From Gallibacterium genomosp. 3 (GTDB lineage Bacteria > Pseudomonadota > Gammaproteobacteria > Enterobacterales > Pasteurellaceae): a stretch of DNA of 64,000 nucleotides. The notes beneath the pieces are model-generated. The model was not told the DNA's origin. It searched no databases and worked only from the letters and a program-made list of their open reading frames with translations. Made by a program: the position numbers and the translations under genes. The stretch spans positions 1 to 64,000 of the forward strand of contig NZ_JTJR01000010.1 in NCBI RefSeq assembly GCF_001678475.1, written 5' to 3'. Positions 1-64,000 of this stretch are shown here, one piece after another. Within the stretch, counting starts at the first letter, position 1; each line of letters opens with the position of its first letter.

Positions 1-66
1 CTGAAAATCTTATTTACATTTGGGCAAGTGTGAGAGGGAACCCGTTAAACATTTATTAAGATTTGT
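1..66. repeat. Right arm of stem-loop repeat family 2 (cut by window edge)
   Basis: The first about 66 bases closely match 23401-23466: both read GAAAATCTTATT, then GGGCAAGTGT, AGAGGGAACCC and ATTTATTAAGATT, with scattered substitutions. At 23.3 kb this segment is the right arm of a long imperfect palindrome, so the copy here is probably the right half of another element whose left half lies before the window. No gene is supported in it. Confidence 0.65.
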
Positions 67-97
67 GATTATTTTTAGGTTTGTTAGACGTCTGAAA

Positions 98-116
98 AGC
101 GGGCAAACTGCCCGCT
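98..116 (-). terminator. Rho-independent terminator of dppA
   Basis: Inverted repeat AGCGGGCA / TGCCCGCT with a 3-base loop. Read on the minus strand it is followed by TTTTC and lies about 20 bases after the dppA stop codon. It suggests dppA is transcribed without a dppBCDF operon directly behind it. Confidence 0.8.
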
Positions 117-137
117 TCTCCATACTAAATCCCATAA

Positions 138-1742
138 TTACTCTACAACATCCACACCATAGAACGCATTATACCCAAATGGACTTTGTGCATAATTACG
201 TACACGTGGACTTAACGGTGTATAACTTACTGAGTGAGCCACTGGAATCCAAGGTACAGCTTTATGGAAGATCTCTTGTGCTTGTTCATATAACGGTGTA
301 CGCACTTTCTTATCAGATGTCACAATCGCCTTAGCTAATAAAGCATCAAAATCCTTGTTACACCAACGTGAATAGTTACTTCCGTTATGTGCATTTTCAC
401 AACTTAATAATGGTGATAAGAAGTTATCTGGATCCCCATTATCCCCAGACCAGCCATAAATTCCTGCAGTAAATTCTCCTGCGCGAGTACGCTTAATATA
501 ATCACCCCATTCATAGCTGACTAATTTCGCTTTAACGCCAATTTTCGCCCAGTCATTTTGTAAAATTTCTGCTGTACGACGTGGATTTGGGTTAGAAGCA
601 CGTACCACAGGTTGTACCCAAAGTTCTGTTTCAAAGCCATTTGGATAACCAGCTTCCGCTAATAATTTTTTCGCTTTTTCTAAATCAAATGGATAATCTT
701 GAATACTATCGTTATAGCTCCAAATTGTTGGCGGTAGTGGATTCTTCGCTGCAATACCTGCACCTTGATAAACAGATTCAATAATTGCGGCTTTATCAGC
801 AGCATAATTTAATGCTTGACGCACTTTTTCATTATCAAATGGTGCTTTTTCTGTATTAAAGGCAATATAAGCAACGTTTAATCCTGGTTGCGAAACTAAT
901 TGTACTTTCGGATCTTTCTTCATTTTGCCTAAATCTGCAGCATTAGGAAAATCGATCATATCGCATTGACCTTTTTGTAATTTCGCATAACGTGCAGTTG
1001 CATCTGGCGTAATACTAAAAATGAGTGTATCAATCGGTGTTTTACCTTGCCAATAATCTGGGTTGGCTTTATAGCGTAATGCTTGATCTAATTTCGCCCC
1101 TGCGAATACAAATGGACCCGTTCCAATTGGATCGGTATCAATTTTTTCTGGTGTACCTTTACTCATCATTTGATCTGCGTATTCAGCAGAATAAATAGAG
1201 AGGAAATCCATTCCTAAGGTTGGCAAGAAGGTTGCATCTTGACGCGTTAGGGTAATTTCTACTGTGTAATCATCTAATTTCTTCACTGATTTCAATAATT
1301 GCGGGAATTTCATCGCATTAAAATATGGATAAGTTCCTTTAGAAACATTGTGATAAGGATGATTAGGATCTAACTGACGCATAAATGAGAACACAACATC
1401 ATCTGCATTAAAATCACGTGTTGGTTTAAACAACTTACTTGAATGGAATTTTACCCCTTTACGCAAATGTAATGTATAAGTTAAACCATCTGCTGAAATA
1501 TCCCAACTTTCCGCTAAGCCCGGTTCGATTTCAGTTGAACCACGTTTAAAGTTAATTAAACGGTCATACACTTGCTGTGAGCTGGCATTATAAGAAATTC
1601 CATCCATTACCAATGCTGGACTAATACCTTGCGGATAACGACTAGTACAGTTAATAAATGTTTTTTCTGCTTGTGCAAAACTTGCTGTACTTAACAACAC
1701 TGTAGCAGCTGCACTTAATGCAAAGACTTGTTTAAACTTCAT
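138..1742 (-). CDS. dppA: Periplasmic dipeptide-binding protein DppA (ABC transporter substrate-binding protein)
   Basis: A 534-residue solute-binding protein of the family 5 (peptide/nickel/heme) type. Residues 1-25 form a Sec signal peptide with a likely cut after AQA; there is no lipobox cysteine, so it should be soluble in the periplasm. The mature protein resembles E. coli DppA along its whole length, including the segments ADDVVFSF, NPIGTGPF, SITPDATARYAKLQKG, VRQALNYA and WSGDNGDPDNF. It would deliver dipeptides, and possibly heme as known for E. coli DppA, to a DppBCDF permease that is not next to it. GGGGAG precedes the ATG. A hairpin terminator follows, so it looks monocistronic. 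Peptide specificity is inferred from family only; a heme- or oligopeptide-binding relative is possible. Confidence 0.88.
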   Translation of the reverse strand: MKFKQVFALSAAATVLLSTASFAQAEKTFINCTSRYPQGISPALVMDGISYNASSQQVYDRLINFKRGSTEIEPGLAESWDISADGLTYTLHLRKGVKFHSSKLFKPTRDFNADDVVFSFMRQLDPNHPYHNVSKGTYPYFNAMKFPQLLKSVKKLDDYTVEITLTRQDATFLPTLGMDFLSIYSAEYADQMMSKGTPEKIDTDPIGTGPFVFAGAKLDQALRYKANPDYWQGKTPIDTLIFSITPDATARYAKLQKGQCDMIDFPNAADLGKMKKDPKVQLVSQPGLNVAYIAFNTEKAPFDNEKVRQALNYAADKAAIIESVYQGAGIAAKNPLPPTIWSYNDSIQDYPFDLEKAKKLLAEAGYPNGFETELWVQPVVRASNPNPRRTAEILQNDWAKIGVKAKLVSYEWGDYIKRTRAGEFTAGIYGWSGDNGDPDNFLSPLLSCENAHNGSNYSRWCNKDFDALLAKAIVTSDKKVRTPLYEQAQEIFHKAVPWIPVAHSVSYTPLSPRVRNYAQSPFGYNAFYGVDVVE

Positions 1743-1873
1743 TTTGGTTACTCCCCGTAGTCATTAATGATGCGTCCCCATCGGAACACGCACTTATTAT
1801 TGCGACATAGCTTAGCCAGTTAATTTTAAAAATGAAATAACTAGAAGTAGTTCATTATAACTAAATAGCATAA

Positions 1874-3277
1874 CTATTCTGTTGTGTTGCCTTTATGATG
1901 CATTGACTCACCAACATCTGCTCTTAAACAGATAAATGTCAGCATAGATAACACACCAAAAACAGACAAGGTAAAGAAAGTATTACTAAAACTTTGCAAC
2001 AACGCATTTTGTGCTGCATGGTGATGATATAAATTAAGTACCACCGAAGCAACAGCAATTCCTAAACTTATCCCAATTTGTTGCACAATACTTAATAATG
2101 TTGTCCCCGCACTTACCTGATCATCCTTTAATTCACTCACCATCAACGTATTCACACTCGAGAATATCATTGAAATACAAGCACCATAGAACATAATAAT
2201 TAGGATACTAAAAATCAGATTTTGGCTATAACCAATTAATCCTAACCCAATGACCGCAAAGGTCAGCAATACACTTGCACTAATTAACGTCCGTTTATAG
2301 CCAAACTTAGCCAATAATCGCGTAATGATGGGTTTCATAATAATTGAGCTTACTGCTAAAGGAATCATTAACATCCCAGCTTGATCCGCTGGATACCCTA
2401 ACCCAATTTGCAACATTAATGGTAATAAAAATGGTACACCAGAAGCCGATAAACGAATTAACAAATTCCCGATCATACTGAGAGTAAATGTACGATTAAA
2501 AAACACTGAAAGCGGGAATAATACGTTACGTTTTCCTTTTGCATAGAACACATAACAAGCTAAACAACATAATCCGATTAAAATAAACATTGTTGCTGAT
2601 TCTCGATCTCTATTGGCTTCACCCACGAAATCTAAGCCAAGCGTTGCTAATACAATCCCCCCAGAAAAAAGAATAAAGCCAACACGATCAAAGCTAGTTT
2701 GTGCACCAATTAAATTAGGCATATAAAAACGGGCAAAGAAAATCCCTAATAAACCGACCGGAATATTAATTAAAAAGATCCAATGCCAAGAAGCATAAGT
2801 GACTAACCATCCCCCTAATAACGGTCCTAAAATAGGTCCTGTCAATCCTGCCATTGCCATTAAATTCCAAGCTGAAAGTAATTCTGTTTTTGGTACTGCT
2901 TTAATTAAAGTAAGCCGAGCAACCGGCATCATCATTGCGCCGCCGATCCCTTGGATAACACGTGATAAAATCAGAATATCTAAACTACCTGATATAGCAC
3001 AAAAAACCGAGCCTAGTACAAAAAGTAAAACAGAATAACGAAACACAGTTAAGGTTCCAAAACGATCTGCCAACCAACCACTTAACGGCATAAATAGCGC
3101 CACTGTTAAAGCATAACTAATCACCGTTAATTGCATATTTAATGGTGATTCATGCAGATCATGGGCAATCATTGGCAATGCCGTATTCAAAATGGTTACA
3201 TCTAAGGTTTGCATAAAAAATGCAAATGACGCAATCCAAGCTAGCCCACAGTATTCTTGACTTAATTCAGAAGCCAT
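1874..3277 (-). CDS. MFS exporter of the DHA2 family, MdtD-like
   Basis: A 467-residue polytopic membrane protein resembling E. coli MdtD (YegB) end to end. Near the amino end it has the segment FFMQTLDVTILNTALP typical of 14-helix DHA2 drug:H+ antiporters. The loop 2-3 signature follows as GWLADRFG, and motif C-like glycine/proline-rich sequence lies around residues 145-165 (GPILGPLLGGWL). It probably exports drugs or small metabolites using the proton gradient; the substrate cannot be read from sequence. It begins 5 bases after the mobB stop, so the two are probably co-transcribed. No accessory membrane-fusion protein gene is adjacent, unlike EmrAB-type systems. Confidence 0.85.
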   Translation of the reverse strand: MASELSQEYCGLAWIASFAFFMQTLDVTILNTALPMIAHDLHESPLNMQLTVISYALTVALFMPLSGWLADRFGTLTVFRYSVLLFVLGSVFCAISGSLDILILSRVIQGIGGAMMMPVARLTLIKAVPKTELLSAWNLMAMAGLTGPILGPLLGGWLVTYASWHWIFLINIPVGLLGIFFARFYMPNLIGAQTSFDRVGFILFSGGIVLATLGLDFVGEANRDRESATMFILIGLCCLACYVFYAKGKRNVLFPLSVFFNRTFTLSMIGNLLIRLSASGVPFLLPLMLQIGLGYPADQAGMLMIPLAVSSIIMKPIITRLLAKFGYKRTLISASVLLTFAVIGLGLIGYSQNLIFSILIIMFYGACISMIFSSVNTLMVSELKDDQVSAGTTLLSIVQQIGISLGIAVASVVLNLYHHHAAQNALLQSFSNTFFTLSVFGVLSMLTFICLRADVGESMHHKGNTTE

Positions 3278-3282
3278 ATTTA

Positions 3283-3789
3283 TTATTTTTCCTGTAAATG
3301 GCGATAAAATTTCACAATAAAATCAGCAATTTGCTGTGGTTGGTTAATATCAAGTATTGGTAATGAAATTGATGGTAATGTGTAATCTAAAGCTAAGCCA
3401 ATAATGTGCTGATCAAATTCAGGTAACGCTTTATCCAGCTCTTTACGATGCAACATAATTTTAGCGATAGGTTCCTGTTTAAAACCTTCAACTAAAATTA
3501 AATCAACCCGTTCTGGATCAAACTGCTTTGCTAAATAATCCAGTGTTACTGGTTGTTCAGTTTCAGTCATCATTGCCCAGCGTTGATCACAAGTGATAAC
3601 TACCTGTGCTGCTCCAGCTTCTTTCATTCGCCAACTATCTTTCCCTGGTTTATCAAATTGCACATTATGGTGAGTATGCTTAATTACCGCTGTACGGACC
3701 CCCTGTTCAATCAATAGTGGCAACAATTTTTCTAATAAAGTCGTTTTTCCTGTACCACTATATCCAGTAATACCGAGCATTGGGATCAT
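3283..3789 (-). CDS. mobB: Molybdopterin-guanine dinucleotide biosynthesis protein MobB
   Basis: A 168-residue P-loop protein. The Walker A motif GYSGTGKTTL lies at about residues 9-18, and the family segments VIKHTHH and DKPGKDSWR follow. MobB binds GTP and assists MobA in attaching GMP to molybdopterin, giving the cofactor of DMSO/TMAO reductases, nitrate reductases and formate dehydrogenases. No mobA is in the window. It is followed 5 bases later by the MFS exporter on the same strand, an unusual pairing that probably reflects only transcriptional coupling. The presence of mobB fits the anaerobic respiration theme of the window. Confidence 0.9.
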   Translation of the reverse strand: MIPMLGITGYSGTGKTTLLEKLLPLLIEQGVRTAVIKHTHHNVQFDKPGKDSWRMKEAGAAQVVITCDQRWAMMTETEQPVTLDYLAKQFDPERVDLILVEGFKQEPIAKIMLHRKELDKALPEFDQHIIGLALDYTLPSISLPILDINQPQQIADFIVKFYRHLQEK

Positions 3790-3992
3790 AGATTTCTCCT
3801 TTGATAATAGGCGATATCCACTGTGTGAGTTTGCAATAAAAATAACAAGCTACAACAGTCTATTCATCTTGTCTATGGTTATAAATAAAATACAACTTAT
3901 TTTGTATTTTGCGAATCGGATACTTTTCTATGCAAGAAAAGTCAACATATTGGATAAGTCTTAAGCTATTGAGATATTAGAGTTTGTGAACA

Positions 3993-4022
3993 TAGCCCTT
4001 TGTCATCATTGAAAAAGGGCTA
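3993..4022 (-). terminator. Hairpin downstream of the ccm operon
   Basis: Inverted repeat TAGCCCTTT / AAAGGGCTA with a 12-base loop, about 30 bases after the ccmI stop on the minus strand. There is no clear T-run after either arm, so terminator function is only likely from position. Confidence 0.45.
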
Positions 4023-4051
4023 CTCTATATATATTTATCTAAATCAACACA

Positions 4052-4954
4052 CTATTTCTGTGGCTGCTGGCTTTGTTCCTGACGTTGTAATTCTTGACGT
4101 GCATTATCAATACTACGTTCCAATAAAGCACGTTTTGGATCATCTTTTGGTAATAGTTGTAACATCATATTCCAACTGACAATTGCCATTTTAAAATCAT
4201 CACGTTGGAAACTATCAAACGCTAATAAACCCAATGCATCTGAATTAGTATGATCTTGACGAATGACTTCCGATAACAATGTACGTCCTTTGCTATTATC
4301 GTTTTGATCTTGTGAAAACATCAAAATTCTCGCATACGCCAATTTATAGGTCGGATCATTAGGCATCAGCTGATAAGCTCTAGCATAAGCGTCCATCGCT
4401 AATTGTGCTTTATCAGTTGCCATTCCCATTTGCCCTAATAACCACCAGCGTTCTGCATTATTTGGATTCTTTTGCAAATCCTGACGTAATGCCACAATAA
4501 ATTGTTCTAACTCATTATCGGAAAGAGGTTTCTTTTGTTCATCTTGCAGACGTTCAAATAATTGAGGCAATTTCTGATATGACTGTTCCAGCATACCTTG
4601 CATCCGCCATGACCCTACTGCAAAATAACTTGCTCCAGCAATCGCAAATAACAATAAAAAAGCAGTTACAAACCAAACTTTGCCAAAACGTTGTTGTGAC
4701 TCCTGTTGAGGCACAGCATGACTTGGAATATCATTTAGTAAGGTTTGTTGTAATTCCGTTTTTAATTGTTGTTCATTATCCAATAAGCCTTGTTCTGCAG
4801 CTTGTTCGATCTCTTTAATCCGATCGAAATAAAAGGCTTTATTAAATGAATCTCGTTGCACACTTTTTTGCACATTTACCTTACGTAATAACGGAAAAAA
4901 GCAAATTAACGCAATAACTAACGTTAATCCTAATGCACTTAACCAAAAACTCAT
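4052..4954 (-). CDS. ccmI: Cytochrome c maturation protein CcmI
   Basis: A 300-residue inner-membrane protein. A first membrane helix lies at about residues 5-22 and a second at about 92-112. The region between holds charged, coiled-coil-like sequence, and a periplasmic domain with TPR-like repeats (NAERWWLLGQMG, DAYARAYQLMPNDPTYKLAYARILM) follows from about residue 150. CcmI holds apocytochrome c and hands it to the CcmF/CcmH heme ligation complex. In E. coli this domain is fused to CcmH; here ccmH and ccmI are separate genes overlapping by 4 bases (ATGA), as in Haemophilus. The carboxyl end is glutamine-rich. It is last in the ccm operon. Confidence 0.9.
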   Translation of the reverse strand: MSFWLSALGLTLVIALICFFPLLRKVNVQKSVQRDSFNKAFYFDRIKEIEQAAEQGLLDNEQQLKTELQQTLLNDIPSHAVPQQESQQRFGKVWFVTAFLLLFAIAGASYFAVGSWRMQGMLEQSYQKLPQLFERLQDEQKKPLSDNELEQFIVALRQDLQKNPNNAERWWLLGQMGMATDKAQLAMDAYARAYQLMPNDPTYKLAYARILMFSQDQNDNSKGRTLLSEVIRQDHTNSDALGLLAFDSFQRDDFKMAIVSWNMMLQLLPKDDPKRALLERSIDNARQELQRQEQSQQPQK

Positions 4955-5430
4955 TGATCTTTTTCCTTCTCTAATAATTGTTGCAAACGTGCTTGTTGCT
5001 CAGCATTCAAAGTGTCTTCTTCTGTTTGTTCTATTGGTAAAGATTGGCGTCTGCGTAATAAAATCACAATACCAACCAACAATAATGCAACAGGTGCAAT
5101 CCATAAGATTATGGTTCCTGCGGTTAATGGTGGGTCATAAGTAACGAAATTCCCATAACGAGCAACCATATAATCGACAATTTCTTGCTTCGTTTTCCCT
5201 TGTTGCAGAAGCTCTAATACTTTCGCTCGCATATCAGTTGCCACCAATGCATTAGAATCCGCAATATTATTATTCTGACATTGTGGACAGCGTAGTTCTT
5301 GGGTTAATTGATGATAAGTTTGCTCCTCTGCTGTGGAACGAAAATGCAGCACTTCAATTGCCGCAAGACTGGAGATACTCACCATAAAAATAGATACACT
5401 CATTAAGAGTTTCTTTATTTGGCTGAACAT
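4951..5430 (-). CDS. ccmH: Cytochrome c maturation thiol-disulfide protein CcmH
   Basis: A 159-residue periplasmic membrane-anchored protein. It has a signal-like helix at about 6-24, the redox motif LRCPQC around residues 46-51, a helical domain, and a carboxyl-terminal membrane helix followed by RRRQ. CcmH reduces the apocytochrome CXXCH disulfide, together with CcmG, before heme attachment. A longer frame begins 17 codons earlier, but the ATG at 5430 is preceded by GGAGGAAGT and starts the signal sequence, so it was chosen. This start overlaps ccmG by 16 bases, and the end overlaps ccmI by 4, showing tight translational coupling. Confidence 0.9.
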   Translation of the reverse strand: MFSQIKKLLMSVSIFMVSISSLAAIEVLHFRSTAEEQTYHQLTQELRCPQCQNNNIADSNALVATDMRAKVLELLQQGKTKQEIVDYMVARYGNFVTYDPPLTAGTIILWIAPVALLLVGIVILLRRRQSLPIEQTEEDTLNAEQQARLQQLLEKEKDQ

Positions 5431-5981
5431 ACTTCCTCCGCGGCATATTTTTGATAGAGAGGTTGTAATTTTTCTTGCCAAACTTGCTGATTCACATCAC
5501 CTGCGTGGCGATAACGGATAATACCTTGGCAATCAATGACAAACGTTTCTGGTGCCCCATATACACCAAGATCTAATCCGAAACTACCTTTTTGGTCATC
5601 AATAACTTCTTGATAAGGATTACCTAAATCACTCAGCCATTTTTTTGCTTTTTCAGGATCATCTTTATAGTTGATCCCAATAATGGTAATGGCTTGTTTT
5701 GCCAGTTGGTTTAAATATTGATGCTCCGCATAACAGGTTGGACACCATGTTGCCCAAACATTAAGCAATAATGGTTTACCTTGTTTAAATAAGCTGACTT
5801 GATACTGTTTTTGAGGATCAAACAGATCGACAGCAGTTGTAGTTAATGGAACTTCTTTTCCGACTAATGCAGATTCTAACGCTTTTGGATCATCGCCTTG
5901 AGCATTCCGAATCAACGCAACCATAGCCACAACAACAAACAAACCAAAGATAATTAAAGGAAGATATAATTTTTTATTCAT
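5415..5981 (-). CDS. ccmG: Thiol:disulfide interchange protein CcmG (DsbE)
   Basis: A 188-residue thioredoxin-fold protein tethered by one amino-terminal helix (about 6-25). The active site is WCPTC with cysteines at about residues 80 and 83, inside the CcmG-type segment NVWATWCPTC. The acidic family segment and GVYGAPETFVID, with the cis-proline region, follow. It supplies reducing power from CcmC/DsbD-type transporters to CcmH and apocytochrome c in the periplasm. It overlaps ccmF upstream by 8 bases and ccmH downstream by 16. Confidence 0.92.
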   Translation of the reverse strand: MNKKLYLPLIIFGLFVVVAMVALIRNAQGDDPKALESALVGKEVPLTTTAVDLFDPQKQYQVSLFKQGKPLLLNVWATWCPTCYAEHQYLNQLAKQAITIIGINYKDDPEKAKKWLSDLGNPYQEVIDDQKGSFGLDLGVYGAPETFVIDCQGIIRYRHAGDVNQQVWQEKLQPLYQKYAAEEVCSAK

Positions 5982-7932
5982 GATTTACCCCTTTAATTAA
6001 TTTACTGAAACGATAACGGCGATCAAACATACATAATCCACCACCGAGAGCCATCAACAAACCACCAAACCAGATCCAACGGATAAACGGTTTATAATAT
6101 AAACGTACTGCCCAAGCACCATTATCTAAACGCTCACCTAGTGCTGCGTATAAATCTCTCGTAATACCACCATCAATAGCAGCTTCACTCATACTCATCC
6201 GACTCACTTGATAAAAACGTTTTTCTGCCGCTAATGTTGTAATCAATTTTTGCTGATTACTGACTTCAATGACTGCAGTAGCACCGAGATAATTTGGTCC
6301 ATTACTCTCTTTCACTTGGCTAAATTTAAAGTCATAACCTGCCACATTCACACTATCGCCCACATTCATTCGCACATCTTTCTCAATACTAAAATTTTGG
6401 CTAAATGCAATACCAAATACCGTCACTGCAACGCCAATATGTGCTAAGAACATTCCCCAATGTGATCGTGATAATTTACCTAATCCTTGCCAGAAGTTAG
6501 TACGGTGGGTAGCACGTTGTTGTAATTCATACAAACTTAATAAGGCAATAATGATGGTCATCATTGTGCCAAGCACTACACTCACTGTAATACGATTCGC
6601 AATCACAAATGGTAAAGCAAAACCTAATAGCGCCATCACGACAACACTAATCACTACTGGCTTACGAATCGCTGAAAATTGATCACGTCGCCATTTCACT
6701 AATGGTCCAATTCCCAACAACAACGAGAATGGCACCATAATAATTAAAAACATTTGATCAAAGAACGGCGCACCAATTGAGATTGATCCTAAGCCTAACT
6801 GCTTATGAACTAATGGCAATAACGTTCCTAACACAACAACAGCTAATGCGGTCATTAACAATACGTTATTTAATAACAACATAGACTCTCTGGAATAACG
6901 TTGGTAGTTATCACGAGAACGAATCTCTTTACCTTTATAAGCATATAAACTGAGTGAGCCACCAATAACCACCACTAAATAAGCAAGAATAAATAAGCCT
7001 CGTGTTGGATCAGATGCAAATGCGTGCACAGAAACCAAAATGCCTGAACGTACTAAGAATGTTCCTAATAGACACAATGAGAAGACTAAAATCGCTAGAA
7101 GTACCGTCCACGCTTTAAAACTACCGCGTTTCTCGGTTACCGCTAATGAGTGTAATAACGCTGTTCCTGCTAACCATGGCATAAATGAAGCGTTCTCAAC
7201 GGGATCCCAGAACCACCAGCCACCCCAGCCAAGTTCATAATAAGCCCACCAAGAACCTAATACGATCCCCAAAGTAAGGAAACACCAAGCAGCTAAAGTC
7301 CAAGGTCTAGACCATCTTGCCCAAGCCGTATCCAAATTACCACTCATTAAGGAAGCAATCGAAAACGCAAATGCAACAGAAAAACCGACATACCCCATAT
7401 ACAATAATGGTGGATGGAAAATCAAACCAATATCCTGCAACATTGGATTTAACTCTTTACCATCAACCGGAAAGTCAGGGAAAGTACGTAAAAATGGGTT
7501 TGAAGCAAAGATCACAAAGACTAAAAAGCCAATACTGATCATTCCCATTACAGCTAGAACTCGAGCTACAGATTCCTGCGGTAACTGACGGCTAAAAATT
7601 GCCACAGCTAAACTCCAGCAGCTTAATAACCAGATCCATAATAGAAGAGAGCCTTCATGTGAACCCCATACAGCTGACAAACGATAATAAATTGGCAGCT
7701 GGCTATTTGAGTTATTCACGACATATTGCACACTAAAATCATTGATCGCAAATAAGTACATCAAACCAAAAAATGCAAAGGATAGGCTCAGAAATAATCC
7801 CCATGCCATTGGTCTAGCCAAGACAATTAATAATGGATTATTTTGTCGTACTCCCCATAGAGGGACGATTGTCAATAAAATCGCAATCGCTAATGCTAGA
7901 GCTAAAGCATAGTTCCCTAATTCAGCGATCAT
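5974..7932 (-). CDS. ccmF: Heme lyase subunit CcmF
   Basis: A 652-residue polytopic protein of the heme-handling family. The WWD signature [19 protein letters not shown] lies at about residues 235-255. Conserved histidines flank it ([23 protein letters not shown]), and a periplasmic carboxyl domain ends in a final membrane helix. CcmF takes heme from holo-CcmE and, with CcmH/I, attaches it to apocytochrome c. It overlaps ccmE by 4 bases. The length is normal for the family and no broken motif is visible. Confidence 0.94.
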
Positions 7933-8465
7933 TTTTTCTCCTCTGTTTTTTGTTGTTCTAGCTGCATTTTGTCACGCTCAGATTCGCTTGTAAGATCTTT
8001 AGCTGATACGCCCATCGGATTATGTACTTTCTTCATCTGTTCGCCTAACTCAGGTGGTACATAATTTTCATCATGTTTCGCTAATACTTCACTAGCCACT
8101 AAAGTCGTTGGATCTTTTAAGGTGCCTTGGGCAACAATACCTTGTCCCTCACGGAATAGATCTGGCAAAATTCCCTCATACTCCACATCAATTGACGGTC
8201 CAATATCATTTAATTTAAATTTCACCTTTAGACTATTTGGATCACGGACTACTGAACCATCTACAACCATCCCCCCAACGCGGATTCGTTGGCCCGGTTC
8301 AGGTTTCTGTTCTGCATCATTATTTTTGCCATAAATAACTTCACTCGGGGTATAGAAAAGGTCAATATTCTGACGTAATGCATATAACATTAACCCAGCA
8401 GCAATACTAATGCCTATTACCACAAATAATACTAAATGCAATCTTGATTTACGGCGTGGGTTCAT
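7929..8465 (-). CDS. ccmE: Periplasmic heme chaperone CcmE
   Basis: A 178-residue protein with a short cytoplasmic basic start, one membrane anchor at about 9-30 and an OB-fold periplasmic domain. The heme-binding motif HDENYVPPE has histidine at about residue 131, which in the family binds heme covalently, and a tyrosine four residues later. The carboxyl end is charged and flexible. CcmE carries heme from the CcmABCD exporter complex to CcmF. It is translationally coupled to ccmD and ccmF by 4-base overlaps on both sides. Confidence 0.93.
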
Positions 8466-8674
8466 AGACTGTTCTCCATTGTCTTATATTGTTTAATTCG
8501 TTGTTGGCGTTGCATCTCTTTATTCACTTCTGACAAAATTTTCTTTTTACCACGATGACTAGTAATAACTAACAAAAGAATGGCAACGAATGAAATTCCA
8601 TAAGAGAGCCACACATAAAAACCGTGTTGTCCCATTTGCCAAAAGGCACTCCAACTATCAAAAAATGGTGTCAT
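8462..8674 (-). CDS. ccmD: Heme exporter accessory protein CcmD
   Basis: A 70-residue small membrane protein. [19 protein letters not shown] forms one helix at about residues 19-37 and a basic cytoplasmic tail follows, as in CcmD of other gamma-proteobacteria. It helps release holo-CcmE from the CcmABC complex. Identification rests on size, helix position, the FYVWLSYG segment and its place between ccmC and ccmE. Confidence 0.88.
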
Positions 8675-8690
8675 TTTATTATTCCTTTTG

Positions 8691-9428
8691 TTAATTTTTT
8701 TGTGCTAACGCCTGTACCCAAGCTCGTTTCTTATCCGCATTAAGCAGCTCATTACGATAACGCACTATACTTAAATAAATGCTCAATAACATAAAGCCTA
8801 AAATGGCTAATAACAGTGGGATCAACATTTCTGTTGCAATAGATGGTTTCTCAAACTTAGTAATACTTGCCCCTTGGTGTAAGGTATTCCACCACTGCAC
8901 AGAGAAATGAATAATCGGCAAATTAATTACGCCAACAATGGATAAAATCCCCGCTGCTTTTGCACCAATTGCTTTATCTTGGAACGCACTATATAACGCA
9001 ATCACACCAAAATAGAGGAATAACAGAATTAATTCAGAGGTTAAGCGAGCATCCCATACCCACCAAGTTCCCCAAGTTGGTTTACCCCATACAGCACCTG
9101 TCACTAAAGCAAGAAAGGTTAATAATGCTCCAACAGGTGCCATGGCGACCATTGCCAAGTTAGCTTGTTTAATTTGCCACACTAATGCGACAAGGGCTGC
9201 TACGGCCATTGAAGCATAAATACCCATTGACCAAATTGCTGTTGGTACATGAATATACATAATGCGAAAGCTATTTCCTTGTTGATAATCAGCTGGTGCA
9301 AACGCTAAGCCCCACACTAAAGCAACTATTAATACCAGCAAACTACAAACTCCAAACAGCGGAGCTAACTTTCCACAAATACGATATTGTGTTTCAGGTT
9401 TTGCGTATGGATGCAACCATTTCCACAT
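8691..9428 (-). CDS. ccmC: Heme transporter/handling protein CcmC
   Basis: A 245-residue six-helix membrane protein with the WWD signature around GTWWVWDARLTSELIL. Flanking histidines (MYIHVPTAIWSM and IIHFSVQWWNTLHQG) are the expected heme ligands. CcmC loads heme onto CcmE at the periplasmic face. It sits between ccmB (20 bases upstream) and ccmD (16 bases downstream) in the operon. Confidence 0.93.
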   Translation of the reverse strand: MWKWLHPYAKPETQYRICGKLAPLFGVCSLLVLIVALVWGLAFAPADYQQGNSFRIMYIHVPTAIWSMGIYASMAVAALVALVWQIKQANLAMVAMAPVGALLTFLALVTGAVWGKPTWGTWWVWDARLTSELILLFLYFGVIALYSAFQDKAIGAKAAGILSIVGVINLPIIHFSVQWWNTLHQGASITKFEKPSIATEMLIPLLLAILGFMLLSIYLSIVRYRNELLNADKKRAWVQALAQKN

Positions 9429-9448
9429 AATCTTTTACCCTATATTTA

Positions 9449-10111
9449 TTAATGCAAACTGACTCTCAGTGCTGCAGCAACCGCAAACGGACAACTTACT
9501 AAAGCCAACACCAACATTGCTGCTAAGATTGCTAACTGCCCACCATAACCTAAATGAAGTGCAGCTGAATCTAATACCGCAGCAGTAAAAATTAAAACTG
9601 GAATAAATAATGGCACCACCAATAAGCTCAATAATACGCCGCCTTTACGTAAACCAACGGTTAACGCTACGCCTACTGCCCCAATGCAACTTAAAATTGG
9701 TGTACCAATAAAGAGGGTTTGAACTAACGCCCACCATATCTCAATATCTAATGAGAGTAATAATCCAGCAATTGGTGATAATAAAATCAACGGAAATCCT
9801 GTTAATAGCCAATGTGAGAAGATTTTCGCTAATGCCGTCATCGATAAAGGAATTGGCAATAATAGAAGTTGCTCTAACGAACCATCTAAATAGTCATCTT
9901 TAAATAGACGTTCAAACGAAAGTAAAGCAGATAATAAAGCAGCTACCCAAACAATACCGGGAGCAATCCGAGAGAGTAATTGTGGTTCTGGTCCAACAAC
10001 CAACGGAAAAAGCGTAATCACAATTAAAAAAAAACACAGTGGATTTAAAATCTCACTGGGTTTACGCATCGCAATCTGTAATTCTCGTTTGATTATTTCG
10101 TAAAAAATCAT
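9449..10111 (-). CDS. ccmB: Heme exporter permease CcmB
   Basis: A 220-residue ABC-type membrane subunit with six hydrophobic helices. It opens with the family segment FYEIIKRELQIAMRKPSEILNPL and has the conserved ERLFKDDYLDGSLEQLLL loop that contacts the ATPase. With CcmA and CcmC it forms the complex that uses ATP to release holo-CcmE. It starts 6 bases after the ccmA stop. Confidence 0.92.
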   Translation of the reverse strand: MIFYEIIKRELQIAMRKPSEILNPLCFFLIVITLFPLVVGPEPQLLSRIAPGIVWVAALLSALLSFERLFKDDYLDGSLEQLLLLPIPLSMTALAKIFSHWLLTGFPLILLSPIAGLLLSLDIEIWWALVQTLFIGTPILSCIGAVGVALTVGLRKGGVLLSLLVVPLFIPVLIFTAAVLDSAALHLGYGGQLAILAAMLVLALVSCPFAVAAALRVSLH

Positions 10112-10117
10112 TTTGCT

Positions 10118-10765
10118 CTATTCTGTTTCAATAAATTTATATTTCTCTAATTGCACTCTTTGCACAATGTCACTTGGTACATCTTGATGGCTAGTAATAA
10201 TGACAATACCACCTTGACTTGCATAAAACTCAAATAAATGCGTCAATACCTGTACACCACGTTTATCAATCGTATTAAACGGTTCGTCTAAAATCCATAA
10301 TGGTGCGGTCGAAAGCCATAAACGAGCTAAAGAAACACGTTTATGCTGCCCAGCAGACAACTGACTGGCTGGAATATCTTCGTAACCTAATAAACCAACT
10401 ACCTGCAATGTTTCCCATAACACTTCTGCTTGTTGGCGACTCGTTGTTGTCTTTTGAAAAAAATGAAGATTTTCCCAAGCACTTAATTCTGGTTTAATTC
10501 CTGCTTGATGACCTAAAAATAGCAAATTTGCATTAAATTCATCTTGTTGCTGCAAAATCGGTTGGTTATTCCAAAGAACTTCGCCTTTTCTCGGACGAGA
10601 AAGTCCACTTAAAGCCCGAAGTAAAGTCGTTTTACCAACACCATTATGACCTTCAATTTGTACAAAATCACCACTTTGAAATTGAAGATTAAGATCAGCA
10701 AATAAAATACGATCTCCTCGTTGGCAACTTAAATCATTTACCTGTAACTGATTGATTGAATTCAT
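10118..10765 (-). CDS. ccmA: Heme exporter ATP-binding protein CcmA
   Basis: A 215-residue ABC ATPase with Walker A GHNGVGKTTL, signature LSAGQHKRVSLARL, Walker B LWILDEP and the switch histidine in ITSHQ. It energises release of heme-loaded CcmE. An in-frame ATG 17 codons earlier (10816) exists, but the homologous region of CcmA begins at MNSINQLQVNDLSC, so the ATG at 10765 is preferred. Neither start has a strong Shine-Dalgarno sequence. It is the first gene of ccmABCDEFGHI, so the operon promoter should lie in the AT-rich stretch up to about 11.0 kb. Confidence 0.88.
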   Translation of the reverse strand: MNSINQLQVNDLSCQRGDRILFADLNLQFQSGDFVQIEGHNGVGKTTLLRALSGLSRPRKGEVLWNNQPILQQQDEFNANLLFLGHQAGIKPELSAWENLHFFQKTTTSRQQAEVLWETLQVVGLLGYEDIPASQLSAGQHKRVSLARLWLSTAPLWILDEPFNTIDKRGVQVLTHLFEFYASQGGIVIITSHQDVPSDIVQRVQLEKYKFIETE

Positions 10766-11013
10766 ATATTTACTGCTGGCTGACTTGATTAATTTAACGG
10801 AGCTGAATTCTAACATAAGCAGACAAGAGGTGGTATTTTTATCTAAACCTCATTTATACCCATTTAGTAGTAAAAATTACAAAATAAACAGTTGAAAATA
10901 GAGGTAAGTATTTGATAAATAAAAATATTTACCATAAAACCCATTTCACTTTTTTTTGATCTATCGCAAGGGTAGGTAATTAAATTTATTTATTCCTTAA
11001 ATATAACAACTTA

Positions 11014-11034
11014 ACCTTAGTCTTTACCTAAGGT
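11014..11034. terminator. Hairpin between thyA and ccmA
   Basis: Perfect inverted repeat ACCTTAG / CTAAGGT with a 7-base loop. The plus-strand side is followed by TTTGTT. It could act as a secondary terminator for transcripts leaving thyA, but only weak T-runs are present. Confidence 0.4.
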
Positions 11035-11071
11035 TTTGTTAAGCTGCTTCACGTAAATTAATCTGAAAGCA

Positions 11072-11102
11072 TCATTCCCCTTTATCTCTGAAAGAGGAAT
11101 GA
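11072..11102 (-). terminator. Probable thyA terminator hairpin
   Basis: On the minus strand TCATTCCTCTT pairs with AAGGGGAATGA through one G-T wobble, 12 bases after the thyA stop. The following sequence is only modestly T-rich. Confidence 0.5.
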
Positions 11103-11113
11103 CTTAATGATAA

Positions 11114-11965
11114 TTAAACCGAAAATGGGTATTTAATTGCCGGATGTGATTGATAGTTATGAACTTTAAAATCTTCTAATGTTACCCAGGTTTCTAAATC
11201 TTCCAACGTTTTAATATCTGGATTAATTTCCAACTGTGGCAACGGTAATGGTTCACGTTTTAATTGCACATTTTGCATTAAATCTAATTGATCTTCATAA
11301 ATATGTGCATTAATAATTTTATGAAATGCTAATCCCGGTTTATTCCCAGTAATTTGAGCGATCAGCGCTAATAGAGTAAACACTTGGACTTGATTAAAAG
11401 TTAAGCCTAATGGCACATCACAAGAACGTTGGTAACTAGTCAAATATAGGGTATCTCCCAATAGTGAGAAAGTATGCGTGTGCATACATGGACGTAAGCA
11501 ACCTTGTTCAATTTCCCCTGGATTATAAAAAGTTAAGATCTCACCGCGATCATCAATTTTTTTACTTAAGTTAGCGACAATTTTCTTTAATTGATCTACG
11601 CTTTCTCCATTAGGTTTACGCCATTCTCGTCCTTGTACACCATAGACGCGTCCCATATCATCTTCCCCAGTACGATAGGGATTAGCCAACCAAGCTTCAT
11701 TTTCATTCGCGTTTGCATCCCATGTTTTTGTCCCTAAACGGCGAAAATCTGCTGCACTACGGTAACCACGGATGTAGCCTAATAATTCTGCAATTGCTGC
11801 TTTCCAAAAGCTTTTACGAGTGGTAATCAATGGAAATTGATTATTCCCCACATCATAAGTTAAGTCCGCATTAATCACTGTTAAACAACGCTTTCCTGTA
11901 CGTTTATTTTCGACCCATTGTCCTTCATCAATAATACGCTGACACAGTTCAAGATATGCTTTCAT
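11114..11965 (-). CDS. thyA: Thymidylate synthase ThyA
   Basis: A 283-residue enzyme converting dUMP and methylene-tetrahydrofolate to dTMP and dihydrofolate. The catalytic cysteine is in RPCMHTH (about residue 160) and the phosphate/dUMP-binding segment is [16 protein letters not shown]. The length and the PCMH motif match the longer Haemophilus-type ThyA rather than the 264-residue E. coli form with PCH. It overlaps the lgt stop by 4 bases, so lgt-thyA form a coupled pair, the same order seen in many Pasteurellaceae. Confidence 0.94.
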
Positions 11966-12765
11966 CGTTGTTTTCCTTTGTGTTGATATGCGAACCAGAT
12001 TAGCCCTAAACCAATTAAAATCATTGGGGTAGATAGGATCTGTCCCATTGAAATTTCGTGTCCAAAGTATAACCCTAACTGCGGATCCGGTTCACGGAAA
12101 AATTCCACAATGAAACGGAATATACCGTAACAAAATAAAAATAAACCAGAGACCGAAGCAGCTGGTCGTGGTTTACGAATAAATAGATTCAGGATAATAA
12201 ATAAAACTACCCCTTCTAAAAAAGCTTCATAGAGTTGTGATGGATGGCGAGGAAGATAACCACCAGATGGGAAGAGTACCGCCCAAGGTACATCCGTTAC
12301 GCGTCCCCATAATTCATCATTAATAAAATTACCAATACGCCCCATCCCTAAACCGAATGGGATTAATGGTGCAACAAAATCAGCAACCACAAAAAACTGG
12401 CGTTTTTGCGCTCTTGCAGTTAGCCACATCGCCGTGATTACTCCAATTAAACCACCATGGAAAGACATTCCGCCTTCCCAAACGCGGAATAAATAGGCTG
12501 GATCACTTAAAAATAGATCAAATTGATAGAACAGGACATAACCAATCCGCCCACCTAGAAACACACCAAGAAAACCATTAAAAAGTAAATTATCAAATTG
12601 ATCTACTGTCCAACCGCTATTCGCTTGTTTAACACGGCGAATACCTAGCCAACGGGCAAATAAGAAACCAATAAGATACATTAAGCCATACCAACGTAAC
12701 GCAATCGGTCCAAGTGAAAAAATAACAGGATCAAACTGTGGGTAAGTCAAAAACTCCGTATTCAT
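11962..12765 (-). CDS. lgt: Prolipoprotein diacylglyceryl transferase Lgt
   Basis: A 267-residue inner-membrane enzyme with seven hydrophobic helices. It moves diacylglycerol from phosphatidylglycerol to the lipobox cysteine of prolipoproteins, the first step of lipoprotein maturation. The family segments MSFHGGLIG and the signature [14 protein letters not shown] are intact, as is the late HPSQLYEA segment. It lies 23 bases after the TauE/SafE gene and overlaps thyA, in the classic lgt-thyA arrangement. Confidence 0.95.
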
Positions 12766-12788
12766 ATCGTTCCTTTATTAATTAATTT

Positions 12789-13580
12789 TTATTTGAAGCA
12801 CATATCTATTGCAATCACAACCAAAAGTGCCGCAAAGTAACGTTTTAATACTGGTACTGGCAATTTATTGGTTGTTGTTGCACCAAGTTTAGAGGTGAAA
12901 AATGAGGTCAATGTAATACCCACTACCGCAGGCAAATAAACATAGCCTAATGAAAATTCTGGCATATTAGTGACATTCCAACCACCAACAATAAAACTGC
13001 ACATACCAGACAAACCTAGTAACATTCCGCAAAAGGCTGATGAACCTATCGCTTTTCTCATATCTAACCCACGAGAATTCAAGAACGGCACAATAAAACC
13101 ACCGCCGCCGATTCCCGCTGCACTAGACGCAATCCCAATTAAGACTCCACCAATTACACACGCTGTTTTGGTTAGCGTTTTGGTAACTTCTCTTGGCTTA
13201 ATAGAAATCACCATTTTTGCAGCCAAATAGACCACTAAACAGGCGAAAATTTTACTGGCAATCGCTTTGTCTAATTTGCCAATAAATAATCCTGAAATAA
13301 ACACACTTACCATAATCACAGGTGCGAGGATTTTAACTGCACCCCATTGGATATTGCCTAATTTGTGGTGACGTTGTGCAGAAGAAAATCCTGTTATCAC
13401 AATAGTTGCGAAAGATGTTCCTAACGCAGAAGACATCACTAACTCATTAGGTACTCCTGCCATTGGTAATAAATACACTAAAATAGGAACAATGATCAGC
13501 CCACCACCAATCCCAAATAGACCTGCAAGAAAACCGACTAATGCTCCGACAACGATACAAATAGAAAACACCGTGAACAT
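12789..13580 (-). CDS. TauE/SafE (TSUP) family membrane permease
   Basis: A 263-residue protein with about eight hydrophobic helices. The duplicated family motifs GFLAGLFGIGGGLIIVP near the amino end and GIASSAAGIGGGGFIVP in the middle are both present. Members move sulfur-containing or other small organic anions; the substrate is unknown here. Its stop-to-lgt gap is 23 bases and it starts 2 bases after the rppH stop, so rppH-TSUP-lgt-thyA looks like one operon. This is the same order as HI0901-HI0905 of Haemophilus influenzae, recalled from memory. Confidence 0.85.
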   Translation of the reverse strand: MFTVFSICIVVGALVGFLAGLFGIGGGLIIVPILVYLLPMAGVPNELVMSSALGTSFATIVITGFSSAQRHHKLGNIQWGAVKILAPVIMVSVFISGLFIGKLDKAIASKIFACLVVYLAAKMVISIKPREVTKTLTKTACVIGGVLIGIASSAAGIGGGGFIVPFLNSRGLDMRKAIGSSAFCGMLLGLSGMCSFIVGGWNVTNMPEFSLGYVYLPAVVGITLTSFFTSKLGATTTNKLPVPVLKRYFAALLVVIAIDMCFK

Positions 13581-13582
13581 AT

Positions 13583-14179
13583 TTAACCCCTTACTTTATT
13601 AAATGGGCGTTTTTGGTATTTACCTGACGTTGATTTTTTCTCCGTATAAGTTCGTCTATTTTCATTGACTGAATTAGCCTGATTAGCTAACTCTTTCTCA
13701 TTAAATAAAACAGAGGCAAATTCCTTCATCACTTTACGATATACATCCCGTTTGAAAGATACGACTTGTCTTACCGGATACCAAAAACTTACCCAACGCC
13801 ATCCATCAAACTCTGGCGATGTACTTGTATTAACATTGATTTTATTTTCAGGACTGGTGAGTTGTAGCAAAAACCAACGTTGTTTCTGCCCGATACAGAC
13901 TGGTCGAGAATCAAAGCGAATAAGACGTTTAGGTAATTTATAACGCAACCACTGTTTTGAACTATAAATAATTTTTACATCATTTTGGGTTAAACCAACT
14001 TCTTCAAAAAGCTCTCGGTACATTGCCTGTTCTGGGGTTTCACGTGGATTAATCCCACCTTGAGGAAATTGCCAAGAATTTTGATTGTAACGTTTTGCCC
14101 AAAAGACTTGTCCCTTTTGGTTACAAATAACAATACCGACGTTAGGACGATAACCGTCGAAATCGATCACTAGCGACAA
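13583..14179 (-). CDS. rppH: RNA pyrophosphohydrolase RppH
   Basis: A 198-residue Nudix hydrolase. It begins with the RppH-type segment [15 protein letters not shown] and has a full Nudix box, [22 protein letters not shown], at about residues 41-62. It removes pyrophosphate from 5'-triphosphate mRNA ends and so opens the RNase E-dependent decay route; the rne 3' part is also in this window. The carboxyl tail after about residue 160 is basic and low in complexity, as often seen. It is the first gene of the rppH-TSUP-lgt-thyA unit. Confidence 0.92.
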
Positions 14180-14363
14180 CCTTAAATATTAAACATTTCA
14201 TTGATAAATATGGCGTTGATTGTTTCATAATATTGGCTTTTTCTCAAGTTCCACATTGCTAGAAATAGTGGCTTTAAAACAAGATTTCTCTCCCCTGGCG
14301 ATCTGATTTCTCTTTCAATTTGTGCTACCATTAATTCGTATTATGATGAAAAAGAGAAAGAAA

Positions 14364-15089
14364 ATGCCCAAACTCACTATCAAACCTTTTTTGCAGAAAA
14401 TACTTGCACTAGGCAAGTTATGGTGGAGTGCGCATTATAAAAAGTTAATAAAAATCTTTATTTCTCTATGTTCAATCGGCGTAGTTGTCTTAGTTTCTAT
14501 TGATATGGGCATTAGTTATTGGGTGCGAGATCGAATTTATCATGATATTAACCAACTCCCTTATCGCCCTTATGGATTAGTATTAGGTACAGCGAAATAT
14601 TTCAAAAATAACACATTAAATTTATTCTACTATAACCGTCTATCCGCTGCGGAACAGTTAGTAAAACACCATAAAGTAGATTACTTATTACTAAGTGGTG
14701 ATAATCGGACTATGCAATACAATGAACCACAACGTATGTTTAAAGACCTCCTCAAAATGGGAGTGCCTTCTCAAACAATGTATTTCGATTATGCGGGTTT
14801 CCGCACACTGGACTCTGTTATTCGTGCAGACAAAATTTTTAATGCGCAGTCTTTAACCATTATTACCCAGCGTTTCCACTGTGAACGTGCTTTATTTATT
14901 GCCAAACACTATGATTTAGATGCGATCTGCTTTGAAGCCGATTATCCGCAGGGATATGCAATGGTACGTATTCGTGAGTTTTTCGCCAGAGTACAAGCGG
15001 TATTAGATATCCTATTAGGTAAGCAGCCTTATTTTTTAGGCAAGCCAGAACCTTTGCCACCACCAATTTTACCACCTTATGATCAATAA
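14364..15089 (+). CDS. sanA: SanA-like envelope barrier protein (YdcF/DUF218 family)
   Basis: A 241-residue protein with one amino-terminal membrane helix (about 30-50) and a DUF218-type domain outside the membrane: PYGLVLGTAKY, LLLSGDNRTMQYNEP, DYAGFRTLDSVIRADKIF, ITQRFHCERALFIAKHY. E. coli SanA affects envelope permeability and vancomycin sensitivity at high temperature; the reaction is unknown. Upstream in-frame ATGs at 14322 and 14343 exist, but the one at 14364 follows AAGAGAAAG and gives the usual SanA amino end. It stands alone before the rnf operon. The carboxyl end is proline-rich. Confidence 0.82.
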   Translation: MPKLTIKPFLQKILALGKLWWSAHYKKLIKIFISLCSIGVVVLVSIDMGISYWVRDRIYHDINQLPYRPYGLVLGTAKYFKNNTLNLFYYNRLSAAEQLVKHHKVDYLLLSGDNRTMQYNEPQRMFKDLLKMGVPSQTMYFDYAGFRTLDSVIRADKIFNAQSLTIITQRFHCERALFIAKHYDLDAICFEADYPQGYAMVRIREFFARVQAVLDILLGKQPYFLGKPEPLPPPILPPYDQ

Positions 15090-15187
15090 GTTTTTCCCAA
15101 TAAAACCGATCAAATACTAGCATTTAGCTATTGTTCTCTGCTTGAGAAAAAACGATAATAGCACCCTTATTTTTAGGTGATAGGACA

Positions 15188-15769
15188 ATGATTAGTTATA
15201 TTCTTTTAATTATTAGCACAGCACTAATTAATAACTTTGTGCTAGTAAAATTCCTTGGGTTATGCCCTTTTATGGGGGTATCAAAAAAAGTTGATACTGC
15301 AGTAGGTATGGGATTAGCAACCACATTTGTATTAACGGTGGCTTCTCTTGTTGCCTATCTGGTGGATCACTATATTTTATTACCACTGAATGCCATCTAT
15401 CTCCGTACATTGGTATTTATCCTGGTGATTGCCGTTGTTGTGCAATTTACTGAAATGGTGATTAATAAAACTAGCCCAACGCTCTATCGCCTATTAGGTA
15501 TTTTCTTACCATTAATCACCACTAATTGTGCGGTACTCGGTGTTGCATTATTAAATGTAAATCTCGCACATAATTTTATCCAATCCGTTATTTATGGTTT
15601 TGGGGCAGCATTAGGTTTTTCTTTAGTTTTGGTACTCTTTGCCGCAATGCGTGAACGTATCGAAGCAGCTGATGTTCCCTTTCCATTTCGTGGTGCATCT
15701 ATTGCCTTAATTACTGCTGGGTTAATGTCTGTCGCCTTTATGGGCTTTAGTGGATTAGTGAGAGTCTGA
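15188..15769 (+). CDS. rnfA: Rnf electron transport complex subunit RnfA
   Basis: A 193-residue integral membrane protein with six helices, homologous to RnfA/NqrE. It opens with the family sequence [21 protein letters not shown], containing the conserved membrane cysteine that with one in RnfE is thought to hold an intramembrane iron centre. AGGTGATAGGAC precedes the ATG. First gene of rnfABCDGE-nth; its stop overlaps the rnfB start by 1 base (TGATG). In E. coli the homologous complex (Rsx) keeps SoxR reduced; in other bacteria it couples ferredoxin/NADH electron transfer to ion movement. Confidence 0.95.
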
Positions 15770-16380
15770 TGTCTGCTTGGTTGTTATCATTATCACCGTA
15801 TGCCTGGATCTTAATTAGTGTTGCATTATTAGCACTAATTTTTGGTGCAATTCTTGGCTTTTCCTCTATTAAATTGAAAGTCGAATCAGATCCCATTATC
15901 GATAAAATTGATGCTTTACTACCACAAAGCCAATGCGGGCAATGTGGTTACCCAGGTTGTCACCCCTATGCTGAAGCAATTGCTAATGGTGATGTCATCA
16001 CCAAATGTGTCCCAGGCGGACAATCTTTAGTAGAAAAATTAGCTGATTTATTAGGTGTTGAAGCACCACAAGGTGTCTTTGAAGAAGAGCCTGTTGCTAA
16101 AGTCGCCTTCATCCATGAAGAGATGTGCATTGGTTGCACCAAATGTATCCAAGCCTGCCCTGTTGATGCCATTATCGGGGCCAATAAAGCGCTACATACT
16201 GTAATTCCTAATCTTTGTACGGGTTGTGAGTTATGTGTTGCACCTTGTCCAACCGACTGTATTACGATGGAAAAAGTTAAACCAACCTTAGATTCGTGGA
16301 ATTGGAAATATGATCAAAAGCTAATTATCCCTATTGTTGAAGTGCAAGAGACTGCTGCGGAAACTAAGGTAAAAAACTAG
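15769..16380 (+). CDS. rnfB: Rnf complex ferredoxin-type subunit RnfB
   Basis: A 203-residue protein with an amino-terminal membrane helix, then a 4Fe-4S motif CGQCGYPGC and two ferredoxin-type clusters, [12 protein letters not shown] and [12 protein letters not shown]. It is the soluble-facing entry point for electrons in the Rnf complex. It overlaps rnfA by one base and is followed by rnfC after 10 bases. All cluster cysteines expected for the family are visible. Confidence 0.95.
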
Positions 16381-16390
16381 GAAAGTCAAA

Positions 16391-18721
16391 ATGTTAGATG
16401 ATGTATTAACCCGAATAAAACAAAATCGGTTGTGGGATTTTCCTGGTGGTATCCATCCGCCTGAGATGAAACACCAGTCAAACGGCACAAAGCTTTCCAC
16501 GTTAAAACAACCTGATACTTATTACATTCCACTTAAGCAACACGCTGGGAATGCGGGACAGCTTTTAGTTAAAGTTGGCGATTATGTATTAAAAGGGCAA
16601 CCACTAACTCAAGGTGAAAACTATCGTACCCTCCCTGTTCATGCGCCAACTTCTGGAACTATTATCGCCATTGGTGATTATGCTTCATCACATCCATCTG
16701 GCTTAATGGAAGCTACCATTACTTTACAAGCAGATGGTAAAGATCAATGGTGTGAACGCCATCCAATTGAGGATTTTCTCACCGTTCCACCAGAACAATT
16801 AATTAAAAAAATTTACCAAGCTGGCATCGCAGGACTAGGTGGGGCCGTTTTCCCAACTGCCTCCAAAATTTCAAGTGCAGAAAATAAAGTTAAACTATTG
16901 ATTATTAACGGTGCAGAATGTGAACCCTATATCACGTGTGATGACCGTCTAATGCGAGATCGAAGCCATGATATCGTCGAGGGTATTCGCATTTTACGTT
17001 ATATCTTACGCCCTGAAAAAGTTATTCTCGCTATTGAAGATAACAAACCAGAAGCTCTGGCAGCAATGCAACAAGCATTGGACGGTGCGAATGATATTGA
17101 AATTCGCGTGATCCCAACTAAATATCCTTCTGGTGCAGCGAAACAACTTATCCAAGTACTGACTGGATTAGAAGTACCTAATAATGGGCGTTCTTCACAA
17201 ATTGGCGTATTAATGAATAACGTCGCTACTGCATTTGCGATAAAAAAAGCGATTATTAATGATGAACCACTGATCCAACGTGTAGTCACCTTAACAGGTG
17301 ATAAAATTCCACAACCAAAAAATGTCTGGGTACGCATTGGTACACCGATTTATCATTTATTGACTCAAGCTAGCTATCAATATGATGAGCGTTTCCCCGT
17401 ATTTATGGGTGGACCAATGATGGGCTTTATTTTGCCTAATTTAAATTCACCTGTAACCAAAGTCACTAACTGTTTAATTGCCCCAGATCATTTTGAATAC
17501 CAACCGCCACCAGCGGAACGAAACTGTATTCGTTGTTCAGCCTGCTCTGATCACTGCCCATTAAAATTAATGCCACAGCAACTCTATTGGTTTGCGCGTA
17601 GTGAAGATCATCAAAAATCTAAAGAATACAATCTTAAAGACTGTATTGAGTGTGGTATTTGTGCTTATGTTTGCCCAAGTAATATCCCGCTTATTCAATA
17701 TTTCCGTCAAGAAAAGGCGAAAATTGCCGAACTTGATTTAAAAGCAAAACTAGCAGAAGAAGCTAAACAACGTTTTGAGGCAAAACAAGCCAGAATGGAA
17801 CGGGAAAAACAAGAACGTGATCGCCGTACCCAACAAGCCGCTGAAGCTCGCCGTGCTGAAATGGCAAAACAACAAGGTGTTGATCCTGTTCAAGCTGCAC
17901 TAGAACGTATTCGTCAAAAACAAGCAGAAAGCAATACACCAGAAAAACCTACCATTAGAACAATTACAGGTGCTAATGGCGAACTTCTGCCCGATAACAG
18001 TGATATTATGGCAGCAAGAAAAGCGCGCCGTTTAGCCAAACAAGCACAAACAACTCAGCCAGAAGTGGCGGAGAGCACAACTGATAGTGTTACTAATGAT
18101 AAGCAGGCTGCTATTGCAGCAGCGATTGCCCGTGCTAAAGCGAAAAAAGCACAACAACAAGCAGCCGATTCAGTCGCGCCACAAGCTGACAACACCGCTA
18201 ATAGTGAAACGAGTGCAACCGCTGAAACTGATCCACGTAAAGCTGCGATTGCAGCAGCGATTGCCCGGGCTAAAGCGAAAAAAGCACAACAGCAAGTAGC
18301 CGATGCAGTAGCACCACAAGCTGACAACACCACTAATAGCGAAACAAGTGCAACCGCTGAAACCGATCCACGTAAAGCTGCGATTGCGGCAGCGATTGCC
18401 CGTGCTAAAGCGAAAAAAGCACAACAGCAAGCAGCTAATGCAGTAGCACCACAAACTGGCAATACCGCTAATAGCGAAACGAGTGCAACCGCTGAAACTG
18501 ATCCACGTAAAGCTGTGATTGCGGCAGCGATTGCCCGTGCTAAAGCGAAAAAAGTACAACAACAAGCAACTGACGCAGTAGCACCACAAGCTGACAACAC
18601 CACTAATAGCGAAACGAGTGCAACCGCTGAAACCGATCCACGTAAAGCTGCGATTGCAGCGGCGATTGCCCGAGCCAAAGCGAAAAAAGCAGAACGAGAA
18701 GGAAAACAAAATAATGTTTAG
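16391..18721 (+). CDS. rnfC: Rnf complex NADH/flavin subunit RnfC with repetitive carboxyl tail
   Basis: A 776-residue peripheral membrane subunit. Residues about 1-440 hold the conserved core: the NADH/FMN-binding segment [30 protein letters not shown], and two ferredoxin-like clusters [12 protein letters not shown] and [12 protein letters not shown]. From about residue 450 an alanine/lysine/glutamine-rich charged helix leads into near-identical 45-residue units built on [22 protein letters not shown]. Long [10 protein letters not shown]-type tails are common in gamma-proteobacterial RnfC, but copy number varies. The last codons overlap the rnfD start. The tail is probably a flexible or helical extension rather than part of the active site. 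Confidence 0.94.
18095..18700 (+). repeat. 135-bp tandem repeat array inside rnfC
   Basis: The GATCCACGTAAAGC junction recurs at 18230, 18365, 18500 and 18635, an exact 135-base spacing (45 codons). A first unit begins near 18095 and the last is partial, giving about 4.5 units. Units differ by only a few bases each, so the array was probably made by recent in-frame duplication and could change copy number by recombination. Confidence 0.95.
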
Positions 18722-19784
18722 AATAGTAAGTTCACCTCATGTTCATTCCACCAGTTTAACCACCAAAGTGATGTTATGGGTTATCGTGGCGATGATTCCT
18801 GCTATTGTTGTCCAACTTTATTACTTTGGTTTTGGAACACTCATCCAAATCAGCCTCGCAATTATTTTTGCCATTTTCTTAGAATGGGCAGTAACACGTC
18901 TTCGTGGAAAGCGACATTGGACAGATCTTTCTGATTTAAGCGTGGTATTAACCGCATTAATTTTAGCGGTAGCTATTCCGCCTTATGCCCCTTATTGGCT
19001 TATTTTATTAGGTACATTTTGTGCTGTTATTTTGGGGAAACACGTATATGGTGGGTTAGGACAAAATCCTTTTAATCCAGCTATGGTAGGTTATGCAATC
19101 TTATTGGTTTCTTTCCCTGCACAAATGACTGCATGGGCATTACCTAATCATCTGTTACTTGAGCCTACTAGCTTCCATGACGCTTATTTATTAATTTTCC
19201 AAGGTGTTAGCAGCGATGGTTATAGCTTACATCAATTAACATCAACCATTGATGGTGTAACCCAAGCAACACCATTGGATAGTGTGAAAACTGGGGTAAA
19301 AAATCACCTTGAATTAACTCATATTGCCGCTTCTCCCATTTTCCAACACAGCCAATGGCAACAAATCTTTACTGTGCCAATGGGAATTGGTTGGTGGCAA
19401 GTTAATTTAGCTTTCTTAGTGGGTGGTATATTCCTGATCTGGAAAAAAGTGATCCATTGGCAAATTCCAGTTGCTTTATTAGTCACCCTAACCCTATTTA
19501 GTACTGTAACTTGGTTAATTGCTCCGATAACGTTCCCATCTCCACTATGGCAACTCTTCTCTGGTGCCACAATGTTTGGTGCATTCTTTATTGCCACTGA
19601 CCCAGTTACCGCATCGATTACACCTCGAGGAAAACTATTATTTGGGGTGTTAGTTGGAACATTACTCTACGTGATCCGTTTTTATGGCGGTTACCCTGAT
19701 GGTGTTGCTTTTGCCGTGTTACTTAGCAACATTTGTGTTCCCCTTATCGATCACTACACTCGACCACGCTTATACGGTCGTTAA
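18714..19784 (+). CDS. rnfD: Rnf complex membrane subunit RnfD
   Basis: A 356-residue protein with about nine membrane helices, homologous to NqrB/RnfD. The flavin attachment region is the threonine in [10 protein letters not shown] (around residue 185), matching the S(T)GATPL-type site. The segments [16 protein letters not shown] and [17 protein letters not shown] are also family marks. A longer frame starts 32 codons earlier inside the rnfC repeats; the ATG at 18714 follows AGAAGGAAAAC and starts the true family sequence. It overlaps rnfC by 8 bases. Confidence 0.94.
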
Positions 19785-19793
19785 GGAGAGAAA

Positions 19794-20426
19794 ATGGCAA
19801 CAATAAAACGAACAACGATCAATTATGCCTTGATTTTAGGCTTGGTTGCTTTAATCTGCACCCTGATTACTTTAGCAATGTATTTACTCACTCAAGGGCG
19901 TATCCAACAAGCGATGGATAATCATCAACGCCAATTACTTGCTGAAGTATTACCTAAAAATTTTGCCACCAATAATTTATTAACAGCCTGTTATCATCCT
20001 ACTGAGAAGAGTGGTTTACAGAATATCTCTCGCCTCTATTTAGCAAAACAACAAGATAAAGTGGCAGCTTATTTGTTTGAAACTACTGCCCCTGATGGCT
20101 ACTCTGGCGATATTCGTATTTTGGTGGCGGTTACGCCAGTTGGACAAGTTTTAGGTGTACGTATCCTAGAACATCATGAAACACCGGGATTAGGGGATAA
20201 AATTGAAACCCGTTTGTCTGATTGGATTTATGCTTTTACCAATAAACATTTTAAAGTTGAAGAAAGTGATAAATGGGCAGTAAAGAAAGATGGTGGTGAT
20301 TTTGACCAGTTTGCTGGTGCGACAATTACCCCACGCGCAGTAGTCAATGCAGTAAAAAAAGGACTACTCCAGTTTTTAGCACAGCCATTTGTGTTTAATC
20401 CTGAACAATTTACTACTTGCCAATAG
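19794..20426 (+). CDS. rnfG: Rnf complex flavoprotein subunit RnfG
   Basis: A 210-residue protein with an amino-terminal membrane helix and a periplasmic FMN-binding domain. The covalent flavin site is the threonine in [11 protein letters not shown] (around residue 175), and [14 protein letters not shown] is a family segment. GGAGA lies 5 bases before the ATG. It passes electrons within the Rnf complex on the periplasmic side. It follows rnfD by 9 bases. Confidence 0.94.
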
Positions 20427-20439
20427 TGAGAATATCGTT

Positions 20440-21126
20440 ATGCATCATGGTTCATCAATAATTGACAACCTTGCTACTGAAAATAAACAAACTTCGGTTT
20501 GGAAAACATTATTTTGGCAAGGCGTATGGAAAAATAACTCCACATTAGTTCAACTGTTAGGATTATGCCCTTTGTTGGCAGTATCCAATACTGTTGCTAA
20601 TGCGTTAGGATTAGGTCTTGCGACTATGTTAGTACTTATTTGCACTAATAGCGTGGTTTCACTTTGTCGTCATCTCATTCCCAAAGCTATTCGTATTCCT
20701 ATTTATGTGATGATCATTGCCTCAACCGTAACGATCGTACAATTAATTATGAATGCTTATACCTATTCACTTTATCAATCATTAGGGATTTTCATTCCTT
20801 TGATCGTGACTAACTGTATTGTCATTGGGCGTGCTGAGGCTTACGCATCTAAAAACCCTGTATTACATTCAATGTTTGATGGTTTTTCTATGGGTTTAGG
20901 AATGACTTTCAGCTTAGTTGCTCTAGGCGCATTACGTGAAGCCATTGGTAACGGCACACTCTTTAGTGGTATGGAAAACTTATTTGGTGAATCAGCAAAA
21001 GCACTGAAAATTACTCTATTTCATACCGATAGCCATTTTCTATTAGCCATTCTCCCACCAGGTGCATTCCTAGGATTAGGCGTATTACTTGCAATTAAAA
21101 ATATCATTGATCGGAAAAAATCATGA
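20440..21126 (+). CDS. rnfE: Rnf complex membrane subunit RnfE
   Basis: A 228-residue six-helix membrane protein homologous to RnfE/NqrD, with [20 protein letters not shown] containing the conserved membrane cysteine paired with that of RnfA. An in-frame ATG at 20389 lies inside rnfG; the start at 20440 lies 13 bases after the rnfG stop and gives a family-length protein. The stop overlaps the nth ATG by 4 bases, so nth is translated with the operon, the same linkage as rsxE-nth in E. coli. Confidence 0.92.
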
Positions 21127-21758
21127 ATCAGCAAAAAAGAATTGAGATCTTAACTCGATTACGTGCAGCAAATCCTCACCCAACTACCGAGTTACAATAT
21201 AGCTCGCCTTTTGAATTACTAATTGCAGTAATTTTATCTGCTCAAGCCACTGATGTTGGCGTCAATAAAGCAACAGCAAAACTCTTCCCGGTTGCTAATA
21301 CGCCACAAGCTATACTTGATCTTGGTCTAGAGGGCTTAAAAAGTTATATCAAAACGATCGGCTTATATAATAGTAAAGCCGAAAATATTATGAAAACCTG
21401 CCGTGATCTAGTCGAAAAACATCAAGGTCAAGTGCCCGAATCAAGAGAAGCATTAGAAGCCCTTGCTGGTGTTGGTCGCAAAACCGCTAATGTCGTTCTT
21501 AATACTGCATTTGGTTGGCCAACTATTGCTGTTGATACCCATATTTTTCGTGTATCTAACCGTACTGGTTTTGCTCCCGGCAAAGATGTTATCGCCGTAG
21601 AGAAAAAATTACTCAAAGTTGTGCCAGATGAATTTAAAGTAGATGTTCATCATTGGCTTATTTTGCATGGACGCTATACCTGTGTCGCACGTAAGCCTCG
21701 CTGCGGAGCTTGTCTAATTGAAGATCTCTGCGAATTTAAACAAAAAACAGAATATTAA
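21123..21758 (+). CDS. nth: Endonuclease III Nth (DNA glycosylase/AP lyase)
   Basis: A 211-residue base-excision repair enzyme that removes oxidised pyrimidines and cuts the abasic site. The helix-hairpin-helix [12 protein letters not shown] carries the catalytic lysine, [10 protein letters not shown] carries the catalytic aspartate (about residue 138), and the carboxyl-terminal 4Fe-4S loop is [17 protein letters not shown]. It is the last gene of the rnf operon. Confidence 0.96.
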
Positions 21759-21771
21759 TGAGAGGAATAAA

Positions 21772-23136
21772 ATGACAAGCTCAACTGAAAGACAAACTTG
21801 GTCTAGCCGACTGACTTACGTGCTTACTGTTGCTGGGGCAACAGTAGGTTTTGGTGCTACTTGGCGTTTCCCTTATTTAGTAGGCGAAAATGGCGGTGGT
21901 GCTTATGTGTTTTTATTTTGTATTGCGATGCTGTTAATTGGGATTCCAATGATTCTTGTAGAGAATGTTATTGGACGGCGTATTCGTGTTAATGCTATCG
22001 ATTCTTTTAGTGGAAAAATTCAAAATAAACCTATTCCAAGATATTGGAAACTGGTTGGTTATCTCAGTATCTTAGGGGCATTTTGTATTATGGCCTATTA
22101 TATGGTGCTAGGTGGTTGGGTGATTAACTACATTGTGAGCTTATTCAGTGGCAGCCTTGAAATTAGTCAACCTATTACAGCAGAGGTCACTAAAAACTTT
22201 TTCCAAACTACGGTGATGGATGATCCTATCTCGATCAGTTTTTATACCTTTTTATTTGTCTTGGTCAATTACATTATCCTCGTTAAAGGGGTCATTGATG
22301 GGATTGAGAAATCCGTTAAGTATTTGATGCCATTGTTATTTATTTTTCTTATCTGTATGGTTGTGCGTAATATTACACTCCCAGGCGCTTGGGAAGGAAT
22401 TGTGTTCTACCTCAAACCTGATTTTTCTAAAATTACGCCACAACTCTTTGTCTTTGTATTAGGGCAAGTTTTCTTTGCATTAAGCCTTGGTTTTGGCGTT
22501 ATTGTTACCCTCTCTAGTTATCTCAAGAAAGGCGAAAACCTCGTACAAACTGCGGTCATCACTGGCTTTGTGAATACGATTATTGCTGTGCTTGCAGGAT
22601 TTATGATCTTTCCATCTCTCTTTACATTCGGTATTGCGCCAAATTCTGGACCAACCTTAGTATTCCAAAGCTTACCGATTGTTTTTTCTCATATGTGGGC
22701 AGGAAAATTTTTCGCTATCATTTTCTTTAGTTTATTGCTGATTGCAGCTCTGACAACTTCACTCACTATTTATGAAGTGATCATTACTGCTATCCAAGAA
22801 AAAACGAAGATCAATCGTCGCCTGGCAATTCTCATTGTATTGGGCGTGATCTTTATTCTTGGTAATGTGCCATCTATTCTAAGTTATGGTCCATGGCATG
22901 ATATTCAGATCATTGGCAAAAATATTTTTGATGCTTTTGATTTTGTTAGTGGCAATATTCTGTTTATGCTTACTGCGCTATTCTGTGCCATTTTTGTTGG
23001 CTATGTGATGAAAGATGAAGCAAAACAAGAATTACGTTTAGGTGAAAATTCAAAATTAGCTGGATGGTGGTTTAACTATGTGAAATATGTAGTGCCACTC
23101 GTTATTATTGTAATTTTTATTAGTAATTTACTTTAA
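21772..23136 (+). CDS. Sodium-dependent transporter of the NSS (SLC6/LeuT-like) family
   Basis: A 454-residue protein with about 11-12 hydrophobic helices. The first-helix signature reads VGFGATWRFPYL, followed by ENGGGAY, and helix 6 reads FFALSLGFG. The ATG at 21772 follows GAGAGGAAT; an earlier in-frame ATG lies inside nth. NSS proteins take up amino acids or amines with sodium. Here the asparagine usually in GLGN-x-WRFP is alanine (residue 29), and the helix 6 position matching LeuT Thr254 is also alanine, while helix 8 ALTTS is kept. The substrate is unknown. It starts 13 bases after nth, so it may be read from the rnf transcript. A hairpin terminator follows. Confidence 0.88.
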   Translation: MTSSTERQTWSSRLTYVLTVAGATVGFGATWRFPYLVGENGGGAYVFLFCIAMLLIGIPMILVENVIGRRIRVNAIDSFSGKIQNKPIPRYWKLVGYLSILGAFCIMAYYMVLGGWVINYIVSLFSGSLEISQPITAEVTKNFFQTTVMDDPISISFYTFLFVLVNYIILVKGVIDGIEKSVKYLMPLLFIFLICMVVRNITLPGAWEGIVFYLKPDFSKITPQLFVFVLGQVFFALSLGFGVIVTLSSYLKKGENLVQTAVITGFVNTIIAVLAGFMIFPSLFTFGIAPNSGPTLVFQSLPIVFSHMWAGKFFAIIFFSLLLIAALTTSLTIYEVIITAIQEKTKINRRLAILIVLGVIFILGNVPSILSYGPWHDIQIIGKNIFDAFDFVSGNILFMLTALFCAIFVGYVMKDEAKQELRLGENSKLAGWWFNYVKYVVPLVIIVIFISNLL

Positions 23137-23140
23137 GTTT

Positions 23141-23169
23141 TGCTGGCGTATCTCTAAGGTGCGCCAGCA
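23141..23169 (+). terminator. Terminator after the NSS transporter gene
   Basis: Inverted repeat TGCTGGCG / CGCCAGCA with a 13-base loop, 4 bases after the stop codon, followed by TTTGTATGTTT. It probably ends the rnf-nth-transporter transcript. Confidence 0.7.
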
Positions 23170-23226
23170 TTTGTATGTTTGATGGCACAATCTATTTCAT
23201 AATTATTTAGATATTTTTCTCTAATT

Positions 23227-23466
23227 ACGATTTAGGTTTCGCCCTAAAGGGCGACTTCATTTTCTTTACTCGTGTAAAGAAACGAAGCAAAAGAAACACG
23301 CCCTCGCACACTTGCTACTCCTTATTCCAATAAGATTTTCCGGACGGCAAAAAACAGAGGTTTTTCTCACTCCGTTCAAAAAATGATCACTTTTTTTGCC
23401 TGAAAATCTTATTCCTATTCGGGCAAGTGTAAGAGGGAACCCACTAAAGTATTTATTAAGATTCCT
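23227..23466. repeat. Stem-loop repeat family 2, complete copy
   Basis: Contains a short palindrome CGCCCTAAAGGGCG at about 23236, then a long imperfect palindrome. The left arm at 23301-23340 (CCCTCGCACACTTGC ... ATAAGATTTTC) pairs with the right arm at 23402-23437 (GAAAATCTTAT ... AGTGTAAGAGGG). The inner parts GGCAAAAAA (from 23346) and TTTTTTTGCC (23391-23400) continue the pairing. The right arm and flank recur at positions 1-66. No protein is supported. It looks like a non-autonomous intergenic repeat able to fold into a large RNA or DNA hairpin. Confidence 0.75.
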
Positions 23467-23471
23467 AATAA

Positions 23472-23670
23472 AACTTATATTTCGCAGTTTTTAATTATCA
23501 TAGATATCGTAATAAAGTAGCTAGAACTTCAATCGAAGCGCTTGTCTGTGTATTAGGTTGGTGTCTTGGTGGTGTGGTAGGTATTGGTACTTTAGCTTTT
23601 GCCTTCGGCATTGGTTGGATTTTACAATTCACTCTAGTGAAAGTTATTCAACCGCTGATTAAAAAGTAAC
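23472..23670 (+). pseudogene. 3' remnant of a YczE/YitT-like membrane protein gene
   Basis: Translating from 23472 gives a short run with RTSIEALVCVLGWCLGGVVG, then IGTLAFAFGIGWILQF, which resembles the last helices and the glycine-rich VGIGT motif of YczE-type membrane proteins. No start codon or upstream part exists: a stop lies just before and the stem-loop repeat occupies that place. After GTG the sequence has AAAA; with one A fewer the frame would continue as VKVIQPLIKK and stop at 23670, whereas the actual frame stops at 23663. It is therefore a truncated and probably frameshifted relic. Family assignment is from remembered motifs and is moderate. Confidence 0.55.
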
Positions 23671-23685
23671 AAGATAATCGTATTT

Positions 23686-23726
23686 TAGGTTTCGCCTCAG
23701 GTAAATTTTTCTGGACGAAACCTAAC
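23686..23726 (-). terminator. Hairpin after ychF
   Basis: Perfect 10-base inverted repeat TTAGGTTTCG / CGAAACCTAA with a 21-base loop, 24 bases past the ychF stop on the minus strand. The TTAGGTTTCGCC arm also occurs at about 23231 at the start of the family 2 repeat, so this may be part of the same repeat. Confidence 0.5.
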
Positions 23727-23750
23727 AATAATTAACGAAAAAAGCAGTGG

Positions 23751-24842
23751 TTACACATTAAATCTAAAGTGCATCACATCACCATCTTGCACGATATATT
23801 CTTTTCCTTCTAAACGCCATTTACCCGCTTCTTTCGCACCATTCTCACCGCCAAATTGAACAAAGTCCTCATAGCCAATCACTTCTGCACGAATAAACCC
23901 TTTTTCAAAGTCAGTGTGAATTACAGAAGCTGCTTTTGGTGCAGTCGCACCAACTGGAATTGTCCAAGCACGAACTTCTTTGACACCAGCGGTAAAATAA
24001 GTTTGTAAATTTAATAACTTATATCCCGCACGAATCACACGATTTAATCCTGGCTCGTCTAAACCAAGCTCTTGCAAAAACTCAAGTTTCTCTTCGTCTT
24101 CAAGTTCAGCGATTTCAGCCTCAATTGCAGCACAAACTGGTACCACTACCGCACCTTCTTTTTCAGCAATCTCACGTACCCGGTCTAGATAAGGATTATT
24201 TTCAAAACCATCTTCATTCACATTCGCAATATACATAGTTGGTTTTAATGTTAAGAAGTTATAGCTCTTAATTGCTTGTAATTCTTCTTTATCTAATCCA
24301 ATTGAACGAATCATCCCTGCATTTTCAAGCACGGGTAAGCATTTTTCCATAATCGACAATTCAAATTTTGCCTCTTTATCGCCACCTTTCGCACGTTTTT
24401 GTAAACGTTGAATTGCTTTTTCACAACTTTCTAAGTCCGCTAAGGCTAACTCTGTATTGATGACTTCAATATCATCAGCAGGATCAATTTTGCCAGCCAC
24501 GTGTACAATATCATCATTTTCAAAACAGCGTACTACATGACCGATGGCATCTGTTTCACGAATATTCGCAAGGAATTTATTACCTAAACCTTCACCATTT
24601 GATGCCCCTTTCACTAACCCAGCAATATCTACAAACTCCATAGTTGTTGGTAATACACGTTGTGGATTAACAATTTTTGCTAATTCATCTAAACGGTTAT
24701 CCGGCATTGGTACAACCCCAGTATTTGGTTCAATTGTACAAAATGGATAGTTTGCAGCTTCAATACCTGCTTTAGTTAATGCATTAAACAGTGTTGATTT
24801 ACCCACATTCGGTAAACCAACGATCCCACATTTAAATCCCAT
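23751..24842 (-). CDS. ychF: Redox-regulated ATPase YchF (OLA1/Obg family)
   Basis: A 363-residue P-loop protein of the Obg-like group. The G1 motif [14 protein letters not shown] is at about residues 8-21, G3 is in [13 protein letters not shown], and the G4 position reads NVNED instead of NKxD, which explains the preference for ATP over GTP in this family. The carboxyl end is a TGS domain ([11 protein letters not shown] to MHFRFNV). It associates with ribosomes and affects stress responses; its exact role is unsettled. It lies 19 bases after pth, forming the conserved pth-ychF pair. Confidence 0.95.
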
Positions 24843-24861
24843 AAATTATCCTTTCTATAAA

Positions 24862-25446
24862 TTAAGCTCGGAATCCATTTAAGCGATTCATCGCCTTATC
24901 AATTCCATCTTTAATTAAAATTTCGATACAACTTTCGGCTTCATCTAACGCTTTATCAATCAAAGTTTGATCTTGCGGAGATGGTTTACTTAACACATAA
25001 CTTGCGACTAAATTCTTATCACCAGGATGCCCAATACCAACCCGTAAACGATAAAAATTTTTGCTATTGGCAAGCTGTGCAATAATATCTTTCAGACCAT
25101 TATGCCCGCCGTGACCACCACTAAGTTTTAACTTCACACTACCGGGTGGTAGATCTAATTCATCATGAATAACTAAAATTTCTTCTGGCAAAATCCGATA
25201 GAAACTTGCCAATGCACCAACTGACTTACCACTTAAATTCATAAATGTCGTTGGTATTAACAAGCGTACATCTTGCCCAGAAATTGTTGCTATTGCGGTT
25301 TTGCCAAAGAATTTATTTTCATCTTTCAATGTTAAGTTAAAACGGCGAGTGATCCGCTCAATTAGCCATTCTCCAGCATTATGGCGTGTATCAGCATATT
25401 TACTGCCTGGATTGCCTAATCCTACAATCAATTTTATTTTTGCCAC
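24862..25446 (-). CDS. pth: Peptidyl-tRNA hydrolase Pth
   Basis: A 194-residue enzyme that recycles tRNA from peptidyl-tRNA dropped off ribosomes. The active-site region [17 protein letters not shown] has the catalytic histidine at about residue 22. Further family segments are [21 protein letters not shown] and [12 protein letters not shown]. It is the upstream gene of pth-ychF. Confidence 0.95.
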
Positions 25447-25586
25447 AATTTATTACCCTGTCGCTAAAAACGGCTTGCTATTGTATGCAAAAAACCCTGT
25501 TTCTACAATCGCCAAATATTTTTATATCACTTACCCCACTTACTCTACATTAGTCTTCACAAAATATTCCTTTTCTATAAAAAAAC

Positions 25587-25623
25587 TGTTATCTTATTGA
25601 GAACATTTCTCAATAAGATAACA
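25587..25623. promoter_or_regulatory. Perfect 16-bp inverted repeat directly before ybaN
   Basis: TGTTATCTTATTGAGA at 25587-25602 is exactly mirrored by TCTCAATAAGATAACA at 25608-25623 with a 5-base loop. The right arm ends 3 bases before the ybaN ATG, so it contains the ribosome-binding region (AAGATAAC). It could be an operator for a dimeric repressor or an mRNA hairpin hiding the start. The core TGAGAAC-A-TTTCTCA matches the Fur 7-1-7 consensus TGATAAT-N-ATTATCA at 10 of 14 positions. Confidence 0.75.
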
Positions 25624-25626
25624 ACA

Positions 25627-26004
25627 ATGATACGCTACATTTATATTTTTCTTGGTTTTCTCTGTCTAGGACTTGGTATTTTAGGCGCTTTTCTACCCGT
25701 ATTACCAACCACACCATTTCTACTTTGCACTCTCTTTTTCTTTGGTAAAAGTTCATCTCGTTTAGAAAGTTGGTTTAAACAAACAACTATCTATCATAAA
25801 TATCTAAAAACCTTTAATGAACAACGTGCTTTAACCAAAAAAGCAAAATTTTCTATTTTATCTATCTCTACTCTAATGATGGCACTGTCATTTTATGCAA
25901 TCCCGAATATTTTCGGTAAAATTGCTATTTTGCTCTTGTTACTCGTCCAATATTGGTTCTTTTTCTTTTGGATTAAAACTATCCAATATACTCATAATGA
26001 CTAA
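25627..26004 (+). CDS. ybaN: YbaN family inner-membrane protein (DUF454)
   Basis: A 125-residue small membrane protein with helices at about 5-25 and a pair near 75-115. The DUF454 signature GILGAFLPVLPTTPFLLCTLFFF is followed by FFGKSSSRLESWF and the YHKYLKTF segment. Function is unknown. The ATG at 25627 was chosen over one 10 codons earlier (25597), which would fall inside the inverted repeat. It is divergent from pth and convergent with the Dcu transporter. The palindrome at its start suggests tight control. Confidence 0.85.
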   Translation: MIRYIYIFLGFLCLGLGILGAFLPVLPTTPFLLCTLFFFGKSSSRLESWFKQTTIYHKYLKTFNEQRALTKKAKFSILSISTLMMALSFYAIPNIFGKIAILLLLLVQYWFFFFWIKTIQYTHND

Positions 26005-26021
26005 AACTTTCTTCCAATAAC

Positions 26022-26057
26022 ATAAATCCATCTTACTATTAAGAAAGATGGATTTAT
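26022..26057. terminator. Bidirectional terminator between ybaN and dcuB
   Basis: Perfect 13-base inverted repeat ATAAATCCATCTT / AAGATGGATTTAT with a 10-base loop, followed on the plus strand by TGTTTTA. It lies between the convergent ends of ybaN and dcuB. Confidence 0.75.
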
Positions 26058-26083
26058 TGTTTTATATTAGAAATTAAGCCTTA

Positions 26084-27397
26084 CTAAATAAATAGACCAG
26101 CAAATATAAAGCCAAAAACAAGACTAAAAATTAAACTGAGTAATCCTGGAATCATAAAACTATGATTGAAGATATATTTACCAATACGAGTTGTTCCTGT
26201 CGTATCGAAATCAATAGAAGCAATAATTGGACCATAATTAGGAATAAAGAAGTAACCATTTACCGCAACAAAAGTAGCAATAATCACATATGGAGGTAGC
26301 CCTAATGAAATTCCTAATGGCACTAATACGGCAGTTGTGGCACCTTGGCTATTTACCAGAACAGAAAGAGCAAATAATGCTAATGCAAATGTCCATGGTG
26401 CAAATTCAACTAAACCAGATACAGCTTCTTTTACTTCTGTAAGATGTGCTGTTGTTAGTGTATCCCCTAACCATGCAATACCAAAAATAGCGACAATAGC
26501 ACGCATACCAGCATGGAAAACAGATCCTTGAGTAATCTTATTCCCATCAGGCTTACAAATTAAAATTATTAATGCTCCCATAGTTAACATAATAATTTCT
26601 ATTGTATGAGCCATTCCCATTGCTTTTCCATCAAATTGTGGTCGTAAACCAGGAAACGCCCCCATTAAAACAACTAATAAAGCACCAATAAGAAATAATG
26701 ACACAGAAATTTTTGCCTCTTTAGTGACTTCCATATTTTCTTCAGCAAGAGTCACTACGTTGTTTTCACTATATTCAGGATTCTTTAATAACTCTTGATA
26801 ATGGGGATCATCTTTTAACTCTTTCCCCATTTTATTTACAAATACGCAAGCCAAAGCGATACCTAAAACTGTAGCAGGAATTGTTACACTCAACAAATCT
26901 GTTAAGGTAATACCTTGCGGTTCTAAATAAGCAACACAAGCAACTACTGCTGCTGCAATCGGGCTAGCTACAATTGCAAATTGTGATGCAATAACAGCCA
27001 TGGATAAAGGACGTTCCGGTCTAATTCCATTATGACGACTAACTTCGGCAATAACTGGAAGAACAGAATAAGCTACATGTCCTGTTCCAGCAAAAACCGT
27101 AAATATATATGTCACTGCTGGTGCCATAAAAGTAATATATTTAGGATTTTTACGTAAAATCCGAGTAGCAACTTTTATCATATAATTTAAACCGCCAGCA
27201 GCCTGCATAGCTGCAGCAGCAGAAACTACTGCCATAATCATCAACATTACATCAATTGGTGGACTGGTCGGCTTAAGATCAAAACCAAAAGAGAGAATAG
27301 CTAACCCAACTCCTCCCATAACACCTAAACCAATACCGCCAATACGGGCCCCAATTAAAATACACAATAAGACAAGTGCAAACTGTAATAGAAACAT
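26084..27397 (-). CDS. dcuB: Anaerobic C4-dicarboxylate transporter, Dcu family (DcuB-like)
   Basis: A 437-residue polytopic membrane protein of the DcuA/DcuB family, exchanging fumarate, malate or aspartate for succinate. Family segments include [55 protein letters not shown] and [17 protein letters not shown]. The GTGH and RPERP features favour DcuB over DcuA, though other parts look DcuA-like. The ATG at 27397 follows GGAG and aligns with family starts; an ATG 8 codons earlier has no ribosome-binding site. An FNR-like box upstream fits anaerobic induction. It works naturally with AspA (50.5 kb), which makes fumarate from imported aspartate. Confidence 0.88.
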
Positions 27398-27502
27398 AAT
27401 AACTCCAAGAGTTAACTTCATTATAAATTAATCACAATAAATCCTACTTCTAACTACAAATATAGAAGTGTATTTATTCTATCAAAAATTTTCTCTATAA
27501 GA

Positions 27503-27516
27503 CTGATTATTATCAA
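27503..27516 (-). promoter_or_regulatory. FNR-type box upstream of dcuB
   Basis: CTGAT-TATT-ATCAA matches the FNR consensus TTGAT-N4-ATCAA at 9 of 10 defined positions. A TAGAAT hexamer on the minus strand at 27481-27476 could be the -10 box, placing the FNR site close to position -41, the usual activating position. Not tested. Confidence 0.55.
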
Positions 27517-27686
27517 TTTTTTTAATATAACTACCTACTTGATATCAAATTTAATTTTTATCTCAAATAAAGAATCTATGAAGAAATAATTTGTAATAAT
27601 TTTACAAGCAATAAATAACAAATAAATAAAATCTAATTAATATTTATTATCATTACTTAAACCTTAGTACAGTAAAACACTTTTTT

Positions 27687-27715
27687 TTGACTTATTTCTA
27701 AAAACTTTCTACTAA
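27687..27715 (+). promoter_or_regulatory. Candidate fru operon promoter
   Basis: TTGACT and TACTAA are separated by 17 bases in the AT-rich region ahead of fruB, giving a leader of about 80 bases. The region is so AT-rich that other -10-like hexamers exist (for example TAAAAT near 27755). No clear Cra/FruR operator was seen. The rest of 27398-27800 holds no gene. Confidence 0.35.
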
Positions 27716-27800
27716 AGATAGATTTATTTTTCTTTATAAAATAAATTGGGTTAAAATTAGCCGATTTTTTATTTGACCAACCAAAATCTAAGGAGTCCTC

Positions 27801-28958
27801 GTGTTTAATCTTATCGAAAACGACATCCATCTAGGTGAAAAAGCTGATGATAAACAACAAGCGATTACTGCTGTAGCACAAGCATTCATCAACAAAGGCT
27901 TAGTTGAAGAAGGCTATCTACAAGGTATGCTGGCACGTGAACAACAAACATCCACTTTTTTAGGTAATGGTATCGCTATTCCACACGGAACATTGGATAC
28001 TCGCCACCTAGTAAAACAAACGGGTGTACAAATTTTCCAATTCCCTAACGGGGTCAAATGGAGTGATGACAATATTGCTTATTTGGTGATTGGAATTGCA
28101 GCAAAATCAGATGAACATCTCGCTATCTTACGCCAATTAACCCATCTATTAGGTGATGAAGAGATTGCTGAAAAATTAGCAAAAACCACTGATCCACAAC
28201 AATTCATCTCCCTCTTTAATGGCAATATCGTAGATACTGCGTTCATCTCCTTAGATATTGATACCAGCAGCTTATTGACCTTAACTGCAATTAATGCAGG
28301 CAAATTACAAGAAGCCGCCGCTGTTGATGCACAATTTGTTAGCGAAGTCATTGCATCTGCTGCATTACCATTAGGCAATGGTATCTGGGTAAATGATAGC
28401 GTAGCAGGTAATAGCAAAAATGCTGTGGCAGTTGCTCGTCCAAAACAAGCATTCCAACACAACAATAAACAAATCAATGCGTTGGTGACTGTGGCTAGTA
28501 TCGATCAAAAAGTTGATACCGTATTAGCGAACTTACTCAATCCACAATGCCAACAAGTTTTATTAACTGGAAATGCAGAACAAATTAAAGCCGCTTTACA
28601 AGGTGAACAAGTTACTGTAACTGAAACAGTAGCACCAACAGCTAATCAAGCCGCTCCAGCAGCAGAATCTCATGCAACAGCTGGACAACTAGAAGCTACT
28701 TTTGTGGTTAAAAATGAACACGGTTTACACGCTCGCCCATCTGCTGTATTGATTAACGAAGTGAAAAAATACAAATCAACCATTCAAGTAAAAAATCTCG
28801 ATCGTGATACTGCATTTGTTAATGCAAAAAGTTTAATGAAAGTAGTAGGTTTAGGAACAACTAAGGGTCAACGCCTATGCTTTGTTGCTGAAGGTGAAGA
28901 TGCGGAACAAGCATTGAAAGGAATTGGCGAAGCAATTAACGCTGGCTTAGGAGAATAA
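27801..28958 (+). CDS. fruB: Fructose PTS diphosphoryl transfer protein FruB (EIIA-FPr)
   Basis: A 385-residue fusion. Residues 1-145 form an EIIA-fructose domain with the phosphorylated histidine in GIAIPHGT (about 63). A linker/M domain follows, and a carboxyl HPr-like domain from about residue 298 has the histidine in EHGLHARPSA. It carries phosphate from enzyme I to FruA. The start codon is GTG, set by AGGAG 5 bases upstream. First gene of fruBKA; the stop is 1 base before the fruK ATG. Confidence 0.94.
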   Translation: MFNLIENDIHLGEKADDKQQAITAVAQAFINKGLVEEGYLQGMLAREQQTSTFLGNGIAIPHGTLDTRHLVKQTGVQIFQFPNGVKWSDDNIAYLVIGIAAKSDEHLAILRQLTHLLGDEEIAEKLAKTTDPQQFISLFNGNIVDTAFISLDIDTSSLLTLTAINAGKLQEAAAVDAQFVSEVIASAALPLGNGIWVNDSVAGNSKNAVAVARPKQAFQHNNKQINALVTVASIDQKVDTVLANLLNPQCQQVLLTGNAEQIKAALQGEQVTVTETVAPTANQAAPAAESHATAGQLEATFVVKNEHGLHARPSAVLINEVKKYKSTIQVKNLDRDTAFVNAKSLMKVVGLGTTKGQRLCFVAEGEDAEQALKGIGEAINAGLGE

Positions 28959-28959
28959 T

Positions 28960-29898
28960 ATGCCTCGTATTGCTACCATTACCTTAAATACTGCATTTGA
29001 TTTAGTGGGTCGCTTACCAAGAATCCAACTTGGTGAAGTGAATACCGTAGAAACTTTAGGGATCTATCCTGCTGGGAAAGGGATCAATGTAGCTAAAGTC
29101 TTACATGATTTAGATCTGCCCGTCACTGTAAGTGGTTTCCTTGGTGAAGATAATCAAGGCGACTTTATCCAACTTTTCCAACAGCTTGGCTTAGAAGATC
29201 GTTTCCAACGTGTTGCTGGTAAAACTCGCATTAATGTCAAAATTACTGAAACAGAAGCAGATGTCACTGATCTTAATTTCTTAGGTTATCAAGTGCCTGC
29301 TGAAGATTGGCAACGTTTTGTTACCGACTCTTTAGCTTGGTCCAAACAATATGATTTAGTTGCAGTCTGTGGCAGTTTACCAAAAGGGGTAGATACAGAA
29401 GCCTTTAAATCATGGCTAAAAGCATTAGGACAACAAACTAAAGTAGTATTAGACAGTAGTAATGCTGCACTTACCGCTGGATTAAAAGCCACACCTTGGT
29501 TAGTTAAACCCAATCACCGTGAATTAGAAGCCTGGATTGGTAAACCACTCAACTCGCTTTCTGAAATTATTGCTGCTGCAAAACAGCTAAAAGCTGAAGG
29601 AATTGCGAATGTGATTATTTCTATGGGGGCAGAAGGATCATTATGGATTAGTGATCAAGGCGTATTGAAAGCTCAACCACCAAAATGTACCAATGTCGTC
29701 AGTACAGTAGGTGCTGGTGATTCTATGGTAGCGGGCTTAATTTATGGTACCCAGCAACAGCTTTCACAAGAACAAACATTACGCTTTGCCTCTGCCGTTT
29801 CTGCGATGGCGGTTGCTCAAAGTAATGTCGGTGTAGCCGATAAACAAGCGTTAAACCAATTAATCGATCAAGTTAAGATTACCAAAATTGAGGAATAA
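28960..29898 (+). CDS. fruK: 1-phosphofructokinase FruK
   Basis: A 312-residue PfkB-family sugar kinase that phosphorylates fructose 1-phosphate to fructose 1,6-bisphosphate. It has the amino-terminal substrate segment TLNTAFDLVG, GGxGxNVA-like YPAGKGINVAKVL, and the carboxyl catalytic motif STVGAGDSMVAG with the base aspartate. It lies between fruB and fruA in the standard operon order; fruA begins 3 bases after its stop. Confidence 0.95.
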   Translation: MPRIATITLNTAFDLVGRLPRIQLGEVNTVETLGIYPAGKGINVAKVLHDLDLPVTVSGFLGEDNQGDFIQLFQQLGLEDRFQRVAGKTRINVKITETEADVTDLNFLGYQVPAEDWQRFVTDSLAWSKQYDLVAVCGSLPKGVDTEAFKSWLKALGQQTKVVLDSSNAALTAGLKATPWLVKPNHRELEAWIGKPLNSLSEIIAAAKQLKAEGIANVIISMGAEGSLWISDQGVLKAQPPKCTNVVSTVGAGDSMVAGLIYGTQQQLSQEQTLRFASAVSAMAVAQSNVGVADKQALNQLIDQVKITKIEE

Positions 29899-29901
29899 TT
29901 A

Positions 29902-31596
29902 ATGAATATCTATCTCCATTCACAAGAAAAACGTGGCAATGCAACGTTATTCTTATTAAAACAAATGGTAGCAAAAGCAGCTACTCAACAAAATCATTAA
30001 GTTGTCGATCAAGCTCAAGATGCAGAACTGGTTATCGTTTTAGGTCAGCAACTTAGCCACAATGCCGCATTCGCTGGTAAAAAAGTGTATTTAACCACTT
30101 TTGATCAGGCATTCAATGCGCCAGAAAATACATTACAACAAGCATTAACTAATGCGACGCCTTATCAAGCCGCAGAAAATCATACAACAACTAATGAAGT
30201 GATTAGCAAAGATCGTCCACTCAATATTGTTGCTGTTACCGCTTGCCCAACTGGTGTAGCCCATACCTTTATGGCAGCAGAAGCAATTTCAACTTATTGT
30301 CAAAAACAAGGCTGGAATGTCAAAGTTGAAACACGTGGTCAAGTAGGTGCAAGCAACTTAATCTCTGCAGAAGATGTTGCAGCGGCAGATTTAGCCTTTA
30401 TCGCTACTGATATTGACGTTGATCTCAGTAAATTTGATGGCAAATTGATGTATCACACTTCAACTGGTTTAGCTTTAAAGAAAACTGCCCAAGAATTCAA
30501 TAAAGCATTCAAAGAAGCAAAACCATATCACCATAAACAAGAAGTAAAAGCGGCTGAAAAAGCAGAAAGCCAAGACAAAGGTGAGAAAAAAGGTATTTAT
30601 AGTCACCTAATGACAGGGGTATCCCATATGTTACCAATGGTGGTTGCAGGTGGTTTAATTATCGCTTTATCTTTCATCTTTGGTATTGAAGCCTTTAAAC
30701 AGGAAGGTACGTTAGCTGCTGCTTTAATGAAAATTGGTGGTGGTAGCGCCTTCGCATTAATGATCCCGATTCTTTCTGGTTATATCGCTTACTCTATCGC
30801 TGACCGTCCAGGACTAACACCAGGTCTTGTTGGTGGTATGTTAGCAAGCTCCCTCGGTGCAGGTTTCTTAGGCGGTATCATTTCTGGTTTCTTAGCAGGT
30901 TATATTGCTAAAGCGATTAATGATCATATTAAATTGCCACAAACAATGAATGCTCTTAAACCAATCTTAATTATCCCATTCCTCTCTACTCTGTTAGTGG
31001 GCTTAATTATGATTTATATCGTTGGTGAGCCTGTTGCTTGGGTAATGAACAGTATGACTGAATTCTTAAAAGGAATGCAATCTGGTAGTGCAGTTGTACT
31101 TGGTATTATCCTTGGTGCAATGATGTGCTTTGACTTAGGTGGTCCAATTAACAAAGCGGCTTATACTTTTGGTGTAGGTTTATTGGCTTCATCTTCTTAC
31201 TTACCAATGGCAGCAATTATGGCTGCTGGAATGGTACCAGCACTTGGTATGGGTATTGCGACCTTTATCGCGCGTAAAAAATTCACTGCAAACGAATTAG
31301 AAGGTGGTAAAGCATCTTTCATTCTTGGTCTATGTTTTATCTCTGAAGGGGCGATTCCATTTGCAGCACGTGACCCAATGCGTGTCATTCCAAGCTGTAT
31401 GTTAGGTGGTGCATTAACAGGTGCATTATCTATGGTCTTTGGTGTGCAACTTATGGCACCTCACGGCGGGATCTTTGTATTAGCGATTCCAGGCGCAATT
31501 CAACCTGTATTAACTTACCTTGTTGCAATCGCTGCAGGTAGTTTAGTGACTGGTGTACTTTATGCAGTAATTAAGCCAAAAACATTAGAGGCTTAG
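29902..31596 (+). pseudogene. fruA: Fructose PTS permease FruA (EIIBC), interrupted by an in-frame TAA
   Basis: The reading frame starts at ATG 29902 after GAGGAAT and gives MNIYLHSQEKRGNATLFLLK, but meets TAA at 29998-30000 (codon 33). The same frame then continues without further stops to 31596 and keeps the FruA sequence: the end of the EIIB' domain (AELVIVLGQQL), the catalytic EIIB cysteine in VTACPTGVAHTFMAAEA, and the EIIC membrane domain with GGPINKAAYTFGVG and SEGAIPFAARDPMR. A single base change would restore it (the codon lies in QNH-stop-VVDQ). A shorter product from GTG 30085 could keep EIIB and EIIC but lose the EIIB' domain; its ribosome-binding site is poor. It could be a real mutation, or a sequence error. 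Confidence 0.85.
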
Positions 31597-31603
31597 TATT
31601 TCT

Positions 31604-31640
31604 CATCTCCCCTAACCCCTCTTCACTAGTGAAGAGAGAA
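31604..31640. repeat. Hairpin repeat family 1, solo copy after fruA
   Basis: CATCTCCCCTAACCCCTCTTCAC followed by a central TA and GTGAAGAG. It lies 8 bases after the fruA stop and is a likely terminator. The right half has decayed (GAGAGAAATCTC instead of GAGGGG...GGAGATG). Confidence 0.7.
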
Positions 31641-31647
31641 ATCTCGG

Positions 31648-31954
31648 CATCTCCCCTACCCCCTCTTCACAAGTGAAGAGGGGAATCTTTCGGTGAAAAG
31701 GCTTAGTTCGTGATTTTTGGCTAGTCTGTAAAGGCTTAACCAGTGATTTTTGGCTAGCTTGTATTAACGTTTTAGTTAATCGGTATTAATCATTTTTGCA
31801 ATGTTACATTGGTGTGTATCTAATCAGTGTTTATCCTTTTAGCGAATCAAGATTACGTATTTTTAACGCATCTGTTCTTACCAAAATCTACTAAATATTC
31901 TTCAAGTGCTGAACGGCTCCCCTCTTCACTAGTGAAGAGGGGCTGGGGGAGATG
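31648..31954. repeat. Hairpin repeat family 1, composite 307-bp element
   Basis: The ends are near-perfect inverted copies: CATCTCCCC at 31648 with hairpin CCTCTTCAC/GTGAAGAGG, and at the other end hairpin 31919-31942 followed by GGGGGAGATG ending at 31954. Each end is itself a palindrome. The inside (about 235 bases) has two copies of GTGATTTTTGGCTAG and no convincing gene. It is about 85% identical by eye to 47712-47970. The arrangement resembles a non-autonomous mobile element (MITE-like) or two terminators flanking a spacer. Confidence 0.75.
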
Positions 31955-31984
31955 TCGTTTTTACCACAATGCACTAACCATTTT

Positions 31985-32133
31985 TGTTTTATCTAATCAA
32001 TTTTTATCATTTTAGCGAATTAAGATTACGTATTTTAACGCATTTATTCTTGCCAAAATGTACTAAATATTTTTCAAGTGCTGAACGGCTCCCCTCTTCA
32101 CTCGTGAAGAGGGGCTGGGGGGGGGGGGAGATG
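31985..32133. repeat. Hairpin repeat family 1, partial tandem copy abutting tgt
   Basis: Matches the right half of the preceding element (about 31810-31954) and ends in hairpin CCCCTCTTCAC/GTGAAGAGGGG at 32091-32114, then CT, a run of 12 G (32117-32128) and AGATG. The next three bases are the complement of the tgt TAG stop. On the minus strand it would act as the tgt terminator. Confidence 0.75.
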
Positions 32134-33330
<1,197 letters not shown>

Positions 33331-33341
33331 CTATTTCATTT

Positions 33342-34421
33342 TTAAATAGGATCATTTTTCTTAGTTAAAAACATCGCATCCCCATAACTAAAAAAGCGAT
33401 AGCGATTTTCTACTGCATTGCGATAAGCTCGCATAATATTGTCATAACCCGCAAATGCAGAAACCAACATAATCAAGGTAGATTCTGGCAAATGAAAGTT
33501 AGTAATTAAGCAATCGACCACCCTAAATTTTTTCCCTGGATAAATAAAAATGGTGGTATCCGCAAAGAAAGGCTCCAACAATTTGCCACTTTGATGTTGC
33601 TCCGCTGCTAAAGCGGCACTTTCTAACGATCTTACAGATGTAGTACCAACGGCAATCACACGTTTCCCCGCCGCTTTAGTTGCTAACACAGCATCAACGA
33701 CATCAGGCGGAACTTCCGCATATTCAGCGTGCATATGGTGATCTTCAATATTTTCTACTCGCACTGGTTGGAATGTTCCTGCCCCAACATGTAAGGTAAC
33801 AAAAGCAGTATTTACTCCTTTCTCCCGCAATGCGGCTAATAACTCATCATCAAAATGTAATCCGGCTGTTGGTGCTGCAACTGCTCCTGGAACTTTACTA
33901 TAAACCGTTTGATAACGTTCTTGATCCGCATCTTCATCAGGGCGATCAATATAAGGCGGCAGGGGAATATGCCCAATTTGTTGCAAAGCATCAAATAGCG
34001 ACCCTGCAATATCAAATTGTAGGTGGAACAACGCCTCTTGACGCCCAAGCATTAGTACTCGAATACCGTTCCCCTCACCAAGTTTATCTTCCCCTAAAAT
34101 CAGCTCGCTGCCTTCTTTAGGTGCTTTTGACGCTCGGACGTGAGCCAAACAGCTTTTATCATCTAATACACGTTCAATCAGAACTTCTAATTTTCCACCA
34201 CTACTTTTTCTACCATAGATTCGAGCTGGAATGACACGAGTATTATTAAAAACTAATAAATCTCCCGGATTCACAAAAGAGAGTACATCTTTAAAATGGT
34301 GATGTGAGAATTCGCCACTGTTTCCATCTAATTTTAATAATCGACTGGCAGTTCTCTCTTTTTGTGGATAGCGTGCAATTAATTCATCAGGAAGATCAAA
34401 ATAAAAATCTGCAACACGCAT
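33342..34421 (-). CDS. queA: S-adenosylmethionine:tRNA ribosyltransferase-isomerase QueA
   Basis: A 359-residue enzyme that moves the ribose of SAM onto preQ1 in tRNA to make epoxyqueuosine, the step after Tgt. Family segments include [57 protein letters not shown] and [20 protein letters not shown]. With tgt it forms the queA-tgt pair. Confidence 0.95.
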
Positions 34422-34689
34422 AATGTTTACCTATCTTTTTTCAATAAAAACCCTTTTCTTCGGCTAAATTCGCCAAGAAAAGTTTCTGCTTATTAATTCG
34501 GTGCGTAAGTTTATTGCGATCATCAGCAAAATGCAAAAAACAAGTGTATTTTTTTGTGATATATCATTGATTAATCTTGTTTGTACTAGGTTTGGTGATT
34601 GTCGCTATTTGCCCTAATTGATATACTCGCCACTTTGGTAAAACGTCTATTACGACCAAAATAATAAGCTTATTTTTAAGGATTTAACT

Positions 34690-35679
34690 ATGACTGAACG
34701 TTGCTATAAACTTTATCGCTATCAAATTCCTATGGATTCACAAGTTGTATTACGTAACCGCTTTTTAAAGCAACGTGAAGGGTTACTAGTACAGATTCGT
34801 TGTGGTAATTCGGAAGGTTGGGGCGAAATTGCCCCCTTACCTGAATTTAGTCAAGAAACACTAGACCAAGCACAACAACAAGCACTTGAATGGTTAAATG
34901 CTTGGGATCAAGCACGTTCACGTAATGAAAAATTATCATTAGAAAATTGCTACCCTTCTGTGGCATTTGGTTTAAGTTGTGCTTTAGCAGAAATGAAAAA
35001 TAAACTCACTACAGAGGGTAATTTTAATACAGCTCCACTTTGTTATGGTGATCCTGATGAGTTATATGAAGAATTAGATCAGCTACCAGGTGAGAAAATT
35101 GCCAAAATTAAAGTTGGTTTATATGAAGCTAATCGTGATGGTTTAATTGCTGATATGTTCCTAGAAGCAGTGCCTGATCTAAAATTGCGTTTAGACGCCA
35201 ACCGCTCTTGGACACCGACAAAAGCAGCTATGTTTGCGAAATATGTAAAACCTGAACATCGTGCCAGAATTCAATTTATTGAAGAACCTTGTAAAACACC
35301 TACGGAAAGTTTGCAATTTGCTGCTGAAACTGGGATTGCCATTGCATGGGATGAAACTGTGCGCGATCCAGCGTTTACAGTAAAAGCAGAACCGCACGTT
35401 GCAGCGATTGTGATTAAGCCAACATTAGTGGGATCGTTAGAAAAATGTGTCAGTTTAATTGAACAGGCACATCAACAAGGGTTAATTGTGGTAATTAGCT
35501 CAAGCATTGAATCCAGTTTTGGCTTAACCCAGCTAGCTCGGATTGCACAACAATATACGCCAAATACCACTCCAGGATTGGATACGTTAGATCTGATGAA
35601 AGTACAATTAGTACGTGCTTGGCCAAATTCGGCCTTACCGTTGGCAGGATTAGACAGCGAGTATTTTATAGAGGTGTAG
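34690..35679 (+). CDS. menC: o-Succinylbenzoate synthase MenC
   Basis: A 329-residue enolase-superfamily enzyme of menaquinone synthesis. The lysine pair region is KIKVGLYE; metal ligands are in [13 protein letters not shown] and [10 protein letters not shown]; the other catalytic lysine is in VIKPTLVGS. Menaquinone supports anaerobic fumarate and nitrate respiration, matching the Dcu/AspA genes. No other men gene is adjacent. The TAG stop is followed directly by GCATCTC, part of the hairpin repeat lying between menC and birA. Confidence 0.93.
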
Positions 35680-35698
35680 GCATCTCTGCATCTTCCGA

Positions 35699-35737
35699 CA
35701 TCCCCCCTCTTCACAAGTGAAGAGGGGGGGGGGGATG
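35699..35737. repeat. Hairpin repeat family 1, solo copy between menC and birA, with G11 tract
   Basis: CATCCCCCC, then CTCTTCAC, a 2-base centre and GTGAAGAG lead into 11 G (35724-35734) and ATG, ending exactly before the complement of the birA TAG stop at 35738. It lies between convergent genes and would work as a terminator on either strand. Confidence 0.8.
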
Positions 35738-36679
35738 CTACCCAGCAGCCCTTAATGAAATTTCGCCAATAGCAAAAGTTTGAATATCCCCTTGTTCTGT
35801 TTGCAAGAGTAACTCTCCAAGCGGATTAATCCCCATCGCAATACCGCAAATTTGCTGTTGCTCAAGTAATAATTTAACTGGTTTTTTATAAAAATAGTCA
35901 TATTGTTGCCATGCAGTGAGCAAAGTCGTTAAGCCTTGTGTACTAAATTGGGATAAAACTTGATTAATCTGTTGAATAAGTCGGGCAATGATCTGATTAC
36001 GATTTACTTGTTTTTGTTGGCTTAACATAGCAATTGGCTGATCGATCGAAGTGTCTAACGGAAGATGAATATTCAACCCTAATCCAATCACCACTTGGTA
36101 ATCAAATGAAGTAGGATTTTGTTTCATCTCAATTAAAATTCCACCTAGTTTTTTCCCTGCCAACCAAATATCATTCGGCCATTTTAATTGAACTTGTTGA
36201 TAACCGAGAGAGGTTAATGCCTGGGCCACTGCAATCCCAATCGCTAAACTTAAACCTGAAAGTTGGGTGTGTTGTGGAAAGCAATGGTAAAAACTTACAA
36301 TTACTTGTCCTGCAAAAGGAGAAATCCATTTACGCCCACGACGTCCGCGACCTGCAGTTTGATACTCCGCTAAACAAACACTGTTATTAGGAAGCTGTGA
36401 CAAATGATCCAGTAGATACTGATTAGTAGAATCAATGATAGGCAACACAATTAAATGATTATGAGGTAGTGTTTGTTGTAGGTAGATATGATCCAATAAT
36501 TCCGCCACCGGTTGCCAAATACAATCTGTTTCAGTTTGTTCAATCTGAATCCCTTGTTGAGTTAATTCAGTTAAGATGTTTTGTAATTGATCTTCCGTAA
36601 GATTTAGGGTTTGGCTAAGTTGTTGATAGCAATGTGGTTTACCGTCTGCAAGTTGCTGTAAGAGTTGTTGATTCATCAT
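35738..36679 (-). CDS. birA: Biotin-protein ligase / biotin operon repressor BirA
   Basis: A 313-residue bifunctional protein. The amino end (about 1-60) is a winged-helix DNA-binding domain (DGKPHCYQQLSQTLNLTEDQL); the ligase domain has the adenylate-binding loop AGRGRRGRKW, LKWPNDIWL and GGILIEMKQ; a small SH3-like carboxyl domain follows. It attaches biotin to acetyl-CoA carboxylase and represses biotin genes. The protein ends GEISLRAAG, close to the E. coli end, and its TAG touches the hairpin repeat. Confidence 0.93.
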   Translation of the reverse strand: MMNQQLLQQLADGKPHCYQQLSQTLNLTEDQLQNILTELTQQGIQIEQTETDCIWQPVAELLDHIYLQQTLPHNHLIVLPIIDSTNQYLLDHLSQLPNNSVCLAEYQTAGRGRRGRKWISPFAGQVIVSFYHCFPQHTQLSGLSLAIGIAVAQALTSLGYQQVQLKWPNDIWLAGKKLGGILIEMKQNPTSFDYQVVIGLGLNIHLPLDTSIDQPIAMLSQQKQVNRNQIIARLIQQINQVLSQFSTQGLTTLLTAWQQYDYFYKKPVKLLLEQQQICGIAMGINPLGELLLQTEQGDIQTFAIGEISLRAAG

Positions 36680-36792
36680 TGTTTAAGTTAAATTGATTCC
36701 TGTCAGTGTAAAAGGCGATTGCTCTATTTGACGCTATAATTCCCAGTGAAAATGCGTATAATACACTGCATTTGTGTTTACCTCTAACAATT

Positions 36793-37233
36793 ATGCATAA
36801 AGTTTCCCAAACCACATTAGTGCCACATAGTGCAGAACAAATGTATCAATTAGTTAATCAATATGAACGCTATCCTGAATTTTTACCGGGGTGTGTTGCA
36901 AGTCAAACTTTGCAACAACACGGGAATGAATTAGATGCAGAATTAGTGGTAAGTAAAGCAGGTATTCGTTTGGCTTTTACTACTCATAATACAATGCAAC
37001 CTTATCAATCAATTCAGATGCAATTAGTAAAAGGACCATTTAAACAGTTAACTGGGGAATGGCGTTTTTTACCGTTAGATGAATACTCCTCACAAATTAG
37101 CCTACAACTACAATTTGAATTTAGTAATGCGTTAGTAGAAAAGATGTTTGGTAAGATTTTCCAACAACTAACCTCACAAATGGTGCAAGCCTTTAAGCAA
37201 CGTGCTAAGGAGATTTATCATGTCAGAAATTAA
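36793..37233 (+). CDS. ratA: RatA/Coq10-like START-domain protein
   Basis: A 146-residue protein of the polyketide cyclase/START fold, similar to E. coli RatA (YfjG): SQTTLVPHSAEQMYQLVNQYERYPEFLPGC, VSKAGI and GPFKQLTGEWRF. Homologues bind ubiquinone (Coq10), and E. coli RatA has been described as blocking 70S ribosome assembly. The ATG at 36793 gives the usual amino end; an upstream in-frame ATG at 36772 adds only MCLPLTI. The stop overlaps ratB by 14 bases. Confidence 0.88.
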   Translation: MHKVSQTTLVPHSAEQMYQLVNQYERYPEFLPGCVASQTLQQHGNELDAELVVSKAGIRLAFTTHNTMQPYQSIQMQLVKGPFKQLTGEWRFLPLDEYSSQISLQLQFEFSNALVEKMFGKIFQQLTSQMVQAFKQRAKEIYHVRN

Positions 37234-37519
37234 TGTCGAAGTCACTTATGCGTTACCACAACACTATTTTTTAAAAAAAATCTGTGTGCCTGAAGGATGT
37301 AATGTGCAATCTGCAATTTTGCAATCTGGGGTATTACAACGCTATCAAGAGATAGACTTACGTGAAAACAAAGTGGGCATTTTTGGCCGTTTAGCCAAAT
37401 TGACTGATATTTTGCGTGAGGGTGATCGTGTGGAAATTTATCGTCCACTATTAGCTGATCCAAAAGAAATTCGCCGTAAGCGTGCAGCCCAACAGCAAGA
37501 ACAAAAAGCGAAATCATAA
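37220..37519 (+). CDS. ratB: RnfH/RatB family small protein (UPF0125)
   Basis: A 99-residue ubiquitin-like-fold protein with the family pattern EVTYALPQHYFLKKICVPEG, GIFGRLAKLTDILREGDRVEIYRPL, LADPKEIRRKRA. Biochemical role unknown; it is often next to ratA, and in some species sits in rnf operons. The ATG at 37220 follows AAGGAGATTTATC. The overlap with ratA implies co-translation. Confidence 0.9.
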   Translation: MSEINVEVTYALPQHYFLKKICVPEGCNVQSAILQSGVLQRYQEIDLRENKVGIFGRLAKLTDILREGDRVEIYRPLLADPKEIRRKRAAQQQEQKAKS

Positions 37520-37540
37520 CTAAGTCATCAGGAATTTATC

Positions 37541-38737
37541 ATGACCACATACTGCTTACCTAAAGACATTACCCCTGAAATCTTTTTACGTGATTATTGG
37601 CAAAAAAAGCCATTGTTGATACGTCAAGGTTTGCCACAAATTGTCGGTATGTTTGAACCGCAAGATATTATTGAATTGGCTCAAGAAGAAGAGGTAACAG
37701 CACGTTTAGTGCAAACACATCAACGTAACGGTGAAGAAAAATGGCAATTAAAAACAAGCCCATTAACCGCAAAAGATTTTAAAAATTTGCCAGAAAAGTG
37801 GTCTGTATTGGTACAAAACCTAGAGCAATGGTCGCCAGAATTAGGTAAGTTATGGCAGGCATTTGCTTTTATCCCGCAATGGCAACGTGATGATATTATG
37901 GTGTCATTCGCACCAAAAGGCGGTTCCGTGGGTAAACATTATGATGAATATGATGTGTTTTTAGTGCAAGGATATGGCGAACGCCGTTGGCAATTAGGTA
38001 AATGGTGCGATCCTTCTACTGAATTTAAAGCTAATCAACCGATCCGAATTTTTGATGATATGGGCGAATTAATTCTTGATGAAGTAATGCAGCCCGGCGA
38101 TGTATTGTATGTCCCATCTCGGTTATCCCATTATGGTGTGGCAGAAAGTGACTGTTTGACCTTCTCTTTTGGTTTACGTTATCCCAATGCAAGCGATATT
38201 TTAGAGAATTTCTGTAAAGCATTAGTCCATCATAGCGAACAGCTGAATAGTAGCGATTTTGCGATTCCTTTCCGTTTATCTCCGATAGTGCAAAAAAACG
38301 GATTATTAGCACCAGAAAATGTCGCTAACTTGAAACAACAGCTGATTACATTATTACAAGAATCCAATCAAGTGGATGCGTTGTTTACCCAAGCGGTAGC
38401 TACTACAGTAAGTAGTCGCCGTTATTCCTTATTAACTACTGAAGAAGGCATTTATCCTGATGAATTAGCGGAAGCGTTACAAGCGGGTGATCGTTTGTAT
38501 CAAGATGCTAATTGCAAAATGATCTATACCACCGATGGAAATATTTTCATTAATGGGGAATGGATTGATGAATTAAATGTGACGGAACGTAAATTGCTAG
38601 CCCTATTCGCAGATGGTAACGCCATAGATTGGCAAACTTTACAACATTATGTTAGCGAAGAAACCTCGTTAGATTTGCTGTTAGATAGCTTATGTGATTG
38701 GTTAGATAACGGCTGGTTATTGCTAGATACGGAATAA
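37541..38737 (+). CDS. roxA: Ribosomal protein uL16 arginine hydroxylase RoxA (YcfD family)
   Basis: A 398-residue cupin/JmjC-type 2-oxoglutarate-iron dioxygenase. The iron-binding HxD motif is in GKHYDEYDVFLVQ with tightly linked GERRWQLG; the distal histidine lies in SRLSHYGVAES. E. coli RoxA hydroxylates Arg81 of ribosomal protein L16. The carboxyl third is a winged-helix-like dimer domain. The protein is somewhat longer than the E. coli one (about 373). It follows ratB by 21 bases, and xseA begins 3 bases after its stop. Confidence 0.88.
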   Translation: MTTYCLPKDITPEIFLRDYWQKKPLLIRQGLPQIVGMFEPQDIIELAQEEEVTARLVQTHQRNGEEKWQLKTSPLTAKDFKNLPEKWSVLVQNLEQWSPELGKLWQAFAFIPQWQRDDIMVSFAPKGGSVGKHYDEYDVFLVQGYGERRWQLGKWCDPSTEFKANQPIRIFDDMGELILDEVMQPGDVLYVPSRLSHYGVAESDCLTFSFGLRYPNASDILENFCKALVHHSEQLNSSDFAIPFRLSPIVQKNGLLAPENVANLKQQLITLLQESNQVDALFTQAVATTVSSRRYSLLTTEEGIYPDELAEALQAGDRLYQDANCKMIYTTDGNIFINGEWIDELNVTERKLLALFADGNAIDWQTLQHYVSEETSLDLLLDSLCDWLDNGWLLLDTE

Positions 38738-38740
38738 TTT

Positions 38741-40090
38741 ATGCTAATGAATCTGGATAATCATCCAAGTATTTTATCAGTGAGCCAATTAAACCGTTGT
38801 GCCAAAACGTTATTAGAACAAGAGTTAGGCGCAGTGTGGCTAACGGGGGAAATCTCTAATTTTTCACAACCTGTATCGGGGCATTGGTATTTCACATTAA
38901 AAGATAATGATGCTCAGGTGCGGGCAGCTATGTTTAAAATGCGTAATTTACGCGTTGCATTTAAACCACAAAATGGAATGCAAGTATTAGTTCGCGCAAG
39001 TGTCAGCTTGTATGAACCTCGAGGTGATTACCAAATCATTGTGGAGAGTATGCAGCCTGCGGGAGAAGGCTTATTACAGCAAGAGTTTGAACGGCTAAAA
39101 ATGAAGTTAGCGGCAGAAGGACTATTTGCACAGCAATGGAAACAACCTTTACCACAAATTTGCCAACGGATCGGCGTGATTACTTCATCAAGTGGTGCCG
39201 CCTTACACGATATCTTACAGATTTTACGCCGCAGAAACCCCAGCCTAGAGGTAATTATTTATCCTACTTTAGTACAAGGGAAAGACGCCGCAGCGGATAT
39301 TGTTCGCAGTATTGAAATTGCGAATCTTCGCCAAGAGTGTGATGTGTTAATTGTTGGACGCGGTGGTGGTTCATTAGAAGATCTGTGGTGTTTTAATGAA
39401 GAAGTTGTCGCAAGAGCGATTTTCGCTTCGACAATTCCAATTATTAGTGCAGTAGGTCATGAAACCGATGTGACCATTGCAGATTTTGTGGCAGATTTAC
39501 GCGCCTCAACGCCTTCTGCCGCAGCAGAACTTCTAAGCCGAGATCAAAAAGAGTTATGGCAAAAGATCGATTATTTACAGCAACGTTTAGAAAACGCCTT
39601 TTCCCGTCTATTTACTGTATGCCAACAACGGTTGGAAAGAGTGACTTTGCGTTTGCAAAATCAACATCCACAGGCACGATTAGCCTTACAGAAACAGCAT
39701 TATCTTTATTTGCAAACACGATTATATAAGAGTATTCAGCTTTACTTACAGCAACAAAAACAACAGCACCAACGATTACAACAACGTTTATGGCAGGTGC
39801 CGCTGCCAGCAAATATTCAGTTACAACGACAAGCATTACAGCAGTGGCAATTTCGTTTAAATGCAGCGTTAAAAGGGTTATTACAACAGCGACGCTATCA
39901 ATTTGCTCAATTAAGTGGACGGTTAGACAGTGTTAGCCCGTTAAAAGTATTACAGCGTGGTTATACCGTGACAATGACCGAAGAACAGCAGGTAGTAAGT
40001 AGTGTGCAACAAGTGAATGTTGGACAATCTTTAATTACTAGAACTGCTGATGGGCAGATTGTGAGTGTGGTTGAGCAGATCAAGGAGTGA
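38741..40090 (+). CDS. xseA: Exodeoxyribonuclease VII large subunit XseA
   Basis: A 449-residue nuclease subunit. An amino-terminal OB-fold ([39 protein letters not shown]) precedes the catalytic region [33 protein letters not shown] and [29 protein letters not shown] long glutamine-rich coiled coil (about 265-400) follows and ends in the LKVLQRGYT segment. With XseB it degrades single-stranded DNA. Probably in one transcript with ratA-ratB-roxA. Confidence 0.95.
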
Positions 40091-40142
40091 TCTGAACTAA
40101 TTCATTAGATTTTTACATTTTTGTATTCTCAAAGGAGGGATT

Positions 40143-41327
40143 ATGTCAAAGTCCTATTATCAAATTGCTTTATTTTTTAATGCAAATAAGGTTTACGATC
40201 GTGAAGTGATGAGTGGCATTGGCGAATATATTCAAACCTCTAGAGTTTCTTGGAATGTATTCTTAGAAGATGACTTTATACATCGTGAGCTTGCGTTAGA
40301 TCCGCAAAATTTAGATGGTATTATTGCTGATTTTGATGATCCTCGATTAGCAAAAGAGTTGCTAAATAGCCGTATTCCTGTGGTAGCAGTAGGTAGCTCT
40401 TATCAAGATGAAAAAAATTACCCACCGAATATCCCTTATGTCGCTACCGATAATAATGCAATTTTGCAATATGCCTTTGAGCATTTACAACGTAAAGGAA
40501 TTAACCATTTTGCCTTTTACGGTTTGCCCGATCCCGGTTTTCAACACTGGTCAACCGAACGGAGAATGGCATTTGAACGAATTATGGCAAACAATAATTA
40601 TCAGCCTGAAATTTATTTAGGGCATGAAACCCACGCTGAAAATTGGCAACAAGCCCAACAGGAGCTAAGCGAATGGTTATTATCTTTGCCTAAACATACA
40701 GGTATTATTGCCGTCACCGATGCACGAGCAAGGCATCTGTTACAAACTTGCGATCTATTGGATATTCCTATTCCAGATCAGCTATGTATTATTGGAATTG
40801 ATAATGAAGAGTTAATTCAAGCCTTTTCTCGAGTTCCACTCTCCTCTGTACGACAAGGAACAAAAAATATGGGCTATCAAGCGGCAAAATTGTTACACGC
40901 CTTGATTGAACAGCGTCCAATTAAGCATACTCCGTTGCTGATTGCGCCATTAAGAGTAGAGGCAAGAACTTCTACGGACTATCGTTCGATTCAAGATCCA
41001 TTAGTTATTCAAGCGTTGCATTATATCCGTTTGCACGCTTGTTCAGGTATTAAAGTCGAACAAGTGCTGGATTATGTTAAAGCTTCGCGTTCAAACTTGG
41101 AAAATCGTTTCCGTGCAGAAACAGGAAAGACGATTCACCAAGTCTTACACGAAGAAAAAATGAATAAAGCGAAACAGTTATTGAGTGATACGCAAATTGC
41201 GATTCAAGAGATTGCGGAAGTATGCGGTTATCCGTCAGTTCAATATTTCTATTTTGTGTTTAAAAAAGAATTCCAACAAACACCAAATGAATATCGAGCC
41301 CAATATCAGCCAGATTTAGCTATTTAA
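40143..41327 (+). CDS. xylR: Xylose operon regulator XylR
   Basis: A 394-residue activator with an amino-terminal LacI-like sugar-binding domain (IALFFNANKVYDREVMSGIGEY, HFAFYGLPDPG, GIIAVTDARARHLL, CIIGIDNEEL) and a carboxyl AraC-type double helix-turn-helix (VLDYVKASRSNLENRF and EIAEVCGYPSVQYFYFVFKKEF). It matches E. coli XylR throughout. A strong AAAGGAGGGATT precedes the ATG. The xylose catabolic genes are not in the window; xylR stands alone. Confidence 0.93.
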   Translation: MSKSYYQIALFFNANKVYDREVMSGIGEYIQTSRVSWNVFLEDDFIHRELALDPQNLDGIIADFDDPRLAKELLNSRIPVVAVGSSYQDEKNYPPNIPYVATDNNAILQYAFEHLQRKGINHFAFYGLPDPGFQHWSTERRMAFERIMANNNYQPEIYLGHETHAENWQQAQQELSEWLLSLPKHTGIIAVTDARARHLLQTCDLLDIPIPDQLCIIGIDNEELIQAFSRVPLSSVRQGTKNMGYQAAKLLHALIEQRPIKHTPLLIAPLRVEARTSTDYRSIQDPLVIQALHYIRLHACSGIKVEQVLDYVKASRSNLENRFRAETGKTIHQVLHEEKMNKAKQLLSDTQIAIQEIAEVCGYPSVQYFYFVFKKEFQQTPNEYRAQYQPDLAI

Positions 41328-41338
41328 TAAATTTGAAA

Positions 41339-41364
41339 AATCCCTCATTAACAAATGAGGGATT
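41339..41364. terminator. Bidirectional terminator between xylR and asnB
   Basis: Perfect inverted repeat AATCCCTCATT / AATGAGGGATT with a 4-base loop. On the minus strand it is followed by TTTTC, ending asnB; on the plus strand by ATATTT, ending xylR. Confidence 0.85.
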
Positions 41365-41374
41365 ATATTTAGAT

Positions 41375-42958
41375 TTATTTACCACTATCACCATAGTTGC
41401 CTAGTACACGTGCACTAGGATCGTTTACATTACAGCCTTCCCATTCTTTATTTGGCATCCAGAAATCTTTAATCCAATGGCTTTGTCCCGGATAGAATTT
41501 TTCAAAGATATCGCGGTAAAGTAATGATTCTTTGGTGAATGGTGTACCATACGGATATTTTTCTTTCGCTTTCGCTAAATCTTCATCACTATATTTGCTT
41601 TCGGCAAAAGCTTTTAGATGATCTACCATTGAGTGACCTACTGCATCACTAAATGCTGCTTTTTCACGATAAAGGATACTATCAGGTAAATAATTTGTTC
41701 CTTCAAACGCTTTACGTAATAAGTATTTACCCTTGTTGTAAACATTCATTTTCTTCTCTGGGTTCACACTCATAGCGTAATCAACAAAATCAATATCACC
41801 AAATGGAACGCGTGCTTCTAACGAGTTAGCTGCAAGACAACGGTCAGCACGTAACACATCATACATATATAATTCACGAATTCGTTTTTGTGCTTCTTTT
41901 TGGAATTCCGCCGCATTTGGTGCAAAGTCAGTATATTTATAACCAAAGATTTCATCGCTAACTTCACCAGTTAATAACACTTTTAGATTGGTTTGTTCGT
42001 GGATATATTTACATACAAGATACATCCCGATACTTGCACGAATAGTAGTAATATCCCAAGTTTCTAAATGCCAAATCACTTTTTCTAATGCAGCTAACAC
42101 TTCATCTTTGGTCATAATGACTTCAGTATGCTCAGAACCAAGATAATCCGCTACTTCTTTAGCATACTTTAAGTCAATAGGATCGGTATCCATACCAATC
42201 GCAAATGTTTTAATTGGTTTATCTAAATGTTTTTGTGCAATAGCACAAACTAACGAAGAATCTAAGCCACCACTTAATAAGAAACCTAAAGGTGCATCAG
42301 AATGTAAACGTTTAATCACAGCTTTTTCTAATTTTGCACGTAATGTACTGGTAATGGTGTCAAGATCTTGATCAACTACAACTTTTGGATCAGCAATGTC
42401 GTTATAACAAATAAATTCACCGTTTAGGTAATAATGTCCCGGTGGGAATGGGTGAATATCACGACACCAATCAATTAATCCTTTCGCTTCAGATGCAAAG
42501 GCAATGCTACCTGTTTCTTTATCATAGCCATAAAACATTGGGCGAATCCCAATCGGATCGCGTCCTGCAATTAAAGTCCCTGTTTTGCTGTCTTTTAATA
42601 CGAGAGCGAACTCTGCATCAAGCATCTTCATCATCACATCAACGCCAACACGTTGATAAAGAGGAATCAATACTTCACAGTCACTGCCTGAATGGAAAGT
42701 GTAGGTTGAAGATAATAATTCTTTCAATTCTGTGTAGTTATAAACTTCCCCATTACAAATAAGCGAAATACCATCGTGTTGGAATGGCTGATTACCTTGC
42801 GAACTTAAATCCATAATTGATAAGCGGTGAAATCCCCAAGTTGCATCATCTGCACAAATTACTGCTTGATGATCTGGACCACGATGAAAAATATGATCGA
42901 AACTACGCTTAAATGCCTCTGAAGGCTGCGCTGAAGAAGAAAATACAAATCCACACAT
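41375..42958 (-). CDS. asnB: Glutamine-hydrolysing asparagine synthetase AsnB
   Basis: A 527-residue class II amidotransferase. Cys2 (after removal of Met1) is the glutaminase nucleophile (MCGFVFSS), with MDLSSQGNQPF and NGEVYNY in that domain. The synthetase domain has the pyrophosphate loop FLLSGGLDSSLVCA, DITTIRASIGMYL and SLEARVPFGDIDF. The loop usually reading SGEGSDE reads TGEVSDEIFGYKYTDF, and the protein is about 27 residues shorter than E. coli AsnB, so it may belong to a different AsnB subgroup. It stands alone between xylR and a small protein gene. Confidence 0.92.
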   Translation of the reverse strand: MCGFVFSSSAQPSEAFKRSFDHIFHRGPDHQAVICADDATWGFHRLSIMDLSSQGNQPFQHDGISLICNGEVYNYTELKELLSSTYTFHSGSDCEVLIPLYQRVGVDVMMKMLDAEFALVLKDSKTGTLIAGRDPIGIRPMFYGYDKETGSIAFASEAKGLIDWCRDIHPFPPGHYYLNGEFICYNDIADPKVVVDQDLDTITSTLRAKLEKAVIKRLHSDAPLGFLLSGGLDSSLVCAIAQKHLDKPIKTFAIGMDTDPIDLKYAKEVADYLGSEHTEVIMTKDEVLAALEKVIWHLETWDITTIRASIGMYLVCKYIHEQTNLKVLLTGEVSDEIFGYKYTDFAPNAAEFQKEAQKRIRELYMYDVLRADRCLAANSLEARVPFGDIDFVDYAMSVNPEKKMNVYNKGKYLLRKAFEGTNYLPDSILYREKAAFSDAVGHSMVDHLKAFAESKYSDEDLAKAKEKYPYGTPFTKESLLYRDIFEKFYPGQSHWIKDFWMPNKEWEGCNVNDPSARVLGNYGDSGK

Positions 42959-43208
42959 ACAAAAAACCTCTGTTTTAAATTGAATTATTTCTAGCTAGTA
43001 TAGTGGAAAAATAATTTTTATCTACCTTTTTTATTAAATTTTAATAAATTTTTTATCATTAAAAGAATTTAGTTGAATTTTATATAAAATAAACAGCCGA
43101 TTTTTGTATTTTTTCAAATATTGTTATGTAAAAAAGAGAGTCATTGATTTATTTATTTAATTTTCGATATAGTACTCGGCGTGATTTTACTGAAATAAAG
43201 GAAGAAAA

Positions 43209-43436
43209 ATGCTTAATTGCCCCCATTGTGAAAAGAAAGTAGATAGTAGTTTATCGCACTGCCCATTTTGCCAAACACCATTACATGATGAGGCGGCTAA
43301 GCAGATCTATCAACAACGTATTATGCAAAGTACACAAGAACGCCAAGAGTTGAATAAGCGTAGTGCTAAAGTTCAGTTAGTATGGCTGGTTATTTTTGCC
43401 ATTGTGATTGCTGGGCTATTTTGGTGGAAAAGCTAG
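43209..43436 (+). CDS. Small zinc-ribbon membrane protein of unknown function
   Basis: A 75-residue protein. Two CxxC pairs at the amino end (NCPHCEKKV and HCPFCQTPL) form a zinc-ribbon. A charged, glutamine-rich helix follows at about 30-55, and a single membrane helix VWLVIFAIVIAGLFWW ends the protein. AAGGAAGA precedes the ATG. The cysteine domain should face the cytoplasm if the positive residues stay inside. I do not recognise a named family, and the flanking genes (asnB, yahK) give no functional hint. Confidence 0.8.
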   Translation: MLNCPHCEKKVDSSLSHCPFCQTPLHDEAAKQIYQQRIMQSTQERQELNKRSAKVQLVWLVIFAIVIAGLFWWKS

Positions 43437-43493
43437 AAAAGTATTTAGAATAAAGTCCACTCTGAATGACAGACAATTTTAACTTCAAAATAT

Positions 43494-43515
43494 GAACGGA
43501 CCATAAGGTCCGTTC
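43494..43515. terminator. Bidirectional terminator between the zinc-ribbon gene and yahK
   Basis: Perfect inverted repeat GAACGGACC / GGTCCGTTC with a 4-base loop, followed on the minus strand by ATATTTTG and on the plus strand by TTGTC. Confidence 0.75.
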
Positions 43516-43549
43516 TTGTCATAATGAAGAATATAAGTTATCCAAATTA

Positions 43550-44590
43550 TTATAAAGTACTGCTATCGATCACAAAACGATACTTCACATCACCTTTTAA
43601 CATACGTTCATAAGCTTCATTAATTTGCTCAGCTTTAATTAATTCGATATCTGCAACAATATTATGTTCTGCACAGAAATCTAACATTTCTTGTGTTTCT
43701 GCAATACCACCAATCATTGAGCCAGCAATTGCAGCACGTTTACCAATTAAGATCGACACATTTGGTGATTGATGTGGATCTGCTGGTACACCGACTAAAG
43801 TCATTGTGCCATCACGTTTTAACAATGCAGTGAAGTTATCCAGATTGTGAGAAGCAGCAACCGTATTTAAGATAAAGTCAAAGCTCTTATAATGTTTTGC
43901 CATCTGTTCTGGATCTTTAGAGATCACCACTTCATCAGCACCTAATTTATGTGCTTCCGCTTTCTTAGATTCAGACGTTGTGAAAGCAACTACATAAGCC
44001 CCCATAGCGTGAGCAAGTTTAATCCCCATATGGCCTAAACCACCAATACCAACAACCCCTACTTTTTTACCTGGTCCAGTATTCCAGTGACGAAGTGGTG
44101 AGTAAGTGGTAATGCCCGCACAAAGTAAAGGCGCAACTGCGGCTAATTGATCTACACTGTGTTTAATTTTTAATACATAGTGTTCATCAACCACAATTTG
44201 TTGTGAATAGCCACCCAATGTATGACCTGGGGCATCTTCAGTTGGACCATTATATGTACCAACCATATGATCACAGTAATTTTCTAGCCCTTCTTTACAG
44301 TCATCACATTCACGGCAACTATCCACCATACAACCAACACCAACTAAATCCCCCACCTTAAATTTAGTCACGTGTGGCCCAACTTCAACCACTTTACCGA
44401 CAATTTCGTGTCCTGGTACACAAGGGTATAACGTACCCGCCCATTCAGAACGCACTGTATGTAAATCAGAATGGCAAACCCCACAATAAGCAATGTCAAT
44501 TTTGACATCGTGATGTCCAGTAGCACGGCGAGTAATTGTTAATGGTTCTAATGGTTTATCGGCGGCATATGCACCATATGCTTTAGTCAT
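43550..44590 (-). CDS. yahK: Zinc-dependent NADPH aldehyde reductase / alcohol dehydrogenase, YahK type
   Basis: A 346-residue medium-chain dehydrogenase almost matching E. coli YahK segment by segment. Catalytic zinc ligands are in YCGVCHSDLH and PGHEIVG, the structural zinc cysteines are in CRECDDCKEGLENYC, and the Rossmann motif is GVVGIGGLGHMG. YahK reduces a broad range of aldehydes with NADPH. It is divergent from a LysR-type regulator that starts 123 bases away, which probably controls it. Confidence 0.9.
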   Translation of the reverse strand: MTKAYGAYAADKPLEPLTITRRATGHHDVKIDIAYCGVCHSDLHTVRSEWAGTLYPCVPGHEIVGKVVEVGPHVTKFKVGDLVGVGCMVDSCRECDDCKEGLENYCDHMVGTYNGPTEDAPGHTLGGYSQQIVVDEHYVLKIKHSVDQLAAVAPLLCAGITTYSPLRHWNTGPGKKVGVVGIGGLGHMGIKLAHAMGAYVVAFTTSESKKAEAHKLGADEVVISKDPEQMAKHYKSFDFILNTVAASHNLDNFTALLKRDGTMTLVGVPADPHQSPNVSILIGKRAAIAGSMIGGIAETQEMLDFCAEHNIVADIELIKAEQINEAYERMLKGDVKYRFVIDSSTL

Positions 44591-44682
44591 ATTTTCACTC
44601 CTTAGAAAATAGTTGAGAAATAACGATACTTGTTAAATCAAAGCTATGTTACGATAATTATTATTTCTATAAAATTTATTAA

Positions 44683-44703
44683 TTAGAATTTCATAATTTC
44701 TAA
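44683..44703. promoter_or_regulatory. Possible LysR-type operator between yahK and its divergent regulator
   Basis: Inverted repeat TTAGAA-N9-TTCTAA ending 10 bases before the regulator ATG, in the 123-base divergent region. LysR-type sites are often interrupted dyads of this size, but the region is AT-rich and chance is possible. Confidence 0.35.
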
Positions 44704-44713
44704 GATAGAAACC

Positions 44714-45634
44714 ATGTTAAATAAACTTGAAGCGTTAAAAGTATTTTGTGTCGCGGCAGAAACGTTACAATTTAAAGAAACTGCAAACCGTTTAGCAATT
44801 TCACCACCCGTGGTTACACGCATTATTGCAGAATTAGAAGATCATTTAAGTGAACCTTTATTTCAACGGAATACACGACAAATTAAATTAACTGAATTTG
44901 GTCAGCAATTCTTGCCACAAGCGAAGCAGTTAGTAGAGGAAACAGAACGGCTCTTCGCTCCGACTCGGCGACGACATAATCAGGACATGGCAGGATTAGT
45001 GCGGATTACTTTGCCGGAATTACCTGATCAAGAAAATATTCTACAAGAGTTACTGCAAGCGATCTCACCTTATCCAGAACTTATTATTGATTGGCAACAA
45101 AGTGCTGTTAGAGTAAATGCAATTGAAGCACAAATTGACTTAGGTATCCGTATTGGGAACTTTTCAGATGGCAGAATGATTACCCGAAAAGTCGGTGAAG
45201 TCACTGAAAAAATTGTCGCAACACCAACATTGCTAGCAAACTATGGCTATCCAAAAGATATTATAGATTTACAAAAAAATTTCCCTTTAGCGGCTGTTTT
45301 TGATAGTAATACTGGACGAGTTTGGAGTTGGTATCTCAATGAACATTTACAGTTTACGCCAAATCGCCCACAGTTTATTGGTAGTGATGTAGAAATTACC
45401 TTACAGGCTATATTGGCTGGAAAGGTTATAGGTTATCAAGTGGATTGGTTGGTTGATCCCTATTTGTCTAATGGTGAATTGGTTGAATTATTTGCTGAAA
45501 TACCAAAGTACCGTTGGCCAGTATATGTTTATCGCCCACAAAGAACAATTACACCAACTCGGGTAAAAGTTGTGTTTGATCTATTAGTAGAGATTATTGG
45601 AAAACGATTTAAAGCAAAACCTCATACTAAATAA
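44714..45634 (+). CDS. LysR-family transcriptional regulator (yahK-linked)
   Basis: A 306-residue regulator. The amino-terminal winged helix-turn-helix (LEALKVFCVAAETLQFKETANRLAISPPVVTRIIAELE) is followed by the linker helix and a two-lobed effector domain. It is transcribed divergently from yahK, the typical LysR arrangement for controlling the neighbouring gene and itself. The effector is unknown; an aldehyde or redox signal is a guess from the neighbour. Its last codons form part of the terminator stem. Confidence 0.88.
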   Translation: MLNKLEALKVFCVAAETLQFKETANRLAISPPVVTRIIAELEDHLSEPLFQRNTRQIKLTEFGQQFLPQAKQLVEETERLFAPTRRRHNQDMAGLVRITLPELPDQENILQELLQAISPYPELIIDWQQSAVRVNAIEAQIDLGIRIGNFSDGRMITRKVGEVTEKIVATPTLLANYGYPKDIIDLQKNFPLAAVFDSNTGRVWSWYLNEHLQFTPNRPQFIGSDVEITLQAILAGKVIGYQVDWLVDPYLSNGELVELFAEIPKYRWPVYVYRPQRTITPTRVKVVFDLLVEIIGKRFKAKPHTK

Positions 45635-45646
45635 AGTATGAGGTTT
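45617..45646. terminator. Terminator overlapping the end of the LysR gene
   Basis: Perfect 12-base inverted repeat AAACCTCATACT / AGTATGAGGTTT with a 6-base loop. The left arm includes the last sense codons. Minus-strand readthrough from azoR meets the same stem followed by TTTTGCTTT, so it serves both convergent genes. Confidence 0.75.
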
Positions 45647-45687
45647 GAAATGAGCGCTAAAATTTTTTGAGGTATCTAGAATTTTAA

Positions 45688-46281
45688 TTATTTTAAAATT
45701 TCATCAATTTTTGCAGATGCTTGTGCCACTGCTTCTTCTGCTTTATAAGCAAGTCCTTCAACATGAATCACATCAACATTGCTTAAACCAACAAAACCAA
45801 GCGTTTGTTTTAACCAAGGTGTTAATGTATCAAATTCTGTTCCAGCGTATTCACCACCACTTGTTACAAAGGCAAATACAGGCACATTTGGTAATAAACC
45901 TTTTGGACCATTTTCATCATATTGGAAAGTCACACGTGGACGAGCAATATAATCAATATAGGTTCTAAAGGTAGCCGGTGTTGTGAAGTTATAACGTGGT
46001 AAACCTAACACAATGTAATCAGCATTTTTTAATTCTGCGATTAATTCATCCGCTAAAGCGATTGCTGCATGTTGTGCTGCAGTATCTGCAACGCCAGCAC
46101 GAATTGCTGCCACAGTTTCACTATTTAAAAGCGGAACAGGATTCGCATCTAAATCACGATCAACGATGTTTACTTCAGACCATTTTGCTTTTGTTTTTGC
46201 AATAAATTGATCAATAAGCTGATTTGAAAAACTCTTTTCACCATTTACAGAGGTGCGTAATACTAAAACATTACTCATCAA
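45688..46281 (-). CDS. azoR: FMN-dependent NADH:quinone oxidoreductase / azoreductase AzoR
   Basis: A 197-residue flavodoxin-like enzyme with the family segments VLVLRTSVNGEKSFSNQLIDQF, LIAELKNADYIVLGLPRYNFTTPATFRTYIDYIARPRVTF, FVTSGGEY and GFVGLSNVDVIHVEG. AzoR reduces quinones and azo dyes by two electrons using FMN and NADH and protects against thiol-specific and quinone stress. It lies 10 bases after the DoxX gene, and the pair is divergent from a LysR regulator. Confidence 0.9.
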   Translation of the reverse strand: MMSNVLVLRTSVNGEKSFSNQLIDQFIAKTKAKWSEVNIVDRDLDANPVPLLNSETVAAIRAGVADTAAQHAAIALADELIAELKNADYIVLGLPRYNFTTPATFRTYIDYIARPRVTFQYDENGPKGLLPNVPVFAFVTSGGEYAGTEFDTLTPWLKQTLGFVGLSNVDVIHVEGLAYKAEEAVAQASAKIDEILK

Positions 46282-46291
46282 GAAACTCCTT

Positions 46292-46690
46292 CTATTGTTT
46301 ATTTCTAAGGTTATCTAAAGCCCAAGCGCCACTACCCGCTACTGCAATATAAAGATAGATAAAGCAGAATAAGACAGCAGCTTCACCACCATTCAGTAAA
46401 GGAAGTAAGAAAGTTGAAGCGGAAGCGTGACCGATAAAATAAGCAAATGCCATTTCACCTGACAAAATGAAAGCTACAACTCGGGAAAATAAACCAAGTA
46501 CTAATAAAATACCACCGACAAGTTCTAGGATACCAGCAATTCCTATCATAGAAAAAATCGATAAACCATCAAACATTGCTACATGAGGCAAACCCAATAA
46601 TTTTGCACTGCCATGTAGTAAAAATGTGTATCCTGCCACGATACGTAATAACCCTAATCCATAGCTAGGTAAACTGTTTGTACTACTCAT
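46292..46690 (-). CDS. DoxX family membrane protein
   Basis: A 132-residue protein with four hydrophobic helices and the DoxX-type pattern GLGLLRIVAGYTFLLHGSAKL, GIAGILELVGGILLVLGLFSR, EMAFAYFIGHA and LLNGGEAAVLFCFIYLYIA. DoxX proteins are linked to redox stress responses and sometimes to thiosulfate:quinone oxidoreductase; no exact activity is assigned here. It is the first gene of a doxX-azoR unit. Confidence 0.85.
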   Translation of the reverse strand: MSSTNSLPSYGLGLLRIVAGYTFLLHGSAKLLGLPHVAMFDGLSIFSMIGIAGILELVGGILLVLGLFSRVVAFILSGEMAFAYFIGHASASTFLLPLLNGGEAAVLFCFIYLYIAVAGSGAWALDNLRNKQ

Positions 46691-46800
46691 AAGTTATCCT
46701 TTTCTTATTACTGAACGAAAACGTGGCTTAGTATATTGATTTCTATATTGGAAAACGATATTGTTTTTGGAAAAGCATTATTTCTTAATGGGAAACAATA

Positions 46801-47664
46801 ATGGATACATTACAAAGTATGAGAATTTTTCGCCAGATTGTAGAAAGCGGTAGTTTTAGCAAAGCAGCAGATCAGATGGATTTATCAACCTCTATGGTGA
46901 GTAAGCATCTATCACATTTAGAAAATTACTTACAAGCGAAGTTATTAAATCGAACTAGCCGTAAATTAAGCTTAACCGAAATGGGCGAACAATATTATCA
47001 ACGTTGTATTATTGCATTAGATGATTTAGAGGAAGCAAAACAAATTGTAAGTCAGGGCACGATTCATCCGCAAGGAACATTAAAAATTACAATGCCCGTT
47101 TGGTTTGCTACACAACCCTTTGCTAACTTGTTAGCAGAGTATCGCTGCCGCTATCCTAAAGTGAATTTACAGCTTTCATTAGACAATCACCATGCAGATT
47201 TAGTGGGACAAGGGTTTGATTTAGCATTAAAAGTGACAACCCATTTATCAGATAATTTAATTGTTAAACCGATTGCAAGTATCGCTTTTCACTGGGTAGC
47301 TAGCCCACAATATTTAACTGAGTTTACGAAGCAGCCACAACAATTATGGGATCAGCATAAAGGGTTAGTGCCGACTTATACACATTTGGAGCATCATTTT
47401 ACAGATACGATTGCCAGTGATAATACCCTAATGCTGTATCAATTAGCGTTAGCAGGACAAGGTGTTGCTTATTTACCTAGTTATTTGTGCGATGATGCTG
47501 TGAGAAATGGCAAGTTACAGATTATTCCCCATCCAGCTAACCGTAATCATACGCTTTATGCTGTCTATATGAATCGAGAATTTATGAGCGCAAAAGTACG
47601 TAGTTTTATTGATTTTATTGCAGAAAATTTTGCAGGCGTGGTAGAAAAGGAATATCACTTTTGA
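46801..47664 (+). CDS. LysR-family transcriptional regulator (doxX-azoR-linked)
   Basis: A 287-residue regulator with an amino-terminal helix-turn-helix (MRIFRQIVESGSFSKAADQMDLSTSMVSKHLSHLE) of the AaeR/DmlR-like subgroup and the effector domain from about residue 90. It is transcribed divergently from doxX-azoR, 110 bases apart; the gap carries ATATTG repeats and an AAAAC-N6-GTTTT dyad that might be its site. Inducer unknown; quinones or other electrophiles are plausible from the neighbours. Confidence 0.88.
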   Translation: MDTLQSMRIFRQIVESGSFSKAADQMDLSTSMVSKHLSHLENYLQAKLLNRTSRKLSLTEMGEQYYQRCIIALDDLEEAKQIVSQGTIHPQGTLKITMPVWFATQPFANLLAEYRCRYPKVNLQLSLDNHHADLVGQGFDLALKVTTHLSDNLIVKPIASIAFHWVASPQYLTEFTKQPQQLWDQHKGLVPTYTHLEHHFTDTIASDNTLMLYQLALAGQGVAYLPSYLCDDAVRNGKLQIIPHPANRNHTLYAVYMNREFMSAKVRSFIDFIAENFAGVVEKEYHF

Positions 47665-47711
47665 TTGGTAGTTATATAGCTAATTTTTTCTAATCTATCT
47701 ATATCTCTCGA

Positions 47712-48149
47712 CATCTCCCCTACTCCCTCTTCACAAGTGAAGAGGGGAACCTCTTGATGAAAAAGCTCAGTTAGTGATTTTTGACTAGTCTGTAAAGGTA
47801 CAGCCAGTGATTGTTGGCTAGCTTGTATTAACATTTTAGTTAATCAGTATTAATCATTTTGCAAGACTACATTGGTATGTATCTAATCAGTGTTTATCGT
47901 TTTAGCTAATCAAAATTACTTATTTTTAACCATCTATTCCTACCAAAATGTACTAAATACTCTTCAAGTGCATCTCCCCTAACCATCATTTACAAATGAA
48001 TAGGGGAACCTTTTGGTAAAAAGGCTCAATTCGTGATTTTTGGCTAGCTGTAGTGGTATACTAATTTTGCAGTCTGTAGTGATCCACTAAATTATCAAGC
48101 ACAAAAAAATACCCCTCTTCAGTAGGTCTGAAGAGGGGTTAGGGGAGAT
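47712..48149. repeat. Hairpin repeat family 1, two joined copies between a LysR gene and groEL
   Basis: Begins CATCTCCCC with hairpin CCTCTTCAC/GTGAAGAGG, runs through about 235 bases matching 31684-31918 (GTGATTTTTGACTAGTCTGTAAAGG, TATCTAATCAGTGTTTATC and others), and meets a second, degenerate left end at 47971. It then continues for about 140 bases to hairpin 48112-48138 and GGGGAGATA. The order suggests one copy inserted in, or recombined with, another. The rest of 47665-48162 holds no gene. Confidence 0.75.
48112..48138 (-). terminator. groEL terminator formed by the repeat's end hairpin
   Basis: Perfect 11-base inverted repeat CCCCTCTTCAG / CTGAAGAGGGG with a 5-base loop. On the minus strand it is followed by TA and a run of seven T, a strong intrinsic terminator 25 bases after the groEL stop. 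Confidence 0.85.
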
Positions 48150-48162
48150 ACCGGTGAATGAA

Positions 48163-49821
<1,659 letters not shown>

Positions 49822-49836
49822 TTATTCTCTATCTAA

Positions 49837-50127
49837 TTATTCTACAATCGCTAAAATGTCGCTTTCAGAGATGATTAATACTTCTTCACCATCAATTTTT
49901 TCTGATTTCACGCCATATCCGTCGTTAAAAATCACTACATCACCTACTTTTACATCAAGCGGTTGTACTTGACCATTTTCTAAAATACGACCTTTACCTA
50001 CGGCTAACACTTTACCACGCGTAGATTTTTGTGCTGCTGAACCAGTTAAAACGATACCACCAGCTGATCTGGTTTCTACTTCTTCACGTTTTAAAATTAC
50101 ACGGTCGTGTAATGGACGAATATTCAT
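49837..50127 (-). CDS. groS: Co-chaperonin GroES
   Basis: A 96-residue heptamer-forming co-chaperonin: [15 protein letters not shown], the mobile loop with [14 protein letters not shown], and [10 protein letters not shown]. It caps GroEL. First gene of groES-groEL, preceded by AGGAG and a sigma-32 promoter. Confidence 0.97.
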
Positions 50128-50199
50128 AATAAAAGTACTCCTATCTATGTTTAGCTAAATATATGTGTTTGGGTTACCCCATTTCGACAACGGCTCTAG

Positions 50200-50227
50200 A
50201 AATGGGGATCACTCAATCGCTTTCAAG
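50200..50227 (-). promoter_or_regulatory. Sigma-32 heat-shock promoter of groES-groEL
   Basis: On the minus strand CTTGAAA (50227-50221) and CCCCATTT (50207-50200) are separated by 13 bases, an excellent match to the sigma-32 consensus. The start point would be near 50193, with a leader of about 66 bases. No CIRCE element (TTAGCACTC-N9-GAGTGCTAA) is present. The -10 box is also one arm of an inverted repeat with 50177-50185. Confidence 0.9.
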
Positions 50228-50317
50228 GGGAAAAGAAGAAAAAATTTTTGCCTTTTTAACCTATAAAAAAAACTAATGAATAAGATAAAAATAACTCCTA
50301 TTTGGTAAATTTAATTT

Positions 50318-50360
50318 TATGATCCATATCACAAAATTTGCGAAAAACTCTCTCTATAAT
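50318..50360 (+). promoter_or_regulatory. CRP-type activated promoter of aspA
   Basis: TATGA-N6-TCACA at 50318-50333 matches the CRP site TGTGA-N6-TCACA at 9 of 10 positions. TATAAT lies at 50355-50360, so a start near 50367 puts the CRP site centre at about -41.5, the class II activating position. No good -35 hexamer is present, as expected for an activator-dependent promoter. E. coli aspA is also CRP-activated. Confidence 0.7.
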
Positions 50361-50458
50361 AGGCGGCAATTAAGTTATTAAACGATGATAAAAAATAGAT
50401 TTTTTATTTTCTTATCATTTTGATTTTTATTATAAAATTAAATTAATTGAGGTGTCTT

Positions 50459-51877
50459 ATGAGCGAATTCCGTAAAGAAGTTGATTTACTAGGTGAAAGA
50501 GATATTCCAGCCGATGTATATTGGGGAATTCATACCCTTAGAGCGATCAAAAATTTTAATATTTCTAATAATACGATCTCTGATATTCCTGAGTTTGTTC
50601 GTGGTATGGTGATGGTTAAGAAAGCTACCGCGATGACTAACGGCGAACTTGGTGCAATTCCACAAAATATTGCTGATGCTATCATGGCTGCTTGTGATGA
50701 GATCCTTACAACAGGTAAATGTATGGATCAATTCCCATCTGATGTTTACCAAGGTGGCGCAGGTACTTCTGTGAATATGAATACTAATGAAGTTGTTGCT
50801 AACATTGCATTAGAAAAATTAGGCCACAAAAAAGGTGAATATCAATACTTAGATCCAATGGATCACGTAAACGCTAGCCAATCAACTAACGATACCTATC
50901 CAACAGGTTTCCGTATTGCGGTTTACAACAGCATTTTGAAACTTATTGATAAAATCCAATATTTACACGATGGATTTGAGAAGAAATCTATTGAGTTCGC
51001 TAATGTATTAAAAATGGGTCGTACTCAATTACAAGATGCTGTACCTATGACAGTAGGACAAGAGTTCAAAGCTTTCGCTGTATTGCTTGATGAAGAAATT
51101 AAAAACTTACTCAAAACTGCTGCATTGTTATTAGAAGTTAACCTTGGTGCGACTGCAATCGGTACTGCATTAAATACACCAAAAGGCTATACTGATTTAG
51201 TTGTGGAAAACTTGGCAAAAGTAACTGGTTTACCTTGTGTAAAAGCAGAAAACTTAATTGAAGCAACGTCTGACTGTGGTGCTTATGTAATGGTTCACGG
51301 TGCATTAAAACGTACTGCGGTGAAACTTTCTAAAGTATGTAACGACTTGCGTTTACTCTCTTCTGGTCCACGTGCTGGGTTAAATGAAATCAACTTACCA
51401 GAATTACAAGCTGGTTCTTCTATTATGCCAGCGAAAGTCAATCCAGTTGTACCTGAAGTTGTAAACCAAGTATGTTTTAAAGTAATGGGTAATGATATTA
51501 CTGTGACTATGGCCTCTGAAGCTGGTCAATTACAACTTAACGTAATGGAACCTGTGATTGGTCAAGCGATGTTTGAATCTATCAGCATCTTAACCAATGC
51601 TTGCGTAAATCTTCGCGATAAATGTGTAGATGGCATTACCGTAAATAAAGAAGTTTGTGAAAACTATGTATTTAACTCTATCGGTATTGTAACTTACCTC
51701 AACCCATTCATTGGTCACCACAACGGTGATAAAGTTGGTAAGATTTGTGCGAAAACTGGTAAAGGCGTGAAAGATGTTGTACTTGAATTAGGTTTACTCA
51801 CAGAAGAAGAACTTAACGATATTCTTTCTGTTGAAAACTTGATGAATCCAACATACAAAGCGAAATTAAATAAATAA
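50459..51877 (+). CDS. aspA: Aspartate ammonia-lyase AspA
   Basis: A 472-residue member of the fumarase/aspartase superfamily converting L-aspartate to fumarate and ammonia. It carries [38 protein letters not shown] and the signature loop [12 protein letters not shown]. The ATG at 50459 follows TTGAGGTG and aligns with the E. coli start; an ATG 4 codons earlier is less likely. It feeds fumarate respiration with the Dcu transporter at 26 kb. Confidence 0.96.
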
Positions 51878-51917
51878 TTCCAAATAGACATACACGGTAA
51901 TGTGTATCACCCCAGAC

Positions 51918-51950
51918 AAGAACCCGTCCCCAAACGGGTTCTTTCTTTTT
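51918..51950 (+). terminator. aspA terminator
   Basis: Perfect inverted repeat AAGAACCCGT / ACGGGTTCTT with a 6-base loop followed by TCTTTTTT, 40 bases after the stop codon. Confidence 0.92.
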
Positions 51951-52080
51951 TAAAACGTTGATGGTTGCATTTTCAATCTCACGCCTTAGAATGAAGCCTT
52001 TTGAATTAGATTAATCCGATTAGTGCCTGATTTTTCTTGCGTACTAATCAACATAATTTCATCACTATATCGAGATCACT

Positions 52081-54864
52081 ATGCCACAAATTGCAGACAA
52101 TCCTTTCGTCCTTGTTGACGGTTCATCTTATCTCTATCGTGCTTATCATGCTAACTTCCGTTTAGGTTTATCCAACTCTGCAGGCGAACCTACTGGAGCG
52201 ATGTATGGCGTATTGAATATGTTAAAGAGCTTACTGAAACAAGTACAACCTACCCATATTGCCGTGGTCTTTGATGCGAAAGGGAAAACTTTCCGTGATG
52301 AGATGTTTGAACAATATAAATCCCACCGTCCACCGATGCCTGAGGATTTACGCCAACAAATTCAGCCCTTGCACCAAATGATTGAAGCCTTAGGCTTACC
52401 ATTATTAATTGTGGAAGGTGTTGAGGCAGATGATGTGATTGGTACACTGGCTAAACAAGCATCCGCACAAGGTCGAGATGTTTTAATTAGTACTGGCGAT
52501 AAAGATATGGCTCAATTGGTTGATGATCGCATTACGCTGATTAATACTATGACCAATACCATCTTAGATCGTGAAGGTGTCATTGAAAAATATGGTGTAC
52601 CACCAGAGTTAATTATTGATTTTCTCGCACTGATGGGCGACAGCTCAGATAACATTCCCGGCGTACCCGGTGTAGGCGAAAAAACCGCACAAGGTTTATT
52701 ACAAGGTATTGGTGATATTAAGACGATTTATGCCAATCTGGATAAAGTTGCCTCTTTATCGGTGCGTGGTGCGAAAACCTTAGCCGAAAAATTAGTTGCC
52801 GCGAAACAAGATGCAGATCTTTCCTATCGTTTAGCCACCATTAAAACGGACGTGGTGTTAGATACCACTTTTGATCAATTAACCTTACGCCCTGAGAATC
52901 GTGATCAATTAATTGAATATTATGGTCGTTATGAATTTAAACGTTGGCTGAATGAACTATTATCTGATGAACAGACTAGCCATACAGCTGCGGCGACACC
53001 AATCGCTAGTGCAACTATGCCAAAAGCTGCTGTGCATAATACAGTTAGCGTTGAGGTTGATCGCTCTGCCTATCAAACCATTTTAACCGAATCACAATTA
53101 GCTGAATGGCATCAGAAATTAGCGAATGCTACGCTATTTGCGATTGATACAGAAACCAATAGTCTAAATTATATGCAGGCAAAATTAGTTGGTTTATCTT
53201 TTGCGTTAGAAAATGGCGAAGCTGCATATTTACCATTACAACATCATTATTTAGATTGCCCACCACAACTAGATATCAATCAGGTACTGACTACATTAAA
53301 AGATGTGCTAGAAAATCCAGCCATTAAAAAAGTCGGACAAAACCTAAAATATGATGTCACTATTTTGGCACGCCACGGTATCCAATTAGCGGGAATTGCG
53401 TTTGATACAATGCTCGAGTCTTATACGCTTGATAGCACAGGTCGCCATAATATGGACGATCTGGCTAAACGCCATCTTAACCACGATACCATTCATTTTG
53501 AAGATATTGCAGGTAAAGGCAAAACCCAGCTCACTTTTGATCAAATTGAGATCGAAAAGGCAGCAGAATATGCGGCAGAAGATGCTGATATTACAATGAA
53601 ATTACATCAAGTGTTATGGCAACAGCTACAACCGCAAACTAAACTGGCACAGTTATTCACTGATGTTGAATTGCCACTATCACAAGTATTAGCACGAATG
53701 GAACGTCATGGCGTGTTAATTGATAGCGATTTACTCTATCAACAATCTCAAGAAATTAGTGCCAGATTAATTCAATTAGAACAACAAGCTCACCAATTAG
53801 CTGGCCAACCTTTTAACCTTGCTTCAACTAAGCAATTACAAGAAATTTTATTTGAAAAATTAGGTTTACCCGTATTAAAGAAAACACCAAAAGGTGCGCC
53901 ATCAACTAATGAAGAAGTATTAGAAGAGTTGGCATATGAACACGATTTGCCAAAATTGTTGGTCGAACATCGCGGTCTCAGCAAATTAAAATCGACTTAT
54001 ACCGATAAATTGCCACAGATGATCGATCCAGATACAGGGCGAGTACATACTTCATATCATCAAGCCGTTACCATTACTGGTCGTTTATCTTCTTCTGATC
54101 CAAACTTACAGAATATTCCAACACGCAGTGAAGATGGACGTAAAATTCGCCAAGCCTTTATTGCACCAAAAGGTTATAAAGTGGTGGCAGCTGACTATTC
54201 ACAAATTGAGTTACGGATTATGGCTCACCTCTCTGGTGATGCTGGGTTAGCTTATGCCTTCTCACATGGTTTAGATGTTCACCGCTCTACCGCAGCAGAG
54301 ATGTTTGAAACGCCAATTGAACAAGTAACGGCTCAACAACGCTATAGCGCTAAAGCGATTAACTTTGGTTTAATTTATGGAATGAGTGCTTTTGGTTTGT
54401 CACGTCAGCTTGGCATTCCTCGTAACGAAGCCCAAACGTATATTGATCGCTATTTCCAACGCTACCCAGGTGTAAAACAATTTATGTCTGATATTCAAGA
54501 ACAAGCGAAACAACAAGGTTATGTAGAAACATTGCTTGGTCGCCGCTTATATTTGCCAGAAATCACCTCAAGTAATGCGATTCGCCGTAAAGCCGCAGAA
54601 CGTGTGGCAATTAATGCGCCAATGCAGGGTACCGCAGCGGATATTATCAAAAAAGCAATGATTGATCTCGATCGCTTAATTACTGATAAAGAGGACATTC
54701 GTATGGTAATGCAGGTTCACGATGAATTAGTATTTGAAGTAAAAGAAGAGAAAGTCGCTGAATATCAAACATTAATAAAACAAGTAATGGAAAATGCAGT
54801 GAAATTGACTGTGCCTTTAATTGTGGAAGTGAATTCAGGGGATAATTGGGATCAGGCACATTAA
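52081..54864 (+). CDS. polA: DNA polymerase I PolA
   Basis: A 927-residue polymerase with three intact domains. The 5'-3' exonuclease covers about 1-290 ([53 protein letters not shown]). The 3'-5' proofreading exonuclease covers about 330-520, with DTET, GQNLKYD and YAAEDADIT retaining the acidic residues. The polymerase follows, with motif [21 protein letters not shown], the O-helix [19 protein letters not shown] and motif [11 protein letters not shown]. It removes RNA primers and fills gaps in repair. It stands alone and is convergent with udp. Confidence 0.97.
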
Positions 54865-54888
54865 GCGATAAAAAACTACTATAAGATA

Positions 54889-54919
54889 AATAAGGTTTTA
54901 CCTAAGGCAAAACCTTATT
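54889..54919. terminator. Bidirectional terminator between polA and udp
   Basis: Perfect 11-base inverted repeat AATAAGGTTTT / AAAACCTTATT with a 9-base loop, followed by TTTTTATT on the plus strand and TATC on the minus strand. Confidence 0.88.
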
Positions 54920-54929
54920 TTTTATTGGA

Positions 54930-55687
54930 TTACAGTAAATAACTTGCTGCTTTAACGACAATTTTTACTGCATTTTCTTCGGTAGCTTTCATAGTAGCTT
55001 CATTCGGGATCTCTTGTTGAGTACGATTTACAATCGCGCCCGCAACCATACCCGCACGTAAACCTAAAGCTGAACACATAGTAAACAAGGTCGCAGATTC
55101 CATTTCAAAGTTCATCACATTAAGTTCTTGCCACTGTTTTAATGAGCCTTGGAAACGACGCCAAACTTTACCAGAATAGGTATCGTAACGTTCTTGTCCC
55201 GGATAGAAGGTATCTGATGATGCTATAATCCCAACATATGTCTTATTAGGATTTAACTCTTGTGCAGCACGATACAATGCAGTGGTACATTCAAAGTTCG
55301 CAACTGCTGGGTACTCTAATGGTGCAAAGTGTTGGCTTGCACCATCTAAACGTACTGCACCAGTGGTAATTAATACGTCACCAACATTGATATCTGGCTG
55401 AATTGCACCTGTCGTACCGATACGCAAAAATGTTCTTACACCTAATTGTGCAAGCTCTTCCACTGCAATCGATACTGATGGTCCGCCAATACCCGTTGAA
55501 CACACAACAACGGCTTTACCATTTAAATAACCTAACCAAGAGGTAAATTCTCTGGTAGCCACTAAAAATTTCGGATTATCTAATAATTTAGCAATCACCG
55601 GAACACGCTCTGGTGCACCCGGAACAATCGCTAAACTCGCTCCGTCTAAATCACTTTTTTAAGACCTAAGTGAAATACATCCGACAT
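54930..55687 (-). pseudogene. udp: Uridine phosphorylase Udp, frameshifted near the amino end
   Basis: An intact-looking start at 55687 (ATG after AAGGAGGGCATT) gives [13 protein letters not shown] and then a stop. Adding one A to the run of six A at 55660-55655 (minus strand) would restore [20 protein letters not shown] and join the long frame that runs to 54930 with [38 protein letters not shown] and [12 protein letters not shown]. Only the first dozen codons are out of frame. Uridine phosphorylase splits uridine to uracil and ribose 1-phosphate. The homopolymer position makes a sequencing error or slippage-based switching as likely as a true loss. Confidence 0.85.
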
Positions 55688-55701
55688 AATGCCCTCCTTT
55701 A

Positions 55702-56163
55702 TTATGGTTTTATATCTCGGAGAATAGGATTTTGCATCGAAATTAAGGTTTCAGTTGATTGAATTTCATCAATTAGCTGAATTTTCGTTGCTAATACGTG
55801 ATGTAACTCTTCGATAGTATGAGTCATCACTTTAATAAAAATCGAATAATTTCCTGTGGTGTAATACGCTTCCACAACTTCATCAAATTCTTGCAGCTTA
55901 GCAATGACTTTTTCATAATCTTTTGCACTTTTTAGAATAATGCCGATAAAACAACAAACATCATAGCCTAGTCGTCTTTCATTAATTTTAACTTTGGTCC
56001 CTTCAATAATTCCGGATTGACGCATTTTTTCGACTCGGACATGAATTGTTCCCGGACTTACGCCAAAATTTTTTGCCATTTCTGCATAAGGTGTACGTGC
56101 ATCTTGTGTTAAAACACGCAAAATTTGTTGATCAAGGTGATCAATAGTGCTGATTGGTTGCAT
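55702..56163 (-). CDS. asnC: Lrp/AsnC-type regulator AsnC
   Basis: A 153-residue regulator with the amino-terminal helix-turn-helix (LDQQILRVLTQDARTPYAEMAKNFGVSPGTIHVRVEKM) and a RAM effector domain (FIGIILKSAKDYEKVIAKL, VVEAYYTTGNYSIFIKVM, IDEIQSTETLISMQNPI), nearly identical in these segments to E. coli AsnC. The ATG at 56163 follows AAAGGACAAGT; an earlier in-frame ATG (56214) is less likely. AsnC activates asnA in E. coli in response to asparagine; no asnA is adjacent here, but asnB lies 13 kb away. Confidence 0.93.
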   Translation of the reverse strand: MQPISTIDHLDQQILRVLTQDARTPYAEMAKNFGVSPGTIHVRVEKMRQSGIIEGTKVKINERRLGYDVCCFIGIILKSAKDYEKVIAKLQEFDEVVEAYYTTGNYSIFIKVMTHTIEELHHVLATKIQLIDEIQSTETLISMQNPILRDIKP

Positions 56164-56335
56164 ACTTGTCCTTTTAGACTGTGGAATTTTAGATATTATA
56201 TAATTTATAGACACAAAAAATAAATTTCTTCTAATGATAAGAAGCTTTCATCGCAGTTTCAAGATAAAATCCATCCGCTAGGGATGGATTCCAATAAAAA
56301 TGTGAAGTGGATCAATCTTTTTTCGTTGGCAACCG

Positions 56336-57556
56336 TTATTCCAAACTAAAAAGATCTAAACGTTTAACACGTTGTGGTAAATCTCCGCTTAATCCTGTCG
56401 CTTGTGCAATCAACTGCTGTTTTACTGGTAATAACTTATCTGTGACTGACATTCCAATGCCACGTACTAATTTCTTCAACGGAAAATCGCCAGCGAAAAG
56501 ATCCTTAAAGCCTTGCATTGCCACCAACATTTTCATCGCCTCTGTTTTCCGCCAACGTTCATAATGACGTAAATGACGATAAGCACCGATATCTTTATCT
56601 TGTGCTAAGTTAGTTTCAATTTCTTGTGCTAACGCTAATGCATCCATAAAGCCAAGATTAACACCTAATCCCGCCAATGGATGGATAGTATGGGCAGCAT
56701 CACCAATTAAGGCGATACGTTGCTGAATAAAATCGCGTGCAAATCTCGCTCGCAATGGATAAACATGACGTGCACTCACTACTCGACACACTCCTAATTG
56801 AGTATCAAATGCTGTCGCTAATTGACGGTTAAAACTCTCTTCATCACATTCAGCCAACGTCTTAGCTTTAATTGGATCCTGCGACCAAACAATCGAGCTT
56901 AAATTAGGTTGATGTAAAGGTAAAAAGGCTAAGATTGAATCTGGGGCAAAAATTTGTCGGCATATCTGTTGGTGAGGTTCAGTCGTTTCGACATTACACA
57001 CTAAAGCAGAATGTTGGTAATCCCGAAAATTTAATGGAATTTTCATCTGCTCTCGTAACCAAGAGTTTGCACCATCTGCACCAACTACCAATTTTGCGAC
57101 GAGGATTTCGCCATTAGCTAAGGTTAATACGGCATTTTGTTCATTGACGCCCAGTGCTATTGGAGTGGCTAATACAAACTCTGCGTTCGGCTGTTGTAAT
57201 ACCGATTGATATAATACCTGACGAATAATTGGATTTTCTACGATATGTCCAAGATGACTGATACCTAAGTTTTGCGTATCTAATTCAATCCGTGCAAAGC
57301 TATCTTTTTCCCACACCTGCATTTTGGCATAAGCTGTTGCTCGCCAATCTTGAATCTGTTGCCACACACCAAATTGGCGTAACATTGCTTCCGAAGAAAG
57401 ATTTAATGCACTGACGCGGTTGGCGATCTGTTCTAGCTGAAATTGCGGTTGTTTCGCTTCTACTATCGCAATCGAACACGTAGTGTCTTTTAATGCTTGC
57501 GCTAAAGCAAGCCCCACCATACCACCACCAATAATGACTATATCAAAACTTTTCAT
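56336..57556 (-). CDS. ubiI: Ubiquinone biosynthesis C5-hydroxylase UbiI (VisC)
   Basis: A 406-residue FAD monooxygenase of the UbiH/UbiI/UbiF family. The dinucleotide-binding motif VIIGGGMVGLALAQAL is at residues about 6-21, the conserved DG motif is VVGADGANSWLRE, and the FAD ribityl-binding GDAAHTIHPLAGLGVNLGFMDA is intact. It hydroxylates the ring at C5. The ATG at 57556 overlaps the ubiH stop by 1 base. Assignment as UbiI rather than UbiF rests on its position after pepP-ubiH, as in E. coli. Confidence 0.88.
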   Translation of the reverse strand: MKSFDIVIIGGGMVGLALAQALKDTTCSIAIVEAKQPQFQLEQIANRVSALNLSSEAMLRQFGVWQQIQDWRATAYAKMQVWEKDSFARIELDTQNLGISHLGHIVENPIIRQVLYQSVLQQPNAEFVLATPIALGVNEQNAVLTLANGEILVAKLVVGADGANSWLREQMKIPLNFRDYQHSALVCNVETTEPHQQICRQIFAPDSILAFLPLHQPNLSSIVWSQDPIKAKTLAECDEESFNRQLATAFDTQLGVCRVVSARHVYPLRARFARDFIQQRIALIGDAAHTIHPLAGLGVNLGFMDALALAQEIETNLAQDKDIGAYRHLRHYERWRKTEAMKMLVAMQGFKDLFAGDFPLKKLVRGIGMSVTDKLLPVKQQLIAQATGLSGDLPQRVKRLDLFSLE

Positions 57557-58746
57557 TAAATCCGTCCTAACGTTGGTTGCACAAAAGTATGGCGTAATGT
57601 TGCACACTGGCTGAGGGAAATTAGCCCAACATGACGTAATACTTGTAAAGGAAGTAATTCATTACTAAAAATTTGTACCAAATTGGTTGTTAAGCCAATA
57701 ATCCGCTGTTGATCCTGTAAACGTTCCGCCTGATATTGCTGCAACATCTGATCAGAACCAATATCCTCTGCCTTGACAATCGCCTCTGCTAATGCGAATA
57801 CATCACGAATTCCAAGATTAAAGCCTTGCCCTGCAACTGGGTGTAGAGTTTGTGCTGCATTACCTACTAACGCAAAACGCTGACCAACATAGGTTGCACT
57901 GCGTTTTACCTTTAATGGATAAGCATAACGTTTACTCACTGACTTAAATTGCCCCAAACGCCAGCCAAAACTTTGCTGTAAATGCGTTAAAAATTGTTGA
58001 TCATCTAATGCTAATAACGTTTCCGGTGTTTTTGTACAAAATACCAATGACATCATCTTATCTGCCATTGGTAACAATGCGATCGGTCCTTCAGGCGTAA
58101 ACCGTTCAAACGCTCGCCCTTGATGTGCTTCACTGACAACAACATTCGCAATAATCGCACTTTGCTGAAAATCATATAACTCTTCACTTGCGATCCCAAC
58201 TAACTGAGCAAGTTGTGAGTCTGTTCCATCAGCAGCGACTAAAATGCTTCCAGTTAAACAGCGTTGATCATCAAGTATTACTTTAACTTGATCTGATGAT
58301 ACGGTGATTTGTTCAATAAAATGTGGACAAAATAATTCAATATTCGGATATTGGATGAGTGCCTGCGCAAACGTATTTCCCATATCCTGTAAAGACACCA
58401 CTACGCCAAGCTGCGCTAAATGCAACTCTTCCGCATTAATCTCAACAATACCTGAATGCCCTCGCTCAGAAACGTGTACTTGCTTAATGGGTTCAGCAAA
58501 TGATTGTATCTGTTGCCAGAGTGTCGTTTTATCATTGACCTTAATGCGATTTAGTTTACGACACGTACCATCTGATAATGCAACACAACGACTATCGAAG
58601 CCTACTCCTTGCTGTTGCGATCGTTGACGTTTCTCAATCACCGCAATTCTCAATTTAGAAGCAGAAAATGTGTTCAATGCTAAGGCTAAAGTTAGCCCAT
58701 TCATTGCCCCACCGCCAATAATCACATCGTAGTGTTGCTGTTGCAT
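57556..58746 (-). CDS. ubiH: Ubiquinone biosynthesis monooxygenase UbiH
   Basis: A 396-residue FAD monooxygenase paralogous to the next gene: IIGGGAMNGLTLALAL at the start, LVAADGTDSQLAQL in the middle and VGNAAQTLHPVAGQGFNLGIRD near the carboxyl end. Known role: C1 hydroxylation in ubiquinone synthesis. GNAAQ replaces the more common GDAAH, as in other UbiH proteins. It is 2 bases from pepP and overlaps ubiI. Confidence 0.91.
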   Translation of the reverse strand: MQQQHYDVIIGGGAMNGLTLALALNTFSASKLRIAVIEKRQRSQQQGVGFDSRCVALSDGTCRKLNRIKVNDKTTLWQQIQSFAEPIKQVHVSERGHSGIVEINAEELHLAQLGVVVSLQDMGNTFAQALIQYPNIELFCPHFIEQITVSSDQVKVILDDQRCLTGSILVAADGTDSQLAQLVGIASEELYDFQQSAIIANVVVSEAHQGRAFERFTPEGPIALLPMADKMMSLVFCTKTPETLLALDDQQFLTHLQQSFGWRLGQFKSVSKRYAYPLKVKRSATYVGQRFALVGNAAQTLHPVAGQGFNLGIRDVFALAEAIVKAEDIGSDQMLQQYQAERLQDQQRIIGLTTNLVQIFSNELLPLQVLRHVGLISLSQCATLRHTFVQPTLGRI

Positions 58747-58748
58747 AA

Positions 58749-60080
58749 TTAATCCTGTTGTGCCATTAAGGCTTCGATTTCATCTATCTCTTTTGGTACC
58801 GCAGCAGTTAAGACTTTATTACCATATTCAGTAATTAGCAGATCGTCTTCAATACGCACACCAATTCCACGATATGCTGCTGGAATATCGTCTGCATTTG
58901 GAATATATAATCCCGGTTCAACCGTTACTACCATTCCCGGTTGTAAGGTACGGGTACGATCTTCGCCATAACCGCCCACATCATGTACATCTAAGCCAAG
59001 CCAATGTCCTAGACTGTGCATATAAAAGCGGGTGTAGGCTTTTTCAGCAATTAATGTATCGACATCACCAGATAAAATACCTAAACGGACTAATCCAGCT
59101 ACTTTAATTTTCAATACTTCATCATTCGCTTGTTTAATTGAATTGCCATTGACTAATAATTCGATTGCTCGTTTTTCTGCGTCTAAAACAATTTGATAAA
59201 TTTCACGTTGTGCTGGACTAAATTTGCCATTTACTGGGAAAGTTCGTGTAATATCGCCGGCATACATTGCAAATTCACAGCCAGCATCAATTAACACCAA
59301 ATCCCCATCTTGCATTAATCGATCATTTTCTGTGTAGTGTAGAATACAAGCATTATCTCCACTAGCTACGATTGATGGATAGGATTCCCATCTTGCCCCA
59401 AAGCGATTAAATTCATGCAAAATTTCACTCGCTAACTCATATTCAAAACGTTGTGGACGAGCCTGTTTCATTGCTCGGATATGGGCTAATGCAGAAATTT
59501 GCCCCGCTTGTTGCATTAGGCGAATTTCATTTTCAGATTTAAATAAACGCATCTCGTTTAAGATTGGTCGCCAGCAAACTTGGCTTGTTGGAGTTTTAAT
59601 TCCTTGCCGTTGTTGTGTACGCATATGGGATAAGGTTTGTCGTACAATTTCATCACCCCAACTTTGTACTTCTTCTGCATGATAAAGGGTGGTTAAACCA
59701 TTCAGTAATAGTGGTAATTGCTGACGAATATCTTCGATAGAAAATGCGAGATCGATATGTAATGTTGTTGGCGCTTTCTCTACCCCTAGGCGCCGTCCAT
59801 TCCATGTTTCCATTAATGGATCGGATGGTCGTAAAAAAAGGATCGTTTCCTCTCCTTTCTCTGTTTTCTTTAACAACAACACCGCATTAGGTTCATTAAA
59901 ACCAGTGAGATACCAGAAATAGTTATCTTGACGGAATGGGTAATTCGATGATGCGGTACGCAGATATTCCAAATTTGAAAAAACTAATAATCCACTATTC
60001 GTTGGTATTTGTGCGAAAACTTGGGAACGGCGTTGTTGAAACTCTTCAATCGGCATCTCTGCCATATAACTTAAATCCAC
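58749..60080 (-). CDS. pepP: Xaa-Pro aminopeptidase PepP
   Basis: A 443-residue dinuclear-metal peptidase (pita-bread fold) cutting the bond before a proline at position 2. Metal ligands sit in LVLIDAGCEFAMYAGDITRTFPVNGKF, HSLGHWLGLDVHDVGGYG, TVEPGLYI and GIGVRIEDDLL. The start is GTG at 60080, supported by AAGGAG and by the Haemophilus-like MDLSYMAEMP amino end. It leads pepP-ubiH-ubiI and follows ygfB by 12 bases. Confidence 0.93.
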   Translation of the reverse strand: MDLSYMAEMPIEEFQQRRSQVFAQIPTNSGLLVFSNLEYLRTASSNYPFRQDNYFWYLTGFNEPNAVLLLKKTEKGEETILFLRPSDPLMETWNGRRLGVEKAPTTLHIDLAFSIEDIRQQLPLLLNGLTTLYHAEEVQSWGDEIVRQTLSHMRTQQRQGIKTPTSQVCWRPILNEMRLFKSENEIRLMQQAGQISALAHIRAMKQARPQRFEYELASEILHEFNRFGARWESYPSIVASGDNACILHYTENDRLMQDGDLVLIDAGCEFAMYAGDITRTFPVNGKFSPAQREIYQIVLDAEKRAIELLVNGNSIKQANDEVLKIKVAGLVRLGILSGDVDTLIAEKAYTRFYMHSLGHWLGLDVHDVGGYGEDRTRTLQPGMVVTVEPGLYIPNADDIPAAYRGIGVRIEDDLLITEYGNKVLTAAVPKEIDEIEALMAQQD

Positions 60081-60092
60081 AATAACTCCTTC

Positions 60093-60641
60093 TTAATGGA
60101 TAGTTTTATGTTGAACGGTAGCTTGGCTAAAGTGAGAGTAAAATAGCATGGCGATAGTACGTAAATATTCGATGATCTCCTCTAAAGCGTGCTCCAAGCT
60201 CTCTTCATCATCATCTTCTTCATAGCCTAATTGGCAAATTTCTCGCAGATCAGCTAACGCTTCAACAATATCTTGTTGCTGTTCTTTTTGTAGATTTGGC
60301 TGCGCTAAACCTAGCCCTAATAGAAAATGATTACACCATTCACTTAATGATGAAATATTTTGATAGATATCATCTACTCCACCTAAATCCAGATCGAAGG
60401 TAAATTCTGTTAAATCAGATAAACTTTGATTTAGTGCTTTGTATAATTCAGCAATTTTGCTAATTAATTGCACTGGATAGGCATGATCTTCATTGGTAAA
60501 TTTATATAGTAATGATTTCCAACTCTCGTCGCGAATACCACCGCAAATAAAGCCAGTTAATAATCCATGTAATTCCACACCATTTAAAGCGATTCCAGCT
60601 TGCTTTAGTTCATGGTTGAGCTGCTGTGCTGTAATTGTCAT
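60093..60641 (-). CDS. ygfB: YgfB family protein (UPF0149)
   Basis: A 182-residue helical protein with the UPF0149 segments GVELHGLLTGFICGG, WCNHFLLGLGL and YEEDDDEESLEHALEEIIEYLR. Role not settled; a YgfB homologue in Pseudomonas has been linked to control of peptidoglycan-related resistance genes. The ATG at 60641 follows GGAAA; one 4 codons upstream has no ribosome-binding site. It is divergent from zapA, as in E. coli. Confidence 0.88.
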   Translation of the reverse strand: MTITAQQLNHELKQAGIALNGVELHGLLTGFICGGIRDESWKSLLYKFTNEDHAYPVQLISKIAELYKALNQSLSDLTEFTFDLDLGGVDDIYQNISSLSEWCNHFLLGLGLAQPNLQKEQQQDIVEALADLREICQLGYEEDDDEESLEHALEEIIEYLRTIAMLFYSHFSQATVQHKTIH

Positions 60642-60782
60642 ATCATTTTCCATTTGAATTTAAATCTGGACCATTCTAACACCAACCAGAATATCCACCA
60701 ATAATCTATGACGAAACTTATTTGCTATGGCATAATACCAACATTTATCACATTAATAATTTTTGTCTAAAGAGGTTCTTGT

Positions 60783-61085
60783 ATGTCTAAAAATATTGAT
60801 TTGTATATTTTTGGTCAAAACCTACGTTTAAGTTGTCCTGAGGATCAACATCAGGCGCTAAGAGAAGCAGCAGATATCTTGGAAAAGAAAGTGTCTGAAT
60901 TAAAAAGCCGTACAGGCATCATTCAACTTGATAAAGCATTAACGATTGTGGGCTTAAATTTATGTCATGATTTAATCACCCAACAACAGCAAAACTCTGA
61001 ACGAGAACATTTAATTAATAATAAAATTGAACAGATAGAACACTCTTTAAGCACTATTTTATCTAATATGCCTACAAACAAATAA
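60783..61085 (+). CDS. zapA: Cell division protein ZapA
   Basis: A 100-residue FtsZ-ring-associated protein: DLYIFGQNLRLSCPEDQHQALREAADILEKKVSELK followed by a carboxyl coiled coil (about 65-95). It promotes FtsZ filament bundling. AGAGGTTCTT precedes the ATG. It sits just upstream of ssrS, the order found in E. coli. Confidence 0.93.
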   Translation: MSKNIDLYIFGQNLRLSCPEDQHQALREAADILEKKVSELKSRTGIIQLDKALTIVGLNLCHDLITQQQQNSEREHLINNKIEQIEHSLSTILSNMPTNK

Positions 61086-61153
61086 TTTATGATTTAGATT
61101 AAGAAAATAAACGCTCTAAACTAGGCAAATTAAGAAAATTAATGTACTATAAA

Positions 61154-61335
61154 ACCATCCTGAGGTGTTCGACAATGGGTTACGTCCCTGAGCCGATACT
61201 GATATATATTAGAGTTGGTTATCTACAATCGGTGAGCATGCTTGATTTATCAAGAAGCCTAATGAATGTAAAACTGACTCCCTTGAACCGTAGGGTTCAA
61301 GGACCGACCACCCGTATCGGCACCTCGGGTCCTAA
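61154..61335 (+). ncRNA. ssrS: 6S RNA (ssrS)
   Basis: The segment between zapA and fau has the 6S landmarks: 5' CCTGAGGTGTTCG pairing with 3' CGGCACCTCGGG, the CCCTGAGCCGATACT block, GGTGAGCATGCTTG with AGAAGCCTAATG, and the hairpin CCTTGAACC / GGTTCAAGG. 6S RNA mimics an open promoter and sequesters sigma-70 RNA polymerase in stationary phase. TACTAT at 61145 is a likely -10 box. Ends are approximate. Processing partner fau (ygfA) follows directly, as in many gamma-proteobacteria. Confidence 0.92.
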
Positions 61336-61351
61336 TAAGAGATAATACTCT

Positions 61352-61969
61352 ATGTCGATTATTTCCAGCCAATCTTCTTCTACTTTTCCTATTATTTCTT
61401 CAACTGATAAAGCTAACCAACGGCAACAATTACGGAAATTTATTCGTCAACAAAGATCTGCTCTTTCTGAACAGCAGCAACAAGATGCAGAGAAAAAGAT
61501 AGTACAAGCTGTTCTCGACTTTTTACAGCCTCGTGCAGTAAAACATATTGCGTTATATCTTTCGTTCGATGGGGAAATTTCAACTAAACTTCTCATTCAG
61601 CAACTTTGGGAAAAGGGTTATCATCTTTATCTTCCTGTATTGCATCCATTTAGTCCTGGCAATCTACTTTTTCTTGCTTATACACCTGATACACCGTTAC
61701 GGAAAAATAAATTCGCCATTGATGAACCTATTTTAGATGTAACCAAAGTATTACCTGCTGATCAGTTAGATATTATTTTTACACCCTTAGTCGCATTTGA
61801 TCAGTATAAAAATCGCCTTGGTATGGGCGGTGGCTTTTATGACCGTACGTTAGAAAATTGGCAACAAAAAAATTTCCTTCCTGTTGGGCTTGCACATTGT
61901 TGCCAACACGTGCCAGAAATTCCTGCTGAAATTTGGGATATTCCTTTATTTGAGATTTTGGCGGTGTAA
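61352..61969 (+). CDS. fau: 5-Formyltetrahydrofolate cyclo-ligase Fau (YgfA)
   Basis: A 205-residue enzyme converting 5-formyl-THF to methenyl-THF with ATP. It has RKFIRQQRSALSE near the amino end, LYLSFDGEISTKLLIQQL, and the ATP/substrate loop FDQYKNRLGMGGGFYDRTLEN. It is co-transcribed with ssrS in E. coli, and the 17-base gap here suggests the same. Confidence 0.92.
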   Translation: MSIISSQSSSTFPIISSTDKANQRQQLRKFIRQQRSALSEQQQQDAEKKIVQAVLDFLQPRAVKHIALYLSFDGEISTKLLIQQLWEKGYHLYLPVLHPFSPGNLLFLAYTPDTPLRKNKFAIDEPILDVTKVLPADQLDIIFTPLVAFDQYKNRLGMGGGFYDRTLENWQQKNFLPVGLAHCCQHVPEIPAEIWDIPLFEILAV

Positions 61970-61997
61970 TAAAATAAGTAATTTAGTAGAAATGATA

Positions 61998-62021
61998 AGG
62001 CTATACCCTAAAGTATAGCCT
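61998..62021. terminator. Bidirectional terminator between fau and rne
   Basis: Perfect inverted repeat AGGCTATAC / GTATAGCCT with a 6-base loop followed by CTTTTATG on the plus strand. It lies between the convergent ends of fau and rne. Confidence 0.85.
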
Positions 62022-62039
62022 CTTTTATGATATGAATAT

Positions 62040-64000
62040 TTATTCTGCTTTCGCTTGCGTTGGTTCAACTGTCGCACGATCAATCGCTGTATGATACCCC
62101 GCAGCGCCTTTGCCTCTAAAGGTATAGCGAGATCCTTTCCATTCAACAATATTCAACGCCATTGGTGTTAATTCACCTGCTTCCGCTAACGTCATATCTG
62201 CTTTGATATGTTCCACTACGGAGAAAGTGCCTAAACGTCCATTAAATTGATATGTCGATTGATACGGCTCAATCACTTTTTCTACCACAACCTCTGCCTC
62301 AACTGGGACAACTTGTTGTTCCACTACTTCGATCACAGTTTCAGTCACAGTGGTATTTTCGATACCTGCCGTTTCAACTTCTGGTTGTGTTTGTTCAGCT
62401 GTTTGAGCTAACAACGCTTGGTTTAAGCTACTATTCGGTTTAGATTTCGCTTCTTTACCGTTTGCTGCCATAGTTAATACTGGCTCTAACGGACGTGGAT
62501 TCGCATCTTGACTCATTACCGCAGAAGTTACTGGAATTAAGGTTTCATTCGTATCTTGTTTTTGTTGTTCTAACATCTCATCAACAGATACAAAATTACT
62601 GTTCTTTTCCTTTTCCACTCTATTCACAAATGGCAGACAAATCTTACCACTTGCCAATTCTAGTGACGCTACTGCCATAAATAATGGCATTGGTGAAACA
62701 ACCTCTTGTGAGTGACGACGTCTGCGATTATTCATCCGTAAATGACGCGGTAAACGACGTGAACGTCCTTCTTTTGGTTGTTTCTCTGATACAGGGGTTT
62801 CTTCTGTATCATGTGCTGTCACTACGGCTTCTGCATTCGCTTTTTCTGCTGAATTATCAGCAGATGTAACCTCTGATTTATCTTCAACCACTAATGCAGG
62901 AACAGGCGCTTTTTTCTCTTCAACAGCTACCGCCACTTCATTAGTCACTTCAGGAAGTGTTGCTGCTGCAATATCTTCACTCGTTGTTTTTTCAGCATCT
63001 GGTGTTGCTTCTAAACGCACTTTCTTACGTAAATCACGACGTTGGCGACGAGAGGCAACCTGTTGTTCTTTGCTATTTTCTTCATCATTTTTACGTGATG
63101 AAGCCACATTCAACTCATTAATTTCCTCAATAGCAGCCTTACGATTAGCCCGTTTAGTACGTTTTGCATTGTCCTCTTTATCAACACTAGCAACATTCTC
63201 TTTACGACGAGAATCTTCATTGCTACGTCTATCACGTTGGCGTTGATTCTCTTTATTATCACGACGAGAACGTTGTTTATTGTTATTACGCGAGTTATTA
63301 CGTTTATTTTTCTCTTCGCTCTGTTCTTCAGCAAATAAGCCTTTAATCTTTTGCCAAATACGACCAAACAGAGAAACTTTTTCCTCTTCTTTGCGTTTCA
63401 CTACTGGCGCTGGTGCCGGGATAGTAATTTCTACTGCTGCCACCTCTGGTTGCGCTGGTGTTGCTGTCGCTGTTGGTTCGATAGTACGGCTAATTAAAGA
63501 CTCTTCGCCATCAAATTCATCTTGTAAATCGTGCAACTTACTTAAGTTGTAACTTAACGTATGATTATCCTCCCCATCACGTAAACGGAATACGGAGAAA
63601 TGTGGTGTTTCCATTTGTTCATGCGGAACTACAATCACCTGCACATTATGGCGTTTTTCAATTTCAGTGATAGCGCGACGTTTCTCATTCAATAAGTATG
63701 TCGCAATCTTCACTGGTACAATAGTATGTACTTGTTTGGTGTTCTCTTTTAATGCCTCTTCTTCTAATAGACGAAGGATAGAAAGCGAGAGTGATTCATT
63801 ATCACGAACCTTACCTGTTCCCTGACAACGTGGACAGATATGATGTGTTGATTCATTTAATGATGGACTCAAACGCTGACGTGACATTTCAAGAAGTCCA
63901 AAGCGCGAAATACGGCTAATTTGGATTCGAGCACGATCTTGGCGAACAGCATCACGAATTCGATTTTCGACTTCACGCTGATGACGTGCTGGGGTCATAT
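62040..64000 (-). CDS. rne: Ribonuclease E, carboxyl-terminal part (gene continues beyond the window)
   Basis: The frame is open to the right edge; the visible part starts inside the catalytic half at MTPARHQREVENRIRDAVRQ. It contains RISRFGLLEMSRQRLSPSL, the zinc-link CPRCQGTGKVRDNESLSLSILR and VKIATYLLNEKRRAITEIE, all typical of RNase E. After about residue 180 of this part comes the disordered scaffold half: arginine/asparagine-rich RNA-binding stretches (QRSRRDNKENQRQRDRR), acidic/alanine-rich spacers and a carboxyl-terminal segment YQFNGRLGTFSVVEH. It starts mRNA decay and processes rRNA; RppH at 14 kb prepares substrates for it. Confidence 0.93.
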   Translation of the reverse strand, partial: MTPARHQREVENRIRDAVRQDRARIQISRISRFGLLEMSRQRLSPSLNESTHHICPRCQGTGKVRDNESLSLSILRLLEEEALKENTKQVHTIVPVKIATYLLNEKRRAITEIEKRHNVQVIVVPHEQMETPHFSVFRLRDGEDNHTLSYNLSKLHDLQDEFDGEESLISRTIEPTATATPAQPEVAAVEITIPAPAPVVKRKEEEKVSLFGRIWQKIKGLFAEEQSEEKNKRNNSRNNNKQRSRRDNKENQRQRDRRSNEDSRRKENVASVDKEDNAKRTKRANRKAAIEEINELNVASSRKNDEENSKEQQVASRRQRRDLRKKVRLEATPDAEKTTSEDIAAATLPEVTNEVAVAVEEKKAPVPALVVEDKSEVTSADNSAEKANAEAVVTAHDTEETPVSEKQPKEGRSRRLPRHLRMNNRRRRHSQEVVSPMPLFMAVASLELASGKICLPFVNRVEKEKNSNFVSVDEMLEQQKQDTNETLIPVTSAVMSQDANPRPLEPVLTMAANGKEAKSKPNSSLNQALLAQTAEQTQPEVETAGIENTTVTETVIEVVEQQVVPVEAEVVVEKVIEPYQSTYQFNGRLGTFSVVEHIKADMTLAEAGELTPMALNIVEWKGSRYTFRGKGAAGYHTAIDRATVEPTQAKAE

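Follow-up and report, generated by a model that had tools for sequence, protein, structure and literature searches.

The closest described counterpart of the element analysed here is the Fur-like site upstream of ybaN in Escherichia coli. In E. coli CFT073, ybaN is reported to be a direct member of the Fur regulon, and 34 of 35 core operons are regulated in the same way in MG1655 (PMC7157518); the gene is also listed in a table of the paper on the Fur pan-regulon (PMC10164565), and its control by Fur had been predicted earlier (PMC3136457; PMC3224099). Links between iron and DUF454, the family of the ybaN product, have also been reported. A DUF454 gene of Avibacterium paragallinarum is given as significantly up under iron restriction (PMC7970244), the iron-related genes listed for Actinobacillus seminis include a DUF454 protein (PMC13167830), and DUF454, TonB and haem oxygenase domains are described as co-occurring with type 11 secretion genes (PMC12282271). 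In Gallibacterium anatis, a receptor is reported to be under Fur control, and Fur boxes were predicted at the receptor and at fur (PMC9425032). A term search of the accessible text of an H. influenzae iron/heme paper (PMC2627913) gave no mention of ybaN or DUF, and our literature search found no title or abstract start concerning a Gallibacterium ybaN operator.

The Gallibacterium locus resembles these systems in some respects and departs from them in others. As in E. coli (PMC7157518; PMC10164565), a Fur-like site lies close upstream of the start of the same gene. However, the best match at E. coli K-12 ybaN comprises two registers that overlap and has no extended perfect dyad, and its start is 58 nt from the start codon as compared with 31 here. 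The Pasteurellaceae Fur boxes reported for NTHi hrrF are close to or overlap the promoter (PMC4144887), as we propose for ybaN, although three boxes are predicted before that sRNA gene and one at ybaN. Fur-like boxes at Gallibacterium iron genes (receptors, exbB) share the 9-1-9 layout, and several of them also carry the TTCTC half-site variant.

The window, that is, the whole stretch of 64,000 nucleotides that was analysed, comes from the genome of a Gallibacterium species distinct from G. anatis, G. salpingitidis and genomospecies 1, which makes four species in the comparison. Within it, ybaN (25627-26004, plus strand) encodes a DUF454 membrane protein of 125 aa (Pfam PF04304, E = 3.1e-34) and is preceded by a perfect inverted repeat (25587-25623), whose arms (25587-25603 and 25607-25623) are 100% complementary and enclose the loop CAT; three bases separate the end of the dyad from the ATG at 25627. 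The original prediction of a perfect repeat at this distance from ybaN is confirmed, with arms of 17 nt rather than the 16 claimed. Its view that such a dyad is unlikely by chance is also borne out, since no other perfect dyad in the window exceeds 13 bp and 20 first-order shuffles of the window yielded at most 12 bp with loops of 0-20. Folded as RNA, the dyad reaches -20.8 kcal/mol (z -7.1). It occurs once in its own genome, and its inner 31 bp, with at most 3 mismatches, occur in 2 of 140 Pasteurellaceae genomes, one copy each, the second being that of G. salpingitidis; these counts rule out a repeated element. Elsewhere in the window, dyads at 31919-31942, 35702-35729 and 48111-48139 share a common arm, CCCCTCTTCA (CCCCTCTTCACTAGTGAAGAGGGG and near copies), and are perhaps a repeated terminator-like element.

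The four Gallibacterium species differ around ybaN. The gene upstream (25446-25627 region) is a divergent pth in the window, an aminotransferase gene in G. salpingitidis and, by eye, a clpX-like gene in G. anatis and genomospecies 1, while the downstream dcu-type gene is convergent in the window species and G. salpingitidis and co-directional in the other two. Over four loci, the window species shows 79.6-87.0% identity to G. salpingitidis versus 74.2-81.1% to G. anatis and genomospecies 1, which are 88.5-93.1% identical to each other. The dyad itself is identical at 32 of 37 positions between the window species and G. salpingitidis, and the 50 bases upstream at 17 in an ungapped comparison.

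The centre of the dyad (25596-25614, ATTGAGAACATTTCTCAAT) forms a predicted Fur box of the 9-1-9 type. The agreement of the core with the Fur 7-1-7 pattern at 10 of 14 positions had been counted correctly, but by itself the count discriminates little, as 92 window positions reach it; likewise, 82 window positions reach the 12 of 18 matches that the site shows to the 9-1-9 consensus. Both consensus counts were therefore dropped as evidence. A Fur matrix of 19 columns was derived from 12 Fur-like sites at other iron genes of the four Gallibacterium genomes (TonB-dependent receptors, exbB and one substrate-binding protein), with zero ybaN sites. Twenty of 47 iron-gene and control loci were eligible for training, namely 15 receptor loci, 4 exbB loci and one substrate-binding protein locus (L144), a hand-chosen row included because its site looked Fur-like; the 12 kept were those with a best site agreeing with the E. 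coli/Vibrio consensus at 14 or more of 18 positions, so that the training sites were themselves selected by consensus match. Four loci labelled tolQ by eye, fur, feoA and the remaining substrate-binding-protein loci were left out of training. The fur and feoA upstreams contain no strong Fur-like site, the best matching at 11-13 of 18.

Scored with this matrix, 25596-25614 reaches 15.7 and, despite its 12 of 18 consensus matches, ranks second among 63,982 window positions (1.5e-6 per position under a Markov background), a rank that it keeps when training is limited to the six sites that come from the other species. Leave-one-out scores of the 12 training sites range from 12.7 to 26.2, and 10 of them exceed that of the ybaN site. 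In G. anatis, G. salpingitidis and genomospecies 1, no position of the 6.4-kb ybaN locus scores above the equivalent site. A further Fur site overlapping this one in the outer arms was ruled out, the other registers within 24 nt all scoring -2.1 or less. The top match of the window lies at 27636-27654 (ATTAATATTTATTATCATT, score 19.3), in the divergent region between DcuA/DcuB-type and PTS-like genes, and may be a further Fur site or merely AT-rich DNA; in the other three species, the four best matches of the locus include nothing comparable.

The box is also conserved at orthologous ybaN genes of the family. The sample comprised 98 upstream regions, from which 7 duplicates on the same contig and one further locus (L065) were removed to leave 90, our own included; about 27 further family genomes with matches lie outside it. 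Matrix scores were at least 10 in 49 of the 90 upstreams, 5-10 in 20 and below 5 in 21, as compared with 2, 12 and 76, respectively, in the reversed controls, and shuffled controls reached 10 in 32 of 1800 cases. The 21 low-scoring relatives indicate that the box is not universal in the family. Most of the high-scoring boxes (43 of 49) start 30-42 nt before the start of the protein match, and the aligned boxes show a -10-like A/T pattern just upstream.

Each of the four Gallibacterium genomes has one FUR-family protein. That of the window genome scores 224 bits against an NCBIfam Fur equivalog cut-off of 146, falls far below the Zur cut-off, and has Fur proteins as its best relatives of known structure. 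By these sequence measures, the sole FUR-family protein of the genome is a true Fur.

From the dyad, the matrix match, its conservation and the single Fur, we infer Fur binding, the position of the promoter and the direction of control at ybaN. In our reading, to which we assign a probability of roughly 0.87, the centre of the dyad (25596-25614) is a predicted Fur operator that overlaps the -10/+1 region of the ybaN promoter. When iron is plentiful, Fe-Fur on the palindrome would block RNA polymerase; under iron shortage Fur would leave, and transcription of ybaN would begin near 25602, so that the short leader would lack the hairpin. The original prediction had offered an operator, with Fur as candidate, and an RNA switch as the alternative. 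The operator is favored by an independent matrix, by conservation in the family and by the published links of ybaN to Fur elsewhere, and the RNA switch lacks support as the main mechanism (see below). The core of the dyad is, on this sequence evidence, ordinary, being a predicted Fur operator at a gene already known from the Fur regulon, and the unusual feature is the perfect extension only.

The extension differs between its two sides. The left outer arm contains a predicted extended -10 element, TGTTATCTT (25587-25595, plus strand), which was assigned by eye, with TG at 25587-25588 and the hexamer at 25590-25595; a sigma-70 scan of the window did not list it. The arm, CTGYTATCTT, reads by eye as TGnTATCTT; all four Gallibacterium species retain it, whether or not they have the dyad, and the Fur box lies beside this visually assigned element in each of them. 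A start about 7 nt after the hexamer would give a predicted ybaN 5' leader of about 25 nt (25602-25626, plus strand). The right outer arm, AAGATAACA (25615-25623), mirrors the -10 region and adjoins the ribosome-binding region, and it does so in the window species and G. salpingitidis only. A minus-strand promoter using the mirrored -10 was judged by eye and set aside, given a weak -35 and a face-to-face geometry. Beyond the 19-bp box, the two sides are complementary at 9 of 9 positions in the window and at 8 of 9 in G. salpingitidis, versus 4 and 3 in the other two species and a mean of 3.5 in the 49 high-scoring family loci. Since other Gallibacterium Fur-like sites pair at only 1-5 of these 9 positions, the outer arms go beyond what a single Fur box accounts for. 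The compensatory changes that the original prediction proposed to look for in relatives are found in part: G. salpingitidis has the dyad with one compensated pair (C-G/T-A), but two of the four Gallibacterium species are without the dyad hairpin.

The simplest account of this asymmetry is that promoter function constrains the left arm and that the right arm may have been copied from it, as template switching can do. The extension would then have arisen in the lineage of the window species and G. salpingitidis, mirroring the -10 arm, perhaps through a polymerase that copied the left arm onto the right across the Fur quasi-palindrome. That the extension, though not the core, is a by-product of this kind falls just short of an even chance in our estimate. 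Such an origin is compatible with a Fur core and would allow a perfect dyad to be made and kept without selection for pairing. The mechanism has been described (PMC8794818), the changes are clustered, and the left arm is present in all four species while its mirror is confined to the sister pair; however, two species that are about 80-87% identical elsewhere have the same right arm, AATAAGATA, which could mean selection, and the event is undatable from four species. An operator for a regulator other than Fur would fit the perfect outer arms, which are unlike other Fur-like sites, yet it is highly improbable, given the agreement of the core with the Fur matrix, its conservation at ybaN, and the fact that the extended dyad, found in 2 of 140 genomes, recurs nowhere else. 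On the minus strand, RNA would be terminator-like because an A run at 25579-25585 (a T run on that strand) adjoins the dyad. The dyad could therefore be an intrinsic terminator for RNA antisense to ybaN, arriving from the convergent dcuB side and shielding pth. A terminator scan of the window sequence picks out a single terminator-like site at the dyad, its tail carrying 7 T (expected 0.3), and it is the species with the dyad that have a convergent dcuB-type gene, the others having a co-directional one. We nevertheless regard a terminator as quite improbable. The stem has only 4 G-C among 19 counted pairs, the interval between ybaN and dcuB has a hairpin of its own at 26022-26057, the two species that lack the dyad hairpin retain an A run of five, and the core found across the family would go unexplained.

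The remaining explanations act through RNA. Burial of the ribosome-binding region, as originally proposed, is seen in a modelled long RNA, in which the SD/ATG stretch is unpaired at 0.20 at 37 C, but less so in the predicted short transcript (0.47), which would lack the hairpin because transcription is predicted to start inside the dyad, with the -10 at 25590-25595. A response of ybaN translation to temperature finds no support, since modelled opening in the long RNA rises only from 0.16 at 25 C to 0.23 at 42 C and the helix looks too stable. An RNA thermometer or ligand switch at the ybaN leader could draw on the hairpin that covers the ribosome-binding region in the long RNA, but with a perfect helix that barely opens over 25-42 C in the model, a predicted start within the hairpin, no Rfam match at the dyad and no hairpin in two of four congeners, it is scarcely credible. 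No hairpin comparable to the dyad appears in the modelled RNAs of G. anatis and genomospecies 1, which still have the Fur box and the -10-like element. A known Rfam element was ruled out, with no match at the dyad or in the G. salpingitidis ybaN locus. The only gathering-level Rfam match of the window lies elsewhere and is 6S RNA (SsrS, 61154-61335; RF00013, 109.8 bits). The predicted start inside the dyad, the two species without a hairpin and the slight opening of the helix thus leave an RNA switch unsupported as the main mechanism. A dual element would combine the Fur operator in DNA with a hairpin that hides the ybaN ribosome-binding region on transcripts entering from upstream; read-through RNA would go untranslated, and transcripts from the ybaN promoter, starting inside the 5' strand, would escape the hairpin. 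This layout is reported, with experimental support, for the late promoter of phage T4 gene e, which lies inside a hairpin's 5' strand, the hairpin covering the ribosome site in longer RNAs only (PMC3014915); at ybaN it is a possibility with which the fold is compatible. The -10-like element within the 5' arm, the greater modelled hiding of SD/ATG in the long RNA, the compensated pair and, in G. salpingitidis, the co-directional aminotransferase gene whose end lies about 100 nt upstream all point this way. Against it, the divergent pth leaves no obvious source of read-through in the window, G. anatis and genomospecies 1 have a co-directional upstream gene but no hairpin, and the covariation amounts to a single pair in two species, so that a dual element is unlikely. 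Distinctly unlikely is the fuller version, in which one sequence would serve both as a Fur operator with a built-in -10 and as a hairpin silencing ybaN on upstream-entering transcripts, ybaN would be made only from its iron-controlled start, and, in one Gallibacterium lineage, an ordinary Fur box would have grown into a perfect 17-bp dyad under selection for such a double lock.

The preferred reading, a Fur operator at the ybaN promoter, adds ybaN, a DUF454 gene with no known function, to the genes predicted to be under Fur control in many Pasteurellaceae, which agrees with E. coli; this predicted control suggests a role in iron limitation. The perfect extension, in turn, offers a compact case in which to ask whether compensated changes in a dyad stem from selection on RNA pairing or from template switching at an operator.

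Follow-up and report, generated by a model that had tools for sequence, protein, structure and literature searches.

A REPIN-like palindromic repeat family at gene-order breakpoints in Gallibacterium genomosp. 3

The window analysed here, i.e. the whole stretch of 64,000 nucleotides, corresponds to C10, one of the 54 contigs of a draft genome of 2.45 Mb (G000). Eight copies of a palindromic hairpin occur in it at three loci: a cluster of four behind fruA, a single copy in the menC–birA gap and a group of three in the gap separating a LysR gene from groEL. The cluster behind fruA starts with a single hairpin unit, 8 nt past the stop codon of fruA (31604..31639, plus strand), in which the tag CATCTCCCC precedes a stem-loop. 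This is followed by a complete element, E1 (31648..31954, plus strand), which has a left hairpin at 31648-31683, an AT-rich interior and an inverted right hairpin at 31919-31954 with the tags facing outwards, and then by a partial copy (31955..32133, plus strand), which comprises the right half of the interior from approximately 31990 and a right hairpin at 32091-32133, and whose edge provides the stop codon of tgt. The preliminary description of this DNA counted three hairpins behind fruA, one fewer than the four present (31616, 31660, 31919 and 32091). The tail of the right hairpin beside tgt carries 12 consecutive G (32114-32126), possibly a length-variable tract.

The single hairpin between menC and birA (35692..35739, no strand assigned) is flanked on both sides by tag-like sequence. 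The LysR–groEL cluster, earlier listed under the one range 47712-48149, is a composite of a truncated copy, E2, with a left hairpin and interior and without a right hairpin (47712..47970, plus strand), the left end of another copy (47971..48052, plus strand), whose hairpin at 47971-48006 is degenerate, an IS-end remnant, AGTGGTATACTAATTTTGCAGTC (~48049-48075), and a reverse hairpin unit behind groEL that is followed by ATTTTTTT and is the sole canonical intrinsic terminator of the set (48112..48150, minus strand). The sequence of the IS-end remnant has many copies in one of the three congeners compared (G001, G002 and G003); it recurs in G003 and G001, and there precedes an ORF similar to an IS3-type orfA. 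Rfam identified only 6S RNA in the window. An unrelated repeat of approximately 310 bp (CGCCCTAAAGGGCGACTTC..) lies at 23176-23482 and has more than 20 partial copies in G000, many at contig ends; it also occurs in the congeners, and its position in G001 and G003 is taken by approximately 5.3-5.5 kb of different DNA.

Each unit consists of the tag CATCTCCCC, a gap of approximately 3 nt and a 24-nt stem-loop, CCCCTCTTCAC..GTGAAGAGGGG, and is asymmetric, the tag standing at one side of each hairpin only. Two such units, inverted and with their tags outward, enclose an AT-rich interior of approximately 235 bp to form the complete element, full copies of which measure 227-307 bp in G000; single hairpins are remnants or ends. 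Two features of a MITE, viz. terminal inverted repeats (of at least 36 bp) and a common interior, are present, and inverted homology between units is limited to 33-40 bp. That the repeat family is real, as first proposed, is clear from its counts in the window: CATCTCCCC occurs six times against 0.13 expected, a number reached by no shuffle, and CCCCTCTTCAC with at most one mismatch occurs 13 times against 0.38 expected, again with no shuffle as high. The likeness of about 85% reported between 31648-31954 and 47712-47970 was borne out by alignment of 31640-31960 with 47706-47971, which gave 88% identity across approximately 268 bp. The single strand of E1 folds into a long hairpin in which left and right ends are paired (z -6.3).

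A covariance model made from 15 units and run against G000 found 20 distinct units at ten loci, every one of them intergenic. Outside the window these are C34:391-617, C34:4487-4719, C34:18514-18792, C11:109772-110003, C25:67997-68079 and beyond, C22:18847 and C8:25101. The interior is alignable in eight copies genome-wide, partial ones included, and is not confined to the two loci at which it was originally seen. With C34:391 left out, the flanking genes are convergent at six of nine loci (fruA/tgt, menC/birA, LysR/groEL, leuD/tpiA, the response regulator torR/cysI and the C8 locus), co-directional at two (slipin and brnQ on C25; the iron ABC protein gene afuA and manA on C22) and divergent at one (a DeoR-type gene and gshF at C34:4487).

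None of the three congeners has a match to the complete element. A search of related species, on the other hand, revealed that a related hairpin is widespread in the bacterial family, the core ATCTCCCCYARCCCCTCTT occurring exactly in 75 of 140 Pasteurellaceae genomes and in 22 of 43 genera, with no match to a reversed control pattern and with at most 29 exact core matches in any one relative. The unit reads (C)AAATCTCCCCTA(A/G)CCCCTCTTTRCTAAAGAGGGG in these genomes, its hairpin form being (C)AAATCTCCCCTA(A/G)CCCCTCTTT..AAAGAGGGG, and it frequently forms tail-outward inverted pairs, 150-165 or 340 bp long, in which the ends are conserved and the interiors vary. The uptake motifs AAGTGCGGT or ACAAGCGGT are present in the relatives' loci that were read. 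Tandem copies of the element, in units of approximately 187 and 375 bp, were seen at L101:770-1320 and L096:1126-1648, with fewer copies at the same sites in related genomes. By a simple ORF rule for gene orientation, 42 of 51 loci in the relatives are co-directional (one sits between pheS and pheT), six convergent and three divergent, compared to a 40/9/9 split among the window's own gene pairs, and none of the 51 lies inside an ORF. The claim that the repeat sits only between convergent genes thus holds at the three window loci and fails beyond them, both in G000 (6/9) and in the relatives (6/51), where co-directional placement, named at the outset as an observation that would speak against it, prevails. 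When GTDB genomes, G000's own records excluded, were scanned with the G000 tag, matches appeared in Dokdonia and Sinomicrobium (Bacteroidota); Dokdonia (L048 and L053), although of another phylum, has hairpin pairs that share the architecture, tag and stem (CATCTCCCCTAGCCCCTCTTCAAAGAGGGG), a likeness that may reflect common ancestry, transfer or convergence.

Gene order around the window copies differs between G000 and its congeners. The congener arrangements are fruA>|<LysR in G001 and G003 and asnB>|<tgt-queA-menC>|<groEL in G002, with which G001 agrees for menC|groEL, and in G001 and G003 a block equivalent to 12.0-25.5k of the window runs directly into birA. The junctions in G000 are instead fruA>|<tgt, menC>|<birA and LysR>|<groEL; all three bear the repeat and all three are absent as junctions in the congeners. 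Judged from gene order, the difference is explained by two inversions and one block insertion. A second region shows a similar pattern: the three congeners all have tpiA>gshF> as neighbours, and G001 and G002 keep gshF..leuD colinear; on C34 of G000 the 13.7 kb from gshF to leuD are inverted with respect to tpiA and bear an element at each end.

Each of the five element junctions that were testable in the two regions is a breakpoint, compared to two of approximately 41 other junctions, viz. the repeat-free breakpoints at 25.5k and 41.35k; an indel at 23.1-23.8k, if included, would make a third. A hypergeometric estimate gives roughly 1e-5, or 1.6e-4 with two syntenic element loci added; it uses approximate counts and is descriptive only, because the regions were chosen for holding elements and breakpoints come in pairs and are not independent. 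Among the seven convergent junctions of window 12-50k (four breakpoints, three elements) the association is not significant (4/35). Three element loci are syntenic, viz. slipin/brnQ, afuA/manA and torR/cysI (the last with one extra gene in G002 and left out of the hypergeometric test), so that rearrangement is not needed for an element to be present. The first two are syntenic in G002, where the sequence is too diverged to place an insertion, and most element sites are rearrangement breakpoints, which precludes a clean empty-site comparison there. The inversions at repeats in G000 can be errors of the draft assembly, though the copies differ by at least 12%.

The reading we favour, with a probability of roughly 0.5, is that this is a REPIN-like, now probably immobile palindromic family whose hairpins served as breakage and recombination sites. 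Its copies may earlier have been dispersed as a hairpin-bounded element by an activity that recognised hairpins and can no longer be detected in G000. Since each hairpin is a palindrome, inverted homology or a cleavable cruciform would be available to any pair of copies, which could have acted as the sites of breakage and recombination that gave rise to inversions joining fruA to tgt, the LysR gene to groEL and leuD to tpiA. As wholes, the elements flanking the inversions are in direct orientation; recombination between inner, mutually inverted hairpins would preserve that arrangement and is compatible with it, using homology of just 33-40 bp, and an alternative step would be cleavage of the hairpin and subsequent rejoining. 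At the new junctions the hairpin would then be the remaining 3'-end structure and may protect mRNA ends, and the local convergent bias would be a consequence of inversions between the 3' ends of genes and not of targeting. This interpretation is supported by the independent inference of recombination at copies of the same repeat for the capsule loci of Actinobacillus pleuropneumoniae (PMC6008488), in which the hairpin itself was previously noted; its link to synteny breakpoints is new.

A less probable reading, which nevertheless deserves consideration, is that convergent gene ends are merely tolerant, the inversions having come first, e.g. through IS activity, and the repeats having been inserted later. 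The IS-end remnant within the LysR–groEL cluster, an IS copy that adjoins menC in G003 and the two repeat-free breakpoints in the same stretch would all fit such an order of events. Against it, element junctions coincide with breakpoints (5/5 versus two in approximately 41), the window junctions have lost their original terminators, and the element edge truncates tgt. Rather unlikely is a far broader proposal, in which a RAYT-independent superfamily, alike in sequence and architecture in Pasteurellaceae and Flavobacteriia and moved by an unnamed hairpin-processing enzyme, would have repeatedly caused inversions at gene 3' ends and then supplied replacement transcript ends.

The ends of the rearranged genes bear on the order of events. 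Where the corresponding 3' ends are readable, ordinary stem-loops are present in most cases in the congeners, and at the three window junctions of G000 the repeat is the only 3'-end structure. The G000 Tgt protein ends GKPVP*, its stop codon TAG lying at the element edge, and the congeners continue GKPVPPL..; MenC is one or two residues shorter in G000 than in the congeners. These ends suggest that the junctions formed at the repeat, with later insertion of the repeat accompanied by deletion being a possible alternative. The idea that the hairpin ends double as intrinsic terminators did not survive in general, since only one of the eight window hairpins has a T-run (48112-48139, minus strand, behind groEL, with 7 T in 8 nt) and the other seven have none on either strand; terminator-like matches over the whole region number 13 against a background of 12.1. 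The hairpins could protect mRNA ends or assist Rho. We consider it improbable that the repeats are bidirectional terminators selected for convergent genes and copied by recombination or gene conversion: strong hairpins do stand directly behind stop codons, that of the groEL side has 7 T in 8 nt, and no other terminator was seen in G000 at junctions where congeners have theirs, but such an account is at odds with the seven hairpins lacking T-runs, with the 42 of 51 co-directional loci in relatives, pheS-pheT included, and with a common interior of approximately 235 bp that is superfluous for termination.

Considering mobility, the common interiors point to past dispersal of the repeats, and their present mobility is unsupported. 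No gene for PF01797 (RAYT) was found in G000, no hairpin lies within approximately 1.5 kb of the HUH-gene loci fetched from relatives and Bacteroidota genomes, and the RAYT-like genes read in relatives lie among another palindrome; with no hairpins near the HUH-gene loci checked, RAYT was rejected as the mobiliser. At L054:690-2600 (G023), a RAYT-like ORF lies in arrays of a different palindrome, GCACCAGCCTGGAGGCTGGCGC, with which it probably forms a separate REP/RAYT system. Target-site duplications of 2-6 nt were at background in 24 pairs, and an autonomous element with the same ends was not found in G000. One candidate, L099:717-2168 in G061, in which a 1.4-kb tail-outward pair encloses an IS110-like transposase gene, was rejected, the gene having probably inserted into an element interior. 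Of the non-autonomous mobile element originally envisaged, the dispersed non-coding family with hairpin ends is supported in G000, and the autonomous relative with a transposase and the target-site duplications are not. That no mobilising enzyme was found counts against the REPIN-like reading. A classical MITE, i.e. a deletion derivative of a DDE transposon, would explain the terminal inverted repeats of at least 36 bp and the longer inverted extension of a subset of the copies in relatives, but is doubtful given target-site duplication at background, no transposase gene found with these ends, and ends that are themselves palindromes.

If the link to breakpoints holds, a unit of approximately 36 bp would suffice to direct inversions in this bacterial family and to determine the choice of gene ends that become neighbours, and would offer a simple account both of gene-order shuffling and of the proposed capsule-locus exchange in A. 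pleuropneumoniae. A REPIN-like family without the usual transposase would also provide a test case for the need for RAYT.

The preliminary description knew no named family of this structure; REPINs, however, share its geometry (PMC3116915). Like REPINs (PMC3116915, PMC8049555), the element consists of two inverted palindromic units around a variable spacer, is extragenic, folds into a long hairpin and leaves single units as remnants. REPINs are paired REPs mobilised by RAYT, for which no gene (PF01797) was found in G000; REP tags are GTAG/GGAG or CGTC, 5' of the palindrome, whereas here the tag is CATCTCCCC or AAATCTCCCC; REP/REPIN sequences commonly exceed 100 copies per genome, compared to 20 units in G000; and the spacer here is approximately 235 bp. 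The family has a REPIN-like form but is not classed as a REPIN, since tests for an associated RAYT gene and for the REP tag sequence were both negative. It also resembles the GTAG/CGTC REP superfamilies (PMC3733652) in that both are made up of small palindromes in intergenic DNA, tagged at one end and often paired in opposite orientation; those lie mostly between co-directional or convergent genes, and differ in their tags, and PMC3733652 names no Pasteurellaceae genus searched for. Within the same bacterial family, Hin-1 and Pam-1 of Haemophilus and Pasteurella (PMC2267715) are likewise repeated intergenic stem-loops, Pam-1 (155 bp, 12 copies) being set beside the window repeat by description and not by sequence. 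They are reported with uptake-sequence motifs, whereas the window contains no AAGTGCGGT and one ACAAGCGGT, none in the hairpins, and an uptake-sequence dyad was rejected as the identity of the repeat. A counterpart was noted in passing by Bosse et al. (2018; PMC6008488), who found inverted repeats of 35-46 bp flanking the capsule loci of A. pleuropneumoniae and suggested a cpxA terminator role and recombination between copies around the capsule genes. These repeats, CAAATCTCCCCTAT..CCTCTTTACTAAAGAGGGG, are the same hairpin and tag, in a variant with the AAATCTCCCC tag and a TTTRCTAAA loop as against the CATCTCCCC variant here, and were described as capsule-locus boundaries only and not as a dispersed family.
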